Source: Atribacterota bacterium (GTDB taxonomy: Bacteria; Atribacterota; Phoenicimicrobiia; Phoenicimicrobiales; Stramentimicrobiaceae). Taken from it: 51,705 nucleotides of DNA. The translations under genes were made by a program, and so were the position numbers. The DNA lies in assembly GCA_028717805.1 (NCBI GenBank), contig JAQUNC010000011.1:1-51705 (forward strand). Reading direction: 5' to 3'. This document shows, piece by piece, positions 1-51,705 of this stretch. The notes under the pieces were generated by a model. It was not told the DNA's origin. It made no database searches and saw nothing but the letters and a program-made list of their open reading frames with translations. The stretch's first letter is position 1; each line of letters opens with the position of its first letter.

Positions 1-269
1 CTTCACGTTTTAAATCAGCAACCACAACAGCAGGAATGTTATTTGAGATGGATGCAATAGCAGCTGCTTTTGTTGGAGGTGCTTCGCCCTCCGGTGGGAT
101 TGGAAAGGTTACCGGGTCTATTGTAGGTGCCTTTGTCATGATGTCCTTAACCAGCGGTATGAACCTGATGGGTATTGATATATCCTATCAGTATGTTGTC
201 CGAGCACTGGTTTTAGTAGCAGCAGTAGTATTTGATGTAGCAACACGTAACAAAAAGAAGATATATTAA
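1..269 (+). CDS. Sugar ABC transporter permease, C-terminal fragment
   Basis: The reading frame is open from the left edge and only the last 88 or so residues are present. The visible part has the C-terminal signature of BPD_transp_2 permeases of ribose, xylose and galactose importers: a segment resembling SR..SATTTAG, then E/F-MDAIAAAFVGGASPSGGIG, then two hydrophobic helices and a short basic tail (NKKKIY). Such a permease forms the membrane channel of a CUT2-type importer, together with a periplasmic binding protein and a double-domain ATPase that would lie to the left, outside the window. It is the last gene of its operon, because about 500 nt without a gene follow. The family call is firm; the sugar cannot be deduced. 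Confidence 0.85.
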   Translation, partial: SRFKSATTTAGMLFEMDAIAAAFVGGASPSGGIGKVTGSIVGAFVMMSLTSGMNLMGIDISYQYVVRALVLVAAVVFDVATRNKKKIY

Positions 270-786
270 AGATTTGGTCCAGAGAAGGCTTATTGCGAAA
301 AATTAATCTTCTCTCTCTATGCTTAAATACAGACCACATGGTATTTAGGTAACCATAGAAAATAATTCAAAAGAAAGATAAATTTAAAATACCATATTCT
401 AAGTCTACAGTTATCTCAACCGCATCCCTTCTCCCCGTAGAAGTATTGGCATCTATCATGGTAAAATAACATTCAACCTCAGAATAATCTAATCAATCAG
501 GATAGCAATATCACTTTCTTTATGCCCAAATAATAACAAATAGCTGGAGGATTGTTTGTAGGTCTAAAACTTGTTTAGTTTTTGGGAAAAGAATTCATAT
601 TTTATCTCCCATTTTAGGAATTAGAAACGATATTAGGGATAAAATCGATAAAGTAACCGGGAGATATTGTTAAACTACCTATAAAAAAAGAACGAAGAGA
701 ATTGTTTTTAGTGATATAATATAACTAAAAATAATTAAATATTTGGTTCAGTTAGTGAAATATTTTAGTTATTAGGAGGTCAAAAA
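270..786. other. Gene-free stretch between permease and unknown gene
   Basis: 517 nt without a convincing gene. No strong terminator hairpin stands out after the permease. The minus strand around 372-500 reads as protein-like fragments broken by stop codons, perhaps a decayed gene but not supportable. The right end holds the extended -10 element and the ribosome binding site of the next gene. Confidence 0.5.
712..720 (+). promoter_or_regulatory. Extended -10 promoter element
   Basis: TGATATAAT is an extended -10 box (TGn followed by a perfect TATAAT) 66 nt upstream of the next start codon. No good -35 box is seen at 17 nt, which extended -10 promoters tolerate. Confidence 0.45.
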
Positions 787-1284
787 ATGACTAACGAGGA
801 TAAAGAATGTTGTCCTGAGTTTCATCCTGAAAAATGGGATAAAAAAACATTTAACTGGGAAGGCAAACATTTTATTAAAGAGACAATTCCTACCCTTTTT
901 CATACTCCCTTTCCTCCCATGATTAGCCAAAAGATAACCAGGATGATGAATCTGGCCACAAGCGCCAACAAGATAGATGCAAAAATGGATGAAGTTCTAG
1001 TTTTGTTTCAAGATCCGAGTGCCTTTAAATCAAACATTTATATTTCTGTCACCGGAGATGTCTCGGGTGCAAATAATGTTAGCATTCCCGGAACTTTCAT
1101 GGCCAAAGTATATGACGGACCGTATAATGCCATCCCCAAATTTGTAAAAGATATGAATATGTACTTGGAAAAAGAAGGAAAAAAGGCCCCAACCGATGAT
1201 GAATACTATATCCATTATGCCTATTGTCCAAAATGTGAGAAAAAATATGGACATCAGTATATGATTCTTTTTGCCAGAATTTAG
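787..1284 (+). CDS. Conserved hypothetical protein with C-terminal CPKC motif (GyrI/effector-binding-like)
   Basis: A 165-residue soluble protein with no signal peptide, read from an ATG 6 nt after a strong AGGAGGT. The N-terminus has CCPEFHPEKWD, the middle has a strand-rich segment ending in GTFMAKVYDGPY, and the C-terminus has YCPKCEKKYG. The GxFxxxVYxGPY segment resembles the small-molecule-binding fold of GyrI-like/effector-binding proteins. I recall similar proteins with the same CCP...CPKC layout annotated only as hypothetical or 'hydrolase'. The paired cysteines could bind metal or be redox active; this is inference. It appears to be a single-gene unit with its own promoter, with gaps of about 500 and 300 nt on either side. 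Confidence 0.6.
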   Translation: MTNEDKECCPEFHPEKWDKKTFNWEGKHFIKETIPTLFHTPFPPMISQKITRMMNLATSANKIDAKMDEVLVLFQDPSAFKSNIYISVTGDVSGANNVSIPGTFMAKVYDGPYNAIPKFVKDMNMYLEKEGKKAPTDDEYYIHYAYCPKCEKKYGHQYMILFARI

Positions 1285-1601
1285 AAAGCTCTTATTAATG
1301 GTAAAAGCAAATCCTCTTAAATTAATAACTTTTTTTGAGGAAGAAACAGCTTCAGAAAGACAGCTGTGAAGAATAGGGAAATATTATCATTTTTCAGAAT
1401 GCAAATACAGGCGATTTATAATAAAATCATATGAATATGACTGATAGAAATAAATCTTAACAAAATTTTTGGAGATCAGTCTTTATCCACAATTTTGCTG
1501 CACATGACAAAATCATTTCTTTGAGTAAGAGAGTAGGAGTATTTTTAAAAAGTTGAGTAAGAATCTATTTTGACGACGATAAGAAAAGGAGCTTATGAAG
1601 C
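1285..1601. other. Gene-free stretch before TPR gene
   Basis: 317 nt, AT-rich. I see no open frame with a ribosome binding site, no RNA gene and no clear hairpin. The only recognisable element is the AAAGGAG ribosome binding site at its right end (about 1585-1591), which serves the TPR gene. Confidence 0.5.
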
Positions 1602-2312
1602 ATGAATATTAAGAGGGAAAAGTATTTCTATTTTTTAACAAGAATAATACTACTTGCTACTTTAATTTATTGTTCCTGTCCAATTTTTGCTTCAGAACCA
1701 GAAACTGCCGAAGAATGGTTTAACAAAGCTAAAAAGGATAATGACCAAAAATTAAAAATAGAATTTTATAGTAAGGCAATAGAGCTTGATTCTAAATATG
1801 TCGATGCTTATGTTAATCGTGCAATAGCCTATTATAATTTGGGTAAATATCGGCTAGCAATGGATGATTATACCAAGGCTATAGAATTAAAACCCAATGA
1901 TCCCTCTATTTATAATAGACGTGGTTATTCTTATTACCTGCTGGGAGAGTACCGAAAATTACTGAGTGATTATACTAAAGCAATAAAATTAGATTCTGCT
2001 AGTTCTATATATTATGTGAATCGAGGAAATGCTTTTTATAGATTAGAAGAATACCTGAAAGCTATAATTGATTATAGCAGGGCAATAGAAAATGATCCCA
2101 AATACGCCTGGGCATATTATAATCGAGGAAATGCTTATCTGATGTTAGAGGAATTTGACAAGAAAGCTTTTGGTGAATCCTATCTGGCTGGCTTATTTGT
2201 GGAGCAAAAAAATAAAAATCAGGCTTTAACCTGTCTGGAGAAAATGAAAGAAACAGATCCCTCCTCTTTCTTAAACAATGCACTTAGAGATAAGATTGGA
2301 TTATTAAAATAA
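1602..2312 (+). CDS. Secreted tetratricopeptide-repeat protein
   Basis: 236 residues. Residues 1-30 form a basic start plus hydrophobic stretch ending near CPIFAS, a signal peptide or membrane anchor, so the repeats lie outside the cytoplasm. From about residue 35 there are four to five TPR units of 34 residues with the usual W/Y..G..Y...G.Y..A...Y..AI..P pattern (for example YNLGKYRLAMDDYTKAIELK). The last repeat is irregular: LEEFDKKAFGESYLAGLF looks like a fusion of two repeats with residues lost. TPR proteins are protein-protein scaffolds and a partner cannot be named. The ATG at 1602 is preferred over one at 1595, which stops after five codons. It stands alone, with long gaps on both sides. 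Confidence 0.8.
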   Translation: MNIKREKYFYFLTRIILLATLIYCSCPIFASEPETAEEWFNKAKKDNDQKLKIEFYSKAIELDSKYVDAYVNRAIAYYNLGKYRLAMDDYTKAIELKPNDPSIYNRRGYSYYLLGEYRKLLSDYTKAIKLDSASSIYYVNRGNAFYRLEEYLKAIIDYSRAIENDPKYAWAYYNRGNAYLMLEEFDKKAFGESYLAGLFVEQKNKNQALTCLEKMKETDPSSFLNNALRDKIGLLK

Positions 2313-2828
2313 GATTTCAAGAACAAATGTTCCGTATTGATTCAGAAATAACAATCATTTCTGTAATATGAGAATAGAGAATGACTGCTGTAGAGCGGGA
2401 TATGACCGGAAAGCTATTAGCTCCAGGTGAAGTGGATTGAAAATTATTTTCAGAGGGTAAGAAAAATAGTTTGCCGATAGTATTCCAAGTTAAAAGATAT
2501 TAGTCCGGAAAAATCCAACTAATTTTGCCGCTACTACTGACAAAGGCTAAGGCAAAGGCAAAGGCTAAGGTATAGTGTAGTAGATTAAATAAATTAAAGA
2601 ACCAAACAGTTACATTATTTCGTCCAAGAGCAAAATAAAGGAAAGGTATAAGATATAAAAACTTTCCTATTAAAAGGTAATTTGTTATAATTCATGGTAT
2701 AGTCTGCTGCCTATCTTTGTCATCAAAATACTTTTAGTGCCAGACTATCCTACTATTGATATCCTGGGAGACAATATACATCATGGTGTTCTTAAACTAT
2801 GAACCAAATGTAAAGAATTAGAGCCAAG
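2313..2828. other. Gene-free stretch before lipoate ligase
   Basis: 516 nt without a supportable gene on either strand. Its one notable feature is a short AAGGCW hexamer run at 2542-2570. Several short frames occur but none has a ribosome binding site or recognisable content. Confidence 0.5.
2542..2570. repeat. Short hexamer run (AAGGCA/AAGGCT)
   Basis: Between four and five imperfect copies of AAGGC(A/T) in tandem, in non-coding DNA. It may be a slippage-prone microsatellite. No function is apparent. Confidence 0.6.
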
Positions 2829-3539
2829 ATGAGACTGATTCTAATAGATATTCCCAATTTTGAACCCGAAATAAATTTTCAGATAGAAAAAAAGATTTTA
2901 AATATATATCTTACTGATGCCCTCATCCTAAGATTCTGGCAAAATAATCCCTGTGCAGTGATTGGTAAATTCCAAAAAGAAGAATACGAGTTAAATCTTG
3001 ATTATGTAACAAAAAATAAAATATCGCTCTTCAGGAGATTTACGGGAGGGGGAACAGTATACCATGACCGGGGAAATTTGAATATAACCTTATGTAAAAG
3101 CAAAGATAAGATTCTATTTTCTAAGTATTTTCTGGAGGAAACTGGCGGGATTACCAACGTTATTTTGGAAGGTCTTCTTTTTTTCCATAAGAGTATGGAA
3201 ATAAAAGAAAGGAATTCCATCTTTTTAGATGGGAAAAAAGTTTTAGGCTCTGCAGTTGCTATTAAGAATAACAACTTTTTCTATCATGCCTCTCTTCTAG
3301 TGAATGCTGACCTGGGACAATTAAGAAAAGTAATAAAATGGGAAGAAAATTATCCTGAAAATATAAGAATTCCTATTAAGAGTAAAAGAAGTGAGGTGAC
3401 CAATCTTTCCTGCGGCCTTCCTCTATCCATAGATGAGGTAAAGGAAAAAATATTGATTAATTTTCAACATTTACTTAAAATAGAAGATAAAGATGTAAAA
3501 AGATTTAACAATGTTGATTTACTTATAGAGATAAAATAG
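2829..3539 (+). CDS. lplA: Lipoate-protein ligase A family protein
   Basis: 236 residues of the BPL/LplA/LipB catalytic fold. The family signature RRFTGGGTVYHD is at residues 69-80 and DGKKVLGSA, with the catalytic/binding lysine, is at 134-142, followed by YHASLLVN. Such enzymes activate lipoate with ATP and transfer it to the lysine of E2 or GcvH lipoyl domains in the cytoplasm. The protein lacks the extra C-terminal accessory domain of E. coli LplA, as in the shorter bacterial and archaeal ligases that work with a separate LplB or act only as a transferase. Its position just before the dehydrogenase regulator, and 4.7 kb before a lipoyl-domain E2, fits a dedicated lipoylation partner. The ribosome binding site is weak. 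Confidence 0.85.
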   Translation: MRLILIDIPNFEPEINFQIEKKILNIYLTDALILRFWQNNPCAVIGKFQKEEYELNLDYVTKNKISLFRRFTGGGTVYHDRGNLNITLCKSKDKILFSKYFLEETGGITNVILEGLLFFHKSMEIKERNSIFLDGKKVLGSAVAIKNNNFFYHASLLVNADLGQLRKVIKWEENYPENIRIPIKSKRSEVTNLSCGLPLSIDEVKEKILINFQHLLKIEDKDVKRFNNVDLLIEIK

Positions 3540-3590
3540 GCATTTCAAAAAACAAAAATACAAAATATCAAAGGTTTAAGAGATTTAGAA

Positions 3591-5375
3591 ATGATCCATA
3601 TATCTCCGGCAGAACTCAATAAGAGAAGAGAATTAAATGAGGTATATTTATCTTTAATAGATTCTTTTATAGATAAGTTTTTTTCTAAAATAAAAAAGAA
3701 AAATTTCTTAATCTCTTTTTTGGATGCTGATCAGGTGCTGCTAAAGGTAATCTGCCTGGGTAGAGAAAAGGGGATTTTTACTGAAGGATGTGTAGTAAAA
3801 GAAGAAGTATTTGGTAAGACTGCAGTAAGCTTTTCTCTGAAAAATAATCACGATATAGAATATATTGGACCAGATCATACCTTCCCGGAATTGAAAGATT
3901 GGGCTTGTGCTGCTTCCCCCATTCATACTGCTTCTGGAAATATTCGTGGTGTTATTGCTTTTTCCTCAAAGGTAGATGATTACCCAGATTATGCCCTGGG
4001 AATCGTATCTTCTCTTTCCCAGGCTATAGAAAAAGAAATAACCTGGATGGAAATATCAGAAAATTTAAAACTATCTAAGAAATACCTGGACATAATAAGC
4101 GAAGGAATGAAAGATGGTATTCTCTGCCTGGATAAAGAAGCAAAAATCTTGTATATGAATGATAAAGCAGGGGAAATTTTGCGTGTCAATCCCAGAAGAT
4201 CACTGGGGGAATTTGTAGGAGATATTGTAGATTTTGACCCGGTTATTTTATCTGTCTATGACACCCATAAGGGATATACTGACCGCGAGTTTATTATAAA
4301 TAGCCCTCTTATGGGGACGCTACATTTTGTAAAGAGTGCGGTAGTAGTAAGAGATGAAGAAGGGCAATTTGCAGGAGTGGTAGACTTCTTTAGAGAAATA
4401 ACCAGGGTGAGGAAATTTGTGACTTCCTATATAGGAGCTCAAGCAAAGTTTAGTTTTGCCGATATCATAGGTAATAGTACTAAATTAAAAGAAGCTATCA
4501 GGATTGCCGAAATTGCTGCCAAATCTAATTCCAATGTCTTAATTTTAGGAGAAACTGGTACCGGAAAGGAAATGTTTGCTCAGGCAATACATTATGAGGG
4601 TTTGAGAAGAGCAGGACCATTTGTGGTAATAAACTGTGGAGCAATACCGCGAGAATTAGCAGAAAGTGAGTTTTTTGGTTATGAACCAGGAAGCTTTACC
4701 GGTGCTGATAAAAGGGGAAGACCTGGTAAGTTCGAATTAGCTAATGGGGGCACTATTTTCCTGGATGAAATTGGTGAACTCCCTTTAGACCTTCAGGTAA
4801 AATTATTAAGGGTTCTGCAAGAAAAAAGTGTTACCAGGATTAGCGGAGCCAGGCCTATCCCGGTAGATGTTCGAGTGATTGCTGCCTCGAATAAAGATTT
4901 ATCACGAGAAGTGGATAATGGAAATTTCAGAGTAGATTTATTTCATAGACTAAATGTAATTCAAAACAATATTCCTGCCTTAAGGGAAAGAAATGAAGAT
5001 ATTCTTCTATTAACAAAATATTTTATAGAAAAATTCTCTCAAAAATTGCAAAAAAACATAATAAAGATTGATGATTCATTTTATAAGCCCCTGCTCAACT
5101 ATAGTTTTCCGGGGAACGTTAGAGAACTGGAAAACATCATCGAAAGGGCATTAACTCTCAGTGACAGCAATGAATTAAATAGATTTCACCTACCAGAAGT
5201 TATATTAAAAAATGATTCCCTGTATAAATCTATAGACCAGTTTAAAAGAGATTCTTTAGTTAAGACCCTTCACAATACTAAGTGGAATATTTCCAGAACA
5301 TCAAAAATTTTAGGAATATCCAGACCTACTATTTACCATCATATAAAAAAATGGAATATTAAGAGAGAATCTTAA
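3591..5375 (+). CDS. Sigma-54-dependent transcriptional activator (AcoR-like)
   Basis: 594 residues: a GAF-like sensor at about 20-150, a PAS domain at about 165-275, an AAA+ sigma-54 interaction domain at about 290-520 and a Fis-type helix-turn-helix at about 565-590. Key motifs are intact: Walker A GETGTGKE (320-327), the sigma-54 contact loop as GSFTGA (367-372, S replacing A), Walker B FLDEIGE (390-396) and ISRTSKILGISRPTIYHHIK in the HTH. The protein would bind upstream sites and use ATP to open sigma-54 promoters. A perfect -24/-12 promoter and an array of half-sites lie immediately downstream, in front of the dehydrogenase genes, so these are its obvious target. The GAF-PAS pairing resembles AcoR; the ligand is unknown. 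The start has a weak ribosome binding site 51 nt after lplA, suggesting cotranscription. Confidence 0.93.
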   Translation: MIHISPAELNKRRELNEVYLSLIDSFIDKFFSKIKKKNFLISFLDADQVLLKVICLGREKGIFTEGCVVKEEVFGKTAVSFSLKNNHDIEYIGPDHTFPELKDWACAASPIHTASGNIRGVIAFSSKVDDYPDYALGIVSSLSQAIEKEITWMEISENLKLSKKYLDIISEGMKDGILCLDKEAKILYMNDKAGEILRVNPRRSLGEFVGDIVDFDPVILSVYDTHKGYTDREFIINSPLMGTLHFVKSAVVVRDEEGQFAGVVDFFREITRVRKFVTSYIGAQAKFSFADIIGNSTKLKEAIRIAEIAAKSNSNVLILGETGTGKEMFAQAIHYEGLRRAGPFVVINCGAIPRELAESEFFGYEPGSFTGADKRGRPGKFELANGGTIFLDEIGELPLDLQVKLLRVLQEKSVTRISGARPIPVDVRVIAASNKDLSREVDNGNFRVDLFHRLNVIQNNIPALRERNEDILLLTKYFIEKFSQKLQKNIIKIDDSFYKPLLNYSFPGNVRELENIIERALTLSDSNELNRFHLPEVILKNDSLYKSIDQFKRDSLVKTLHNTKWNISRTSKILGISRPTIYHHIKKWNIKRES

Positions 5376-5409
5376 AATCAATCCCTACTTTTTTACTAAC
5401 TACTGGGAT

Positions 5410-5459
5410 TGTAAAGATATTTTACATATTAAGTGTAAAAAAGCCGGGTACTTTTACAC
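5410..5459. promoter_or_regulatory. Array of TGTAAA half-sites, candidate activator-binding region
   Basis: Four copies of TGTAAA in alternating orientation: TGTAAA at 5410-5415, TTTACA at 5421-5426, TGTAAA at 5434-5439 and TTTACA at 5453-5458. Neighbouring pairs make perfect inverted repeats with spacers of 5, 7 and 13 nt, and the last pair extends to 8-bp arms (GTGTAAAA/TTTTACAC, 5433-5440 and 5452-5459). The array lies about 60-110 nt upstream of the -24 element, the usual position of enhancer sites for sigma-54 activators. The outer pair could alternatively act as a weak terminator of the regulator gene. Confidence 0.6.
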
Positions 5460-5519
5460 CTTTACCACATTTTTATCTTAAACTCCTTATAAAATAGTCT
5501 TTTTATAATTGATTAATTA

Positions 5520-5535
5520 TGGCACAAAAATTGCT
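5520..5535 (+). promoter_or_regulatory. Sigma-54 (-24/-12) promoter
   Basis: TGGCACAAAAATTGCT matches the sigma-54 consensus TGGCAC-N5-TTGC exactly, with GG at 5521-5522 and GC at 5533-5534 separated by 10 nt as required. Transcription should start near 5545, about 55 nt before the E1alpha start codon. It is the only such element I found and follows directly after a sigma-54 activator gene. Confidence 0.88.
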
Positions 5536-5599
5536 TATTTAAAATCTATCAAAGAATTAAATAATAAAATGCCAATAAAAAATCTGGAGGCTAATTTTT

Positions 5600-6580
5600 A
5601 TGGAAAATTCCAATGATTTTTTATTAAATCTTTATACCACAATGGTACTAATTAGAAATTTTGAATTAATGGCGGAAAAATTATTCCTGGAAGGAGAACT
5701 CCCTGGATTTCTCCATCTTTATATTGGCGAAGAAGCCATTGCTACGGGAGTTATGGCAAATCTCCGAAAAGATGATTTTATTACCAGTACCCATCGTGGG
5801 CATGGACATATGATTGCTAAGGGAGCAGATATCAATAGGATGATGGCAGAACTCTACGGCAAAGAAACAGGCTATTGTAAAGGCAAAGGTGGTTCGATGC
5901 ATATAGCAGACTTTTCTCTTGGTGTTTTGGGGGCAAATGGAGTAGTAGGGGGCGGACTTCCTATTGCTGTTGGCGCTGGATTAGGAATAAAGATGAAAAA
6001 AAGTAACCAAATAGTAGTAGCCTTCTTTGGCGATGGAGCATCTAATACCGGTGCTTTCCATGAAAGCTTGAATTTTGCCTCTATTTATAAACTGCCAGTA
6101 ATTTTTGTCTTAGAAAACAATAAGTATGCTTCTACCGCCTCTACCCAAGCAACCACTGCCATAGAGAATATTTCTGACCGAGCAGTGGCATATGGAATAC
6201 CAGGAATAACTATAGACGGGAATGATGTAATAGCTGTTTATGAAGCTACCCGGGAAATGGTGAAAAGAGCCAGAGATGGCGGTGGCCCATCTTTAATCGA
6301 AGCTAAAACCTATCGGATAAAAGGACATTTTGTGGGGGACCCCGAACTATATAGAAATAAAAAGGAAGTTGTGGAGTTCTGGTTGAATGAACCCATCAAA
6401 AAATTTGAGAAAAGATTAGAAAGAGAAAAAATACTGAACAGTACTGAAAAGAAAAACATATGGGAAAGTGCCCAGAAAAAAATTAAAGAGGCGGTTATAT
6501 TTGCAAAAGAAAGCCCAATCCCTGATGGTAAAGATGCTTTAACCGATCTTTTTATCCATGATTCAGGATATGATTATTAA
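5600..6580 (+). CDS. acoA: 2-oxoacid/acetoin dehydrogenase E1 component, alpha subunit
   Basis: 326 residues, the usual length of thiamine-diphosphate E1alpha of acetoin or pyruvate dehydrogenases. It shows STHRGHGH (63-70), GKGGSMHI (95-102) and the ThDP/magnesium motif GDGASNTGAFHE...ENN (144-174). With E1beta it decarboxylates or cleaves the substrate and passes the acyl group to lipoyl-E2. A clean GGAGG lies 9 nt before the ATG and a sigma-54 promoter lies upstream. The AcoR-like regulator favours an acetoin-type enzyme; pyruvate or branched-chain oxoacids are possible, so the symbol is by analogy. It starts a tightly spaced operon, with 12 nt to the next gene. Confidence 0.9.
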   Translation: MENSNDFLLNLYTTMVLIRNFELMAEKLFLEGELPGFLHLYIGEEAIATGVMANLRKDDFITSTHRGHGHMIAKGADINRMMAELYGKETGYCKGKGGSMHIADFSLGVLGANGVVGGGLPIAVGAGLGIKMKKSNQIVVAFFGDGASNTGAFHESLNFASIYKLPVIFVLENNKYASTASTQATTAIENISDRAVAYGIPGITIDGNDVIAVYEATREMVKRARDGGGPSLIEAKTYRIKGHFVGDPELYRNKKEVVEFWLNEPIKKFEKRLEREKILNSTEKKNIWESAQKKIKEAVIFAKESPIPDGKDALTDLFIHDSGYDY

Positions 6581-6592
6581 AAGGAGGTAAAG

Positions 6593-7564
6593 ATGAGAGA
6601 AATAACCTTTGCAGAAGCTCTAGGAGAAGCTATCTTAGAAGAAATGGAAAAAGATCCTGCTATTTTTACTTATGGCGAAGATATAGCCAGACAAGGAGGT
6701 ATATTTGGTGCTTATAAATCCCTGCTGGGAAAATTTCCAGACAGAATATTTGACACCCCCATTTCTGAAGAGGTTATTTATGGTTCCGCATTGGGTGCTG
6801 CTTTAGTAGGAATGAGACCGATTGTAGAATTTCATTTTGCTGATTTTCTATTTACTGGTATTCAATCTATAACTCTTCAAATTGAAAAGATTAGATATAT
6901 GACCGGTGGTCAGGGAAAACTTCGTTTATTGTTGAGGGGTCCCGATGGTATCTCTAATTCTGCGGCAGCTCAGCATTCAGAATGCATAGAGACTATATTT
7001 ATGCATGTTCCAGGAATTAAGGTAGTCATCCCTTCTACTCCTTATGATGTAAAAGGGCTTATAAAAAAAGCTTTACAGGAGGATGATCCGGTTATCTGTT
7101 TTGAACACAAAATGCTTTATAGAATGAGGGGACCTGTCCCCGAAGAAGATTATACTATTCCCCTTGGAATAGCAGAAGTTAAAAGAGAGGGAAATGATGT
7201 TACAGTGGTAACCATCTCTCGTATGGTACACGAATCTCTAAAAGCAGCAGAGGAGCTAAAAAAAGAGGGTATGAGTGCAGAAATAATAGATTTAAGAACC
7301 CTGGTTCCCTGGGATAGAAAGACAGTTATTGAATCTGTAAAAAAGACTAATCATCTCATCGTAGCTCATGAGACCTGGAAAAGAGCCGGATGGGGAGCAG
7401 AAATTACTAGTGTAGTACAAGAAGAGGCATTTGATTATTTAGATGCCCCCATTATACGGGTGGGAGCAAAAAATGTCCCTATGCCTTTTGCCGCAAATCT
7501 TCAGGATTTTGTTACACCTAATTATAAAGATGTAATAACAGCAGTAAAGCAGATTTTAAGGTAG
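6593..7564 (+). CDS. acoB: 2-oxoacid/acetoin dehydrogenase E1 component, beta subunit
   Basis: 323 residues, full length for E1beta. It has the N-terminal pyrimidine-binding transketolase domain (GEDIARQGG, FDTPISEEVIYGSALGAA with the conserved glutamate) and the C-terminal transketolase domain (TVVTISRMVHESLKAAEEL, IDLRTLVPWDRKTV, HETWKRAGWGAEI). It pairs with E1alpha to form the ThDP active site at the subunit interface. An AAGGAGG lies just ahead of the ATG and the gene follows E1alpha by 12 nt. Substrate uncertainty is the same as for E1alpha. Confidence 0.9.
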   Translation: MREITFAEALGEAILEEMEKDPAIFTYGEDIARQGGIFGAYKSLLGKFPDRIFDTPISEEVIYGSALGAALVGMRPIVEFHFADFLFTGIQSITLQIEKIRYMTGGQGKLRLLLRGPDGISNSAAAQHSECIETIFMHVPGIKVVIPSTPYDVKGLIKKALQEDDPVICFEHKMLYRMRGPVPEEDYTIPLGIAEVKREGNDVTVVTISRMVHESLKAAEELKKEGMSAEIIDLRTLVPWDRKTVIESVKKTNHLIVAHETWKRAGWGAEITSVVQEEAFDYLDAPIIRVGAKNVPMPFAANLQDFVTPNYKDVITAVKQILR

Positions 7565-7574
7565 GTAAGGCAAA

Positions 7575-8729
7575 ATGTACGAAATTAAAATGCCTAAGTT
7601 TGGATTAACTATGGAATCCGGTTTTATCGAAAAATGGTTCAAAAAAGAGGGGGATATGGTTAAAGAAGGGGAGCCACTTCTTGAAGTTTCCTCTGAAAAG
7701 ATAACCAATGAGGTTGCTTCCCCTGTTTCAGGTATTCTTCTAAAAATAATATTTCAGGAACAAGAAGAAATAAAAGTAGGTACTGTAATTGCCCTGATAG
7801 GTGAAGAAGGAGAAAAATTAAAAGAATACCAGGCAAAAGAAGAACCAAAAAAATCAGTTGTGGAATTGGAAAAAGAAGAAATTTCTTCTACTAAAATTGC
7901 CTCTCCGGATACAGATAGGGGAAGACGTAGAAAGGCTTCTCCTCTGGCTAGAAAAATAGCTCAGGAAAAGAATCTTGACCTTTCCAGGATTAAGGGTACA
8001 GGGCCAGATGGCAGAATAGAAAAATGTGATATACTTAATTTCCTTTCTTTTGCTTCCAAAGAGGAAGAACTTAACATAGAAAAACTTTCGGGTTTAAGAA
8101 GGACCATCATGGAAAGGTTGTCTAAATCTTTCCATGACGCCATTACTTTAACTAATGTCACAGAAATTGATTTTACTGAATTGAAAAAAATTAGCAAAGA
8201 ACAGAAGGTAAGTGTAACTTCTGGTTTAATCTTTATCCTGGCTCGAGTATTAAAGGAATTAAATAAATTTAATGCTCATTTTAATACTGAAAAGAAAGAA
8301 TATATATTGTTTAAGAATATTAATATAGGTATTGCTGTAGATACAGATAAGGGATTGATGGTACCGGTAATCAGGGAGGCAGATAAATTAAAATTAAAAA
8401 CCATAAATGAGCAATTAAAAGAATTAGTAGACAAGTCCAGGAGTGGCGCTATTAGCGAAAGAGATATTAAGGATTCTACCTTCACAATTACTAATCTGGG
8501 GATGATGAGAACAGATTTTTTCACTCCCATTTTGAATCCTCCAGAGGTAGCTATTCTGGGTGTGGGTAGAATATTAAAAAAGCCCTGTATTATGGAGGAT
8601 GATAAAATAGCTATCAGGGAAATGGCATATCTTTCCCTTTCTTACGATCATAGAGTGATTGATGGTGCAGATGCAGCACGTTTTTTAGATAAAATTGCAC
8701 AATACATTGAAATACCTAATTTAGAATAA
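7575..8729 (+). CDS. acoC: Dihydrolipoamide acyltransferase E2 of the 2-oxoacid/acetoin dehydrogenase
   Basis: 384 residues: one lipoyl domain (1-75, modified lysine K42 in SSEKITNEV), a linker rich in Lys/Glu, a peripheral-subunit-binding domain (about 117-155, RKASPLARKIAQEKNLDLS) and the catalytic acyltransferase domain (about 160-384) with SYDHRVIDG, His359 and Asp363. E2 carries the acyl group on lipoate, transfers it to CoA and forms the complex core. Lipoylation would be done by the ligase gene about 4 kb upstream. E3, which reoxidises the lipoate, is not in the window and must come from elsewhere. It follows E1beta by 10 nt. Confidence 0.93.
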   Translation: MYEIKMPKFGLTMESGFIEKWFKKEGDMVKEGEPLLEVSSEKITNEVASPVSGILLKIIFQEQEEIKVGTVIALIGEEGEKLKEYQAKEEPKKSVVELEKEEISSTKIASPDTDRGRRRKASPLARKIAQEKNLDLSRIKGTGPDGRIEKCDILNFLSFASKEEELNIEKLSGLRRTIMERLSKSFHDAITLTNVTEIDFTELKKISKEQKVSVTSGLIFILARVLKELNKFNAHFNTEKKEYILFKNINIGIAVDTDKGLMVPVIREADKLKLKTINEQLKELVDKSRSGAISERDIKDSTFTITNLGMMRTDFFTPILNPPEVAILGVGRILKKPCIMEDDKIAIREMAYLSLSYDHRVIDGADAARFLDKIAQYIEIPNLE

Positions 8730-8739
8730 AAAGGAGGTG
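8730..8739 (+). promoter_or_regulatory. Orphan extended Shine-Dalgarno (STAB-SD-like)
   Basis: AAAGGAGGTG is fully complementary to the usual 16S rRNA 3' end, yet no usable start codon follows: a TTG lies only 2 nt away and leads to a 14-codon frame. The true start of dctP, with its own GAGGAGG, is 85 nt downstream. Confidence 0.5.
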
Positions 8740-8823
8740 TTGAAGAAGAATAAAATCAATAATAATATAGGAAAAAGCATTTAATTATTTCGATTATTAT
8801 TAAAGATGAGGAGGAAATTTGAA

Positions 8824-9891
8824 ATGAAAAAATCAATAGTACTAAGTATACTTGTTCTGGTTATCATAATTGCTGGTATATCTATTTCTTGGGCTGCTGA
8901 ATTCACACCTAAGAAAGAATATACTATGACTGTTAATGTAGGAAATACATACAGTTGGGGAATGGGTGCTCAGAGGTGGGCTGATTTGATGGCAGAAAAA
9001 ACTAATGGGAAAATTGTTGTTAAACCTTATTGGAATAGCCAGCTGCTGGCTGGTAAACAGATGAATTGGCTCCAGGCAGTTGCTGAAGGAAGTATTGATT
9101 TCGCGGTTGAATCAACAATCAATTCTTCATCAGTAGTAAAATCACATAATCTATTTTCCCTTCCCTTTTTTATCAATACTTTAGAAAATCTGGACAGAAT
9201 AGAGAATGGGAAAAGCGGTCAGATGATATTTGAGGAAATGGAAAAGATGCAGGTTATTGCCTTAGCCTGGGGAGAAAATGGATTCCGTCAGGTAACCAAT
9301 AATGTAAGACCAATAAGTGCTCCGGCAGATTTGAAAGGTTTAAGGATTCGTGTTTGCCCGACAGCAATCTATGATGATATATTTAGAGCATTGGGTGCCG
9401 ATCCCATTCATATGAATTGGGCTGACGCGGTAACTGGTTTCCAGCAGGGAGCAGTGGATGGACAGGAGAATCCCTATGGTGTATTATTACCGGTAAGAAT
9501 CTGGGAATATCATAAGTATGTAACCAACTGGAATTATCTGGCTGATCCGTTAATATTTTGTGTTAATAAGAGAGTATGGGATTCTTTCCCGGATGTAATA
9601 AAATTAGCAGTAAAAGAAGCCGCTAGAGATGCTGCTGAATGGGAAAAGGCTTATGCCAGAAGAGGTTTTGATGGAGAAAGGTCCATTAACATACTGAAAG
9701 AAAAATTTGGAGAGGTACCGGAAATAGTTGATCAGGCTGTCTATATGGAGAGTCAGGGAGCAGAAGTAGTGAATCTAACACCTGAACAATTGAGTGATTT
9801 TATTGAGGCAACTAAAGATGTTACAGATAAATGGGTTGAAATAATTGGTAAAGATTTAGTGGAAGCAGCAAAATCAGACATGAATCAATAA
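8824..9891 (+). CDS. dctP: TRAP transporter solute-binding protein DctP
   Basis: 355 residues from the ATG at 8824. An in-frame ATG at 8806 is rejected because GAGGAGG (8808-8814) lies inside it and is ideally placed for 8824. The signal peptide is MKKSIVLSILVLVIII...SWA. The DctP family core follows: WADLMAEKTNGKI, then LKGLRIRV with the arginine that normally clamps the ligand carboxylate, then DAVTGFQQGAVDGQENPY. The protein delivers an organic acid to the dctQM membrane pair encoded next. It lies 94 nt behind E2 on the same strand, so the ligand is plausibly the oxoacid or ketone used by the dehydrogenase, or a related acid; this is inference from context. Confidence 0.92.
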   Translation: MKKSIVLSILVLVIIIAGISISWAAEFTPKKEYTMTVNVGNTYSWGMGAQRWADLMAEKTNGKIVVKPYWNSQLLAGKQMNWLQAVAEGSIDFAVESTINSSSVVKSHNLFSLPFFINTLENLDRIENGKSGQMIFEEMEKMQVIALAWGENGFRQVTNNVRPISAPADLKGLRIRVCPTAIYDDIFRALGADPIHMNWADAVTGFQQGAVDGQENPYGVLLPVRIWEYHKYVTNWNYLADPLIFCVNKRVWDSFPDVIKLAVKEAARDAAEWEKAYARRGFDGERSINILKEKFGEVPEIVDQAVYMESQGAEVVNLTPEQLSDFIEATKDVTDKWVEIIGKDLVEAAKSDMNQ

Positions 9892-9912
9892 GATTGCCTT
9901 GATTATATAATA

Positions 9913-9944
9913 ATAAGGGGGATACCCACATCTATCCCCCTTAT
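9913..9944 (+). terminator. Strong hairpin between dctP and dctQ
   Basis: A perfect 12-bp stem (9913-9924 with 9933-9944, core GGGGG/CCCCC) with an 8-nt loop. No clear T-tract follows, so it more likely protects the dctP message or partly attenuates transcription into dctQM than fully terminates it. Confidence 0.65.
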
Positions 9945-9970
9945 ACTTTAAAATATTAAGGGGTTACACT

Positions 9971-10450
9971 ATGAAAAAGAAGAAAATTGTGCCTGAGGAA
10001 TTTATTTCGGCAATTTTATTGTTTATTATGGCTTCTATTGCCTTTGTTAATGTTTTAAGCCGGTGGTTTTTTCACCTCTCCTTTGCCTTTACTGAGGAAA
10101 TTGCCATTCATTTTTTTGTCTGGATGACTACCCTGGGAATTGCAATTGCCTTTGAAAGAGGCGCCCATTTAGGTATGACTACCATCTATGAAAAACTACC
10201 TAAGGTTCCCAGAAAAATTGCCGCAGTTATTTCCGCCTTTATGGCTATCTTACTGTTTCTCATAGTAGATTACTATGCTTTAAGAGAAATTTATATGGAT
10301 ATAACCATTTTTCATATGGAAAGCGAAGCATTAAGAATACCCCAATGGATTTATACTATAGGAATACCTATATTTTCTTTATTTATTTTTAAAAATATTA
10401 TCAAGGGAATATTCAAAGAATTTCAGCGAATAGAGGGGGAAATAAAATAA
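9971..10450 (+). CDS. dctQ: TRAP transporter small permease DctQ
   Basis: 159 residues with four hydrophobic helices and family marks such as NVLSRWFFHLSFAFTEEIA and FVWMTTLGIAIAFERGAHLGM. DctQ is the small membrane subunit that couples the binding protein to DctM. AAGGGG lies 6 nt before the ATG. Its TAA overlaps the dctM start by one base (taATG), indicating translational coupling. Confidence 0.9.
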   Translation: MKKKKIVPEEFISAILLFIMASIAFVNVLSRWFFHLSFAFTEEIAIHFFVWMTTLGIAIAFERGAHLGMTTIYEKLPKVPRKIAAVISAFMAILLFLIVDYYALREIYMDITIFHMESEALRIPQWIYTIGIPIFSLFIFKNIIKGIFKEFQRIEGEIK

Positions 10451-11739
10451 TGGAAATAGCAATCCTCTTTGGAATTTTTTTCTTACTTTTATTAATTGGT
10501 GTTCCTATTGGCACCGCTATTGGTTTTGCCTCTGTCTTTGCTATCTGGCAATTTGATATTGGAGTAACGCTGATTTCACGGAATTATTCGGCTGGAATAG
10601 CAAAATTTCCTCTCATAGCGATACCTTTCTTTGTTCTGGCCGGTAGCTTGATGTCCAAGGCAAAATTGGCACAAAAAATTTCTGATCTGGCTACTATCAT
10701 AGTGGGAAAAACTGCAGGAGGACTGGCTATAGCGGGTATTTTAACCTGTATGTTCTGGGGAGCAGTGTCAGGATCGGGACCCGCTACTACGGCAGCGGTT
10801 GGATTAACCATGATCCCAGCAATGATTAATCAAAATTACGATAAGAGTTTTTCTGGCGCCACCATTGCTGCTGCCAGTGGTCTGGCTATTGTCATCCCAC
10901 CCAGTATTGCCTTTATTATTTATGGTAATGTGACAGATGTTTCAGTAGGTGCACTCTTTTTGGGGGGGATTATTCCGGGAATCTTTGTAGGTGTTTTTCT
11001 TATTATTGCCGCTTATTTTATCTCTCGAAAAAGAGGTTATCGAGGAATTTGTGAACGAGGCTCTACCAGAGAAATATGGCAAACCTTTAAAGAGACTATC
11101 TGGGCATTAATAGCTCCAGTGATTATACTTGGTGGAATTTATGCAGGCATTGCTACTCCTACTGAAGCAGCGGTATTTGCTGTTTTTTACAGTATTTTTG
11201 TAGGTGTCTTTATTTATCATACTCTAGATTTAAAAGGTTTATACCAGACCCTGGTTGATTCGGTGATAATGTCTTCTGTTGTTATGTTCGTAGTTGCTTT
11301 TGCCACTCAATTTTCTATTGCTTCTATGGTTTTAGGTGTTATTGACACTATTGCCGAAACAATTATCCAGGTTGCCAAAAGCCCCATAGTTGTCCTCCTA
11401 TTGGCTAATGGTGCCATTCTTATTGCCGGAATGTTTTTGGATGCCATTTCCATTATTTATGTCTTTATGCCCATTTTTATGCCTATCTTGGTTCATTACC
11501 AGATTGATCCACTCTTTTTTGGAATTATCTTTGTTATTGCCCTAGCCATTGGGCAAATTACTCCACCAGTAGCAGTAAACCTTTATGTTGCCGCTAATTT
11601 AACAAAAAGCACTCTGGATGAGATAGCCAGAGAGATTTTACCTTATCTGTTAGCGGCTATTATAGCTTTAATTGTATTGACCTTTATACCGCAAATAAGT
11701 TTACTTATTCCAGTGGAATCGGGCTTATATATTCCTTAA
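10450..11739 (+). CDS. dctM: TRAP transporter large permease DctM
   Basis: 429 residues, about twelve transmembrane segments, typical DctM length. Recognisable segments are PLIAIPFFVLAGSLM, FWGAVSGSGPATTAAVG, VIPPSIAFIIYGNVTDVSVG and the C-terminal GQITPPVAVNLYVAA. It is the sodium-coupled transport channel of the TRAP system and belongs to the IT superfamily. It is the last gene of the dehydrogenase-TRAP block; no clear terminator is visible in the 60 nt before the transposase element. Confidence 0.93.
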   Translation: MEIAILFGIFFLLLLIGVPIGTAIGFASVFAIWQFDIGVTLISRNYSAGIAKFPLIAIPFFVLAGSLMSKAKLAQKISDLATIIVGKTAGGLAIAGILTCMFWGAVSGSGPATTAAVGLTMIPAMINQNYDKSFSGATIAAASGLAIVIPPSIAFIIYGNVTDVSVGALFLGGIIPGIFVGVFLIIAAYFISRKRGYRGICERGSTREIWQTFKETIWALIAPVIILGGIYAGIATPTEAAVFAVFYSIFVGVFIYHTLDLKGLYQTLVDSVIMSSVVMFVVAFATQFSIASMVLGVIDTIAETIIQVAKSPIVVLLLANGAILIAGMFLDAISIIYVFMPIFMPILVHYQIDPLFFGIIFVIALAIGQITPPVAVNLYVAANLTKSTLDEIAREILPYLLAAIIALIVLTFIPQISLLIPVESGLYIP

Positions 11740-11776
11740 CTATATTACGGGGATGATTCCTTTAACAGCTATTTTT

Positions 11777-11802
11777 CAATAGAAGGCAATAGCAATAGAA
11801 GG
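11777..11802. repeat. Direct repeats CAATAGAAGG at the left edge of the RAYT element
   Basis: Two copies of CAATAGAAGG (11777-11786 and 11793-11802), separated by CAATAG, abut and overlap the outer end of the left inverted repeat. They may be part of a REP-like end or an insertion scar. Confidence 0.45.
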
Positions 11803-11824
11803 GGTCAGGCTTCACAAGTTCACA
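11801..11824. repeat. Left inverted repeat of RAYT element
   Basis: A 24-bp sequence whose reverse complement occurs without mismatch at 12735-12758. It carries the -35 box TTCACA of the transposase promoter. Confidence 0.9.
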
Positions 11825-11839
11825 ACATAATGCTATACT
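11811..11839 (+). promoter_or_regulatory. Sigma-70-type promoter of the RAYT gene
   Basis: TTCACA (11811-11816), a 17-nt spacer, then TGC-TATACT (11831-11839), an extended -10. The -35 lies inside the left inverted repeat, so the transposase could regulate itself by binding its own repeat. Confidence 0.55.
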
Positions 11840-11865
11840 GAGAAAAATTAAGACAGGTGAAGATC

Positions 11866-12747
11866 ATGGCCAGAAAACCAAGGATTCATTATGATGGTGC
11901 ACTTTATCATGTCCTTGTTCGGGGGAATAATCGTTCCCATATCTTTAGAAACAAGGAAGATAAGGAAAACTATAAAAAAATTGTCTTAAAATATAAAAAA
12001 AGATATCATTTCAAATTATATGCCTATTGCATCATGGATAATCATGCTCATTTGCTGATAAAGGTGACAGATATTCCCTTGTCAAAAATCATGCAAGGTA
12101 TCCAACAGGTCTTTACCCAAAAATATAATAGAATAAATAACACTACCGGCCATGTATTTGAACAAAGATATAAAGCCTTCCTATGTGCTAAAGATATCTA
12201 TTTACTGTCATTGATTCGTTATATCCACCAGAATCCAGTCCGTGCACATTTAGTTGATGCCCTCAATTACCAATGGAGTAGTCATCAGGAGTATCTTGGC
12301 AATCCCCAACTTGCAGATGTACATTTCCCCTTAAGTTTGTTCGACATCCACAGGGGAAAAGCCCTCAAAAGATATCTGGCTTTTATGGATGAGTTAGAGA
12401 CAAAAGTAATTGAATCAATGAAGAAAGAAGAAGATGAAATAGAAGAACCAAAAAATACTAAAAAAAGCCCTAAAGTAGCAAGTGATACCCTAATTAAGAT
12501 CATTACAGAAGTCACTAAAATAGAAATAGAGAAGATAAGAGGCAATGCAAAAAGCAAGACAAGATCAGATATTAGAAAGCTATATATTACTACGCTAAAA
12601 AAATATACAGATTTACCCAATAAGGAAATAGCCAGTTTACTTGGGATCGGAACTTCAGCGGTAAGCAATGTATTAGCCGGGAGATATCAAGAAAATGATT
12701 TTATCATAAATTCGAGTAGAGAAATTGAAAAACATGTGAACTTGTGA
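11866..12747 (+). CDS. REP-associated tyrosine transposase (Y1/HUH family, RAYT)
   Basis: 293 residues from ATG 11866 (AGGTGA 5 nt upstream; the protein then begins MARKPRIHYDGALYHV as usual). A GTG at 11857 is an alternative. The Y1_Tnp domain is at about 1-150 with HUH residues H60-A-H62 in MDNHAHLLI, FEQRYKAFL, and DIYLLSLIRYIHQNPVRA, where Y112 or Y119 is the candidate nucleophile. The C-terminal third adds a charged linker and a helix-turn-helix (LPNKEIASLLGIGTSAVSNVL), an extension found in many longer RAYTs. These enzymes nick single-stranded DNA at REP-like hairpins. The last codons and the stop lie inside the right inverted repeat. It looks intact. Confidence 0.9.
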   Translation: MARKPRIHYDGALYHVLVRGNNRSHIFRNKEDKENYKKIVLKYKKRYHFKLYAYCIMDNHAHLLIKVTDIPLSKIMQGIQQVFTQKYNRINNTTGHVFEQRYKAFLCAKDIYLLSLIRYIHQNPVRAHLVDALNYQWSSHQEYLGNPQLADVHFPLSLFDIHRGKALKRYLAFMDELETKVIESMKKEEDEIEEPKNTKKSPKVASDTLIKIITEVTKIEIEKIRGNAKSKTRSDIRKLYITTLKKYTDLPNKEIASLLGIGTSAVSNVLAGRYQENDFIINSSREIEKHVNL

Positions 12748-12758
12748 AGCCTGACCCC
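12735..12758. repeat. Right inverted repeat of RAYT element
   Basis: Exact reverse complement of 11801-11824. It overlaps the final four codons and the stop codon of the transposase gene. Confidence 0.9.
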
Positions 12759-12790
12759 CTGTGTACCCTGCAATGGTCAATAAGTTTTAG

Positions 12791-12820
12791 TTGCGATGGA
12801 TAGACCATCAAGTGTAAAAT
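12791..12820 (+). promoter_or_regulatory. Possible promoter with small palindrome
   Basis: TTGCGA (12791-12796), an 18-nt spacer and TAAAAT (12815-12820). The spacer contains GATGG-ATAGA-CCATC, a perfect 5-bp inverted repeat that could be an operator for the kinase/phosphoesterase pair. Confidence 0.3.
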
Positions 12821-12944
12821 ATTTATTGCTATAGCAGATTGTTCCCGAGAAAAAAAATATCAGTAAGATTAAAAATAAGAGCACCATTTGTATGTGCCAG
12901 GGTGAGGTACTGATATACAGAAACTGTCATCTGAGCAGGTAAAT

Positions 12945-13448
12945 ATGAAAAAGCTAATTCTATTAAACGGAACAATGGGGGCAGGAAAAACAACGATCAG
13001 TCAGGAACTTCTTCAATTGCTCCAGCCGGGTGTCTTTTTAGACGGAGACTGGTGTTGGAACATGAACCCGTTTATCGTCAATGAGGAAACCAGGCAGATT
13101 GTGCTGAAAAACATCTGCTTTATGCTCAACAGTTTCATCAATTGTTCAGAATATAAATACATCATATTCTGCTGGGTAATGCATCAGGAAGAGATTATCA
13201 GTGAAATTCTTAAACATCTGAATTTAGAAAACATCAAAACATACATTTTTACCTTAACACTGACAGAAGCAGCCTTGAGTAAAAGATTAATGAAGGATAT
13301 TGCACGACATCAAAGGACGCTTGATGTCCTGGAAAGAAGCATCAAGAGAATTGGATTATATAAAAACATGGATACATCGAAAATCGATGTTAGCGATATT
13401 ACCCCTTTTCAAGCAGCCAAGAAAATAGCAGAATTAGTTAGCAAATGA
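12945..13448 (+). CDS. Small P-loop kinase-like ATPase
   Basis: 167 residues with Walker A GTMGAGKTT (from residue 9), a second acidic motif FLDGDWCWNMNPF (around 33-44) and a basic lid-like region (SKRLMKDIARHQRT). The layout is that of shikimate/gluconate/nucleoside-kinase-like AAA_33 proteins, and close relatives are familiar from Firmicutes only as 'nucleotide kinase'. It would phosphorylate a small molecule or nucleic-acid end, but the substrate is unknown. The ribosome binding site is weak (AGGT). It is followed after 24 nt by a metallophosphoesterase on the same strand, so the two probably act together. Confidence 0.75.
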   Translation: MKKLILLNGTMGAGKTTISQELLQLLQPGVFLDGDWCWNMNPFIVNEETRQIVLKNICFMLNSFINCSEYKYIIFCWVMHQEEIISEILKHLNLENIKTYIFTLTLTEAALSKRLMKDIARHQRTLDVLERSIKRIGLYKNMDTSKIDVSDITPFQAAKKIAELVSK

Positions 13449-13472
13449 ATTATTTAAAGAGGGAGCCTGCCA

Positions 13473-14273
13473 ATGAATCTTAAACTGGGAATGATTAGTG
13501 ATCTGCATGCCAGAAAAAATAAATGGTTTATGCAACGTAAGCTAATTCAACAAATAATGGAATTCTTTATCAGCAGGCAAGTGGATGCAGTGATAGATTT
13601 AGGTGACCGTATAGAGGGAACTTCATGTTTAGAAGACGAGGAATTAACAATGATTATTCGTCAAGAACTCGAACACTTTAATATGAAAGTTTTTTATCTT
13701 TACGGAAACCATGATCTTTTCTATGTCAACAAAAGCATGTTGAATAGTATTTTAAAAAAGAAGAATTCATATGAAATCGCTAAATTAAAGGATTTTCTTT
13801 TGCTGATTTTGGATTCTAATGATGGTCAATCGGCTTTTGTATCCAGAAGGCAAATTGACTGGATGTGCAAGGTATTGACTGAAAATAATTCTCCAGTTTT
13901 AATCTTTTCACATCACCCTATTTTTGCTATTGACATTTCCGAACACGCCTATTTTTCTCTTCATCCGAATGAGGCCATCGTAAATAATTTTCATGAAGTA
14001 CAAAGCTGTATCTTAAGAAATCCTAAGGTTATAGGCGTATTTCAAGGGCATATTCATCAATTGCTGAAAAAATCTATTTCCGGCAAAATATTCGGTATAA
14101 ATCCTCCGTTACATGATAGTCAAGATAAGAATTTTCCTGAGGGAGGCATAGCTATTACGGATATTACCTTTCCCGGTACCATTAAGGTTTCATATTTTCG
14201 AGTTACAACCAAAGGGAATGAGTATCTTTTTCCAGAAATGGAAGACCTGGAATTTCAATTGGAATGTAATTGA
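13473..14273 (+). CDS. Calcineurin-like metallophosphoesterase
   Basis: 266 residues with every metal-binding block of the family in order: SDLH (D10, H12), DLGDR (D45), GNHD (N79-H80-D81), SHHP (H147-H148) and GHIH (H193, H195). No signal peptide, so it is cytoplasmic. These enzymes hydrolyse phosphomonoesters or diesters with a dinuclear metal centre. The overall layout recalls the 3',5'-cyclic-nucleotide phosphodiesterase/Icc branch, but the substrate cannot be set. It is paired with the kinase gene 24 nt upstream. A GAGGGAG serves as ribosome binding site. Confidence 0.87.
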   Translation: MNLKLGMISDLHARKNKWFMQRKLIQQIMEFFISRQVDAVIDLGDRIEGTSCLEDEELTMIIRQELEHFNMKVFYLYGNHDLFYVNKSMLNSILKKKNSYEIAKLKDFLLLILDSNDGQSAFVSRRQIDWMCKVLTENNSPVLIFSHHPIFAIDISEHAYFSLHPNEAIVNNFHEVQSCILRNPKVIGVFQGHIHQLLKKSISGKIFGINPPLHDSQDKNFPEGGIAITDITFPGTIKVSYFRVTTKGNEYLFPEMEDLEFQLECN

Positions 14274-14596
14274 TAATTATATTTACATGCTAATTATTTT
14301 TTTATGCTATAATTTTAATGAAATTAGATGTAATTAATCGTAAAGTCGCAATTGAAACATCTATTTTGCCAAAAAATATTTTAGCAACAGATGTCGCATA
14401 TCAAGACCAATATCTTTTTTCTAAAAGGATGAATTCTGCTGATCCGGGGGATTCTTAATTTACTTGCCGAAAGGTTTTTTATAAAGCAATTTATTCCATA
14501 TGAGAAAAGATATGAGAAAAGAGGGGAGTGGTAAGAGAAAAATATAATAAAAGGAATAGAAATTAAGAATTTATTAAAATGGATGGAGGTTATGAT
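14274..14596. other. Leader region of the first ferric-type importer
   Basis: 323 nt without a gene. It contains an extended -10 element near 14305 and, around 14521-14531, a G-rich GAGGGGAGTGG that is a weak version of the orphan Shine-Dalgarno seen before other exported-protein genes. The real ribosome binding site is GGAGGT at 14585-14590. Confidence 0.5.
14305..14313 (+). promoter_or_regulatory. Extended -10 promoter element
   Basis: TGCTATAAT, an extended -10 with perfect TATAAT. The -35 is weak. It would give a leader of about 275 nt before the binding-protein gene. Confidence 0.5.
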
Positions 14597-15652
14597 ATGA
14601 AGAAATACTTTTTTGTTATTCTGTTAATAGGTATGTTTATTTGCCTGTTTAATATTTCGATCTATGCAGCTGACAAAGTATTAGTGTATGCTGCTCTGGA
14701 TTCTCCGACACTGGAAGCTATTGCCAGTGAATTTAAAAATGAAACTGGTATTGATGTGGAATGGATCCTTGGTGGCGCTGGTGAAATGGCTGTCAGAGTC
14801 AGGGCTGAAAAGGATCGTCCTCAAGCGGATGTATTCATCGGGGGTTCAGTAGATGTCCATGGAGATTTAGCAAAAGATGGATTGTTGGCTAAGATTTCTC
14901 CTGAGAATGCTAAAGCTATACCATCTCAATTCATCGATCCTGAAGGCCAATATTTTGGCTGGTATCTGGGATTATTAGGATTGGTATTAAACACTGAAAT
15001 GCTGGAACAAGAAATGCCGGGTACTTTGCCTCCCAAAACATGGGATGACCTACTGGCTCCTGAATGGAAAGGAAATGTCGTCTCTTCCAGTCCAGCCAGC
15101 AGCGGTGGTGCTTATATCTTTATTGCGAACATGATTTTCAGATTTACTGAGCTTGCACATTATTTTGGATTTGAAGGAGATGCGGCTATAGAAGCAGGTG
15201 AAAAAGCTGCCTGGAATTGGTTCCGCGAATTTGACCAGAATGTAGATCTATATATGGCCAAGGCAACTGAACCGATTACAGTTACATCACAGGGAGAATA
15301 TGTTGTTGGCATGTCTTGGGCGCATGATATTCTGGTTTCAGTAGAACAGGGATTGCCGGTGGAATTAATTATACCCCCCTATACTGGATTTGAGATAGGC
15401 GGAGTGAGTGCCATCAAGGGTGGCCCAAATCCTGATTCAGCATTAAAATTTGTTAATTTTGTATTATCTGAAAAATCCCAGGAAATTAATGCGACAGTAG
15501 GTGCAAAAAGATATCCAACGAGACCAGGTGTTGTATCGCCACCCAATTCTCCTGATATCAGTGGAGTTGTTTTAACAAAGTATAATCGGGATTGGGCAAT
15601 TGCAAACAGGGAACGTTTACTGGAATTATGGGAAGATCTTACGAATAAATAA
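14597..15652 (+). CDS. ABC transporter solute-binding protein, ferric-iron/family 1 type
   Basis: 351 residues from ATG 14597 (GGAGGT 6 nt upstream; the in-frame ATG 14579 would place the ribosome binding site inside the gene). It has the signal peptide MKKYFFVILLIGMFICLFNISIYA, then VLVYAALDSPTLEAIASEFKNETGIDV, RPQADVFIGGS, GLVLNT, KTWDDLLAPEWKGNV and VNFVLSEKSQE, which are the marks of FbpA/AfuA-like family 1 binding proteins. The ligand may be Fe(III), or a phosphonate, thiamine or sugar phosphate as in relatives; the sequence does not decide. The double-module permease and FbpC-type ATPase follow. Confidence 0.85.
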   Translation: MKKYFFVILLIGMFICLFNISIYAADKVLVYAALDSPTLEAIASEFKNETGIDVEWILGGAGEMAVRVRAEKDRPQADVFIGGSVDVHGDLAKDGLLAKISPENAKAIPSQFIDPEGQYFGWYLGLLGLVLNTEMLEQEMPGTLPPKTWDDLLAPEWKGNVVSSSPASSGGAYIFIANMIFRFTELAHYFGFEGDAAIEAGEKAAWNWFREFDQNVDLYMAKATEPITVTSQGEYVVGMSWAHDILVSVEQGLPVELIIPPYTGFEIGGVSAIKGGPNPDSALKFVNFVLSEKSQEINATVGAKRYPTRPGVVSPPNSPDISGVVLTKYNRDWAIANRERLLELWEDLTNK

Positions 15653-15663
15653 TTGAATAAACA

Positions 15664-15705
15664 AAAATAATTTGGCGGCATGAAGTGATGCCGCCAAATT
15701 ATTTT
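15664..15705 (+). terminator. Perfect 18-bp hairpin after the binding-protein gene
   Basis: The arms 15664-15681 and 15688-15705 pair without mismatch around the loop GAAGTG, with a GGCGGC/GCCGCC core, A-rich on the left and TTTT on the right. It is a strong bidirectional-looking rho-independent terminator or attenuator, placed between the binding protein and the permease. Confidence 0.85.
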
Positions 15706-15721
15706 GAAATTTCTTGGAAAA

Positions 15722-17359
15722 ATGAAAATAAAAGAACAGTTAGCCAAAATAAATACGATTCATCTTATTATCCTATTGCTTGGTTTAATACTATTTGTAT
15801 TCGTCGTTTGGCCGGTTTTCAAGGTTTTTGTTTATCCTACAATTGAGGATTATATTACTATCTTAAGTCGGGCCAGATCGATAAGGGCTATCAAGAATAG
15901 CCTTTTTATTGCAGTACTTTCCACGATTACTGCAACAGTGATTGGGTTTTTGTATGCCTATACCCTGGAGTATTCTGATATACCAGGGAAAAGAGTTTTT
16001 CGTTTTATTCCTATCCTGCCATTGTTATCACCGCCCTTTGTTGTTGCTTTGGCCTGGATTCTATTATTTGGAAGAAGAGGCTTGATTACCTATGAGTTAT
16101 TTAATCTCACATGGAGCATATACGGGTGGCAGGGATTATGGTTAGTCCAGAGCATCTCATTTTTCCCATACTCTTACATGATCATCGATAGCGTTTTGAA
16201 GGAAATTGATCCTTCAATTGAATTTGCTGCCAAAAATGCTGGTGGTGATGGATATCATGTGTTTAAAACTATTACCTTTCCACTTGCCTTGCCGGGAGTA
16301 TTAAATTCAGCAATCCTGGTAGGAATCTATGTTCTGGCAGATTTTGGTAATCCGATTGTGATAGCAGGTAACTGGCCGGTATTGCCAACTGAGATTTTTG
16401 GAAGAATAAGCGGTCATTATGATTTAGTAGGGGCAACAGGCCTATCTGCTGTTTTATTGATTCCCACATTCTTACTATTTATGATCAACCGTAAAATACT
16501 CAGCGGTAAATCCTTTGTAACAGTCACCGGGAAGGGCAGTGGGCTGGAAAAACCTTTGGTAGGAAGTAGTACCAAGTGGGTACTCTTTTCTTTAAGTTCC
16601 TTTATAGTGTTTATCATTATTCTGGTTTATGGGGTATTGCTGGTAGGATCTTTCACCAGAACATGGGGTATTGACTGGAGATTTTCCTTACAGCATTGGA
16701 ACATATTGCTGGGTACAAAAATTAGTAGTCTGTACAATAGCATAAAGTATGCTCTTTTTGCGGGAGGAGGTGCTGCTATTTTTTCTTTATTTGCCAGTTA
16801 TTTTATCTTTGGCAAGAATTTTTTTGGCAAGAAAGTATTGGATTTTATGGTCATCTTACCGGCATCAATACCCGGTATTTTCCTGGGAGTAGGATTTCTG
16901 TTAGCCTTTAATAGCCCACCTTTGCTTCTAACCGGTACATCACTTATTATTATTCTCGGATTAATGGTCTGGAATATCCCTTTGGGATATCAAGCCTGCA
17001 CCGCAAGCTTAACCCAGGTTGGAGCCGAGATTGAAGAAGGAGCCATTAACTTAGGGGCTCATCCCTTACAAGTATTTAAGGATATTATATTTCCTTTGCT
17101 TAAAATTCCTTTTTTATCAGGATTTATCATGGGCTTTTTACGTTCCATTACCAATTTAAGTATTGTCATATTTTTAATTTCACCGGGAAATAATACTGCT
17201 ACAGCAGAGATATTAAGTCTGATACAGTATGCCGAATTAGGACCAGCTATTGCATTATGTGTTGCCCTTTTTGGGATTGCATTGTTGGTTATTTTCTTCA
17301 CACAGTTATTTTTGGGGAAAGGAATCAATCTATTTTCCCAAGGTCAAAGAGGAGCTTAA
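15722..17359 (+). CDS. ABC transporter permease, FbpB-type with two fused modules
   Basis: 545 residues from ATG 15722. A TTG at 15704 is possible but would start inside the hairpin, and neither start has a strong ribosome binding site. There are about twelve membrane helices in two homologous halves, each with an EAA coupling loop: EFAAKNAGGDGYHVFKTITFP in the first half and EEGAINLGAHPLQVFKDIIFP in the second. This is the FbpB/ThiP architecture, where one chain supplies both permease halves. Its stop codon touches the ATPase start, so the two are cotranslated. Confidence 0.88.
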   Translation: MKIKEQLAKINTIHLIILLLGLILFVFVVWPVFKVFVYPTIEDYITILSRARSIRAIKNSLFIAVLSTITATVIGFLYAYTLEYSDIPGKRVFRFIPILPLLSPPFVVALAWILLFGRRGLITYELFNLTWSIYGWQGLWLVQSISFFPYSYMIIDSVLKEIDPSIEFAAKNAGGDGYHVFKTITFPLALPGVLNSAILVGIYVLADFGNPIVIAGNWPVLPTEIFGRISGHYDLVGATGLSAVLLIPTFLLFMINRKILSGKSFVTVTGKGSGLEKPLVGSSTKWVLFSLSSFIVFIIILVYGVLLVGSFTRTWGIDWRFSLQHWNILLGTKISSLYNSIKYALFAGGGAAIFSLFASYFIFGKNFFGKKVLDFMVILPASIPGIFLGVGFLLAFNSPPLLLTGTSLIIILGLMVWNIPLGYQACTASLTQVGAEIEEGAINLGAHPLQVFKDIIFPLLKIPFLSGFIMGFLRSITNLSIVIFLISPGNNTATAEILSLIQYAELGPAIALCVALFGIALLVIFFTQLFLGKGINLFSQGQRGA

Positions 17360-18439
17360 ATGGAAAAAATACATATTAGAATTCAGGATTTAAACAAAAG
17401 ATATGGAAATGTAGATGCTGTGAAAAATTTAAATTTGGATATAGAAAGAGGGAATTTTACTACTTTATTAGGACCTTCGGGATGTGGAAAAACAACTACC
17501 CTCAGAATTATTGCTGGTTTTGTTAAAGAAGATAGTGGCAAAATATTATTAAATAACAAGCTTATTAATGATATTCCTCCTCATAAAAGAAAAGTAGGTA
17601 TGGTGTTTCAATCCTATGCTTTATTCCCTCATATGAATGTATTTAATAACCTAGCCTATGGTTTACATTTAAGAAAACTACCTAAAAGTGAAATTGAAGA
17701 AAGAGTAAAAAATATCTTAAGATTCATTGGCCTGGAAGGAAAAGAAAAACAGATGATTTTTCAATTAAGCGGGGGGCAGCAACAACGGGTGGCTCTTGGT
17801 CGAACGGTTATTTTAGAACCCGAAGTTTTATTAATGGATGAGCCTCTGTCTAATTTAGATGCCAAACTTAGAATCAGTGTCCGAAATGAAATTAAGCAGA
17901 TTCAGAAAAAGCTGGATATTACTACTGTTTATGTTACACATGATCAGGAAGAAGCCCTTTCTATGTCAGATACCATAGTGGTTATGAATTCAGGAAAAAT
18001 TCAGCAAATTGGAACCCCATGGGAAATTTATAATTATCCCCAAAATCAATTTGTAGCTGATTTTATTGGAATGAAGAATTTTTTAGAGGCAATGGTAAAA
18101 AAGATAGAACCAGTAAAGGTTATTCTGGATTGCCAGGGATTACAATTATCAATGAACAGGATAAAGGGCAGTGGCTTTTCAATTGATGAAAAAATGTTAA
18201 TAAGTATCAGACCTGAAGATATTAAAATTTATAAAGAAAAACCTAATCACCCTATCATTAATTTATGGAAAGGAATTATTTCTGAGAGCAGTTATTTGGG
18301 CAAAATAATCCGTTATTGGATTCAGACTGAGAATGGTCATGCCCTGATTGTAGAGGACTATGCTCCCAAGGAATTTATTGAAGGTGATGTCTATCTGGAT
18401 ATTGATGAGGACAGTGTCCAATTTATTCAAAAAGAATAA
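17360..18439 (+). CDS. ABC transporter ATPase, FbpC/PotA type
   Basis: 359 residues: Walker A GPSGCGKT (38-45), Q-loop VFQSYALFPHM, signature LSGGQQQRVALGR, Walker B VLLMDEP, D-loop SNLDA, switch VTHDQEEA and a C-terminal TOBE-like region (ISIRPEDIKIYK). It energises the permease encoded directly before it (zero spacing). The C-terminal domain suggests substrate-dependent or regulatory control, as in FbpC/PotA/MalK relatives. Confidence 0.92.
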   Translation: MEKIHIRIQDLNKRYGNVDAVKNLNLDIERGNFTTLLGPSGCGKTTTLRIIAGFVKEDSGKILLNNKLINDIPPHKRKVGMVFQSYALFPHMNVFNNLAYGLHLRKLPKSEIEERVKNILRFIGLEGKEKQMIFQLSGGQQQRVALGRTVILEPEVLLMDEPLSNLDAKLRISVRNEIKQIQKKLDITTVYVTHDQEEALSMSDTIVVMNSGKIQQIGTPWEIYNYPQNQFVADFIGMKNFLEAMVKKIEPVKVILDCQGLQLSMNRIKGSGFSIDEKMLISIRPEDIKIYKEKPNHPIINLWKGIISESSYLGKIIRYWIQTENGHALIVEDYAPKEFIEGDVYLDIDEDSVQFIQKE

Positions 18440-18952
18440 ATACAATTAAGGATTGAACCGATTCATCTCCTGTTGTCTTATCTAAAAATGTTCTGGTAAG
18501 TTGAGGCGTTCTCTAATATATAAATAAAATCTAACTACTTTAATTTTATTGCTTAAATTTGAGTTACATCCAGTGATAAGAAGGGGCATATCCTCTTTTA
18601 TTTACTTTTTTCCTTCTAATACCCATCGTTGTATTTTAACTTTTATTATTATCTCCATCCAGCATCCTGTAATATTGGTAAAGTGTGGACATATCAGGAA
18701 ACATCACCACTGAGATTACTCCTTCAAGCCTGACTTAATTCACTAATCCCTTGGTTATGGTTAATAGAAAAGAACCATGTTTTATCAATAGAGAAGAGAT
18801 TACTCTATAATTAAATATAATTAAAAAGATTTAGAGTACTTTTTTATAGGAGGAATTGATACTTTTTGTTTCTGTTTTTTATATGGCAATTAACTATATT
18901 GACTCTGTCATAAATTTAATTAATTCAGGCGATACATAAGAAATGAAAATTG

Positions 18953-18981
18953 TTGACAATAAAAAATTTGCATGCTATAAA
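18953..18981 (+). promoter_or_regulatory. Consensus sigma-70 promoter
   Basis: TTGACA (18953-18958), exactly 17 nt, then TATAAA (18976-18981) preceded by TGC, an extended -10. Start near 18988, giving a leader of about 320 nt before the binding-protein gene. It is the best vegetative promoter seen in the window. Confidence 0.8.
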
Positions 18982-19225
18982 TTATAGTTAATATTAATAT
19001 AAGTATGGTTAATATAGTAAAAAATTAGCATAGAAAAGAAAACCATATTTATTTTTTTATAATTTTAAACCAAACTAATAAATAATAGTGGTACTCCAGA
19101 CAAAGTATTAACCAAAGATTTCTCATAGTTAAGCAATATTAAACTTCAGAAGAAAACATAAATTATTTTACTAAATATAAAATATATAAATATATTTATA
19201 GACCAACATTATAGATTCCAAATAG

Positions 19226-19233
19226 AAGGAGGT
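19226..19233 (+). promoter_or_regulatory. Orphan Shine-Dalgarno (STAB-SD-like)
   Basis: AAGGAGGT with no ATG, GTG or TTG at a usable distance. The same octamer recurs 66 nt downstream (19292-19299), where it serves the real start at 19310. Confidence 0.5.
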
Positions 19234-19309
19234 AAATTATAGAAGCATAAAAATATATTAATATAATATTATTTATACTATTTTAATTTTTAAGGAGGTA
19301 TTTATCTAT

Positions 19310-20590
19310 ATGAGAAGATTGAGTTTAAGAACATTTAAGGTAATTTTCATATTTATTTTCTTTTTAAGCACTTTTGTAGTAACATTTGCTCAAGAAAAAG
19401 AGCCATTATTAGTAGGTTCAATTTGGGATCAGGTTGGATTCGGAGGAACGATTGGGCAAATATGTTTAAAAGGATCTCAGTTAGCTGTTGATCTGGTAAA
19501 TGAAGCAGGGGGAATCTATGGTCGTAAAGTTGAATACATCAATATTGATGGACAGAGTGAATTGGATGTAATAGCAGGTGCGGCAAAACGACTTGCAGAA
19601 GAAAGAAAAGTATTAGCTGCGATTGGTAGTGAAGATGACTCGTTAACCTCTGCTTCGGGACCGGTATTTCAAGCTAATGGCACAGTTTTTTTAACAGGTC
19701 CAGCTACAACTCCAACACAACCAGAAATAGGAGAATATATTTTTATGCCTGCTTATGGCGACCACTTCCAGGGAACAGCTGCGGCTAAATTCTGTGCTGA
19801 AGAATTGGGATGGAAAAAGATAGCAGTGCTTTATGATGCTGCCAGTGCTTATAGTGTCTATCTGTCTAAAGCTTTTCAGGAAGCTTTTAGATACTTTACT
19901 AATGATCCTACAGCCATAGTTCAGGTGGAATCCTATATGACTGGTGATATGACCTTCACTGCACAACTTACCAGAATTAGGGGTATTCAGGATAAAATAG
20001 ATGCCTTTGTTACATTCCCTCCTGAACCACAGGATGCTCCTGTTTATTCAAAACAAGCAAGAAGTCTGGGAATTACAGTTCCACTTTTCTTCACCGATGG
20101 TGGTGATGATATGAGTGTAGTAGAAGTTGGAGGAGATGCTGTAGAAGGTGCATATATTTCCACTCAATTTGCTGGTGATGCTCCTACAACTGAAATAGGT
20201 AAACAATTCGTATTAGATTATAATAATAAGTTTGGTGAAGAACCAGGCTGTTTTGAATCAATTGGCTATGATTCTATGAGATTAGTTCTTGAGTCCATAG
20301 ATGCGATTATTGGAATAGTTGGAGATGAAGTATGGGATTCCATGACATTAGTACAGAAGAGAACAGCTATTAGAAATACGCTACAGCTGTGGCCTGCTTT
20401 TCAAACCACCATTGTACCAATATCCTATCCAGATCCAGAAAAAGCAATATATCCAAGAGTACCCAACAGACCGGTCATATTCAAACAGATAAAAAACGAA
20501 GAGCTTCGCTATTATACTCATATGGAACCGGAAGAAATTGCAGACCATCTAACACCAGTTCTGGAAGCCATGGGTGCCATAAAAAAATGA
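19310..20590 (+). CDS. ABC transporter substrate-binding protein, LivJ/amide-binding type
   Basis: 426 residues with a signal peptide (MRRLSLRTFKVIFIFIFFLSTFVVTFA) and the Peripla_BP_6 layout: LLVGSIWDQVGFGGTIGQIC, KGSQLAVDLVNEAGGIYGRKVEYI, AIGSEDDSLTSASGPVFQANG and WKKIAVLYDAASAYS. It binds a branched-chain amino acid, amide, urea-like compound or similar small polar ligand outside the membrane. Because the operon ends with an acetamidase/formamidase, an amide ligand is a reasonable inference, by analogy with FmdD/AmiC-type proteins. It has a strong AAGGAGGT and its own promoter. Confidence 0.88.
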   Translation: MRRLSLRTFKVIFIFIFFLSTFVVTFAQEKEPLLVGSIWDQVGFGGTIGQICLKGSQLAVDLVNEAGGIYGRKVEYINIDGQSELDVIAGAAKRLAEERKVLAAIGSEDDSLTSASGPVFQANGTVFLTGPATTPTQPEIGEYIFMPAYGDHFQGTAAAKFCAEELGWKKIAVLYDAASAYSVYLSKAFQEAFRYFTNDPTAIVQVESYMTGDMTFTAQLTRIRGIQDKIDAFVTFPPEPQDAPVYSKQARSLGITVPLFFTDGGDDMSVVEVGGDAVEGAYISTQFAGDAPTTEIGKQFVLDYNNKFGEEPGCFESIGYDSMRLVLESIDAIIGIVGDEVWDSMTLVQKRTAIRNTLQLWPAFQTTIVPISYPDPEKAIYPRVPNRPVIFKQIKNEELRYYTHMEPEEIADHLTPVLEAMGAIKK

Positions 20591-20630
20591 TTAAAGCATG
20601 AAGGGTAATTTCCAGTACTAGGAGAAAGAA

Positions 20631-20672
20631 GACGCGGGAAAGAAATATTAACGCTTTCCCGTGTCCTTATTT
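20631..20672 (+). terminator. Terminator-like hairpin after the binding-protein gene
   Basis: Arms 20631-20642 and 20654-20665 (GACGCGGGAAAG with CTTTCCCGTGTC) pair over 12 bp with one G-T wobble, followed by a T-rich run. It should reduce transcription into the ATPase and permease genes and protect the upstream message. Confidence 0.75.
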
Positions 20673-20695
20673 TTAGAGAACCAGGGGTATATAAA

Positions 20696-21472
20696 ATGCC
20701 AGTAGATATGCAAATAAGAAAATTAACCAAACAATTTGGAGGATTAAAAGCTGTTTCTGAACTTGATTTTGAACTTAATCAGGGAGAACTGCTGGGGCTG
20801 ATAGGTCCAAATGGTGCTGGCAAGACAACTGTCTTTAATATCATTACCGGTCTTTTAAGGCCAAATGCAGGGCAAATACTTTTTCATGGTCAAAACATAG
20901 CAGAATGGGCCCCACACCGAATATCTGCTTGCGGCATTGCTCGTACTTTCCAAAATATCAGGCTTATGCCAGGGATGACAGTACGAGAAAATATAAGACC
21001 AGCATTCCATCAAAAAATTAGTTACTCCCTATTAAGCTCAATTGCCAGGACTTCTGCTTTTATTAAAGCAGAAAACGAAATGAATCAGAAGATTGATGAA
21101 GTGCTCAATATACTACAGATATCTGAATATACTGATCATTATGTGGAAGATCTCCCTTATGGGATACAGAGGAGAATTGAGATTGCCAGGGCTTTATGCC
21201 TTGAGCCAGCAGTTTTGCTGCTTGATGAACCTACTGCAGGTTTGAATCAAAAAGAAGCAAAAGATATTGTTGAGGTTATTAAACATCTGTCTAATGAAAA
21301 TAATATTTCTATTATTGTTATAGAACATAATATGAGAGTTATTATGAGTATATGTAGCCGTATTATAGTTATTAATCAGGGGCAACTAATTTCCTCTGGT
21401 ACTCCGGAGGAGATACAGCAAGACAAAGAAGTGATAAGAGTTTATTTAGGAGAGAAAAGAATTGCAGGATAG
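20696..21472 (+). CDS. livG: Branched-chain-type ABC transporter ATPase LivG
   Basis: 258 residues with Walker A GPNGAGKTT, the LivG-specific ARTFQNIRLMPGMTVREN segment, a signature written LPYGIQRRIEIARAL, Walker B VLLLDEPTAGL and VIEHNMRVIM. The C-terminal BCA_ABC_TP tail (GTPEEIQQDKEVIRVYLG) is typical. It forms the ATPase pair with LivF. The signature motif starts LPYG rather than LSGG, as in many LivG proteins. AGGGGT lies 8 nt before the ATG. Confidence 0.92.
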   Translation: MPVDMQIRKLTKQFGGLKAVSELDFELNQGELLGLIGPNGAGKTTVFNIITGLLRPNAGQILFHGQNIAEWAPHRISACGIARTFQNIRLMPGMTVRENIRPAFHQKISYSLLSSIARTSAFIKAENEMNQKIDEVLNILQISEYTDHYVEDLPYGIQRRIEIARALCLEPAVLLLDEPTAGLNQKEAKDIVEVIKHLSNENNISIIVIEHNMRVIMSICSRIIVINQGQLISSGTPEEIQQDKEVIRVYLGEKRIAG

Positions 21473-21483
21473 GGGGTTTTTAA

Positions 21484-22194
21484 ATGTTACTGTCAATAGA
21501 AAATGTTAGTACAGGTTATGGGAAAGCCCAGGTTCTTAAAAATGTTAGTATTAATCTTGAAAAGGGTGAGATAGTCGCTTTAATCGGGGCTAATGGCGCG
21601 GGGAAAACTACAACCTTAAGGTGCATAACCGGCGTAATCAAGCCCTGGGATGGTATTATTAAGTTTAACGATCAGAAAATTGACTCTCTCCAACCATTTG
21701 AGATTGTTTCGCTGGGAATTTCTTACTGTCCAGAAGGAAGAGATATATTTGGGAATCTTTCGGTGTTTGAGAATCTGAAAGTGGGAGGTTACCTGATTAA
21801 GGATCGAAATGAATTTAAGACATACCTTGATTGGATTTATGATCTTTTTCCTATTTTAAAGGATCGGTGCAATCAAATTGCCGGATCACTGAGTGGTGGG
21901 GAACAACAGATGCTAGCGATTGGCAGAGCACTTATGTCAAAACCTATTGTTCTTTGTCTTGATGAACCTTCTTTAGGTCTGGCTCCCATAGTAGTGGAAA
22001 ATATATTTGATACCATTCAGCAGATAAATTCTAACGGGACTTCTATACTTCTGGTAGAACAAAATGTAAGTCTGGCGTTAGATATTGCCAAAAGGGCTTA
22101 TGTCCTTGAAAAGGGAGAGGTCAGGCTTAGTGGAGAGTGTAAAGGTTTTAGCAATAGTGAATATGTTAAAAATTCGTATTTAGGAATTACATGA
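21484..22194 (+). CDS. livF: Branched-chain-type ABC transporter ATPase LivF
   Basis: 236 residues, the standard length, with Walker A GANGAGKTT, YCPEGRDIFGNLSVFENL (family-specific), signature LSGGEQQMLAIGRAL, Walker B VLCLDEPSLGLAP and LLVEQNVSLAL. It is the second ATPase of the importer, 11 nt behind livG. Confidence 0.93.
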   Translation: MLLSIENVSTGYGKAQVLKNVSINLEKGEIVALIGANGAGKTTTLRCITGVIKPWDGIIKFNDQKIDSLQPFEIVSLGISYCPEGRDIFGNLSVFENLKVGGYLIKDRNEFKTYLDWIYDLFPILKDRCNQIAGSLSGGEQQMLAIGRALMSKPIVLCLDEPSLGLAPIVVENIFDTIQQINSNGTSILLVEQNVSLALDIAKRAYVLEKGEVRLSGECKGFSNSEYVKNSYLGIT

Positions 22195-22228
22195 TACATG
22201 ATATATTCCAAAGATAAGGAGAATCAAA

Positions 22229-23140
22229 ATGTTATTTTATTTGGTACAACAACTGATTAATGCCATTTCTTATGGCAGTATATTGGGCTTACTAGCAGTG
22301 GGCTATACAATGATCTATGGAATTCTGGGTTTAATTAATTTTGCTCATGGCGAAATCTTTATGATTGGAGCTTTTTCATGTTATCTTTTCGCTAAATTTC
22401 TTAATCTACCCTGGTTCACTGCTGCACTTTTAGCTATTGCCTCATCAGTTGTTTCAGGAATAGCTCTGGAAAGAATTGCCTACCGACCTTGCATTAAGAG
22501 AGGAGGTTCTGTTTTAACTATATTTATTATTTCATTTGCTGCTTCAATGTTTTTAAGATATTTATTTATGATGTTTTTTACAGATGAGCGAAGGGCATTT
22601 CCAATTCCTGCTTTTTTCGAAAAGATGTACTTTATAGGAGGCATAGTAATTGGACTGCGAGATATAATTATTTTTATAACTACTGTTATAATTATGCTGG
22701 TTATTAGTTACTTTATAAAGTATTCTAAACTTGGAATAGCCATGAGAGCAGTATCATACGATAAAAGAACTGCAAATTTTATGGGTATTAACAGCACTCT
22801 TATTATTAAAATTGCTTTTGTTATAGGATCTATACTTGCTGGTATTTCTGGTATTGAATATGGATTGAGTTTTGGAATTGTGAATCCGAGTATGGGTTTT
22901 AATCCAGGACTTACCGGTTTTATTGCTGCAGTGCTGGGAGGTATTGGTAATGTGCCCGGTGCCATGATTGCCGGTTTTATTGTAGGAATAGGCGAGATCC
23001 TCTTTGTGGCAATATTGCCCTCTATTTATTCACCTCTTCGCCCTTTGTTTGTGTGGATTTTATTGTTTTTCATACTTTTCTTAAAACCAACTGGCCTATT
23101 TCGGCCAAATGTTAAGTTTGATGGGGGATGGGAAGAATGA
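22229..23140 (+). CDS. livH: Branched-chain-type ABC transporter permease LivH
   Basis: 303 residues with about eight membrane helices; LGLLAVGYTMIYGILGLINFAHGE near the N-terminus is diagnostic for LivH/UrtB, and VLGGIGNVPGAMIAGFIVG near the C-terminus is the coupling region. It forms the channel with LivM. AAGGAGA lies ahead of the ATG. It overlaps livM by ATGA. Confidence 0.92.
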   Translation: MLFYLVQQLINAISYGSILGLLAVGYTMIYGILGLINFAHGEIFMIGAFSCYLFAKFLNLPWFTAALLAIASSVVSGIALERIAYRPCIKRGGSVLTIFIISFAASMFLRYLFMMFFTDERRAFPIPAFFEKMYFIGGIVIGLRDIIIFITTVIIMLVISYFIKYSKLGIAMRAVSYDKRTANFMGINSTLIIKIAFVIGSILAGISGIEYGLSFGIVNPSMGFNPGLTGFIAAVLGGIGNVPGAMIAGFIVGIGEILFVAILPSIYSPLRPLFVWILLFFILFLKPTGLFRPNVKFDGGWEE

Positions 23141-24189
23141 AGAAAAACAAAAGTACTGTTATAAAAAATCGATGGTATTATATAGTAGGTTTTATTGCAG
23201 CGATTGCCATTCTTGCTCTAATTGAGAAAAATATGAGAGGATTTTATCTTGGTATCTTTCTCTTATTTGGAATTAATGCCATTATTTGTTTGGGTGTTAC
23301 CATTACAAATGGTTATGCTAATATTTTTTCTTTAGGATTTGGAGGGATCATGCTTTTTTCAGCATATGTTTCCAGCTTGTTTACCCTTCCTATTCAGTAT
23401 AAAGCGTCTTTTTTAAAACTTCCAGAATGGTTAGAGGCAGCTCAGTTACCATTTCCTCTAGCTTTGTTTTTAGGTGCTATTGCTGCTGTATTGGCAAGTA
23501 TTACCTTGGTTTTACCAGCTTTTCGCCTTAGAGGGCATTATTTTATTCTGGCTTCTATAGGCATTAATATAGTGATGGCTAATCTTGCTGTAAACTTACG
23601 TTCTTTTACTCATGGACCTTTGGGTATCAGAAATATGCCTTTTGCTACTAATGTCTGGTGGGTATATGGAATTTTGTTTTTAACAGTCATTTTTATGTGG
23701 AGATTTACTCACTCCAAATTTGGAAGAGCAGTAATTACCCTTGGCAAGGATCAAACCCTGGCTTCAACTATGGGCATTGACGTCGTTCGTTATAAAATTT
23801 TTGCTTTTATCACTGGCAGTTTTATTGTTGGATTAGCTGGTCCATTATGGGTTCATTATACAGGAGCAATGCACCCGGAAGTGTTTGGTCTGGTTTTTGT
23901 ATTTCAAATAATAGCAATGCTGGTGATAGGAGGTATAGGTACTATTTCAGGCGCAATTCTTGGCGCTGGAATTATTACTATGTTTACACATCTTGCCCGA
24001 CCCATACAGGAAGGTTTTAAAATATTTAGTTTACAGGTTCCCCCTTTAATTGGCTTGATTCAAGTTTTAATGGCCATTATGATATTTTTGGTTTTAATGT
24101 ATAAACCGGAAGGATTACTTGGTAAAAATGAAATTACTGAACAGATCTTACCAAAGTTTTGGTTAAGATTAAAAGAAAAGGAGAATTAG
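23137..24189 (+). CDS. livM: Branched-chain-type ABC transporter permease LivM
   Basis: 350 residues from ATG 23137, which overlaps the livH stop as ATGA and has GGGGGA 8 nt upstream; the in-frame ATG at 23128 is less well placed. About nine helices, with GYANIFSLGFGGIM, VLPAFRLRGHYFILASIG and VIGGIGTISGAILGAGI as LivM/UrtC marks. It completes the five-part importer together with the binding protein and the two ATPases. Confidence 0.92.
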   Translation: MKKNKSTVIKNRWYYIVGFIAAIAILALIEKNMRGFYLGIFLLFGINAIICLGVTITNGYANIFSLGFGGIMLFSAYVSSLFTLPIQYKASFLKLPEWLEAAQLPFPLALFLGAIAAVLASITLVLPAFRLRGHYFILASIGINIVMANLAVNLRSFTHGPLGIRNMPFATNVWWVYGILFLTVIFMWRFTHSKFGRAVITLGKDQTLASTMGIDVVRYKIFAFITGSFIVGLAGPLWVHYTGAMHPEVFGLVFVFQIIAMLVIGGIGTISGAILGAGIITMFTHLARPIQEGFKIFSLQVPPLIGLIQVLMAIMIFLVLMYKPEGLLGKNEITEQILPKFWLRLKEKEN

Positions 24190-24191
24190 AT

Positions 24192-25073
24192 ATGAAAAAG
24201 ATTACCAGAGATCAGGTAATTTACGCTATGGGGAAATCAAACAAACCGATAATAGATGTTAATCCCGGAGAGATGCTTCAAATAGAGACTGAGGATTGCT
24301 TCAGTCATCAATTAGTCAAACCAACTGATACATTAGAGGAAAATGTTGATTTCTCAAGGGTAAATCCAGCAACAGGACCAATTTTTGTTAACGGTCTTAA
24401 AACTGGAGAAACTTTAAAGGTGTCCATTAAAAAGATTAAACCAGATAAACAGGGTGTTACTGTTGCTATGAAGGGATTGGGTGTATTAGGCGATAAGGTA
24501 GAGAATTCCCAAGTAGAGATAATCCCAATCGAAAATGATGTTATTGAGTTTGCCGGTCAAAAGTTGAACTGTCGACCCATGATCGGGGTTATAGGTGTAG
24601 CACCAGAGGATGATGAGGTACCGAATAATACACCTGGAGATCACGGTGGTAATATGGATACTTTAGATGTCTGTGCCGGTGCATCCATTTATTTACCTGT
24701 TTTTGTTGATGGTGCTTGCTTTGCTCTGGGAGATGTTCATGCTATTATGGGAAATGGAGAAGTTTGTGGGACCGGAGTTGAGTGCAGGAGTGTAGTAGAA
24801 CTTAGTCTCAATATCTGTAAAAAGTACTGTTGGCGAATCCCGGTAATTGAAACTGAAGAGTATTTTTATTTTGTGGGAAGTGCCAGCACATTAGATGAGG
24901 CGGTTAAAAAAGCCACTGATGAAGCAGTTCTATTTATTGAACAGAGTAACCAGATTCCATGGAATACTGCTTATATGCTAGCAAGTCTTTCTACCCATGC
25001 AATAGTTAGCCAGGCTGTTAATCCATTAAAGACCGCTCGTATCCAGATTCCTAAAAGCCTGTTAAATATATAG
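24192..25073 (+). CDS. Acetamidase/formamidase family amidohydrolase
   Basis: 293 residues from ATG 24192 (AAAGGAG 8 nt upstream; the longer frame begins with TTG inside livM). FmdA/AmdA family marks are GPIFVNGLKTGETLKVSI, the stretch around GVIGVAPEDDEVPNNTPGDHGGNMD and FALGDVHAIMGNGEVCGTGVE. These cytoplasmic enzymes hydrolyse formamide or acetamide to ammonia and the carboxylate. Being the last gene after livM with 2 nt spacing strongly links it to the importer: take up an amide, release ammonia and a short acid. Some family members act on other amides or have no known substrate. Confidence 0.88.
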   Translation: MKKITRDQVIYAMGKSNKPIIDVNPGEMLQIETEDCFSHQLVKPTDTLEENVDFSRVNPATGPIFVNGLKTGETLKVSIKKIKPDKQGVTVAMKGLGVLGDKVENSQVEIIPIENDVIEFAGQKLNCRPMIGVIGVAPEDDEVPNNTPGDHGGNMDTLDVCAGASIYLPVFVDGACFALGDVHAIMGNGEVCGTGVECRSVVELSLNICKKYCWRIPVIETEEYFYFVGSASTLDEAVKKATDEAVLFIEQSNQIPWNTAYMLASLSTHAIVSQAVNPLKTARIQIPKSLLNI

Positions 25074-25220
25074 CTAATGATAAAAACTTACCGGTGATTT
25101 TCCCCTGGGCAGGTTTGTAATAGAGTTTTTTATATATAGGAAAACCAGCCGGCAAAAATGCTGTCTTAGAATTAATCGGAACAAGAATATAGATTTAAAA
25201 GAAATAGAAATAATAAAATA

Positions 25221-26474
25221 ATGAAGAATGAATCAACTATTTTAGCTGAAAGAAATAAGAAACCAGACAGAGATTATAATCTAATAAAAATTTTGGTTGT
25301 ACTATTTCTACCATATCTGGCTTTAAGTTTAGCTCAAACCGGATTTCTGGGATTACTTCCCTTCGTTCGCGAAGAGTTTGCTCTCACTCGAGTCCAGGTT
25401 GGCTATTATTCCACTTTTTTCTTTTTCAGTGCAGCATCTCTTTCTATATTTACCGGTAGTATAGTAGATAAATTAGGACCAAAGAAGAGTATGCTTTTAG
25501 GTATTGGATGCTTAGGTTTCTTATTACTATTACATGGACTATCTCCTTCTTATAGCCTTCTTTTATTATTGTCCTTTTTAACCGGTCTAGGTTTTAGCAT
25601 TATTACACCATCAGCAACTAAGGCAGTCATGATTGCTTCTCCACAAGAAAAGCGTGCTTTTTCAATGGGTATTACCCAGGCTGGATTTGGATTGGGAGGT
25701 ATTCTGGGAGCAAGCTTCTTGCCTCTTCTTGGAGAAAGTATGGGCTGGCGAAGAGCCATTCAGATTGCCGCAGTTATTGTTCTGTTTACCGGGTTTTTTA
25801 TATATAAACTATATCAGGAACAGAAGGATATCAACCATATAATTCATACACCTGAAGACAAAAGAGACAAACAGAAGTCCTTTTTCAAAAACCTCTCCTC
25901 AATTTTAATAGAAAAACCTTTGTTTAGTATTTGTATTCTGGGCATACTATTTGGTATTTCAGAGGGATCCTTACTGGGTCACTTTGTAGTATTCCTGACT
26001 GAAGATCTTAAGATAAGTAAGGTGACTGCTGGCTTGAACTTTGCTACTCTTCATATGGGTGGAATGCTCGGACTTTTAGGTTGGGGATCGTTATCAGACC
26101 GATTTTTTAGAATAGACCGACGATTTAGCCTTTTCTTGATTGGATTATCTACTGGAATTATGTATCTAATTTTTGGTCTTTTTTTATACCATCCTTTCCT
26201 GAATCAAATCATAGTTTTTGTTTTCTCTTTTCTTTTTGGTTTTGTAGCACTGGGCTGGAGTGGGGTATATCTAACAACAGTAGGAGAGGTTGCTGGTGAT
26301 AGAAAAGCTGGAATTGCCACAGGATTAGCATTATTATTCATTAGAACTGGTATGATTGTAGCTCCACCAATTTTCGGATTGATAGCTGATATGAATGGAT
26401 ACTATAGAAATAGCTGGTTAATATTTAGTATTTTAATTCTGGTTATATCTTTTCTTTTTTTAAAAAAGAAATAA
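25221..26474 (+). CDS. MFS transporter
   Basis: 417 residues with twelve predicted helices. The motif between helices 2 and 3 (GSIVDKLGPKKSMLLG) and its counterpart in the second half (GWGSLSDRFFRIDRRFSL) are the usual MFS A-motifs. The N-terminus is a charged tail of about 25 residues. The family is clear, but the substrate is not. The start has no good ribosome binding site. It sits between the amide-uptake operon and a flavin reductase, possibly feeding the latter. Confidence 0.85.
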   Translation: MKNESTILAERNKKPDRDYNLIKILVVLFLPYLALSLAQTGFLGLLPFVREEFALTRVQVGYYSTFFFFSAASLSIFTGSIVDKLGPKKSMLLGIGCLGFLLLLHGLSPSYSLLLLLSFLTGLGFSIITPSATKAVMIASPQEKRAFSMGITQAGFGLGGILGASFLPLLGESMGWRRAIQIAAVIVLFTGFFIYKLYQEQKDINHIIHTPEDKRDKQKSFFKNLSSILIEKPLFSICILGILFGISEGSLLGHFVVFLTEDLKISKVTAGLNFATLHMGGMLGLLGWGSLSDRFFRIDRRFSLFLIGLSTGIMYLIFGLFLYHPFLNQIIVFVFSFLFGFVALGWSGVYLTTVGEVAGDRKAGIATGLALLFIRTGMIVAPPIFGLIADMNGYYRNSWLIFSILILVISFLFLKKK

Positions 26475-26589
26475 TTGCCAGAAGAAGGTTCTTTTTTTGA
26501 AAATAACTCTTAATAGACTATTTCCTATTATTAAATCAGAAACTAGAAGAAGAATTTTTTATTGTTTTTAGGAAGGAGAGAAAGGATCA

Positions 26590-27666
26590 ATGAGAAAATT
26601 ATTCGATAAAACAAGCATTAATCAGATGGAACTAAAAAACAGATTTGTAAGGAGTGCCACCTGGGAAGGTTTAGCCAATCCGGATGGTTCATGCAGTGAG
26701 AAGGTCGCTGCTATGATGGAAGAGCTGGCATTAGGTCAGGTAGCATTAATAATAAGTAGCCATGCTTATATTAATCCCGAAGGGAAGGGTAATAATGGTC
26801 AATTGGGAATGCATGACGATAGTCTTATAGCCAGCTATCAAAAAATGGTCCAGGTAGTTCAGGAAAAAGGAAGTAAGATGATTTTACAGATTAGCCATGC
26901 TGGCGGAAGGGCAATAGGCCAAAATCCCTATGGGCCTTCACAGACTAACATCCCAGGCTATAAATGCAGGGAAATTACTTTAGCTGAGATTGCTAAGATT
27001 ATTCATGATTTTAAGAAGGCAGCTTTAAGAGCAAGAAAAGCAGGTTTTGATGGTATTCAAATACATGCAGCACATGGATTTTTATTAAGCCAGTTTCTTT
27101 CTCCCTTTTTTAATAAAAGGAAGGATTATTATGGTGGAAGCATTGAAAACAGGGCTCGTATAATTTTAGAAATTGTTCAAATTATCAGGTCAGAATTGGG
27201 TAATAGATTTGTAATTATGATAAAAATCAATTCTGACGATTTTATAGATAGTGGTTTTCAACCAGAAGAAATGGTTCAAGTTTCAGAATTGCTGGAAAAA
27301 GCAGGCTTAGATGCTCTAGAAATGAGTGGAGGTACTTCAATAGGCAAGTATTCCTCTCACAGGGTAAAAAAAGATGTATTAAAGGGTAATGAGGTTTATT
27401 ATCGTGATGCTGCTAAGTTATTTAAGAAAAAAATAAATATCCCCTTAATATTGGTGGGCGGAATTCGTTCTTATGAGGTAGCCAGAGAATTAATTGAAGA
27501 TGATTTAGCGGATTATGTTTCTTTAAGCCGTCCCTTAATCAGGGAACCATATTTAATCAGACGCTGGCAATCAGGAGATACCAGAAGGGCTGCCTGTATT
27601 TCCTGTAATAAGTGTTTTACTCCTGCCCGAGAAGGCAAAGGTTTATATTATATGCTGGATAAGTAA
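26590..27666 (+). CDS. NADH:flavin oxidoreductase, old-yellow-enzyme family
   Basis: 358 residues forming a complete FMN-binding TIM barrel: MELKNRFVRSATWEGLA, ILQISHAGGRA, DGIQIHAAHGFLLSQFLSP, NKRKDYYGGSIENRAR, and ILVGGIRSYEVARELI near the phosphate site. It ends in CISCNKCF, the start of the cluster-binding region of 2,4-dienoyl-CoA-reductase-like enzymes, but lacks the following FAD/NAD domain, so it is the short stand-alone type. It would reduce an activated C=C bond of an unknown substrate. AAGGAGA serves as ribosome binding site. Confidence 0.88.
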   Translation: MRKLFDKTSINQMELKNRFVRSATWEGLANPDGSCSEKVAAMMEELALGQVALIISSHAYINPEGKGNNGQLGMHDDSLIASYQKMVQVVQEKGSKMILQISHAGGRAIGQNPYGPSQTNIPGYKCREITLAEIAKIIHDFKKAALRARKAGFDGIQIHAAHGFLLSQFLSPFFNKRKDYYGGSIENRARIILEIVQIIRSELGNRFVIMIKINSDDFIDSGFQPEEMVQVSELLEKAGLDALEMSGGTSIGKYSSHRVKKDVLKGNEVYYRDAAKLFKKKINIPLILVGGIRSYEVARELIEDDLADYVSLSRPLIREPYLIRRWQSGDTRRAACISCNKCFTPAREGKGLYYMLDK

Positions 27667-27715
27667 ATGAATTTAATCCAATTTAGATAACAATCTCTAA
27701 TTATACTAATTATAC

Positions 27716-28480
27716 TTATTTTTGGGCAATAATAAAAACTCTTTCCTCTTCCTCAGGATTTTTAATCTTAATATTTAGATTATTAATACCGGCAAAATAG
27801 ATATTTCTCCAGCCGGTTGATTTTAATAATTTTCTTATTTCCGACATATCATAAGCATAGTTATACACAACCTCTTCAAAAGGGCTATACAGATTGCTAT
27901 CTTCCTCTTTTATAAAGCCAGAAGCCCTGGTAATTGCCCTGTTATTTTCTCTGTCAAAAACTCCTTTTATTATTAACAAGAATTTTTTTGATTCATTGAT
28001 ATTGATACTATTCCATCTCTCCAGACCTAGCCTGGTATTCAAATCAAAAACAAAATAACCTTTTCTCACCACACTATTATATACACATTGAAAACAATTT
28101 TTTATCAAGGGCGTTCCTTCCAGGTGGTTTATGGCGTCATAACTGGATATTGCCAGACCGAATTTGGTTTCCAGAGAAAAATCGGAGGCATTTGCTGCTC
28201 TAAATTCAGCTAAACCTTTCTTGATAAATTCTTTGTTATTCTTAAGGGCATAGAAGAGCATATAAGGTGAGAGATCAACTCCCAGGACATAATAATTTTC
28301 CTTTAAAAATTCTAGAGCCAATTGACCGGTACCACAACATATATCTAGAACATTTTTATTTGTTTTTGAAATCTCCTGTTGTTGGTAAAATTTCATTATT
28401 GGTTTTGCTACTTTTTGGGCAAATGTCCCCCACAATTGATTGTATACTTTAGCGAAAGGCTTTCCATATACCTGAGCCAT
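27716..28480 (-). CDS. Class I SAM-dependent methyltransferase
   Basis: 254 residues on the minus strand, with GGGAGGTGAG upstream of the ATG. Motif I is VLDICCGTGQLALEF (44-58), followed by YVLGVDLSPYMLFYA, and FVFDLNTRLGLERWNS downstream. This resembles the DUF/Methyltransf_25 proteins with a small beta insertion, often of unknown substrate. It faces the flavin reductase convergently, with 49 nt between them. Confidence 0.83.
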   Translation of the reverse strand: MAQVYGKPFAKVYNQLWGTFAQKVAKPIMKFYQQQEISKTNKNVLDICCGTGQLALEFLKENYYVLGVDLSPYMLFYALKNNKEFIKKGLAEFRAANASDFSLETKFGLAISSYDAINHLEGTPLIKNCFQCVYNSVVRKGYFVFDLNTRLGLERWNSININESKKFLLIIKGVFDRENNRAITRASGFIKEEDSNLYSPFEEVVYNYAYDMSEIRKLLKSTGWRNIYFAGINNLNIKIKNPEEEERVFIIAQK

Positions 28481-28890
28481 TATCTCACCTCCCTATATTG
28501 CTGAGTTATCAATAGTCGGATGGCAAGCAAAAACATCTTAAAACCTAGTATACCACACCAAAAGTATTTGCAAATATATCGTATGATACTTTATATTATA
28601 AACCTTACCGGAATATTTTTAATAGGGTAAAACTTGCACTGCTTGTTGTTTAATAAATTTAAATAAATCTAACTAAGATTCTGTGGAATTATGTCTTGTA
28701 AATAAAGAAAAGCTATGTTAAATTTATTCTAGCAATGAAAAACAAATAAGAATAATAAAAGGAAATAAACCTGAATTTGATATCATTGTAAGTATTGAGC
28801 ATCTAAGGCAGAGTATAAAATCACTCAATTTTAATGTAGAATAAGGACCCTGCCTTTCTATTTTATCTTGATGAGACAGGTATATAATAA
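28481..28890. other. Divergent intergenic region between methyltransferase and DUF401 gene
   Basis: 410 nt. The left part holds the ribosome binding site and a plausible promoter of the minus-strand methyltransferase. The right part, 28730-28842, reads on the plus strand as about 40 codons of protein-like sequence without a start codon, perhaps a relic. Confidence 0.45.
28547..28574 (-). promoter_or_regulatory. Possible promoter of the methyltransferase gene
   Basis: On the minus strand TTTGCA, a 16-nt spacer and TATACT preceded by TGG, an extended -10. About 67 nt before the start codon. Confidence 0.35.
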
Positions 28891-30108
28891 ATGTGGGAAT
28901 TTCTTGTTGTTATCGTTTCTTTTTTAAGTATTCCTTTATTGAATAAAAAGAAGATACAGATTGGTATAGCTATTTGTATTTGTGCAGTTCTTATGGCTTT
29001 CCTAGGGGGATTGGGATTGTTAGATATTAAAGAAGTGATTTTTTCTACATTTTTTGATATGACTAAAGTGGAAAGATATATAGTGGTTCTAGAAATAGGT
29101 ATTCTGGGTGTTCTGCTCAAGGAATATAAGATTATAGATGAAGTTATTAGGTATATCGTTGAAGTAATTAAGAATAAAAAAATAGTGCTCATGTCTATTC
29201 CTGCCCTGGTAGGCTTGCTTTCCGTACCAGGAGGGGCTATTATTTCTGTTCCTTTTGTTGATAAGCTGGGAGATGAATCGAATTTATCAAGCAATCAGAA
29301 GGCTATTGTTAATTTGATTTATCGACATATCGCAATGCACATTTTACCTTATACTATCGGTTTTTTGGTTGTGACCTCTCTCGTACCACAGATTTCGATT
29401 TATAAGTTCATAGGTTTTAATTTTATCTTTGTTATATTATATGTTACCATAGGTTATTTCTTGTATTTAAGAAAAGTAGAAAACAATAATATTCTATCAG
29501 CAAATCCTGTCTTGCCAAATCTATTAAAATTACTTATTTATACTGCACCGGTCTATTTAGCGGTACTTTTAAATATGTTTTTCCATATCCCATTTTACAT
29601 TGGAATAATAGCTAATTTGTTAGTCATATATTTTCTTCGACCGAGGAAGACTTTTTTCCGGGATATTGCCCGAGCGTTTAATATAAGAATATTATTAGCA
29701 TTGATCGGTGTTTATTTAATTCAAGGTGTTATCGGGAAAATAGAATCCATCTCTTCCTTACTTTCCTTAATTTTTAATAATCCCCGGACTATTATGCTGG
29801 GTATTATTTTTACTTCCTTCTTCTTTGGACTAACCACTGGTTTTCAACCAACAGCACTGGGAGTGGTACTGCCAATTTTAATAACACTGCCTATTTCAGA
29901 AAGTCAACTATTACTCTATTGTCATTTCACTTTCATGTGGTCTTTTCTTGGCTATTTTTTCTCACCGTTACACTTATGTCAGCTATTTACATGTGAGTAC
30001 CTGAAGATTTCTACCATAGATCTTTACAAAGATTATTGGAAATTTTTTCTCTACCTGGTTGCTCTTCTGATAATAGATTATTTTATCCTGGGTTTATTGC
30101 TAAAATAA
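28891..30108 (+). CDS. DUF401 family integral membrane protein
   Basis: 405 residues, about ten hydrophobic helices. Segments such as VLEIGILGVLLKEYKIIDEV, PALVGLLSVPGGAIISVPFVDKLGDE and RHIAMHILPYTIGFLVV match what I know of DUF401, distant relatives of the IT-superfamily permeases that include DctM/GntP-like carriers. The conserved PGGAI...P loop and the mirrored GFQPTALGVVLPIL loop suggest an inverted-repeat carrier fold. Transport is likely, the substrate unknown. It stands alone on the plus strand. Confidence 0.72.
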   Translation: MWEFLVVIVSFLSIPLLNKKKIQIGIAICICAVLMAFLGGLGLLDIKEVIFSTFFDMTKVERYIVVLEIGILGVLLKEYKIIDEVIRYIVEVIKNKKIVLMSIPALVGLLSVPGGAIISVPFVDKLGDESNLSSNQKAIVNLIYRHIAMHILPYTIGFLVVTSLVPQISIYKFIGFNFIFVILYVTIGYFLYLRKVENNNILSANPVLPNLLKLLIYTAPVYLAVLLNMFFHIPFYIGIIANLLVIYFLRPRKTFFRDIARAFNIRILLALIGVYLIQGVIGKIESISSLLSLIFNNPRTIMLGIIFTSFFFGLTTGFQPTALGVVLPILITLPISESQLLLYCHFTFMWSFLGYFFSPLHLCQLFTCEYLKISTIDLYKDYWKFFLYLVALLIIDYFILGLLLK

Positions 30109-30438
30109 TTGAATGAAAGAATTTTTATTAGGTGTAGACAGAAAGCGATTATTAACTGTGATACCTTCAAAATTTAATCTGCCCTCCTAGAAAAAATAAA
30201 CCAAATATAAATGTATTCCTTACTGGTGGTCAATGCGCTTCCTATCAATGTAATAAATAAATCTTTGATATCTGTTTTATCACTTGATGGACTGTTTCCC
30301 TAAGGCAAAAAATTAATGCTCTATGGTTTGAGTTAGGAGCAATGCTCCGAGAATTTGTTTATACCAAAGAATGTAGCAGTGTTCTTTCTCCAGAAGAGAA
30401 ACAATGATTCTATACAACTCTTTTCCTTAATAACTATG
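30109..30438. other. Convergent intergenic region
   Basis: 330 nt between two converging genes. It contains only a minor perfect hairpin, GGAGC-AAT-GCTCC at 30336-30348, without a T-tract. I see no gene, and no strong terminator for either neighbour. Confidence 0.45.
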
Positions 30439-31599
30439 TCAGGTAGTAATAGATTTTTTTGTAGTGAAGTGCAAAATGATATATAGTAGAAAACTAATAA
30501 AAAAGGGGATAGAAGCCAGACGATAGGCATAGACCAGACCAAGTTTATCAGCAAGCCAGCCATAGAGGAAAGGTGCGATAGTAGAAGATAATCCTTCTAT
30601 AAAAAAAACAAAACCAAAGAGTTTCCCCCGGGTTTGATTAGAGCTAACCTTGGTTAGCCAGGTATGTTGTGAAGGGTAGATACATCCCTGCAGTAACCCA
30701 ATTGTTACCAATATTATAACCATATTAGACGGAAGAGTAGAAGAAGTAAGGGCCAGGATTAATAAGGATGAAAAAATTGTGGCAACGATAATTAGCTTAA
30801 GAGAATTAATCCGGTCGAGTATTTTACTGATACCTAAGCTTCCGAAAAGTTCACCAGCAAAATAAATACTGGCAAACAAGGCAGACATGCCAGGTGTTAA
30901 ACCAATAAAATCTGTTGCATAGACTGGCAGGAAAGAGAGTATTGCCCATATTCCCAATCCACGAAAAGCATAACTTATAAAATAGATAAGAAAGCAGATT
31001 CTTTGAGTTAATCGCTCTTCTTTGATATCAACATTTGATTTGTCATTTTTTAGTTTTGAGTATCCCCAGGATAGAATAAATCCCGGGAGAGATATAGCCA
31101 GACATGCTATCCTCCAGCCCCAGAGCTGAACAAGCCAGCTAAACATTAGACTTATTATGGATATGCCAAGAGTGCCAGCTACATTAAACAAACTGAGATA
31201 TTGACCTTTTTTTCCAGGAGCAGCATTTTCACCTATCATGACTGTTGCCAGAGGGTGAAAAGTAGAAACACTAATAGCCATAAGTAAGAGTATGGTAATC
31301 ACGAAAGGAAGGTGGCTGATCCAGACGATGCTGCCTAAAAAAATAGATGACAGGGTAAAACCAAAGGAAATAAAAAGGTGTCTATGATTGAATCGTTCTC
31401 CCAATAAGCCAAATACCAGTGAAAAAATAGAGCGTAAAGCTACATGAATTGCCAGGATAAGTCCTGATTGAAAATAGGTGAAGAAAAATTCCTGACGTAA
31501 AAATGGTAATAATAAGGGAATAATAAAGAGATAAGAATCATTATAAGCATGACCCCATAAATTTATTTTTAGTTGCATATTTTTCTTATCTTTAATCAC
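30439..31599 (-). CDS. MFS transporter, fosmidomycin-resistance (Fsr)-like
   Basis: 386 residues on the minus strand from GTG 31599; ATG at 31578 (starting MQLKINLWGHAYNDS) is an equally good start and neither has a strong ribosome binding site. Twelve helices. The opening LWGHAYNDSYLFIIPLLLP is characteristic of Fsr-like carriers, and VFGLLGERFNHRHLF is the A-motif. Family members export fosmidomycin or other small compounds; the role here is unknown. Single-gene unit. Confidence 0.82.
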   Translation of the reverse strand: MIKDKKNMQLKINLWGHAYNDSYLFIIPLLLPFLRQEFFFTYFQSGLILAIHVALRSIFSLVFGLLGERFNHRHLFISFGFTLSSIFLGSIVWISHLPFVITILLLMAISVSTFHPLATVMIGENAAPGKKGQYLSLFNVAGTLGISIISLMFSWLVQLWGWRIACLAISLPGFILSWGYSKLKNDKSNVDIKEERLTQRICFLIYFISYAFRGLGIWAILSFLPVYATDFIGLTPGMSALFASIYFAGELFGSLGISKILDRINSLKLIIVATIFSSLLILALTSSTLPSNMVIILVTIGLLQGCIYPSQHTWLTKVSSNQTRGKLFGFVFFIEGLSSTIAPFLYGWLADKLGLVYAYRLASIPFFISFLLYIILHFTTKKSITT

Positions 31600-31718
31600 G
31601 ATATTTTCTTCATGTTATTAATAATACACTTAATATAGCATACTACTAAACAAAATAATTTCAAGTTATAAATGTATAATGAATCCCACTTTTGTTAATA
31701 GAAATAGGTGTATTTTTC

Positions 31719-31727
31719 TGTTAAAAT
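31719..31727 (+). promoter_or_regulatory. Extended -10 very close to the start codon
   Basis: TGTTAAAAT (TGn-TAAAAT) lies only 6 nt before the ATG at 31734, and an in-frame TAA at 31722 rules out an upstream start. If used, the transcript would be leaderless or nearly so. Confidence 0.4.
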
Positions 31728-31733
31728 GAAAAG

Positions 31734-32750
31734 ATGAAAAAGAAATTACCACTGGGGAAACTGGATTTTTCATTACTGGAAAGATTGCTGGGAAAATATC
31801 AGAGTAAAACCGATTCGAGGGTAATAATTGGTCCAAAATTAGGAGAAGATGCAGCCGTTATTGACTTTCCTGATAGGTATCTGGTGGCTAAAACAGATCC
31901 CATTACTTTTGCTACAGAGGAGATTGGCTGGTATGCTGTTCAGGTGAATGCTAATGATATTGCCACCAGAGGAGCAGTGCCCAAGTGGTTTCAAGCCACC
32001 ATACTTCTGCCAGAAAACAAGACCACCGAAGAACTTGTTGCAAATATTTTTTCCCAAATACAAAATGCATGTGAGGAACTAAATATAACAATAATTGGGG
32101 GGCATACTGAGGTCAGTTACAATTTAGACCGACCTATTATTGTAGGCTGTATGCTGGGAGAAGTAGAAAAGCACAAGCTTGTTTCCACTTCGGGAGCGAA
32201 ACCAGGTGATGCCATTATTTTGACCAAGGGTATTGTCATTGAAGGGACCGTAATTATTGCCAGAGAGAAAAAGGAAGAATTAGAAGCAAGGGGATATCAG
32301 AAGAACTTTATTCAAAGGTGTCAGAACTATCTATATAATCCTGGCCTTTCTGTAATAAAAGAAGCATTACTGGCCAATAATATGGAAGTTCACGCTATGC
32401 ATGATCCCACTGAAGGAGGTTTGGCTGCCGGTCTTTATGAGATTGTTCAGGCTTCCGGGGTTGGTCTATTGGTGGAGAGAGAAAAGATACCGATTTTAGA
32501 AGAAGCAAAGATACTATGTAAAGAATATAGTCTGGATCCCTTAAGAACAATTACCTCCGGAACCCTGCTTATCGTCACATCTCTAAAAAGTTCCCAGAAA
32601 ATCATTACTCTATTAGAAGAAAATAAAATTAAGGCTTCTTTAATAGGTGAAATAAAAGAACAAAGATTTGGTTTGAAGATAGCGACTGGTGGTATCTGGC
32701 AAGACTTAAAAATTTCTGCTAAAGATGAAATTACCAAAATTTTTGCCTGA
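31734..32750 (+). CDS. AIR synthase-related / HypE-like ATP-binding protein
   Basis: 338 residues in the PurM/HypE/ThiL/SelD fold. The marks are GPKLGEDAAVIDF (glycine-rich, acidic metal loop), YAVQVNANDIATRGAVPKWF (the family's conserved ND.A.MGA.P block), IIGGHTEVS and MHDPTEGGLAAGLYE. The C-terminal cysteine expected in true HypE is absent, so it is probably not the hydrogenase maturation enzyme but the uncharacterised AIR-synthase-related group found mainly in anaerobes and archaea. It would bind ATP and phosphorylate or activate a small molecule. It shows no ribosome binding site. Confidence 0.8.
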   Translation: MKKKLPLGKLDFSLLERLLGKYQSKTDSRVIIGPKLGEDAAVIDFPDRYLVAKTDPITFATEEIGWYAVQVNANDIATRGAVPKWFQATILLPENKTTEELVANIFSQIQNACEELNITIIGGHTEVSYNLDRPIIVGCMLGEVEKHKLVSTSGAKPGDAIILTKGIVIEGTVIIAREKKEELEARGYQKNFIQRCQNYLYNPGLSVIKEALLANNMEVHAMHDPTEGGLAAGLYEIVQASGVGLLVEREKIPILEEAKILCKEYSLDPLRTITSGTLLIVTSLKSSQKIITLLEENKIKASLIGEIKEQRFGLKIATGGIWQDLKISAKDEITKIFA

Positions 32751-32857
32751 GCAATGATTTATCTATAAAGTTAAAAAATTGATTATTTAGTTTTGACTAT
32801 CTTGTCAGATTTCTTTGGATCCCTATTTTTAATTGATGGTTATATTAAAAAGAATTA

Positions 32858-32886
32858 TTGACTTTTTTACTGTATAGTATCATAAT
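32858..32886 (+). promoter_or_regulatory. Promoter of the IclR regulator gene, with overlapping palindromes
   Basis: TTGACT (32858-32863), 17 nt, CATAAT (32881-32886). The spacer holds the palindrome TACT-GTAT-AGTA (32868-32879), and the -10 overlaps ATCAT-AATATAT-ATGAA (32879-32895). Both are candidate autoregulatory sites. Confidence 0.6.
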
Positions 32887-32918
32887 ATATATGAAAAATA
32901 ATTTATAATGGTGAAATA

Positions 32919-33710
32919 ATGAAGAACAATACCCAGCGTAAAATTGAAGGTAAAGAGAGATTATCTACCCTAGAAAGGGCGATTAAGGTATTAGAATATC
33001 TGGAGACTTCTCAAGACAAAAGTAGATTATCAGATATTGCCGATACTCTCGGTATTCCTTTCGGTACCACTTTTAATATCTTAAGAACCTTAGAACGATA
33101 TAACCTGATTGATCGTAACAGTTCTACCAAACAGTATAGACTTGGTTTTAAACTATTTCAGCTGGGCAATCATGTAGATTATATCAGGGAATTACGAGAA
33201 GTGTCTTTGCCCTTTATGCGAGAGCTTACCAGAGAAAGTGGTGAGACCTCCCATCTTGGTATCTTATTTGAAGAATCTTTATACTTTCTAGAGATAATCG
33301 AAAGCCCTTTTACCAAAAAGACAAGAGCCATAGTTGGTACCAGCTTACCTTTGCATGCTCCCGCAGTAGGTAAGGTATTACTATCATTTCAGCCAGAAGA
33401 AGAGAGAAAGAAATTGTTAGATAGTATTGATTTACCCAAATTTACTACCCATACCATTATAGAGAGGGGAAAACTGAAGGAAGAGGTGGAGTTGGTAGTT
33501 AATCAGGGTTATGCAGTAGATAATGAAGAAGTTTTTTTAGGAACTACCTGTATCGCTGCTCCAATTTTTAATTCTTCAAAAAAAATATGTGCTGCCTTGG
33601 GTATAACAGGGGATTCCAGCCGTATCAATAAAAACAAATCTGCTTTGGTTAATATTATTCAGCATGAGGCATTGAATATATCTTTTAAATTAGGATACCA
33701 GCTAACTTAG
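32919..33710 (+). CDS. IclR family transcriptional regulator (KdgR-like by context)
   Basis: 263 residues: an N-terminal winged helix-turn-helix (about 14-70, LSDIADTLGIPFGTTFNILRTLERYNLI) and the C-terminal IclR effector domain (about 85-260; SGETSHLGIL, HAPAVGKVLLSF, GYAVDNEEVFLGTTCIAAPIF). IclR proteins bind short palindromes and respond to small organic ligands. Upstream of a TRAP carrier and kduI it most likely acts like KdgR, sensing a ketodeoxy sugar acid from pectin breakdown, but this is context-based. It is an exact-length family member with a weak ribosome binding site. Confidence 0.9.
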   Translation: MKNNTQRKIEGKERLSTLERAIKVLEYLETSQDKSRLSDIADTLGIPFGTTFNILRTLERYNLIDRNSSTKQYRLGFKLFQLGNHVDYIRELREVSLPFMRELTRESGETSHLGILFEESLYFLEIIESPFTKKTRAIVGTSLPLHAPAVGKVLLSFQPEEERKKLLDSIDLPKFTTHTIIERGKLKEEVELVVNQGYAVDNEEVFLGTTCIAAPIFNSSKKICAALGITGDSSRINKNKSALVNIIQHEALNISFKLGYQLT

Positions 33711-33776
33711 ACGCACTTTATTGCGAAAGATAATAAATGATAAGGTAAAAATAATATTAAGTAAAATGAAATTAAT

Positions 33777-33790
33777 TTCATATATATGAA
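33777..33790. promoter_or_regulatory. Palindrome TTCATATATATGAA, candidate IclR operator
   Basis: A perfect 14-bp palindrome in the 188-nt gap before dctP. It shares ATATATATGAA with the site overlapping the -10 of the IclR gene, which would fit one regulator binding both. Confidence 0.35.
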
Positions 33791-33827
33791 TAATAGAGCA
33801 TCGGTAGTTTTTAAGTAAATTTTAGAT

Positions 33828-33837
33828 AGGGGGTGAT
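33828..33837 (+). promoter_or_regulatory. Orphan extended Shine-Dalgarno (STAB-SD-like)
   Basis: AGGGGGTGAT differs in one base from the full anti-Shine-Dalgarno complement AGGAGGTGAT. No start codon follows at a usable distance. The dctP start with its own AGGAGG is 61 nt downstream. Confidence 0.45.
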
Positions 33838-33898
33838 TAAAAACAAATCTTTAAAGTAATAAGAATATGGAATATATTATTTAAATTAGGAGGAAAAA

Positions 33899-34882
33899 AT
33901 GTTTAAAAAAATATTTACCATTTTATTTATTCTGATTGTTTTAATACTTGGTGGTGTTGTTTTATCTGCTTCGGCTCAGGAATATACCTGGTCTTTAGCC
34001 TCTGTATTACCGGAAACTCATCCTGTACATGGCGCTCTGGTTTACTTTGCGGATCAGGTAGCTGAAGAAACCAATAATCGGGTCAAGATTAATGTATATG
34101 GTGGGGGACAGTTAGGGCAGGAGAAGGATTATATTGAAGGGATTCAGCTTGGCACTATTGATATTACCAAAGTTTCATCAGCTCCACTGGGTCAGTTTTC
34201 TACATCACTACAGGTTGTTAGCTTACCCTTTATCTGGAGGAACTTAGAACATCAACATACTGTTCTTAGGGGACCGGTGGGAGAAAAATTAATGGCCGAT
34301 TTAGAGGAAAATAATTTTAAAGGACTCGCTTTTTACGATGCAGGCTTCCGGAATGTTACCACTAAAACAAAACCCATCAAAGTACCAGCTGATCTTAAAG
34401 GATTAAAAATTCGCGTTATGGAGAGCGCTCCCTTAATTGATACCATTAATGCCTTCGGTGCTACAGCCGTACCAATGGGTCAATCCGAGGTATATGTTGC
34501 TTTGCAACAGAATGTAATCGATGGCTGGGAAAATAATGAACCGACGGTCATATCATTTAATATGCAGGAAGTTTGCCCCTATTATTCTTACACCAGGCAT
34601 ACTTCCATTCCCGATATTTTAATTATGAGAAAAGACCTTTTTGACTCCGTACCAGCTGATATACAAGAAGGTATAATGATAGCAGTGGAAAAGTCCATTC
34701 CCTATCAAAATCAAAAATGGGCTGATTTTGTAGGTGAAGCCATAAAGCAATTAGAAGAGAAGGGCATGATGTTCAATGAGGTTGATGACATTACCGAATT
34801 TCAAGAAATTGTTCAGCCTATTTATGAGAAATATGGCCAAACTATAGGTATGGATTTGATTGACTCTATTGCGAGCTATTAA
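33899..34882 (+). CDS. dctP: TRAP transporter solute-binding protein DctP (second system)
   Basis: 327 residues with signal peptide MFKKIFTILFILIVLILGGVVLSASA. DctP family marks: AEETNNRVKINVYGGGQLGQEKDYIEGIQLGTIDI, LKGLKIRVMES with the ligand-binding arginine, and MGQSEVYVALQQNVIDGWENN. This sequence type (with PMGQSEVYVALQQ) is common in systems for sugar acids. The neighbouring IclR regulator and kduI point to a uronate or unsaturated uronate ligand; that is inference. AGGAGG lies 5 nt before the ATG. Confidence 0.92.
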   Translation: MFKKIFTILFILIVLILGGVVLSASAQEYTWSLASVLPETHPVHGALVYFADQVAEETNNRVKINVYGGGQLGQEKDYIEGIQLGTIDITKVSSAPLGQFSTSLQVVSLPFIWRNLEHQHTVLRGPVGEKLMADLEENNFKGLAFYDAGFRNVTTKTKPIKVPADLKGLKIRVMESAPLIDTINAFGATAVPMGQSEVYVALQQNVIDGWENNEPTVISFNMQEVCPYYSYTRHTSIPDILIMRKDLFDSVPADIQEGIMIAVEKSIPYQNQKWADFVGEAIKQLEEKGMMFNEVDDITEFQEIVQPIYEKYGQTIGMDLIDSIASY

Positions 34883-34943
34883 CCCATAACTTGATAAATA
34901 AATATAAGATATAGGAAAGCAAAACTTATATTTATGGATTTCA

Positions 34944-34980
34944 GGGAGTTTAGCTATTAATTAAAGATGGCTAAACTCCC
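34944..34980 (+). terminator. Hairpin between dctP and dctQ (second system)
   Basis: A perfect 11-bp stem, GGGAGTTTAGC (34944-34954) with GCTAAACTCCC (34970-34980), loop 15 nt, no T-tract. It holds the same position as the hairpin in the first TRAP operon. Confidence 0.65.
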
Positions 34981-35016
34981 CCATAATCTAAAAAATTAAT
35001 GGCATGTGTGAGATAA

Positions 35017-35514
35017 ATGTTAGAGAAGATTATAAATTTATTTAACAAGCTTGAATGTGTTATCACCAGAATAACAGCTATTATGATTATCTTGTTGTCT
35101 ATTTTAGTAAGCTGGCAGGTTTTCGCTCGGTATGTATTAAATACTGGGCAATTCTGGGCTGAAGAAGTATCCATAACTACCATGATGTGGATTGCCTTTC
35201 TGGGAGCATCTGGTGGGATCTGGACTAATTCACATATTGGTTTAAGATTTTTTATAGGGCTATTGCCAGATAAAGTAAAAAAAATAATTAATATTATAAA
35301 TTTTTTAATTATTAGTATTTTTTCACTGTTATTATTTAATTATGGAATTATTTTAGTTCAAAAAACAATGAGCGGCAGATTATCAGCTACAAATATTCCT
35401 ATCGGCTATGCCTATGTAATTATTCCCATATCAACTGCTTTCATGGTGATTTTTTCTTTGTGTAAAAGTTTTCATGCACTATTGACATTTTTACAAGAAT
35501 ATAAAGTAAAATAG
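35017..35514 (+). CDS. dctQ: TRAP transporter small permease DctQ (second system)
   Basis: 165 residues with four helices; VSWQVFARYVLNTGQFWAEEVS and MMWIAFLGASGGIWTNSHIGL are the DctQ marks. It bridges the binding protein and DctM. The ribosome binding site is weak. The gene lies behind the dctP hairpin and 12 nt ahead of dctM. Confidence 0.9.
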   Translation: MLEKIINLFNKLECVITRITAIMIILLSILVSWQVFARYVLNTGQFWAEEVSITTMMWIAFLGASGGIWTNSHIGLRFFIGLLPDKVKKIINIINFLIISIFSLLLFNYGIILVQKTMSGRLSATNIPIGYAYVIIPISTAFMVIFSLCKSFHALLTFLQEYKVK

Positions 35515-35526
35515 GAAAGGTTAGCA

Positions 35527-36807
35527 ATGTCTCCGATATTAGTTTTAGCGTTATCTTTTGTTATTTTATTGCTGATAGGAGTGCCCATCTCTTTTTGCCT
35601 GGCAGTTTCGGCAATGTTAACTACCTGGAGTATGGAATTACCCCCGGTTATGGTTGCTCAAAGGATAGCAGCTGGTGTACAGTCTTTTCCCTTGATTGCT
35701 ATACCACTTTTTGTTTTAGCTGGCTCTATTATGGCCAAAGGTGGAGTTGCTAAAAGAATTGTCGATTTTGCCTATATTATTGTAGGACCTTTTCGTGGTG
35801 GACTGGCTATGGTTAACTGTGTAGAATCCATGTTTTTTGGCGGAGTTTCCGGATCTGCAATTGCGGATATTTCTTCCACTGGTCCGATTATGATACCTAT
35901 GATGGAGAAGAAAGGCTATGACCGGAATTTTGCAACCGCTTTAACTGTTACCTCAGCAGTGCAGGGGATAATTATACCTCCCAGTCACAATATGGTCATT
36001 TTTGCCATGTCGGCTGGTGGTGTTTCAGTAGCTCGACTCTTTCTAGCAGGATACTTTCCTGGTATAATGATAGGTATTGGGCTTATGATAACCAGTTACA
36101 TTATTGCCTTAAAGAGAAATTACCCGAGCGAAAAGAGGCCTCCCTTAAAAGAATCACTTAAAATAACTTTTGAGGGATTGCTAAGCATTATGGCTGCTTT
36201 TATTATTGTGGGAGGTATTGCTTTTGGCATATTTACTGCCACTGAAGCTTCTGCCATAGCAGTACTATATGCAGCTTTCCTTGGTATTTTTATCTACAAG
36301 GAGATAAAACTTAAAGATTTATGGCCTTTGGCAATCGAAAGTGTAAAAACAATTGCCTGTGTACTTTTTCTAATAGGATCTGCTTCCGCCTTTGGGTGGG
36401 TGATTACTTATTTAAAAATTCCAACCATAGTGACTAACTTCTTTTTGGGGCTAACAAGTAGTCCTTTTATAATTCTATTATTAATAAACCTATTATTGCT
36501 TATACTTGGTATGATTATGGATGTTGCTCCCTTAATCGTTATTGTTACGCCAGTGATATTGCCAGTTGTACAGACGCTTGGTATGAGTGCGGAAACATTT
36601 GGCATAGTACTATTAATCAATCTGGGAATAGGCTTAACAACGCCACCTGTTGGTGCTGGTCTTTTTGCTGGCTGTGCCATAGGAAAAATTACCATGGAAG
36701 AGGCAACAAAAGCAATACTCGTTTTCTGGCCATCAATGCTAATTGCTCTTTTATTGGTTACGTTTATTCCCTGGCTTACAATGTTTTTACCAAATCTGAT
36801 AAGATAA
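35527..36807 (+). CDS. dctM: TRAP transporter large permease DctM (second system)
   Basis: 426 residues, about twelve helices. It carries SFPLIAIPLFVLAGSIMAKGG, FFGGVSGSAIADISSTGPIMIPMM, IIIPPSHNMVIF and GLTTPPVGAGLFAGCAIGK, the family's conserved re-entrant segments in both halves. It is the sodium-driven channel. Only moderately similar by eye to the first DctM, so the two TRAP systems are not recent duplicates. Confidence 0.93.
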   Translation: MSPILVLALSFVILLLIGVPISFCLAVSAMLTTWSMELPPVMVAQRIAAGVQSFPLIAIPLFVLAGSIMAKGGVAKRIVDFAYIIVGPFRGGLAMVNCVESMFFGGVSGSAIADISSTGPIMIPMMEKKGYDRNFATALTVTSAVQGIIIPPSHNMVIFAMSAGGVSVARLFLAGYFPGIMIGIGLMITSYIIALKRNYPSEKRPPLKESLKITFEGLLSIMAAFIIVGGIAFGIFTATEASAIAVLYAAFLGIFIYKEIKLKDLWPLAIESVKTIACVLFLIGSASAFGWVITYLKIPTIVTNFFLGLTSSPFIILLLINLLLLILGMIMDVAPLIVIVTPVILPVVQTLGMSAETFGIVLLINLGIGLTTPPVGAGLFAGCAIGKITMEEATKAILVFWPSMLIALLLVTFIPWLTMFLPNLIR

Positions 36808-36877
36808 AGAATGTTCTTTTAAAGAAAGTATTAATTTAAGTAAACACTTACTAAATTATAATGGAGGTACAAAGGAA

Positions 36878-37705
36878 ATGGAGATAAGATATGCAGTTCA
36901 TCCAGATGATTTTATCTATTATGACACAGAACTTATTCGAGAGGAATTTTTAATTCAAAATTTATTTACTCCCGGCCAGATTAACATGGTTTATAGTCAT
37001 AATGACCGGATTATTATTGGTGGGCTTACCACCATTGATACTCTTTCATTAGAGGCGGGAAAAGATATCAAGGCTGATTATTTCTTGGAACGCCGGGAGA
37101 TGGGAATTATCAATATTGGGGGAAAAGGAGCAGTTACCGTAGATGGGGAAAAATATACTCTTGAAAATCAGGATGGTCTTTATATTGGCATGGGCTCCAA
37201 AGAGATATTATTTTCTGGGCTGGATCCCCAAAATCCTTCTAAATTCTATTTCAACAGTGCCACTGCTCATTATTCCTATCCAACTCAGAAGATAGCTATT
37301 AACTCTGTGGAGGCGGTTCATCTTGGTTCTATTGCTGAATCTAATGAGAGAACCATTTATAAATATATTCACCCTGAAGGTGTAAAAAGTTGTCAATTGG
37401 TCATGGGAATGACCATTTTGGAACCTGGTAATGTCTGGAATACTATGTCCTGCCACACTCATGAAAGAAGAATGGAGGTCTATCTTTACTTTAATATGCC
37501 AGAAAGCAGAGTAGTTTTTCATCTCATGGGTCGCCCCAGTGAGACCAGGCACATCACTGTGCGTAATGAAGAGGCAGTTATTTCACCCAGCTGGTCAATA
37601 CATTCAGGTGTTGGCACAGGAAATTATACCTTTATCTGGGGAATGGTGGGCGAAAACCAGGCTTTTGGTGATATGGATGATGTGGAGATGGATAATTTAC
37701 AATAG
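36878..37705 (+). CDS. kduI: 5-dehydro-4-deoxy-D-glucuronate isomerase
   Basis: 275 residues, the family's usual length, with the zinc ligands of E. coli KduI conserved at a constant offset of 3: H193, H195 (CHTHERRMEVYLYF), E200 and H242 (WSIHSG). Other marks are RREMGIINIGGKG and the C-terminal FIWGMVGENQAFGDMD. It converts 5-keto-4-deoxyuronate from pectin or glycosaminoglycan fragments to 2,5-diketo-3-deoxygluconate in the cytoplasm. GGAGGT precedes the ATG. Downstream genes of this route (kduD, kdgK, kdgA) are not in the window. Confidence 0.95.
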   Translation: MEIRYAVHPDDFIYYDTELIREEFLIQNLFTPGQINMVYSHNDRIIIGGLTTIDTLSLEAGKDIKADYFLERREMGIINIGGKGAVTVDGEKYTLENQDGLYIGMGSKEILFSGLDPQNPSKFYFNSATAHYSYPTQKIAINSVEAVHLGSIAESNERTIYKYIHPEGVKSCQLVMGMTILEPGNVWNTMSCHTHERRMEVYLYFNMPESRVVFHLMGRPSETRHITVRNEEAVISPSWSIHSGVGTGNYTFIWGMVGENQAFGDMDDVEMDNLQ

Positions 37706-38014
37706 AAATATTATTAGACCTGAACCTTATCCTATCTTTAGAAAAAAATTGATTAATGAATAGGTAATAATAGTGCTTTAATATCTCTGTTGAATTTTAT
37801 AAGCCGTGAACTACTACTAAAAGCTTATTTGTTTTTTCTATTTACAAGAATGCTAACAAATATTTTCCCAAACTTGTAAATTTTTATAGTATAATTTTAA
37901 GAGAGTTTTCTAACGTGAATAGGTATCAGCAAAAGGTTATTTTTAATTTTCAGACCAGATGCTTTTTGATTATAATATTTTAGAATATATAAAAATTAGA
38001 AGAGGTTAGCTAAA
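37706..38014. other. Gene-free stretch before the small membrane protein gene
   Basis: 309 nt with two TATAAT hexamers (37890 and 37971) that lack matching -35 boxes and may mark the promoter of the next two genes. No gene or strong hairpin is seen. Confidence 0.45.
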
Positions 38015-38218
38015 ATGGAAAAAACAGGATATATCATTTTAATCATAGTTGCTATAGCCTGGATAGTTGCCTGGATTATTGGGATGTTTCAGAATATATG
38101 GATAGGAGTTATCGGTCTGGTAATGTTAATTGGTTTAGGATTGCTTTTTCTAAAAGCATTACGTGATAGAATGAAAAGTTATCAGGATGATCGCTATTTC
38201 AAGGATGTTGAAAAATAA
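38015..38218 (+). CDS. Small two-helix membrane protein
   Basis: 67 residues: two hydrophobic helices (about 7-27 and 30-47) and a charged tail (LRDRMKSYQDDRYFKDVEK). AGAAGAGG lies upstream of the ATG. It is 18 nt ahead of the UPF0145 gene on the same strand, an arrangement that suggests a joint membrane-associated function. No family name can be given with confidence. Confidence 0.6.
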   Translation: MEKTGYIILIIVAIAWIVAWIIGMFQNIWIGVIGLVMLIGLGLLFLKALRDRMKSYQDDRYFKDVEK

Positions 38219-38236
38219 GAGGGGTAAAGGTATAAG

Positions 38237-38557
38237 ATGTTATTAACAACTCAGGATCAATTTTCCGAATATGAAATTATTCAAACCCTAGGACTGGTTA
38301 AGGGCAATACAGTACGTGCCCGTCACGCTGGCAAAGATATACTTGCTACCTTCCGTAATGTGGTAGGAGGAGAAATTGAGGAATATACCAAATTACTTGC
38401 TGAATCCCGGGAACAGGCAATTGATCGCATGACGATGATGGCTAAAATGATGGGAGCAGATGGTATAGTGGGTATTCGCTTTACCACCTCTTCTATTATG
38501 CAAGCAGCATCAGAGATGTTTGTCTATGGCACTGCCGTTAAGCTAAAGAAAAAATAG
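38237..38557 (+). CDS. UPF0145 / YbjQ family protein
   Basis: 106 residues matching the UPF0145 (heavy-metal-binding domain) family: EIIQTLGLVKGNTVRARH, GGEIEEYTKLLAESREQAIDRMTMMAKMMGADGIVGIRF and YGTAVKLK. Members form pentameric rings and their role is not known. It follows the small membrane protein in a two-gene unit. GAGGGGT serves as ribosome binding site. Confidence 0.88.
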   Translation: MLLTTQDQFSEYEIIQTLGLVKGNTVRARHAGKDILATFRNVVGGEIEEYTKLLAESREQAIDRMTMMAKMMGADGIVGIRFTTSSIMQAASEMFVYGTAVKLKKK

Positions 38558-39002
38558 ACAGATCTACCTATTGCCAGGAATATTATCAGGAAGAATCAAA
38601 TTATAGGGATGTCATAGCAAAAAATATCTTTTAGCTACATATATAATATTTAGGTTAGTTTTTCTAAAAATAAAATGGTAGTTTGGATTAGACAAATAAA
38701 ATTTTTAAAATATCTCATCAAATAATTTCCCCTTAATATGAGAGGATATGACAGATAAAAGTATTGGCATCTTATTTTTAAGTATGATTTTAGAGTCTCT
38801 TCCCCTGAAGAATATGGAGAAATTTTATAAGCCTTTTTCACCCTGCATTACCCCCAATATTAATAAAAATTTAAATAGTATAGTAAAAAACTAATTCTAT
38901 GTAAGAATAAAACGAGAATAAAAAATAAATTTTTTATATAATTAAAGTTATTAATTTTCTTCTATAATATGATTTTACTGATAGGAGTAGGAGTGCCTTG
39001 CG
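38558..39002. other. Gene-free stretch before the ABC exporter
   Basis: 445 nt. A 63-codon frame on the minus strand (38650-38841) has no ribosome binding site and is not supported. A perfect TATAAT at 38963-38968 without a good -35 is the likely -10 of the exporter operon, and TAGGAGTAGGAG is its ribosome binding site. Confidence 0.5.
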
Positions 39003-40781
39003 TTGATTAAATTGTTAAAAAATTTGAGACCATACTGGTTATCAATAGCCGGGATAATACTTTTTGTCTTTTTACAGGCCATTTCAGAATTGTTTTTGCC
39101 CACCCTTATGTCGGATATTGTGGATGTAGGGGTAGTTAATGGGGATATAAATTTCATTTTAAAAATCGGAGGGAGGATGCTCTTGATTGCCTTTATAGCA
39201 ATGATGGCCTCTATTTATGGAAGTTACCTGGCATCAAGGGTATCCATAGGATTTACCAGAGACCTTAGAACTAAGGTTTTTACTAAGGTAGAAAGTTTTT
39301 CTTTGGAGGAATTTAACAAGATAGGGACAGCTTCTCTCATAGTAAGAACTACCAATGACATAACTCAGATGCAGCAGCTAACTGTTACTTTATTTAGAAT
39401 GTTTCTCAGGGCTCCTTTACTTTTTGTGGGCGGTATCATTATGGCCATCTCTAAAAACACTGAATTAGCGCTACTTTTAGTTGTTATTTTACCTATCCTG
39501 GCGGTCATTATTTTTTTTGTTGCTAAAAAAAGTATGAATCTTTTCAAGTCAATGCAAATGAAGATTGATAAACTTAACTTAGTTCTCCGGGAATATCTAA
39601 CTGGTATAAGGGTTATAAGAGCCTTTAATAGAGAAGAATATGAAAAGAAAAGGTTTAATAACAGTAATTTTGAATTAACAGACACAGCAAGAAAAGTCAA
39701 TACACTCATGGTTTTATTAATGCCTTTAATGACTTTGATTCTTAATTTGACCATTGTAGCTATCATCTGGTTAGGAAGTGTAAGAATTGAATATGGCAGC
39801 ATGCAAGTGGGAGATTTGATGGCCTTTGTACAATATGCCTCACAAATAATGTTTTCCTTAATTATGTTTTCCATGATGTTTGTCATGATTCCTAGGGCTT
39901 CTATTTCAGCTGTTAGGATTAATGAAGTTCTAGATGTGGAACCAAAAATTAAGGATCCAGTAGTATTAGAGCAAAATATATTGGTGACTCATAATGCTGG
40001 TAGTTTACAGAATGTAATTCCAGCTAAGAATAGAAAAGGATATTTAAAATTTGATAAGGTCTGTTTTTGTTATCAGGATGCTAAAGAATATGCTATTAAA
40101 GATATATCTTTTCAAGCCAATCCAGGCGAGGTTACTGCTATTATTGGGAGTACAGGATCAGGAAAGTCAACCTTAATTAATCTTATACCAAGATTTTATG
40201 ATGTATCAAAAGGGAGCATTTCTATTGACGATACAGATATTAGAGATATTACTCAAGAAAGGTTGCATGAGATGATTGGGTTGGTTCCTCAGAAAGTTAT
40301 TCTTTTTACCGGAACTATTGCTGAAAATATAAATTTTGGAAACAATAATATACCTCATGAGGAAATAAAGAGGGTAACAGAGATTGCCCAAGCTGCCGAG
40401 TTTATTAACAGGATGCCAGAAGGTTATAATTCTTTAATTGCCCAGGGTGGCACCAATTTATCAGGAGGAGAAAAACAACGTTTATCCATTGCCAGAGCTT
40501 TAGCCAAGCATCCGGATATCTTTATTTTTGATGACAGTTTTTCGGCTATTGATTTTAAGACAGAGGCAAGGTTAAGGGAAGAATTAAAAGATGAGCTTAA
40601 AGATAAAACTGTATTAATAATTGCGCAAAGGGTAACTACAGTAATGAGTGCAGAACAGATTGTTGTTCTCGATAAAGGTGAGATTGTTGGTATAGGCAAA
40701 CATCATGATTTGATAAAGAGTTGTTCAGTATATAAAGAAATTGTAGCTTCACAGCTCTCAACAGAGGAAATATATGAGTGA
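39003..40781 (+). CDS. ABC exporter half-transporter, degenerate ATP-site subunit
   Basis: 592 residues from a TTG start with AGGAG 9 nt upstream. A six-helix transmembrane domain (about 1-310) is followed by a nucleotide-binding domain. Walker A GSTGSGKST is at 382-390 and the signature is LSGGEKQRLSIARAL. The catalytic glutamate after Walker B is aspartate (FDD, D511) and the switch histidine is glutamine (IAQR, Q542), so its own ATP site should hydrolyse poorly. It overlaps the next gene by 8 nt and surely pairs with it, as in TM287/288, LmrCD and BmrCD exporters of drugs or lipids. Confidence 0.93.
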   Translation: MIKLLKNLRPYWLSIAGIILFVFLQAISELFLPTLMSDIVDVGVVNGDINFILKIGGRMLLIAFIAMMASIYGSYLASRVSIGFTRDLRTKVFTKVESFSLEEFNKIGTASLIVRTTNDITQMQQLTVTLFRMFLRAPLLFVGGIIMAISKNTELALLLVVILPILAVIIFFVAKKSMNLFKSMQMKIDKLNLVLREYLTGIRVIRAFNREEYEKKRFNNSNFELTDTARKVNTLMVLLMPLMTLILNLTIVAIIWLGSVRIEYGSMQVGDLMAFVQYASQIMFSLIMFSMMFVMIPRASISAVRINEVLDVEPKIKDPVVLEQNILVTHNAGSLQNVIPAKNRKGYLKFDKVCFCYQDAKEYAIKDISFQANPGEVTAIIGSTGSGKSTLINLIPRFYDVSKGSISIDDTDIRDITQERLHEMIGLVPQKVILFTGTIAENINFGNNNIPHEEIKRVTEIAQAAEFINRMPEGYNSLIAQGGTNLSGGEKQRLSIARALAKHPDIFIFDDSFSAIDFKTEARLREELKDELKDKTVLIIAQRVTTVMSAEQIVVLDKGEIVGIGKHHDLIKSCSVYKEIVASQLSTEEIYE

Positions 40782-42651
40782 AAAACAGACAAAACCAACT
40801 ATTGTAATGAAAGGATTTGGACGTGGTCCTGGAAGCCATCGGGGCTTAACTTCACCGGTAGAAAAACCCAGGGACTTCAGGGGAACATTAAGGCGATTAA
40901 TTAGTTATTTAAAACCACATTGGTCTAAGATTGTGTTAGCTTTTGTGGCATCTATAGCCAGTTCGATGTTTGTTATAATAAGTCCTAAAATTATGGGTAG
41001 AGCTACCACTAAATTATTTGAAGGATATGTTCTAAAAATAAAACAGATTCCAGGAGCAACCATTGATTTTGATTATATTTTGAATGTTATTGTTATTTTA
41101 ATAGGACTTTACATTCTCAATGCCCTTTTTACCTATCTACAGCATTATATAATGGTTGGAGTTACCCAGCAAATTGTTTATGAGATGAGGAAAGGAATCA
41201 GCTTTAAGCTGTCACGGCTGCCTTTAAGTTATTTTGATAGTAGAACACACGGGGAGATTCTCAGCCGGGTAACTAATGATATCGATACAGTAAGCAGTAC
41301 GCTACAACAGAGTATTACTCAATTTATCACTGCCCTAGTATCTTTGATAGGCATTGTCATTATGATGCTGACTATTAGTTCGTTTTTATCTTTAGTTATC
41401 TTTTTTACCCTGCCGTTGAGTATAGTAGTTACTAGAATCATTGCCGGGCAATCACAAAAATATTTTAAAAGACAGCAGAACCTCCTGGGTCAACTAAATG
41501 GTCATGTAGAAGAAATGTATACTGGTCATGAGATAGTAAAAGTCTTTAATTATGAAAAAAAATCTATTAATCAATTTAATCAACTCAATGAGCAACTTTT
41601 TGATACTGGCTGGAAAGCCCAATTTATTTCTGGAATTATTATGCCTCTCATGATTGCCATCAGTAACCTCAGCTATGTCTTTGTGGTTATTATGGGAGGA
41701 ATTGCCATAGCCCGGGGAACAATTACTATTGGTAATGTTCAGGCTTTTATTCAGTATTCCAGGCAATTTACTCACCCTATTGTTCAAACAGCCAATATAG
41801 CTAATATTATTCAATCTACTATTGCTGCTGCTGAACGTGTTTTTGAGGTATTAGATGAACCTGAACAGATACCCGATAAGGATACTGTAGTTCTTTTCTC
41901 TAAACCAGATGGTAATATTAAATTTGAGCAGATTAATTTTGGCTACACTCCTGAAAAAATAATTATTAAGGATGTAAATGTGGAAGTGAAAAAAGGTCAA
42001 ACCGTTGCTATCGTAGGCCCTACTGGAGCGGGAAAGACCACATTGGTAAATTTACTTATGCGTTTTTATGAAATTAATAGCGGGAAAATTACTCTGGACG
42101 GTATTAATATCGGTAATTTGAAGCGTACTGAACTAAGGAGTCTTTTTGGTATGGTTCTTCAAGATACCTGGTTGTTCAAAGGTACTATTAAAGAGAATAT
42201 TGCCTATGGTAAAGAAAATGCTACTGAAGAAGAAATTATAAGAGCAGCAAAAATGGCTTATGCAGACCATTTTATCAGCACACTTCCAGCAGGTTATGAT
42301 ACCATTATTGATGAGGAGGCAGGCAATCTTTCCCAGGGACAAAAGCAATTATTAACTATTGCCAGGGCTATCCTGGCTAATCCAACCATATTAATTCTCG
42401 ATGAAGCTACCAGTAGTGTTGATACCAGAACAGAAATACTTATTCAAAAGGCCATGCTTAGCCTGATGCAAGGGAAAACCAGTTTTGTAATTGCACATCG
42501 TTTATCCACTATCAGGGAAGCGGATATGATTCTAGTAATGAATAACGGCAAAATCATAGAAAATGGCACACATGAAGAATTGCTAAAGCAGAAGGGATTT
42601 TATGCCGATTTATACAATAGCCAATTTGTGGGCTTGAAGCTTAATCAATAA
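40774..42651 (+). CDS. ABC exporter half-transporter, catalytic subunit
   Basis: 625 residues. An unusual glycine/arginine-rich N-terminus (KGFGRGPGSHRG) precedes the six-helix domain, as in the larger subunit of other heterodimeric exporters. Its ATP site is canonical: Walker A GPTGAGKTT, Walker B with D543-E544 (ILDEATSSVD) and H-loop H575 (IAHRLST); the signature is LSQGQKQ. Together with the overlapping upstream gene it forms an asymmetric exporter with one active and one degenerate site. The exported compound is unknown. Confidence 0.93.
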   Translation: MSEKQTKPTIVMKGFGRGPGSHRGLTSPVEKPRDFRGTLRRLISYLKPHWSKIVLAFVASIASSMFVIISPKIMGRATTKLFEGYVLKIKQIPGATIDFDYILNVIVILIGLYILNALFTYLQHYIMVGVTQQIVYEMRKGISFKLSRLPLSYFDSRTHGEILSRVTNDIDTVSSTLQQSITQFITALVSLIGIVIMMLTISSFLSLVIFFTLPLSIVVTRIIAGQSQKYFKRQQNLLGQLNGHVEEMYTGHEIVKVFNYEKKSINQFNQLNEQLFDTGWKAQFISGIIMPLMIAISNLSYVFVVIMGGIAIARGTITIGNVQAFIQYSRQFTHPIVQTANIANIIQSTIAAAERVFEVLDEPEQIPDKDTVVLFSKPDGNIKFEQINFGYTPEKIIIKDVNVEVKKGQTVAIVGPTGAGKTTLVNLLMRFYEINSGKITLDGINIGNLKRTELRSLFGMVLQDTWLFKGTIKENIAYGKENATEEEIIRAAKMAYADHFISTLPAGYDTIIDEEAGNLSQGQKQLLTIARAILANPTILILDEATSSVDTRTEILIQKAMLSLMQGKTSFVIAHRLSTIREADMILVMNNGKIIENGTHEELLKQKGFYADLYNSQFVGLKLNQ

Positions 42652-42746
42652 TACCCAAAGAGAGAAAATTATTGAAGATGGGTAATTATATTTCACGAGA
42701 ACATTAAGATGCACAATTATATAGAGCTTGGATTTGGGAATGAATA

Positions 42747-44816
42747 ATGAAAAAAATAATATTATTTAAACTGCTGTTTATATTAGTGACCTTAACTACG
42801 AGTCTGGAATCATTTTCTACTGCTGTACCGGTAAGGGAATATATTGAAGGTAAATTTCCGGCAATCTTTACCATATATCTATCCTCTTTGCAAGACTTAG
42901 ACGAATATGAAAAAGAATTTATTGATCTTCTTGAAAAATTGCCTGCTACCGAACAGAGGATTTTTGCTAGAGAAGTTTATAAAGATGGCTTTTCCATAGA
43001 ACTACTAGAAAAACTGAGAGGCTGGCAGAAAAAAGTGGAGAAACTATTCTTAAAAGTAGCCTATCCTGTGCAGAGCGGACAGAGGATAAGAGGAAATCCT
43101 ATTTTTGTTTTTGGTTGTACGACTCCTTCTCGGAAAGTTACAGTATCTGTTAATGGAGCAGGGGTGGAGAAATTTGATTATCGAAGTGGAAATTTCCTTA
43201 CCTTAGTAGAAATGCCAGAAGGAGTAGAGTTTCCCATAAAGGTTACTGCTACTCTCAATGGAGAAGAAACCTCACTAGAAAGAACCGTAATATATCAACC
43301 GTCCTGGCAGGAAATGCCTGTAGAACCACTGGCCATTCACCCTCTTAATGTACAGCCCAGGCAGAATCAGATACTGGAAGAAGGTAGTCAATTAAGGGTG
43401 ATTATTCAGGGAAGTCCCCGAGCTGAGGCGGTATTTCGAATTGGAAATAATTTAAAAGAAATACCAATGGAGGAGATAAAGATTTTATCCTCTACTTTAG
43501 GAATAAAAGGTATTTACCAGGGGAGTTATATAGTGAAAAAAGAAGACATTTCCTCTATCGGGAAGACAGATGCTCAAGTAATAACTGTTACTTTGCGGAG
43601 AGGTAAAGAGATAAGTCGGGAGCTACCAGGTAAGGTAATTTTTTCTTCTAGCATCCCATCTCGTAAGGTGGAGGTTACTGGCAACAGGACAAGATTATAT
43701 CGCATTAGAGAAGACTCATTTGGTTATCCTGCTTCAACTCTCGGTGGAGACGGTTGGCTTACTCAAGTTATGAGTTTTGATTTGTTAGCTGGAACTCGCT
43801 TTAAAATTTCCGGTAGTGCAGGAGATTATTACCGGGTAAAATTGGGAGCAGAAAACTTTTTAATCCATCAGAATGACATTCAAGAAATGGAAGATAAAGA
43901 AAGAGAACGCCAGCCCCTTCTTTCTAAAATTAGCTTAAAAGAGACTGAAACAGAAGCAGAAGTTCGTTTTAATACTCTACAACATATTCCATTTTTAATA
44001 GAAGATGAACCACGGCAATTGAGACTTATGCTATATGGTATGCAACAAAGTGAGAATATCGCTATAGAAGGACAAGCCCCCTCTATTAAGGCTATAGAGC
44101 TTACCCCTTTGTTTTCAGAACAGCCGATTGATGCTGTGGTTATAGATATTACATCATATCATTTATTGGCAGGATTTAATTATTACTGGGATGATTCAGA
44201 ATTGGTGATAAGTTTAAGAAGACTACCAGATATTGTTAAAGATAATCCGCTTAAAGATAGAATAATAGTGCTGGATCCGGGACATGGCGGAGAAGCCCTA
44301 GGGGCTATTGGTCCAGGTGATATTCATGAAAAAGATGTAGTATTAGAAATCAGTAAATACCTTCAAAAATTATTAGAAGAGAGAGGAGCCAGGGTAATAA
44401 TGACTCGTTCTCAAGATATAAATGTTAATATACAGCAACGCATAGATATGGCTGTTGCCCAGCAAGCTGATCTTTTTGTCAGTATTCATGCCAATGCTCA
44501 TGCCGAAGGGGCAGATGCCATCAATTATCATGGACACATGACCCTTTATAATTATAATTACAATCAGAAATTGGCTGAAATTATTCTGGATAATTTAGTA
44601 AAAAGGACCGGACTACCCGGAGCGAGAGTATGGCAAAGACCTGATCTTACTGTTTTAAGGCGACCTCAGGTGCCGAGTGTTCTGGTGGAAACCGCTTTCC
44701 TGATGCATCCTGATGATAACTGGTACCTTCTTCAATCAGAATATCAAAAGGAGTTAGCTCTGGGCATAATGAATGGAATTACTAATTATTTTCTTAACTT
44801 AATATCATCTCACTAA
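42747..44816 (+). CDS. N-acetylmuramoyl-L-alanine amidase with large novel N-terminal region
   Basis: 689 residues. A signal-like hydrophobic start (residues 1-25) is followed by about 480 residues of mostly beta-rich, unassigned sequence. The C-terminal Amidase_3 domain (about 505-685) has its zinc ligands and catalytic glutamate in place: H513 (DPGHGG), E528, H581 (SIHANAHA) and E648 (VETAF). It cleaves the peptide from peptidoglycan glycan strands outside the cytoplasm. Part of the N-terminal region (EVRFNTLQHIPFLIEDEPRQLRLMLYG style, about 400-490) resembles an AMIN-like wall-targeting domain. It is a single gene 95 nt after the exporter. Confidence 0.85.
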   Translation: MKKIILFKLLFILVTLTTSLESFSTAVPVREYIEGKFPAIFTIYLSSLQDLDEYEKEFIDLLEKLPATEQRIFAREVYKDGFSIELLEKLRGWQKKVEKLFLKVAYPVQSGQRIRGNPIFVFGCTTPSRKVTVSVNGAGVEKFDYRSGNFLTLVEMPEGVEFPIKVTATLNGEETSLERTVIYQPSWQEMPVEPLAIHPLNVQPRQNQILEEGSQLRVIIQGSPRAEAVFRIGNNLKEIPMEEIKILSSTLGIKGIYQGSYIVKKEDISSIGKTDAQVITVTLRRGKEISRELPGKVIFSSSIPSRKVEVTGNRTRLYRIREDSFGYPASTLGGDGWLTQVMSFDLLAGTRFKISGSAGDYYRVKLGAENFLIHQNDIQEMEDKERERQPLLSKISLKETETEAEVRFNTLQHIPFLIEDEPRQLRLMLYGMQQSENIAIEGQAPSIKAIELTPLFSEQPIDAVVIDITSYHLLAGFNYYWDDSELVISLRRLPDIVKDNPLKDRIIVLDPGHGGEALGAIGPGDIHEKDVVLEISKYLQKLLEERGARVIMTRSQDINVNIQQRIDMAVAQQADLFVSIHANAHAEGADAINYHGHMTLYNYNYNQKLAEIILDNLVKRTGLPGARVWQRPDLTVLRRPQVPSVLVETAFLMHPDDNWYLLQSEYQKELALGIMNGITNYFLNLISSH

Positions 44817-45209
44817 AAGGAAACTTTTTTATTTAACGTTTTGATACTTATTTTAACCATCAGCAACAAACTTCTTGAGGTCACCTGCTATGTGAATATA
44901 TTTTTACTAGTGATTACTATAGTTATAAGAAAATATGTTATTAGAATTATTTTATCTAAGCAATATCGCTAATAGTAGGAAAAGTAGGAAAGTAAAATAG
45001 AATTTATGAGAAAAAAGTTTTATAATAAAAAAGAAAACTATAATAATTATTGTCCTTTTTGAATTTAAGACTGAGTTAGAAAAAATCAGAAAAAATGGAG
45101 AAAAGGAGGTGGTTTATTTTAGGTATCCTTCTGGTCAGGAAGGAAATTTTAAACAATTTTAAAGTCAACTTTATTGACTGAATTAAAATTTAGGAGGTAT
45201 TTCAATAAA
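44817..45209. other. Leader region of the 5'-nucleotidase gene
   Basis: 393 nt without a gene. A TATAAT at 45021-45026 is a candidate -10, without a clear -35. An orphan AAAGGAGGTG lies at 45102, and the true ribosome binding site AGGAGGT is at 45192-45198. Confidence 0.45.
45102..45111 (+). promoter_or_regulatory. Orphan extended Shine-Dalgarno (STAB-SD-like)
   Basis: AAAGGAGGTG, identical to the element before the first dctP. The only GTG nearby overlaps it and cannot be a start. The real start lies 99 nt downstream with its own AGGAGGT. Confidence 0.5.
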
Positions 45210-46889
45210 ATGTTTATTAAAAGTAAAATATCCAGAAGGTTGATAATATTGGTTTTGGCATCCTTAATTATTCTGAGTGCAACATTCTTTATCTATGCAG
45301 CAGAAAAAGAAATTGTGGTACTGTCGTTTAATGATTTTCATGGTAGTCTTACTCCTTCCGGAAAAAATGTGGGAGCTGCAAAGCTTGCCGATGTTTTAAA
45401 AACCGAGAAAGCCAAGAATCCTGAAGGAACAATTATTGTCTCAGCCGGTGACAGTTATCAGGGAAGCGCCATGTCCAATTTATTGTATGGTGAACCGGTT
45501 TCTGCTGTTCTCAAAGAGATTGGGGTTGAGTTATCTGCAGTGGGAAACCACGAATTTGATTGGGGAATTGAAAGGATTACCAAATGGGCAGAAGATGGTA
45601 ATCTCACCTTTGTTTGTGCCAATATTTATGATAAAAGAACAGGTGAACCGGTAGAATGGGCAGAACCTTATGTAATTTTAGAAAAAGCAGGAGTTCAGGT
45701 AGGATTTATAGGATTAGCTACACCGGAAACCGCCTACAAGACCCTTAAGGAAAATGTTGAAAATTATGAGTTCAAAAATCCGTTGGATAGTTTAGCTCAG
45801 TGGGTTCCAACAGTGAAATCAGAAGGAGCAGATTTAGTCATTGCCTTAACCCATTTAGGGTCCTATCAGGATAAGGAGGGGAGCATTACCGGCGAAGCAG
45901 CAGATTTGTGTCAGGTAGATGGAATTGATGCAGTTATCTCAGCTCATACCCATGCCACTGTTAGCGGATTGGTTGATGGTATACCAGTAGTTCAAGCTTA
46001 TTATAATGGACGCACTATCGCTAAGATTGTCTTTACTCTGGATGAAAATAATCAATTGGTAAAGGCAGAACCATCACTTGATCATCTCTATGAAAGAGCC
46101 GATACCCTTAAGGATGATCCTGCTACACTAGCAATTTATCAAAAGTATGAGACAGAATTAGAACCAGTTCTGGGTAGAGTACTGGGTGAAACTACCGTTG
46201 AATTAGATCATGACCGTTATGCCGGTCCTTCTCTGTTAGGTGAGTGGGCATGTAAAGTTATGCAAGAGAAGGTAGGTGCCAAAATTGCCATGACTAATGG
46301 CGGAGGTTTAAGAACTGCCATTCCCTCAGGTAAGATTACTGCAGGTAAATTGTATGAAGTGATGCCTTTTGATAATACGCTTTATGTTTTGAAATTATCC
46401 GGAGCTGATGTAAAAGCCAATATTGAGCATGGGATTATGAATGAAAACGTAGGATGGATTCAGATATCTGGAGTAAAAGTCACTTATGATAAGAAGGCAG
46501 AAGCAGGAAACCGAATTATCAGTATGGTTTTGGCAGATGGTACTCCAGTGGAAATGGATAAATACTATACGGTGGTAACTAATGATTTTATGGCTACCGG
46601 TGGAGATAATTATGACTTTTCCAATGCTATTGAAACAAACGATACTTTCCTGCCGATTAGAGATGCCTTGATGGAAGCAGTAGAAAAAGCAGGAGTTATT
46701 TCACCAGTAAAGGAAAATTGGTTAGCTGAGTTAGGAGCACCTAAAACTTATGTTGTTGTTGCTGGTGATTCTGTCTGGAAGATTGCTCAAAAATTTGGCA
46801 CTACTATGGAGAAAATTATCAAACTTAATGAATTGGCTAATCCGAGACTCATCTTGCCTGGACAGGAACTACTCATCCCAGCAGAATAA
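45210..46889 (+). CDS. Secreted 5'-nucleotidase/cyclic phosphodiesterase with C-terminal LysM
   Basis: 559 residues from ATG 45210 (AGGAGGT 11 nt upstream; the longer frame starts at TTG 45174). Signal peptide to about residue 30, then a UshA/YfkN-like metallophosphoesterase domain with SFNDFHG (D42, H44), SAGDSYQG, GNHEFDWG, THLG and SAHTHA. The 5_nucleotid_C domain (about 300-490) has MTNGGGLR and FDNTLYVLKLSG. A single LysM domain (about 513-558, TYVVVAGDSVWKIAQKFGT) closes the chain. The enzyme would hydrolyse nucleotides outside the cytoplasm for nucleoside and phosphate salvage, and LysM would hold it on peptidoglycan. LysM fusion to this family is uncommon. Confidence 0.92.
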   Translation: MFIKSKISRRLIILVLASLIILSATFFIYAAEKEIVVLSFNDFHGSLTPSGKNVGAAKLADVLKTEKAKNPEGTIIVSAGDSYQGSAMSNLLYGEPVSAVLKEIGVELSAVGNHEFDWGIERITKWAEDGNLTFVCANIYDKRTGEPVEWAEPYVILEKAGVQVGFIGLATPETAYKTLKENVENYEFKNPLDSLAQWVPTVKSEGADLVIALTHLGSYQDKEGSITGEAADLCQVDGIDAVISAHTHATVSGLVDGIPVVQAYYNGRTIAKIVFTLDENNQLVKAEPSLDHLYERADTLKDDPATLAIYQKYETELEPVLGRVLGETTVELDHDRYAGPSLLGEWACKVMQEKVGAKIAMTNGGGLRTAIPSGKITAGKLYEVMPFDNTLYVLKLSGADVKANIEHGIMNENVGWIQISGVKVTYDKKAEAGNRIISMVLADGTPVEMDKYYTVVTNDFMATGGDNYDFSNAIETNDTFLPIRDALMEAVEKAGVISPVKENWLAELGAPKTYVVVAGDSVWKIAQKFGTTMEKIIKLNELANPRLILPGQELLIPAE

Positions 46890-46895
46890 CTTTGC

Positions 46896-46958
46896 AATAC
46901 AAAAAGCGGGTGGTCATTGATAAAAAGCTTGGCCGCCCACTTTTTGTATTATATTATA
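46896..46958 (+). terminator. Rho-independent terminator after the 5'-nucleotidase gene
   Basis: Arms 46896-46913 and 46933-46950 pair over 18 positions with one mismatch and one wobble (GGGTGG with CCGCCC core, flanked by AAAAAG/CTTTTT). The right arm itself supplies the T-tract and A/T-rich sequence follows. Confidence 0.8.
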
Positions 46959-47091
46959 AAATCTTAAGTATTATTTTACTATATTTAAAATCAAGTATTA
47001 GCAAATATTAGCAAACAAGTTAACCGTTTAAGATACTATGAGGAATAATCAGTAAGAGGATTCTAAAGAATGCTATATAGGATTAAACTCT

Positions 47092-48117
47092 ATGAAAGCA
47101 ATGCTGTTAAAGAAAATTGCGCCGATAAATAAAAGCTCACTCATTTTAGAAGATGTACCAATTCCTTCACCAGGGAAAAGAGAAATTTTAATTAAGGTTA
47201 AGGCTTGTGGGATTTGCCATACTGAACTGGATGAAATTGAAGGTCGACTTACTCCTCCCCATCTACCTATTATTTTAGGACATGAGATTGTAGGACAGGT
47301 AAAAAAAGCAGGTCCAGCCGCTGGTCGTTATCAGATAGGAGATAGAGTGGGCATAGCCTGGATAAACTGGGCTTGTGGTAAATGCTTTTATTGTAAAAGA
47401 GGTTATGAAAATTTATGTGACCAGGCTCAATGGACCGGATACAGTGCCAATGGTGGGTATGCTCAATATACAGTAGTGGCAGAAGACTTTGCATATAGGA
47501 TACCTTCTTTTTTTTCAGATGTTCAGGCTGCACCTTTGCTTTGTGCTGGTGTAATTGGATATCGTGCTTTACGCTTAACCGGCATGAAAGATGAGCAAGT
47601 CCTGGGATTATTTGGTTTTGGAGCCTCTGCCCATTTGGTAATTCAGATGGCTCGTTATAAATTCCCTGAGAGCAAAATATTTGTATTTACCCGTCCCGGT
47701 CAAATTAAGCATCGAGAACTGGCAAAAAAATTAGGAGCATCGTGGATTGGAGTTACTGGAGAGGCACCTCCTGAGCCATTAAACTGTGCCATTGACTTTA
47801 CCCCTGCTGGAAGACCTATTGGTGAAGCCTTAAAGGTTCTGGCTAAAGGTGGGCGATTGGTGATAAATGCTATTCGAAAGGAAGAGCCGGTACCGCCACT
47901 TGATTATACTACCCAATTGTGGCAGGAAAAGGAGATTAAGAGCGTGGCAAATGTTACCAGGCAAGATGCAGAAGAATTTTTACCCTTGGCTGCTAAAATT
48001 CCAATAATTTCTGAGGTAACTGAATTTAGGTTAGAAGAGATAAATGAGGCTCTCTTGATTCTAAAAGAGGGGAGAATGCAGGGAGCCGGTGTATTGAACA
48101 TGGAAGCGGGAAGATAA
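47092..48117 (+). CDS. Zinc-dependent alcohol dehydrogenase (MDR family)
   Basis: 341 residues. Catalytic zinc ligands: C42 (GICHTE), H64-E65 (GHEIVG) and a cysteine near PLLCAG. Structural zinc ligands: C95, C98, C101 and C109 (CGKCFYCKRGYENLC). The coenzyme-binding fold begins LGLFGFGASAHLVIQMA, a variant of the GxGxxG motif. It interconverts an alcohol and an aldehyde with NAD(P)H; the motif pattern resembles the AdhA-like group rather than the FrmA group. The C-terminal IINEALLILKEGRMQGAGVL-type tail is complete. It is a single gene, although its neighbours give no metabolic clue. Confidence 0.9.
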   Translation: MKAMLLKKIAPINKSSLILEDVPIPSPGKREILIKVKACGICHTELDEIEGRLTPPHLPIILGHEIVGQVKKAGPAAGRYQIGDRVGIAWINWACGKCFYCKRGYENLCDQAQWTGYSANGGYAQYTVVAEDFAYRIPSFFSDVQAAPLLCAGVIGYRALRLTGMKDEQVLGLFGFGASAHLVIQMARYKFPESKIFVFTRPGQIKHRELAKKLGASWIGVTGEAPPEPLNCAIDFTPAGRPIGEALKVLAKGGRLVINAIRKEEPVPPLDYTTQLWQEKEIKSVANVTRQDAEEFLPLAAKIPIISEVTEFRLEEINEALLILKEGRMQGAGVLNMEAGR

Positions 48118-48156
48118 ATTATTTTTTTCAAGAATTTAACCCAGAGATGCAGAGGG

Positions 48157-48200
48157 AGGAGGTGATAGTGAAAAGTTTTAATAGAAATATTGGCGAATAA
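48157..48200 (+). promoter_or_regulatory. Extended Shine-Dalgarno with a 10-codon leader frame
   Basis: AGGAGGTGAT (48157-48166), a full anti-Shine-Dalgarno complement, is followed 5 nt after AGGAGG by a GTG (48168) and a 10-codon frame, MKSFNRNIGE, ending TAA at 48200. It is either a leader peptide or another STAB-SD-like element upstream of a binding-protein gene. Confidence 0.45.
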
Positions 48201-48263
48201 TTATAGTCGCTTGCGAGGGAATATTTTTTGAAAAATAATAGAAATGAGGAGATGAATTTAAGA

Positions 48264-49238
48264 ATGAAAAGAATAAAATTAACTATAAGTATAATTTTTT
48301 TAATATCACTTATCTGTGTAATGACAGCAGGTGCATCGAAAGTATCCTTTTATGCTAATATAACGGCAATTGAACCAATTATGGAGGCTTTTGAAGTAAA
48401 AACTGGTATAAAAGGGGAGTATACCCGAATTTCTACTGATAAATTTTTAGCTACAGTGCTGACAGAGTTTGAAGTAGGAAAACTGCTGGCAGATGTAATA
48501 CAGGCACCGATACCTGTTTTAGAAATATTGAAGGAAAGAGGTGTTATTTCATCCTATACTTCACCGATTGCTGCAGTCTATCCGGAATGGACACGTAAAG
48601 ATGGGATTCAGCTGTTTGGTATAGAGTATGTGGCACTTATTTATAATAAAGAATTGGTTAAACTGGAAGATGTGCCAAAACGTTATGAGGATCTCGCTGA
48701 CCCAAAATGGAAAGATAAAATAGTTATGGCCAATCCCGCCATACACCCTACAACCATTTCCTGGCTTATCGGTCTTAAAGAGAATGTTTTTAGCTCAGAG
48801 GAGGAATGGATGAACTTTCTAAAAGGATTAGCTGCTAACAAACCAATGTTTGTGGCTTCTTTTGGACCAACACCGGCACCGGTGGAAAGTGGAGAAAAAT
48901 TAATAGCAATTTCTATGCCCAAATACATTATTACCAAAGCACCTGCACCTTTGGATTGGGCACAAGTAGAGCAACCTCTTATGGGTACTCCCAGAGCTAT
49001 TGCTGTGACCTCCTCTGCTCCAAATCCTGAGGGAGCAAAGGCTTTTATGGATTACTGGCTTTCTGACGAAGCTATGTCCATGTTGGCTGAAGAAGTGGGT
49101 GAGTATGTTCTGGCTCCGGGCATCTTTCCTCCGATTGAGGGAATGGATAAGGCAGAAATTCTAGCCATTAGAGAACTTTCTGATGAAGAAATTCAACAAT
49201 GGGGGAATGAGTTTAAACAGATTTTTACTGTTGAATAA
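48264..49238 (+). CDS. ABC transporter solute-binding protein, ferric-iron/family 1 type (second system)
   Basis: 324 residues from ATG 48264, which begins a clean signal peptide (MKRIKLTISIIFLISLICVMTAGA). ATG 48252 and TTG 48228 are in-frame alternatives, the latter with GAGGGA at good distance, so the start is uncertain. Family 1 marks are ANITAIEPIMEAFEVKTGIKGEYTR, LLADVIQAPI, YNKELVKLEDVPKRYEDLADPKWKDKIVM and FMDYWLSDEAMSMLAEE. It captures ferric iron or another small ligand for the ATPase and permease encoded next. Gene order (binding protein, ATPase, permease) differs from the first system. Confidence 0.83.
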   Translation: MKRIKLTISIIFLISLICVMTAGASKVSFYANITAIEPIMEAFEVKTGIKGEYTRISTDKFLATVLTEFEVGKLLADVIQAPIPVLEILKERGVISSYTSPIAAVYPEWTRKDGIQLFGIEYVALIYNKELVKLEDVPKRYEDLADPKWKDKIVMANPAIHPTTISWLIGLKENVFSSEEEWMNFLKGLAANKPMFVASFGPTPAPVESGEKLIAISMPKYIITKAPAPLDWAQVEQPLMGTPRAIAVTSSAPNPEGAKAFMDYWLSDEAMSMLAEEVGEYVLAPGIFPPIEGMDKAEILAIRELSDEEIQQWGNEFKQIFTVE

Positions 49239-49272
49239 CTCTAAAAGGTGGTATGTATAAAGGAGGATGACC

Positions 49273-50358
49273 GTGGAAATCCGGATCAAAGGATTAAGTA
49301 AATATTACTATTCTGATGGGAAGACTATTAAAGCACTCGATAATATTAGCATTACTATTCCCGGTAATCGGATATTTACTCTTCTGGGTCCCAGTGGTTG
49401 CGGCAAGACTACTCTACTGCGATGTATCGTAGGATTGGAAACGCCGGATTCTGGAGAGATTAAAATAGGTGATGAAATAGTCTGGTGCAGCAAAAAAGGA
49501 ATAAATATGCCTACTGAAAAAAGGGGATTAGCTATGGTTTTTCAGACTTATGCAATCTGGCCTCATATGAATGTGTATAATAATGTTGCTTATCCGCTCC
49601 AGATTAAGAATTTCCCCAAAGAGGAGATACGCAAAAGAGTGGAGAAAACTCTTCGCTTTGTTAAGCTGGAAGGTTTTGAAAAAAGACCGGCTACGAATAT
49701 TTCTGGAGGCCAGCAGCAGAGAGTTGCTTTAGCAAGGGCTTTAATAGCGGAACCCAAGGTTATTCTCTTTGACGAACCTTTAAGCAATCTGGATGCTAAA
49801 CTGAGAGAAGAGACAAGGAAAGAGTTAAGGAACTTCCTGAGCGAGCTTAAAATTACTGCTGTATATGTTACGCATGATCAGATTGAAGCATTAGCTCTTT
49901 CTGATGTTATTGCGGTAATGAATTCGGGATATATTGTTGAGATTGGCTCTCCCAAGCAGATCTATTTTAATGCCACTCACCAGTTTGTTGCTGATTTTAT
50001 TGGTAGAGCCAATCTTGTTAAAGCGACAGTTAAATTTCAACAGGAAGACCAGACCATTGTTGATTCAGAACTTGGTACCTTTATCTGTCAGAAAAGAGAT
50101 TTTCCAGTGGGAAGCAAGGTAATTCTTTGCATTAGACCAGAATTCATCTATCTAAAAGAAGATAAGGTTTCTGAAGAACAAAACATAATCACTGGACAGA
50201 TAGAGAATTTGATCTTTATTGGAGAAGCTTATGAAGGAGAGATTAGAGTTGGTAAGGAACGCTTAATGATAAGAATAGACTCGGAAAGTTCCTTGCAAAA
50301 AGGTGATACTGTAGATTTCGTTGTAAGTGCTGAACATTGCCTGCTAGTTTTGGATTAA
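49273..50358 (+). CDS. ABC transporter ATPase, FbpC/PotA type (second system)
   Basis: 361 residues from GTG 49273, which lies 6 nt after AAAGGAGG; the in-frame ATG 49267 touches that ribosome binding site and is less likely. Walker A GPSGCGKTT, VFQTYAIWPHM, signature ISGGQQQRVALARAL (I instead of L), Walker B VILFDEPLSNLDA, VTHDQIEA and a C-terminal TOBE-like domain with LCIRPEFIYL. It powers the partially visible permease that starts 16 nt later. Confidence 0.92.
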   Translation: MEIRIKGLSKYYYSDGKTIKALDNISITIPGNRIFTLLGPSGCGKTTLLRCIVGLETPDSGEIKIGDEIVWCSKKGINMPTEKRGLAMVFQTYAIWPHMNVYNNVAYPLQIKNFPKEEIRKRVEKTLRFVKLEGFEKRPATNISGGQQQRVALARALIAEPKVILFDEPLSNLDAKLREETRKELRNFLSELKITAVYVTHDQIEALALSDVIAVMNSGYIVEIGSPKQIYFNATHQFVADFIGRANLVKATVKFQQEDQTIVDSELGTFICQKRDFPVGSKVILCIRPEFIYLKEDKVSEEQNIITGQIENLIFIGEAYEGEIRVGKERLMIRIDSESSLQKGDTVDFVVSAEHCLLVLD

Positions 50359-50374
50359 ATAATGGAGTAAAATA

Positions 50375-51705
50375 ATGGATAAAAGTACCAGGTTAACACT
50401 CATTTTGATTATTATAGTTGGTTTTCTAACCGTGTGTCCGGTAATAATGCTTATTTTAGGCAGTTTTTCCAGAGGACTGAGCGCTTTTGGCGCTTTTACT
50501 CTGGAGAAATATATTGCAGCTTATACTGATTCAGATTTTGCCAAAATTATAAATAATACGGTAATCTTTGTTCTTGGTTCTTCTTTAGTGGCAACTCTCC
50601 TTTCCCTGTTTTTAGCCTATTTAAATAACAGAACCGATATACCGTGTAAATTCTTATTCAGAGTAATTTCAATAACTCCCATGATGATTCCCCATATACT
50701 TTTTTCAGTCAGCTGGGTATTATTACTTAATCCATCTAACGGGATTTTCAATTTAATGCTTAAACAGGTCTTTGGTTTAGAGAATTCACCTTTTAATATT
50801 TATTCCCTTTGGGGCATGATTCTGGTAGAAGGATTATTAGATATGCCCATTGCTTATCTCATCATTGCCCCAGCAATGGCTTCCTTTGATGTAAATCTGG
50901 AGGAGTCTTCCAGGGTATTCGGAGCAAATACATGGCTGACTTTAGTCAGAATCACCTTGCCTGTGCTGAGACCTGCTATCTTAGCTGCTTTCATACTATG
51001 TATTGTCCGCTGTATGGCTTCTTTTGCGGTACCCTCGGTTATAGGTATGCCTGGAAGAATATATGTTCTGGCTACTCATATTTATCAGACTATTTCAGTT
51101 GGCTTTGCTATAGATTACGGTAAGGCAGCAGCAATTGGTATGAGTGTTCTGGTAACTTCTCTTGTCCTTATCCTGCTATATCGATATTTAACTGCTGCCA
51201 GCGAAAAATATGTTACTATTTCCAGTCGTGGTTATCGCCCTACAGTCATTGAACTGAAAAGAGCAAAAATTCCTTTGTTCTTTGTTTTAGGTTTAATATT
51301 ATTCGTTCTGATAATACTGCCTGTTTTGGTATTGATTTATACCTCTCTAATACCTTATACCATGGTTCCCAGTGCCAGAGCTTTTTCCATGATGAGTCTA
51401 CGCCATTGGTATGCAGTGATTAAAGATCCTATTTCTATTTTGTCTTTGAAAAATAGCTTATTTCTAGGTATCTTTGGTGCCACGCTGGGAGTAATATTAT
51501 CTATATTTGTAGCCTATACTATTGTTAGAATTAGAACAAAAATGTCAGGTATTTTAGAATCTTTAAGTTTTTTATCTTTTTCCTTTCCAGGTATTGTTAT
51601 TGGTGTTGGATTTATGTGGTTTTTTGTCCGTACCCCTATTTATGCTACTATCTGGGCTTTGTTAATTGGATACATTGCTACCTATTTACCTTATGGAATT
51701 CGTCC
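50375..51705 (+). CDS. ABC transporter permease, FbpB-type, cut by the window end
   Basis: The frame runs open from ATG 50375 to the right edge (443 codons). It reads MDKSTRLTLILIIIVGFLTV at the start, then several helices, and the EAA loop of the first module, EESSRVFGANTWLTLVRITLP. A second module begins after about residue 300. By comparison with the 545-residue permease of the first system, roughly the last 100 residues are missing. It should be the membrane channel for the binding protein and ATPase just upstream. Confidence 0.88.
   Translation, partial: MDKSTRLTLILIIIVGFLTVCPVIMLILGSFSRGLSAFGAFTLEKYIAAYTDSDFAKIINNTVIFVLGSSLVATLLSLFLAYLNNRTDIPCKFLFRVISITPMMIPHILFSVSWVLLLNPSNGIFNLMLKQVFGLENSPFNIYSLWGMILVEGLLDMPIAYLIIAPAMASFDVNLEESSRVFGANTWLTLVRITLPVLRPAILAAFILCIVRCMASFAVPSVIGMPGRIYVLATHIYQTISVGFAIDYGKAAAIGMSVLVTSLVLILLYRYLTAASEKYVTISSRGYRPTVIELKRAKIPLFFVLGLILFVLIILPVLVLIYTSLIPYTMVPSARAFSMMSLRHWYAVIKDPISILSLKNSLFLGIFGATLGVILSIFVAYTIVRIRTKMSGILESLSFLSFSFPGIVIGVGFMWFFVRTPIYATIWALLIGYIATYLPYGIR

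Follow-up and report, generated by a model that had tools for sequence, protein, structure and literature searches.

Analysed here was a window of 51,705 nt, which is the complete contig C11 in the draft genome (G000; 2.27 Mb) of an Atribacterota bacterium. It contains an element of 958 bp, in which a single gene is enclosed by two 24-nt terminal inverted repeats (TIRs), at 11801-11824 on the forward strand and 12735-12758 on the reverse strand. As proposed in the preliminary description, the repeats are perfect: an inverted-repeat search paired 24 of 24 positions, 910 nt apart, and the chance of such a match within 1.6 kb is about 5e-9 by arithmetic, assuming equal base use. The outer core of the left TIR, GGGGTCAGGC (11801-11810, forward), is kept in relatives and fits the GGGGWSAS motif given in the covered text of PMC3733652, present in the TIR as GGGGTCAG. 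It is followed by two copies of the 6-mer TTCACA (11811-11816 and 11819-11824, both forward), which form an 8-bp direct repeat. The gene (11866-12747, forward) comprises 293 codons and a stop; it starts at the ATG at 11866, the mechanical start of the open reading frame list being a GTG at 11857, and by sequence reading a Shine-Dalgarno-like AGGTGA lies at 11855-11860. In the same list it is the sole gene of the element. A set of TRAP transporter genes (DctP, DctQ and DctM; 8806-11739) ends just upstream.

For comparison, we assembled a set of 48 elements, from 109 distinct open reading frames, requiring at least 255 aa and a [GA]GG[GT]TCA[AG][GA] pair at 17 of 24 positions or more; nine of the frames left out scored above 300. 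Both the full set (n=48) and a closer clade (n=37) were analysed.

The ends of the element overlap the signals of its gene. The first inner 6-mer is also a -35-like box, 17 nt ahead of a -10-like TATACT (11834-11839, forward) outside the repeat, congruent with the earlier placement of the promoter. With a TG ahead of TATACT, the pair reaches 10 of 12 matches and ranks first among 12 sites; by itself such a scan is weak, since shuffled sequences average 5.6 sites. In the clade, matches to TATAAT peak at element positions 34-39, again 17 nt past the first 6-mer, with at least five of six bases in 16 of 37 elements, and no other examined offset exceeds four elements. This single-position peak disappears when 28 divergent representatives drawn from all families are pooled (4/28). 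At the opposite end, the right TIR includes the TGA stop codon (12745-12747), as previously described, but holds only three whole codons before it (Val-Asn-Leu) and one base of the fourth, not four codons as had been claimed. Of the 48 elements, 35 have their stop inside the 24 nt of the right TIR (37 by a looser count), and in 19 it is the TGA of CCTGACCCC, hence of the core itself. The -35 box and stop inside the ends, singled out in the preliminary description, are thus a property of the kind.

The gene encodes an intact-looking 293-residue Y1 (HUH) transposase, the C-terminal third of which is predicted to fold like domain IV of DnaA; the earlier view of a compact, intact-looking transposase element with long perfect ends was thus borne out. 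Residues 12-123 match the Pfam family Y1_Tnp (4.1e-16) and residues 207-260 Bac_DnaA_C (3.7e-5; 24.1 bits, below the curated cut-off of 31.5), while the match to REP_Tyr_transpos, at 69.7 bits, stays below its cut-off of 80. A search of solved structures with a profile built from 21 relatives recovers DnaA at 0.0015, over the C-terminal part. In an AlphaFold2 model (pLDDT 84.7, pTM 0.59, the latter leaving the relative domain placement uncertain), residues 1-183 match TnpA_REP on a REP hairpin (4er8; Z 15.1), and residues 204-293 (12475-12744, forward), a helix-turn-helix (HTH) domain, resemble domain IV of DnaA bound to its box (1j1v; Z 12.0, rmsd 2.2, 89 residues aligned). Structure matches to AAV Rep and Thg1 (Z 5.8-7.9) were rejected as kin and read as a common fold. 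The HUH motif is His60-x-His62 (12043-12051, forward); the putative catalytic Tyr119 (12220-12222, forward), a role assigned from family knowledge, lies within the part matching TnpA_REP. His60 is found in 47 of 48 elements and His62 and Tyr119 in all 48, the protein of the window having all three; in L021, the sole element without His60, the left TIR is degenerate as well.

Across the collected ends the outer core is common and the inner words differ, each end being composed of GGGGTCAGGC and two 6-mers at 8-bp spacing. Aside from TTCACA-AG-TTCACA in the window, we encountered TTGACA-AA-TTGACA, ATGACA-AA-ATGACA, TTTTAT-AA-TTTTAT, TTGCAT-TA-TTGCAT and others. To assess this repeat, for which left ends only were used, the first 6-mers were re-paired with second 6-mers of other elements. 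Among 30 distinct clade ends, positions 11-16 and 19-24 agree at 4.13 of 6 bases, against 2.78 after re-pairing (maximum 3.47; 0/5000), and at offsets of 5, 6, 7, 9 and 10 the identity of 6-mers is at chance level. All 39 distinct ends yielded 3.67 against 2.50 (0/5000). The signal persists among ends differing at more than 4 of 15 positions (n=21; 3.52 against 2.24, 0/10,000), seven of which reach an identity of at least five of six, and among those differing at more than 5 of 15 (n=17), where 1 of 10,000 re-pairings reaches the observed value. Ten of 32 listed ends match at three or fewer of six positions, and one subclade has TTGAAA/TTCCCT. Other arrangements of a repeated word were also seen. 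In L055, L058, L059, L144 and others, GGGGACGG ends form hairpins with a variable stem and a loop that keeps the core, so that copies of the variable word face each other across the core instead of following it in tandem; at L023 2948-2985, ACTTCACTAAA flanks the core on both sides, a third arrangement.

Next, partial Mantel tests were exploited to assess which part of the protein varies together with the 6-mers. Within the clade, the inner TIR tracks the HTH domain given Y1 (0.26, p 0.003) and does not track Y1 given the HTH domain (-0.017, p 0.58). The recognition helix behaves likewise, given Y1 (0.294, p 0.002) and given Y1 plus linker (0.269, p 0.002); the linker also tracks the inner TIR given Y1 (0.208, p 0.002). 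Over all 48 elements both domains contribute, the HTH domain given Y1 with 0.165 (p 0.003) and Y1 given the HTH domain with 0.135 (p 0.02). The outer core, on the other hand, follows Y1 given the HTH domain over all 48 (0.385; 0 of 1000) and not the HTH domain given Y1 (-0.009), and tracks neither domain inside the clade (-0.037, p 0.68 for Y1 given the HTH domain; -0.096). A nearest-neighbour check favoured the recognition helix in 13 clade elements and Y1 in eight, with five ties; over all elements the recognition helix was better in 12, worse in 16 and tied in seven, and in an earlier 38-element set the nearest-HTH neighbour was better in five, worse in 11 and tied in four. Individual elements point both ways: L028 and L179, both with TTTTAT ends, are mutual nearest neighbours by HTH domain and not by Y1, whereas L025 shares its TTGACA ends with L026 and L035, yet has another element as its nearest by whole HTH domain. 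Thus, there is fair, not strong, support that the 6-mers of the closest clade vary with the DnaA-like domain and not with Y1, the picture over all 48 being mixed.

We then turned to copies elsewhere. Allowing three mismatches, the 24-mer occurs seven times in its own genome, and the inner end sequence TTCACANNTTCACA nine times, against none for either reversed pattern; repeat-like sequences dispersed in the genome, for which the preliminary description had proposed a search, are therefore present. Contig C35 contains a 5'-truncated copy of 12471-12758 (C35:9291-9578; 288 nt, 100% identical) and TIR-like sites at 4273, about 5163 and 6525. The sequence GGGGACAGGTACCTGG at the cut end of this copy was considered as a repeated element of its own, but is hardly a family, as one exact copy and one with two mismatches were found (control 0). 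With up to two mismatches, GGGTCAGGCTTCACANNTTCACA is present in 15 of 61 genomes, all within the 24 of the same order and in none of the 37 others, its reversed pattern being absent from all 61. The idea of repeats unique to this locus was hence rejected, as they recur in the genome and in its relatives. Same-order genomes also contain solo ends. One of the 61, G006, has an 80-bp unit made of two perfect ends, G013 and G017 have three and one inverted dimers, respectively, that are less perfect and measure 58-77 bp, and in G009 an internally deleted gene keeps residues 1-24 and 116-293 between a degenerate left end and an intact right one. Full-length relatives are sparse. Among 101 genomes, matches at E 1e-100 or better are restricted to G000, G007 of the same family (source of L022) and G013 of the same order (source of L021), L021 and L022 being from Candidatus Atribacteria MAGs. 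Among 391 genomes from a single class, seven contain a relative at 1e-85, and among 393 from a single order, 12 do so at 1e-75, counts that include the query source genomes, with six candidates scored per genome. Among plasmids four records match, none with a place spanning 80% of the protein; viral contigs yielded one relative, and PHROGs no match at 0.001.

Further sequences of related character occur in the same genome. Two more TIRYT-like genes lie at C18:40742-41596, with an in-frame stop, and at C20:30316-31011 (L089), with GGGGACGGTTCTTTTGTGT ends. In L203 (C51:955-1013), a 59-bp unit consists of two perfect 27-nt arms around a 5-nt loop, with ends GGGGTCAGGTCTTCACATTTGACAT that contain a 7-bp repeat, and a second copy, at about 115-173, has one outer core replaced; the unit, a dimer of ends from another TIR family, is REPIN-like. 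The end of an IS110-family transposase (Transposase_20) in L100 (C63, about 151-600) has an 89%-alike counterpart in L203 (1-140), and both adjoin TIRs of two different families at the identical junction GGGAAGTTCAGG, as if an IS110 element targeted the TIR core, by analogy with ISPpu9, which is described in the covered part of PMC8450116 as targeting REPs. Finally, a pair of small open reading frames in L090 (1958-2633, C35) and L218 (465-1082, C80) is 79% alike and in each case adjoins a TIR copy; the pair on C35, without Pfam match at 0.001, sits between two TIRs of the same orientation.

The surroundings were inspected for signs of integration. Long matches to dctM, the gene to the left of the element, exist in seven relatives (any match in 14 of 61 genomes, own included), and in all seven loci the available dctM flank is free of a TIRYT, one locus (L104) stopping inside dctM. 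The right flank was found in its own genome only among the 61, so the comparison with relatives, which the preliminary description had put forward, yielded no clean empty site. The gene was not seen at this place in the relative loci and ends are present elsewhere, so the pattern named there as refuting, unique repeats with the gene at one place in all relatives, does not hold. At the DNA level the element is 74% identical to L021 and, in two pieces, 70-71% to L022; dctM identities are 70-79% in the seven relatives (76% in G007), with no long dctM match in G013. By this indirect comparison there is no sign of horizontal transfer among these genomes. Among the 30 elements whose two ends both carry GGGG, none is flanked by a target duplication of at least 4 bp, shorter ones being 3 bp in one, 2 bp in five and 1 bp in two. 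Absence of a longer target duplication is expected for Y1 enzymes. In 19 of the 30, the bases beside the two GGGG ends mirror each other, against 11.2 expected (2 of 2000), for which we have no explanation, and beyond an A/T leaning a conserved outer target motif was not recovered.

Based on the observed ends, gene, dispersal, tandem repeat and covariation, and on the predicted fold, we consider it likely, with a probability of about 0.7, that the locus is an IS-like 958-bp TIRYT element in which Y1 cuts the ends, DnaA-IV-like domains read the 6-mers, and binding at the left end represses the element's own promoter. Judging from fold and family, the Y1/HUH domain (residues 1-183) would work at the outer core GGGGTCAGGC, cutting and joining single-stranded DNA at the ends, probably by way of a single-strand intermediate. 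The C-terminal domains, one per monomer, may contact the two 6-mers. As the first 6-mer is the -35 box, enzyme on the left end should silence transcription of its own gene; binding of its own promoter, raised as a possibility in the preliminary description, fits both the identity of repeat and -35 box and the HTH covariation. The right end supplies the stop codon, so the element is kept minimal, and gene-less ends, namely solo TIRs, TIR dimers and deleted copies, also move or persist. A more far-reaching version is that a captured DnaA domain IV reads a fast-changing duplex 6-mer pair, so that a domain swap would re-target the enzyme, and end recognition and self-repression would be one binding event; we regard this as tentative, with somewhat less than an even chance of being correct. 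The earlier notion of a freshly mobile element holds in part: the truncated copy, being 100% identical over 288 nt, points to recent copying, though in a draft assembly, but neither an empty site nor a second full copy in the genome was recovered.

Domestication would offer a different account, in which the host retains a RAYT-like protein, the TIRs are autoregulatory operators and the scattered copies old remnants, a situation familiar from many RAYTs and REPs. The single full copy and the overlap of repeat and promoter agree with it, as does the lack of a full-length close TIRYT in 12 of the 15 end-bearing genomes, only G000, G007 and G013 holding one at E 1e-100. Still, we find it unlikely, considering that the gene is not beside dctM in the relatives examined, that its presence is so sparse (7/391 and 12/393), that both ends are perfect even if a 3' end needs no operator, and that the truncated copy is identical.

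The recognised unit could also be a single-strand fold, with a RAYT-like enzyme acting on hairpins and not on an HTH-read duplex. In related families (e.g. L055, L058 and L059) the ends do form hairpins, whose loop contains GGGGACGG, and the TnpA_REP structure 4er8 includes a REP hairpin. The 24-nt end is however a direct repeat, not a palindrome, and within 11500-13100, at stems of at least 12 nt, we saw neither a close inverted pair at the ends of the gene nor a GTAG-tagged hairpin, the two other pairs being 81% and 92% complementary and 217 and 1026 nt apart; to us this explanation is about as improbable as domestication. Less probable again is that the 8-bp repeat arises from the make-up of promoters, with their TTGACA-like boxes, and not from protein recognition. 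The 6-mers are often TTGACA or TTCACA, and the first is at -35, but both copies shift together to less promoter-like words (TTTTAT, ATGACA, TTGCAT), and the right ends of these elements carry the same pairs. We retain the mobile TIRYT element as the preferred reading of the locus.

By definition, IS200/IS605 elements end in subterminal hairpins and have no TIR. Like IS608 and ISDra2 of this family, the present element combines an HUH motif with a tyrosine and has no target duplication of at least 4 bp; it differs in that perfect 24-bp TIRs replace the subterminal hairpins, a DnaA-like domain is added and a second gene is absent. With RAYT/REPtron and REPIN systems it shares the Y1 fold (4er8) and the scattering of gene-less solo ends and short inverted dimers, and it is set apart from RAYT/REPtron by its perfect TIRs.

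The closest fit is to TIRYT/TIRtron, a kind named in 2013 and hence known, albeit little studied. According to the covered text of Di Nocera 2013 (PMC3733652), in these elements long TIRs with no relation to REPs, some with GGGGWSAS, border a RAYT-like gene; the TIR families occur singly, as dimers or grouped, and TIRs may overlap gene ends. The description of the gene as a RAYT with unusual ends is thereby amended: a Y1 transposase it is, but rather than an odd RAYT beside REPs it fits a TIRYT, where overlap of end and gene is common. Shared features are the RAYT-like Y1 gene, the long TIRs, GGGGWSAS, the repeated TIR family and the TIR/gene overlap; the host lineage differs from those in the covered text of PMC3733652, which, as far as covered, does not describe the internal 8-bp tandem repeat, the covariation with the C-terminal domain or the shared -35 place. 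Among the publications retrieved on such elements, titles and abstract beginnings mention no tandem repeats in TIRYT ends, Figure 9 and the supplementary TIR sequences of PMC3733652 lying outside this coverage, and a literature search on Atribacter insertion sequences and transposases brought up, judged by title, no report of such an element. In the covered parts of Quentin 2018 (PMC6006769), 20 of 26 published TIRYTs are placed in TnpAREP subclass 2.1, and subgroup 2.1.2 is described as having Bac_DnaA_C-like tails after the Y1 core and no REP nearby, congruent with the Y1 core and Bac_DnaA_C-like or HTH C-terminal domain seen here. That account noted that the GGGG motif is unlike a DnaA box, such that the tail may not read the ends or has a new target, leaving end mechanism and tail role open in 2018; here, by contrast, the inner 6-mers are a candidate target of the DnaA-like domain. 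The two-part end is thus a new and testable account of end construction for a known kind. Aggregated, the two-part end and the covariation offer a concrete answer to the puzzle of ordinary inverted-repeat ends in a family of hairpin-cutting enzymes, one for which TTCACA, TTGACA, TTTTAT and ATGACA ends provide natural variants.
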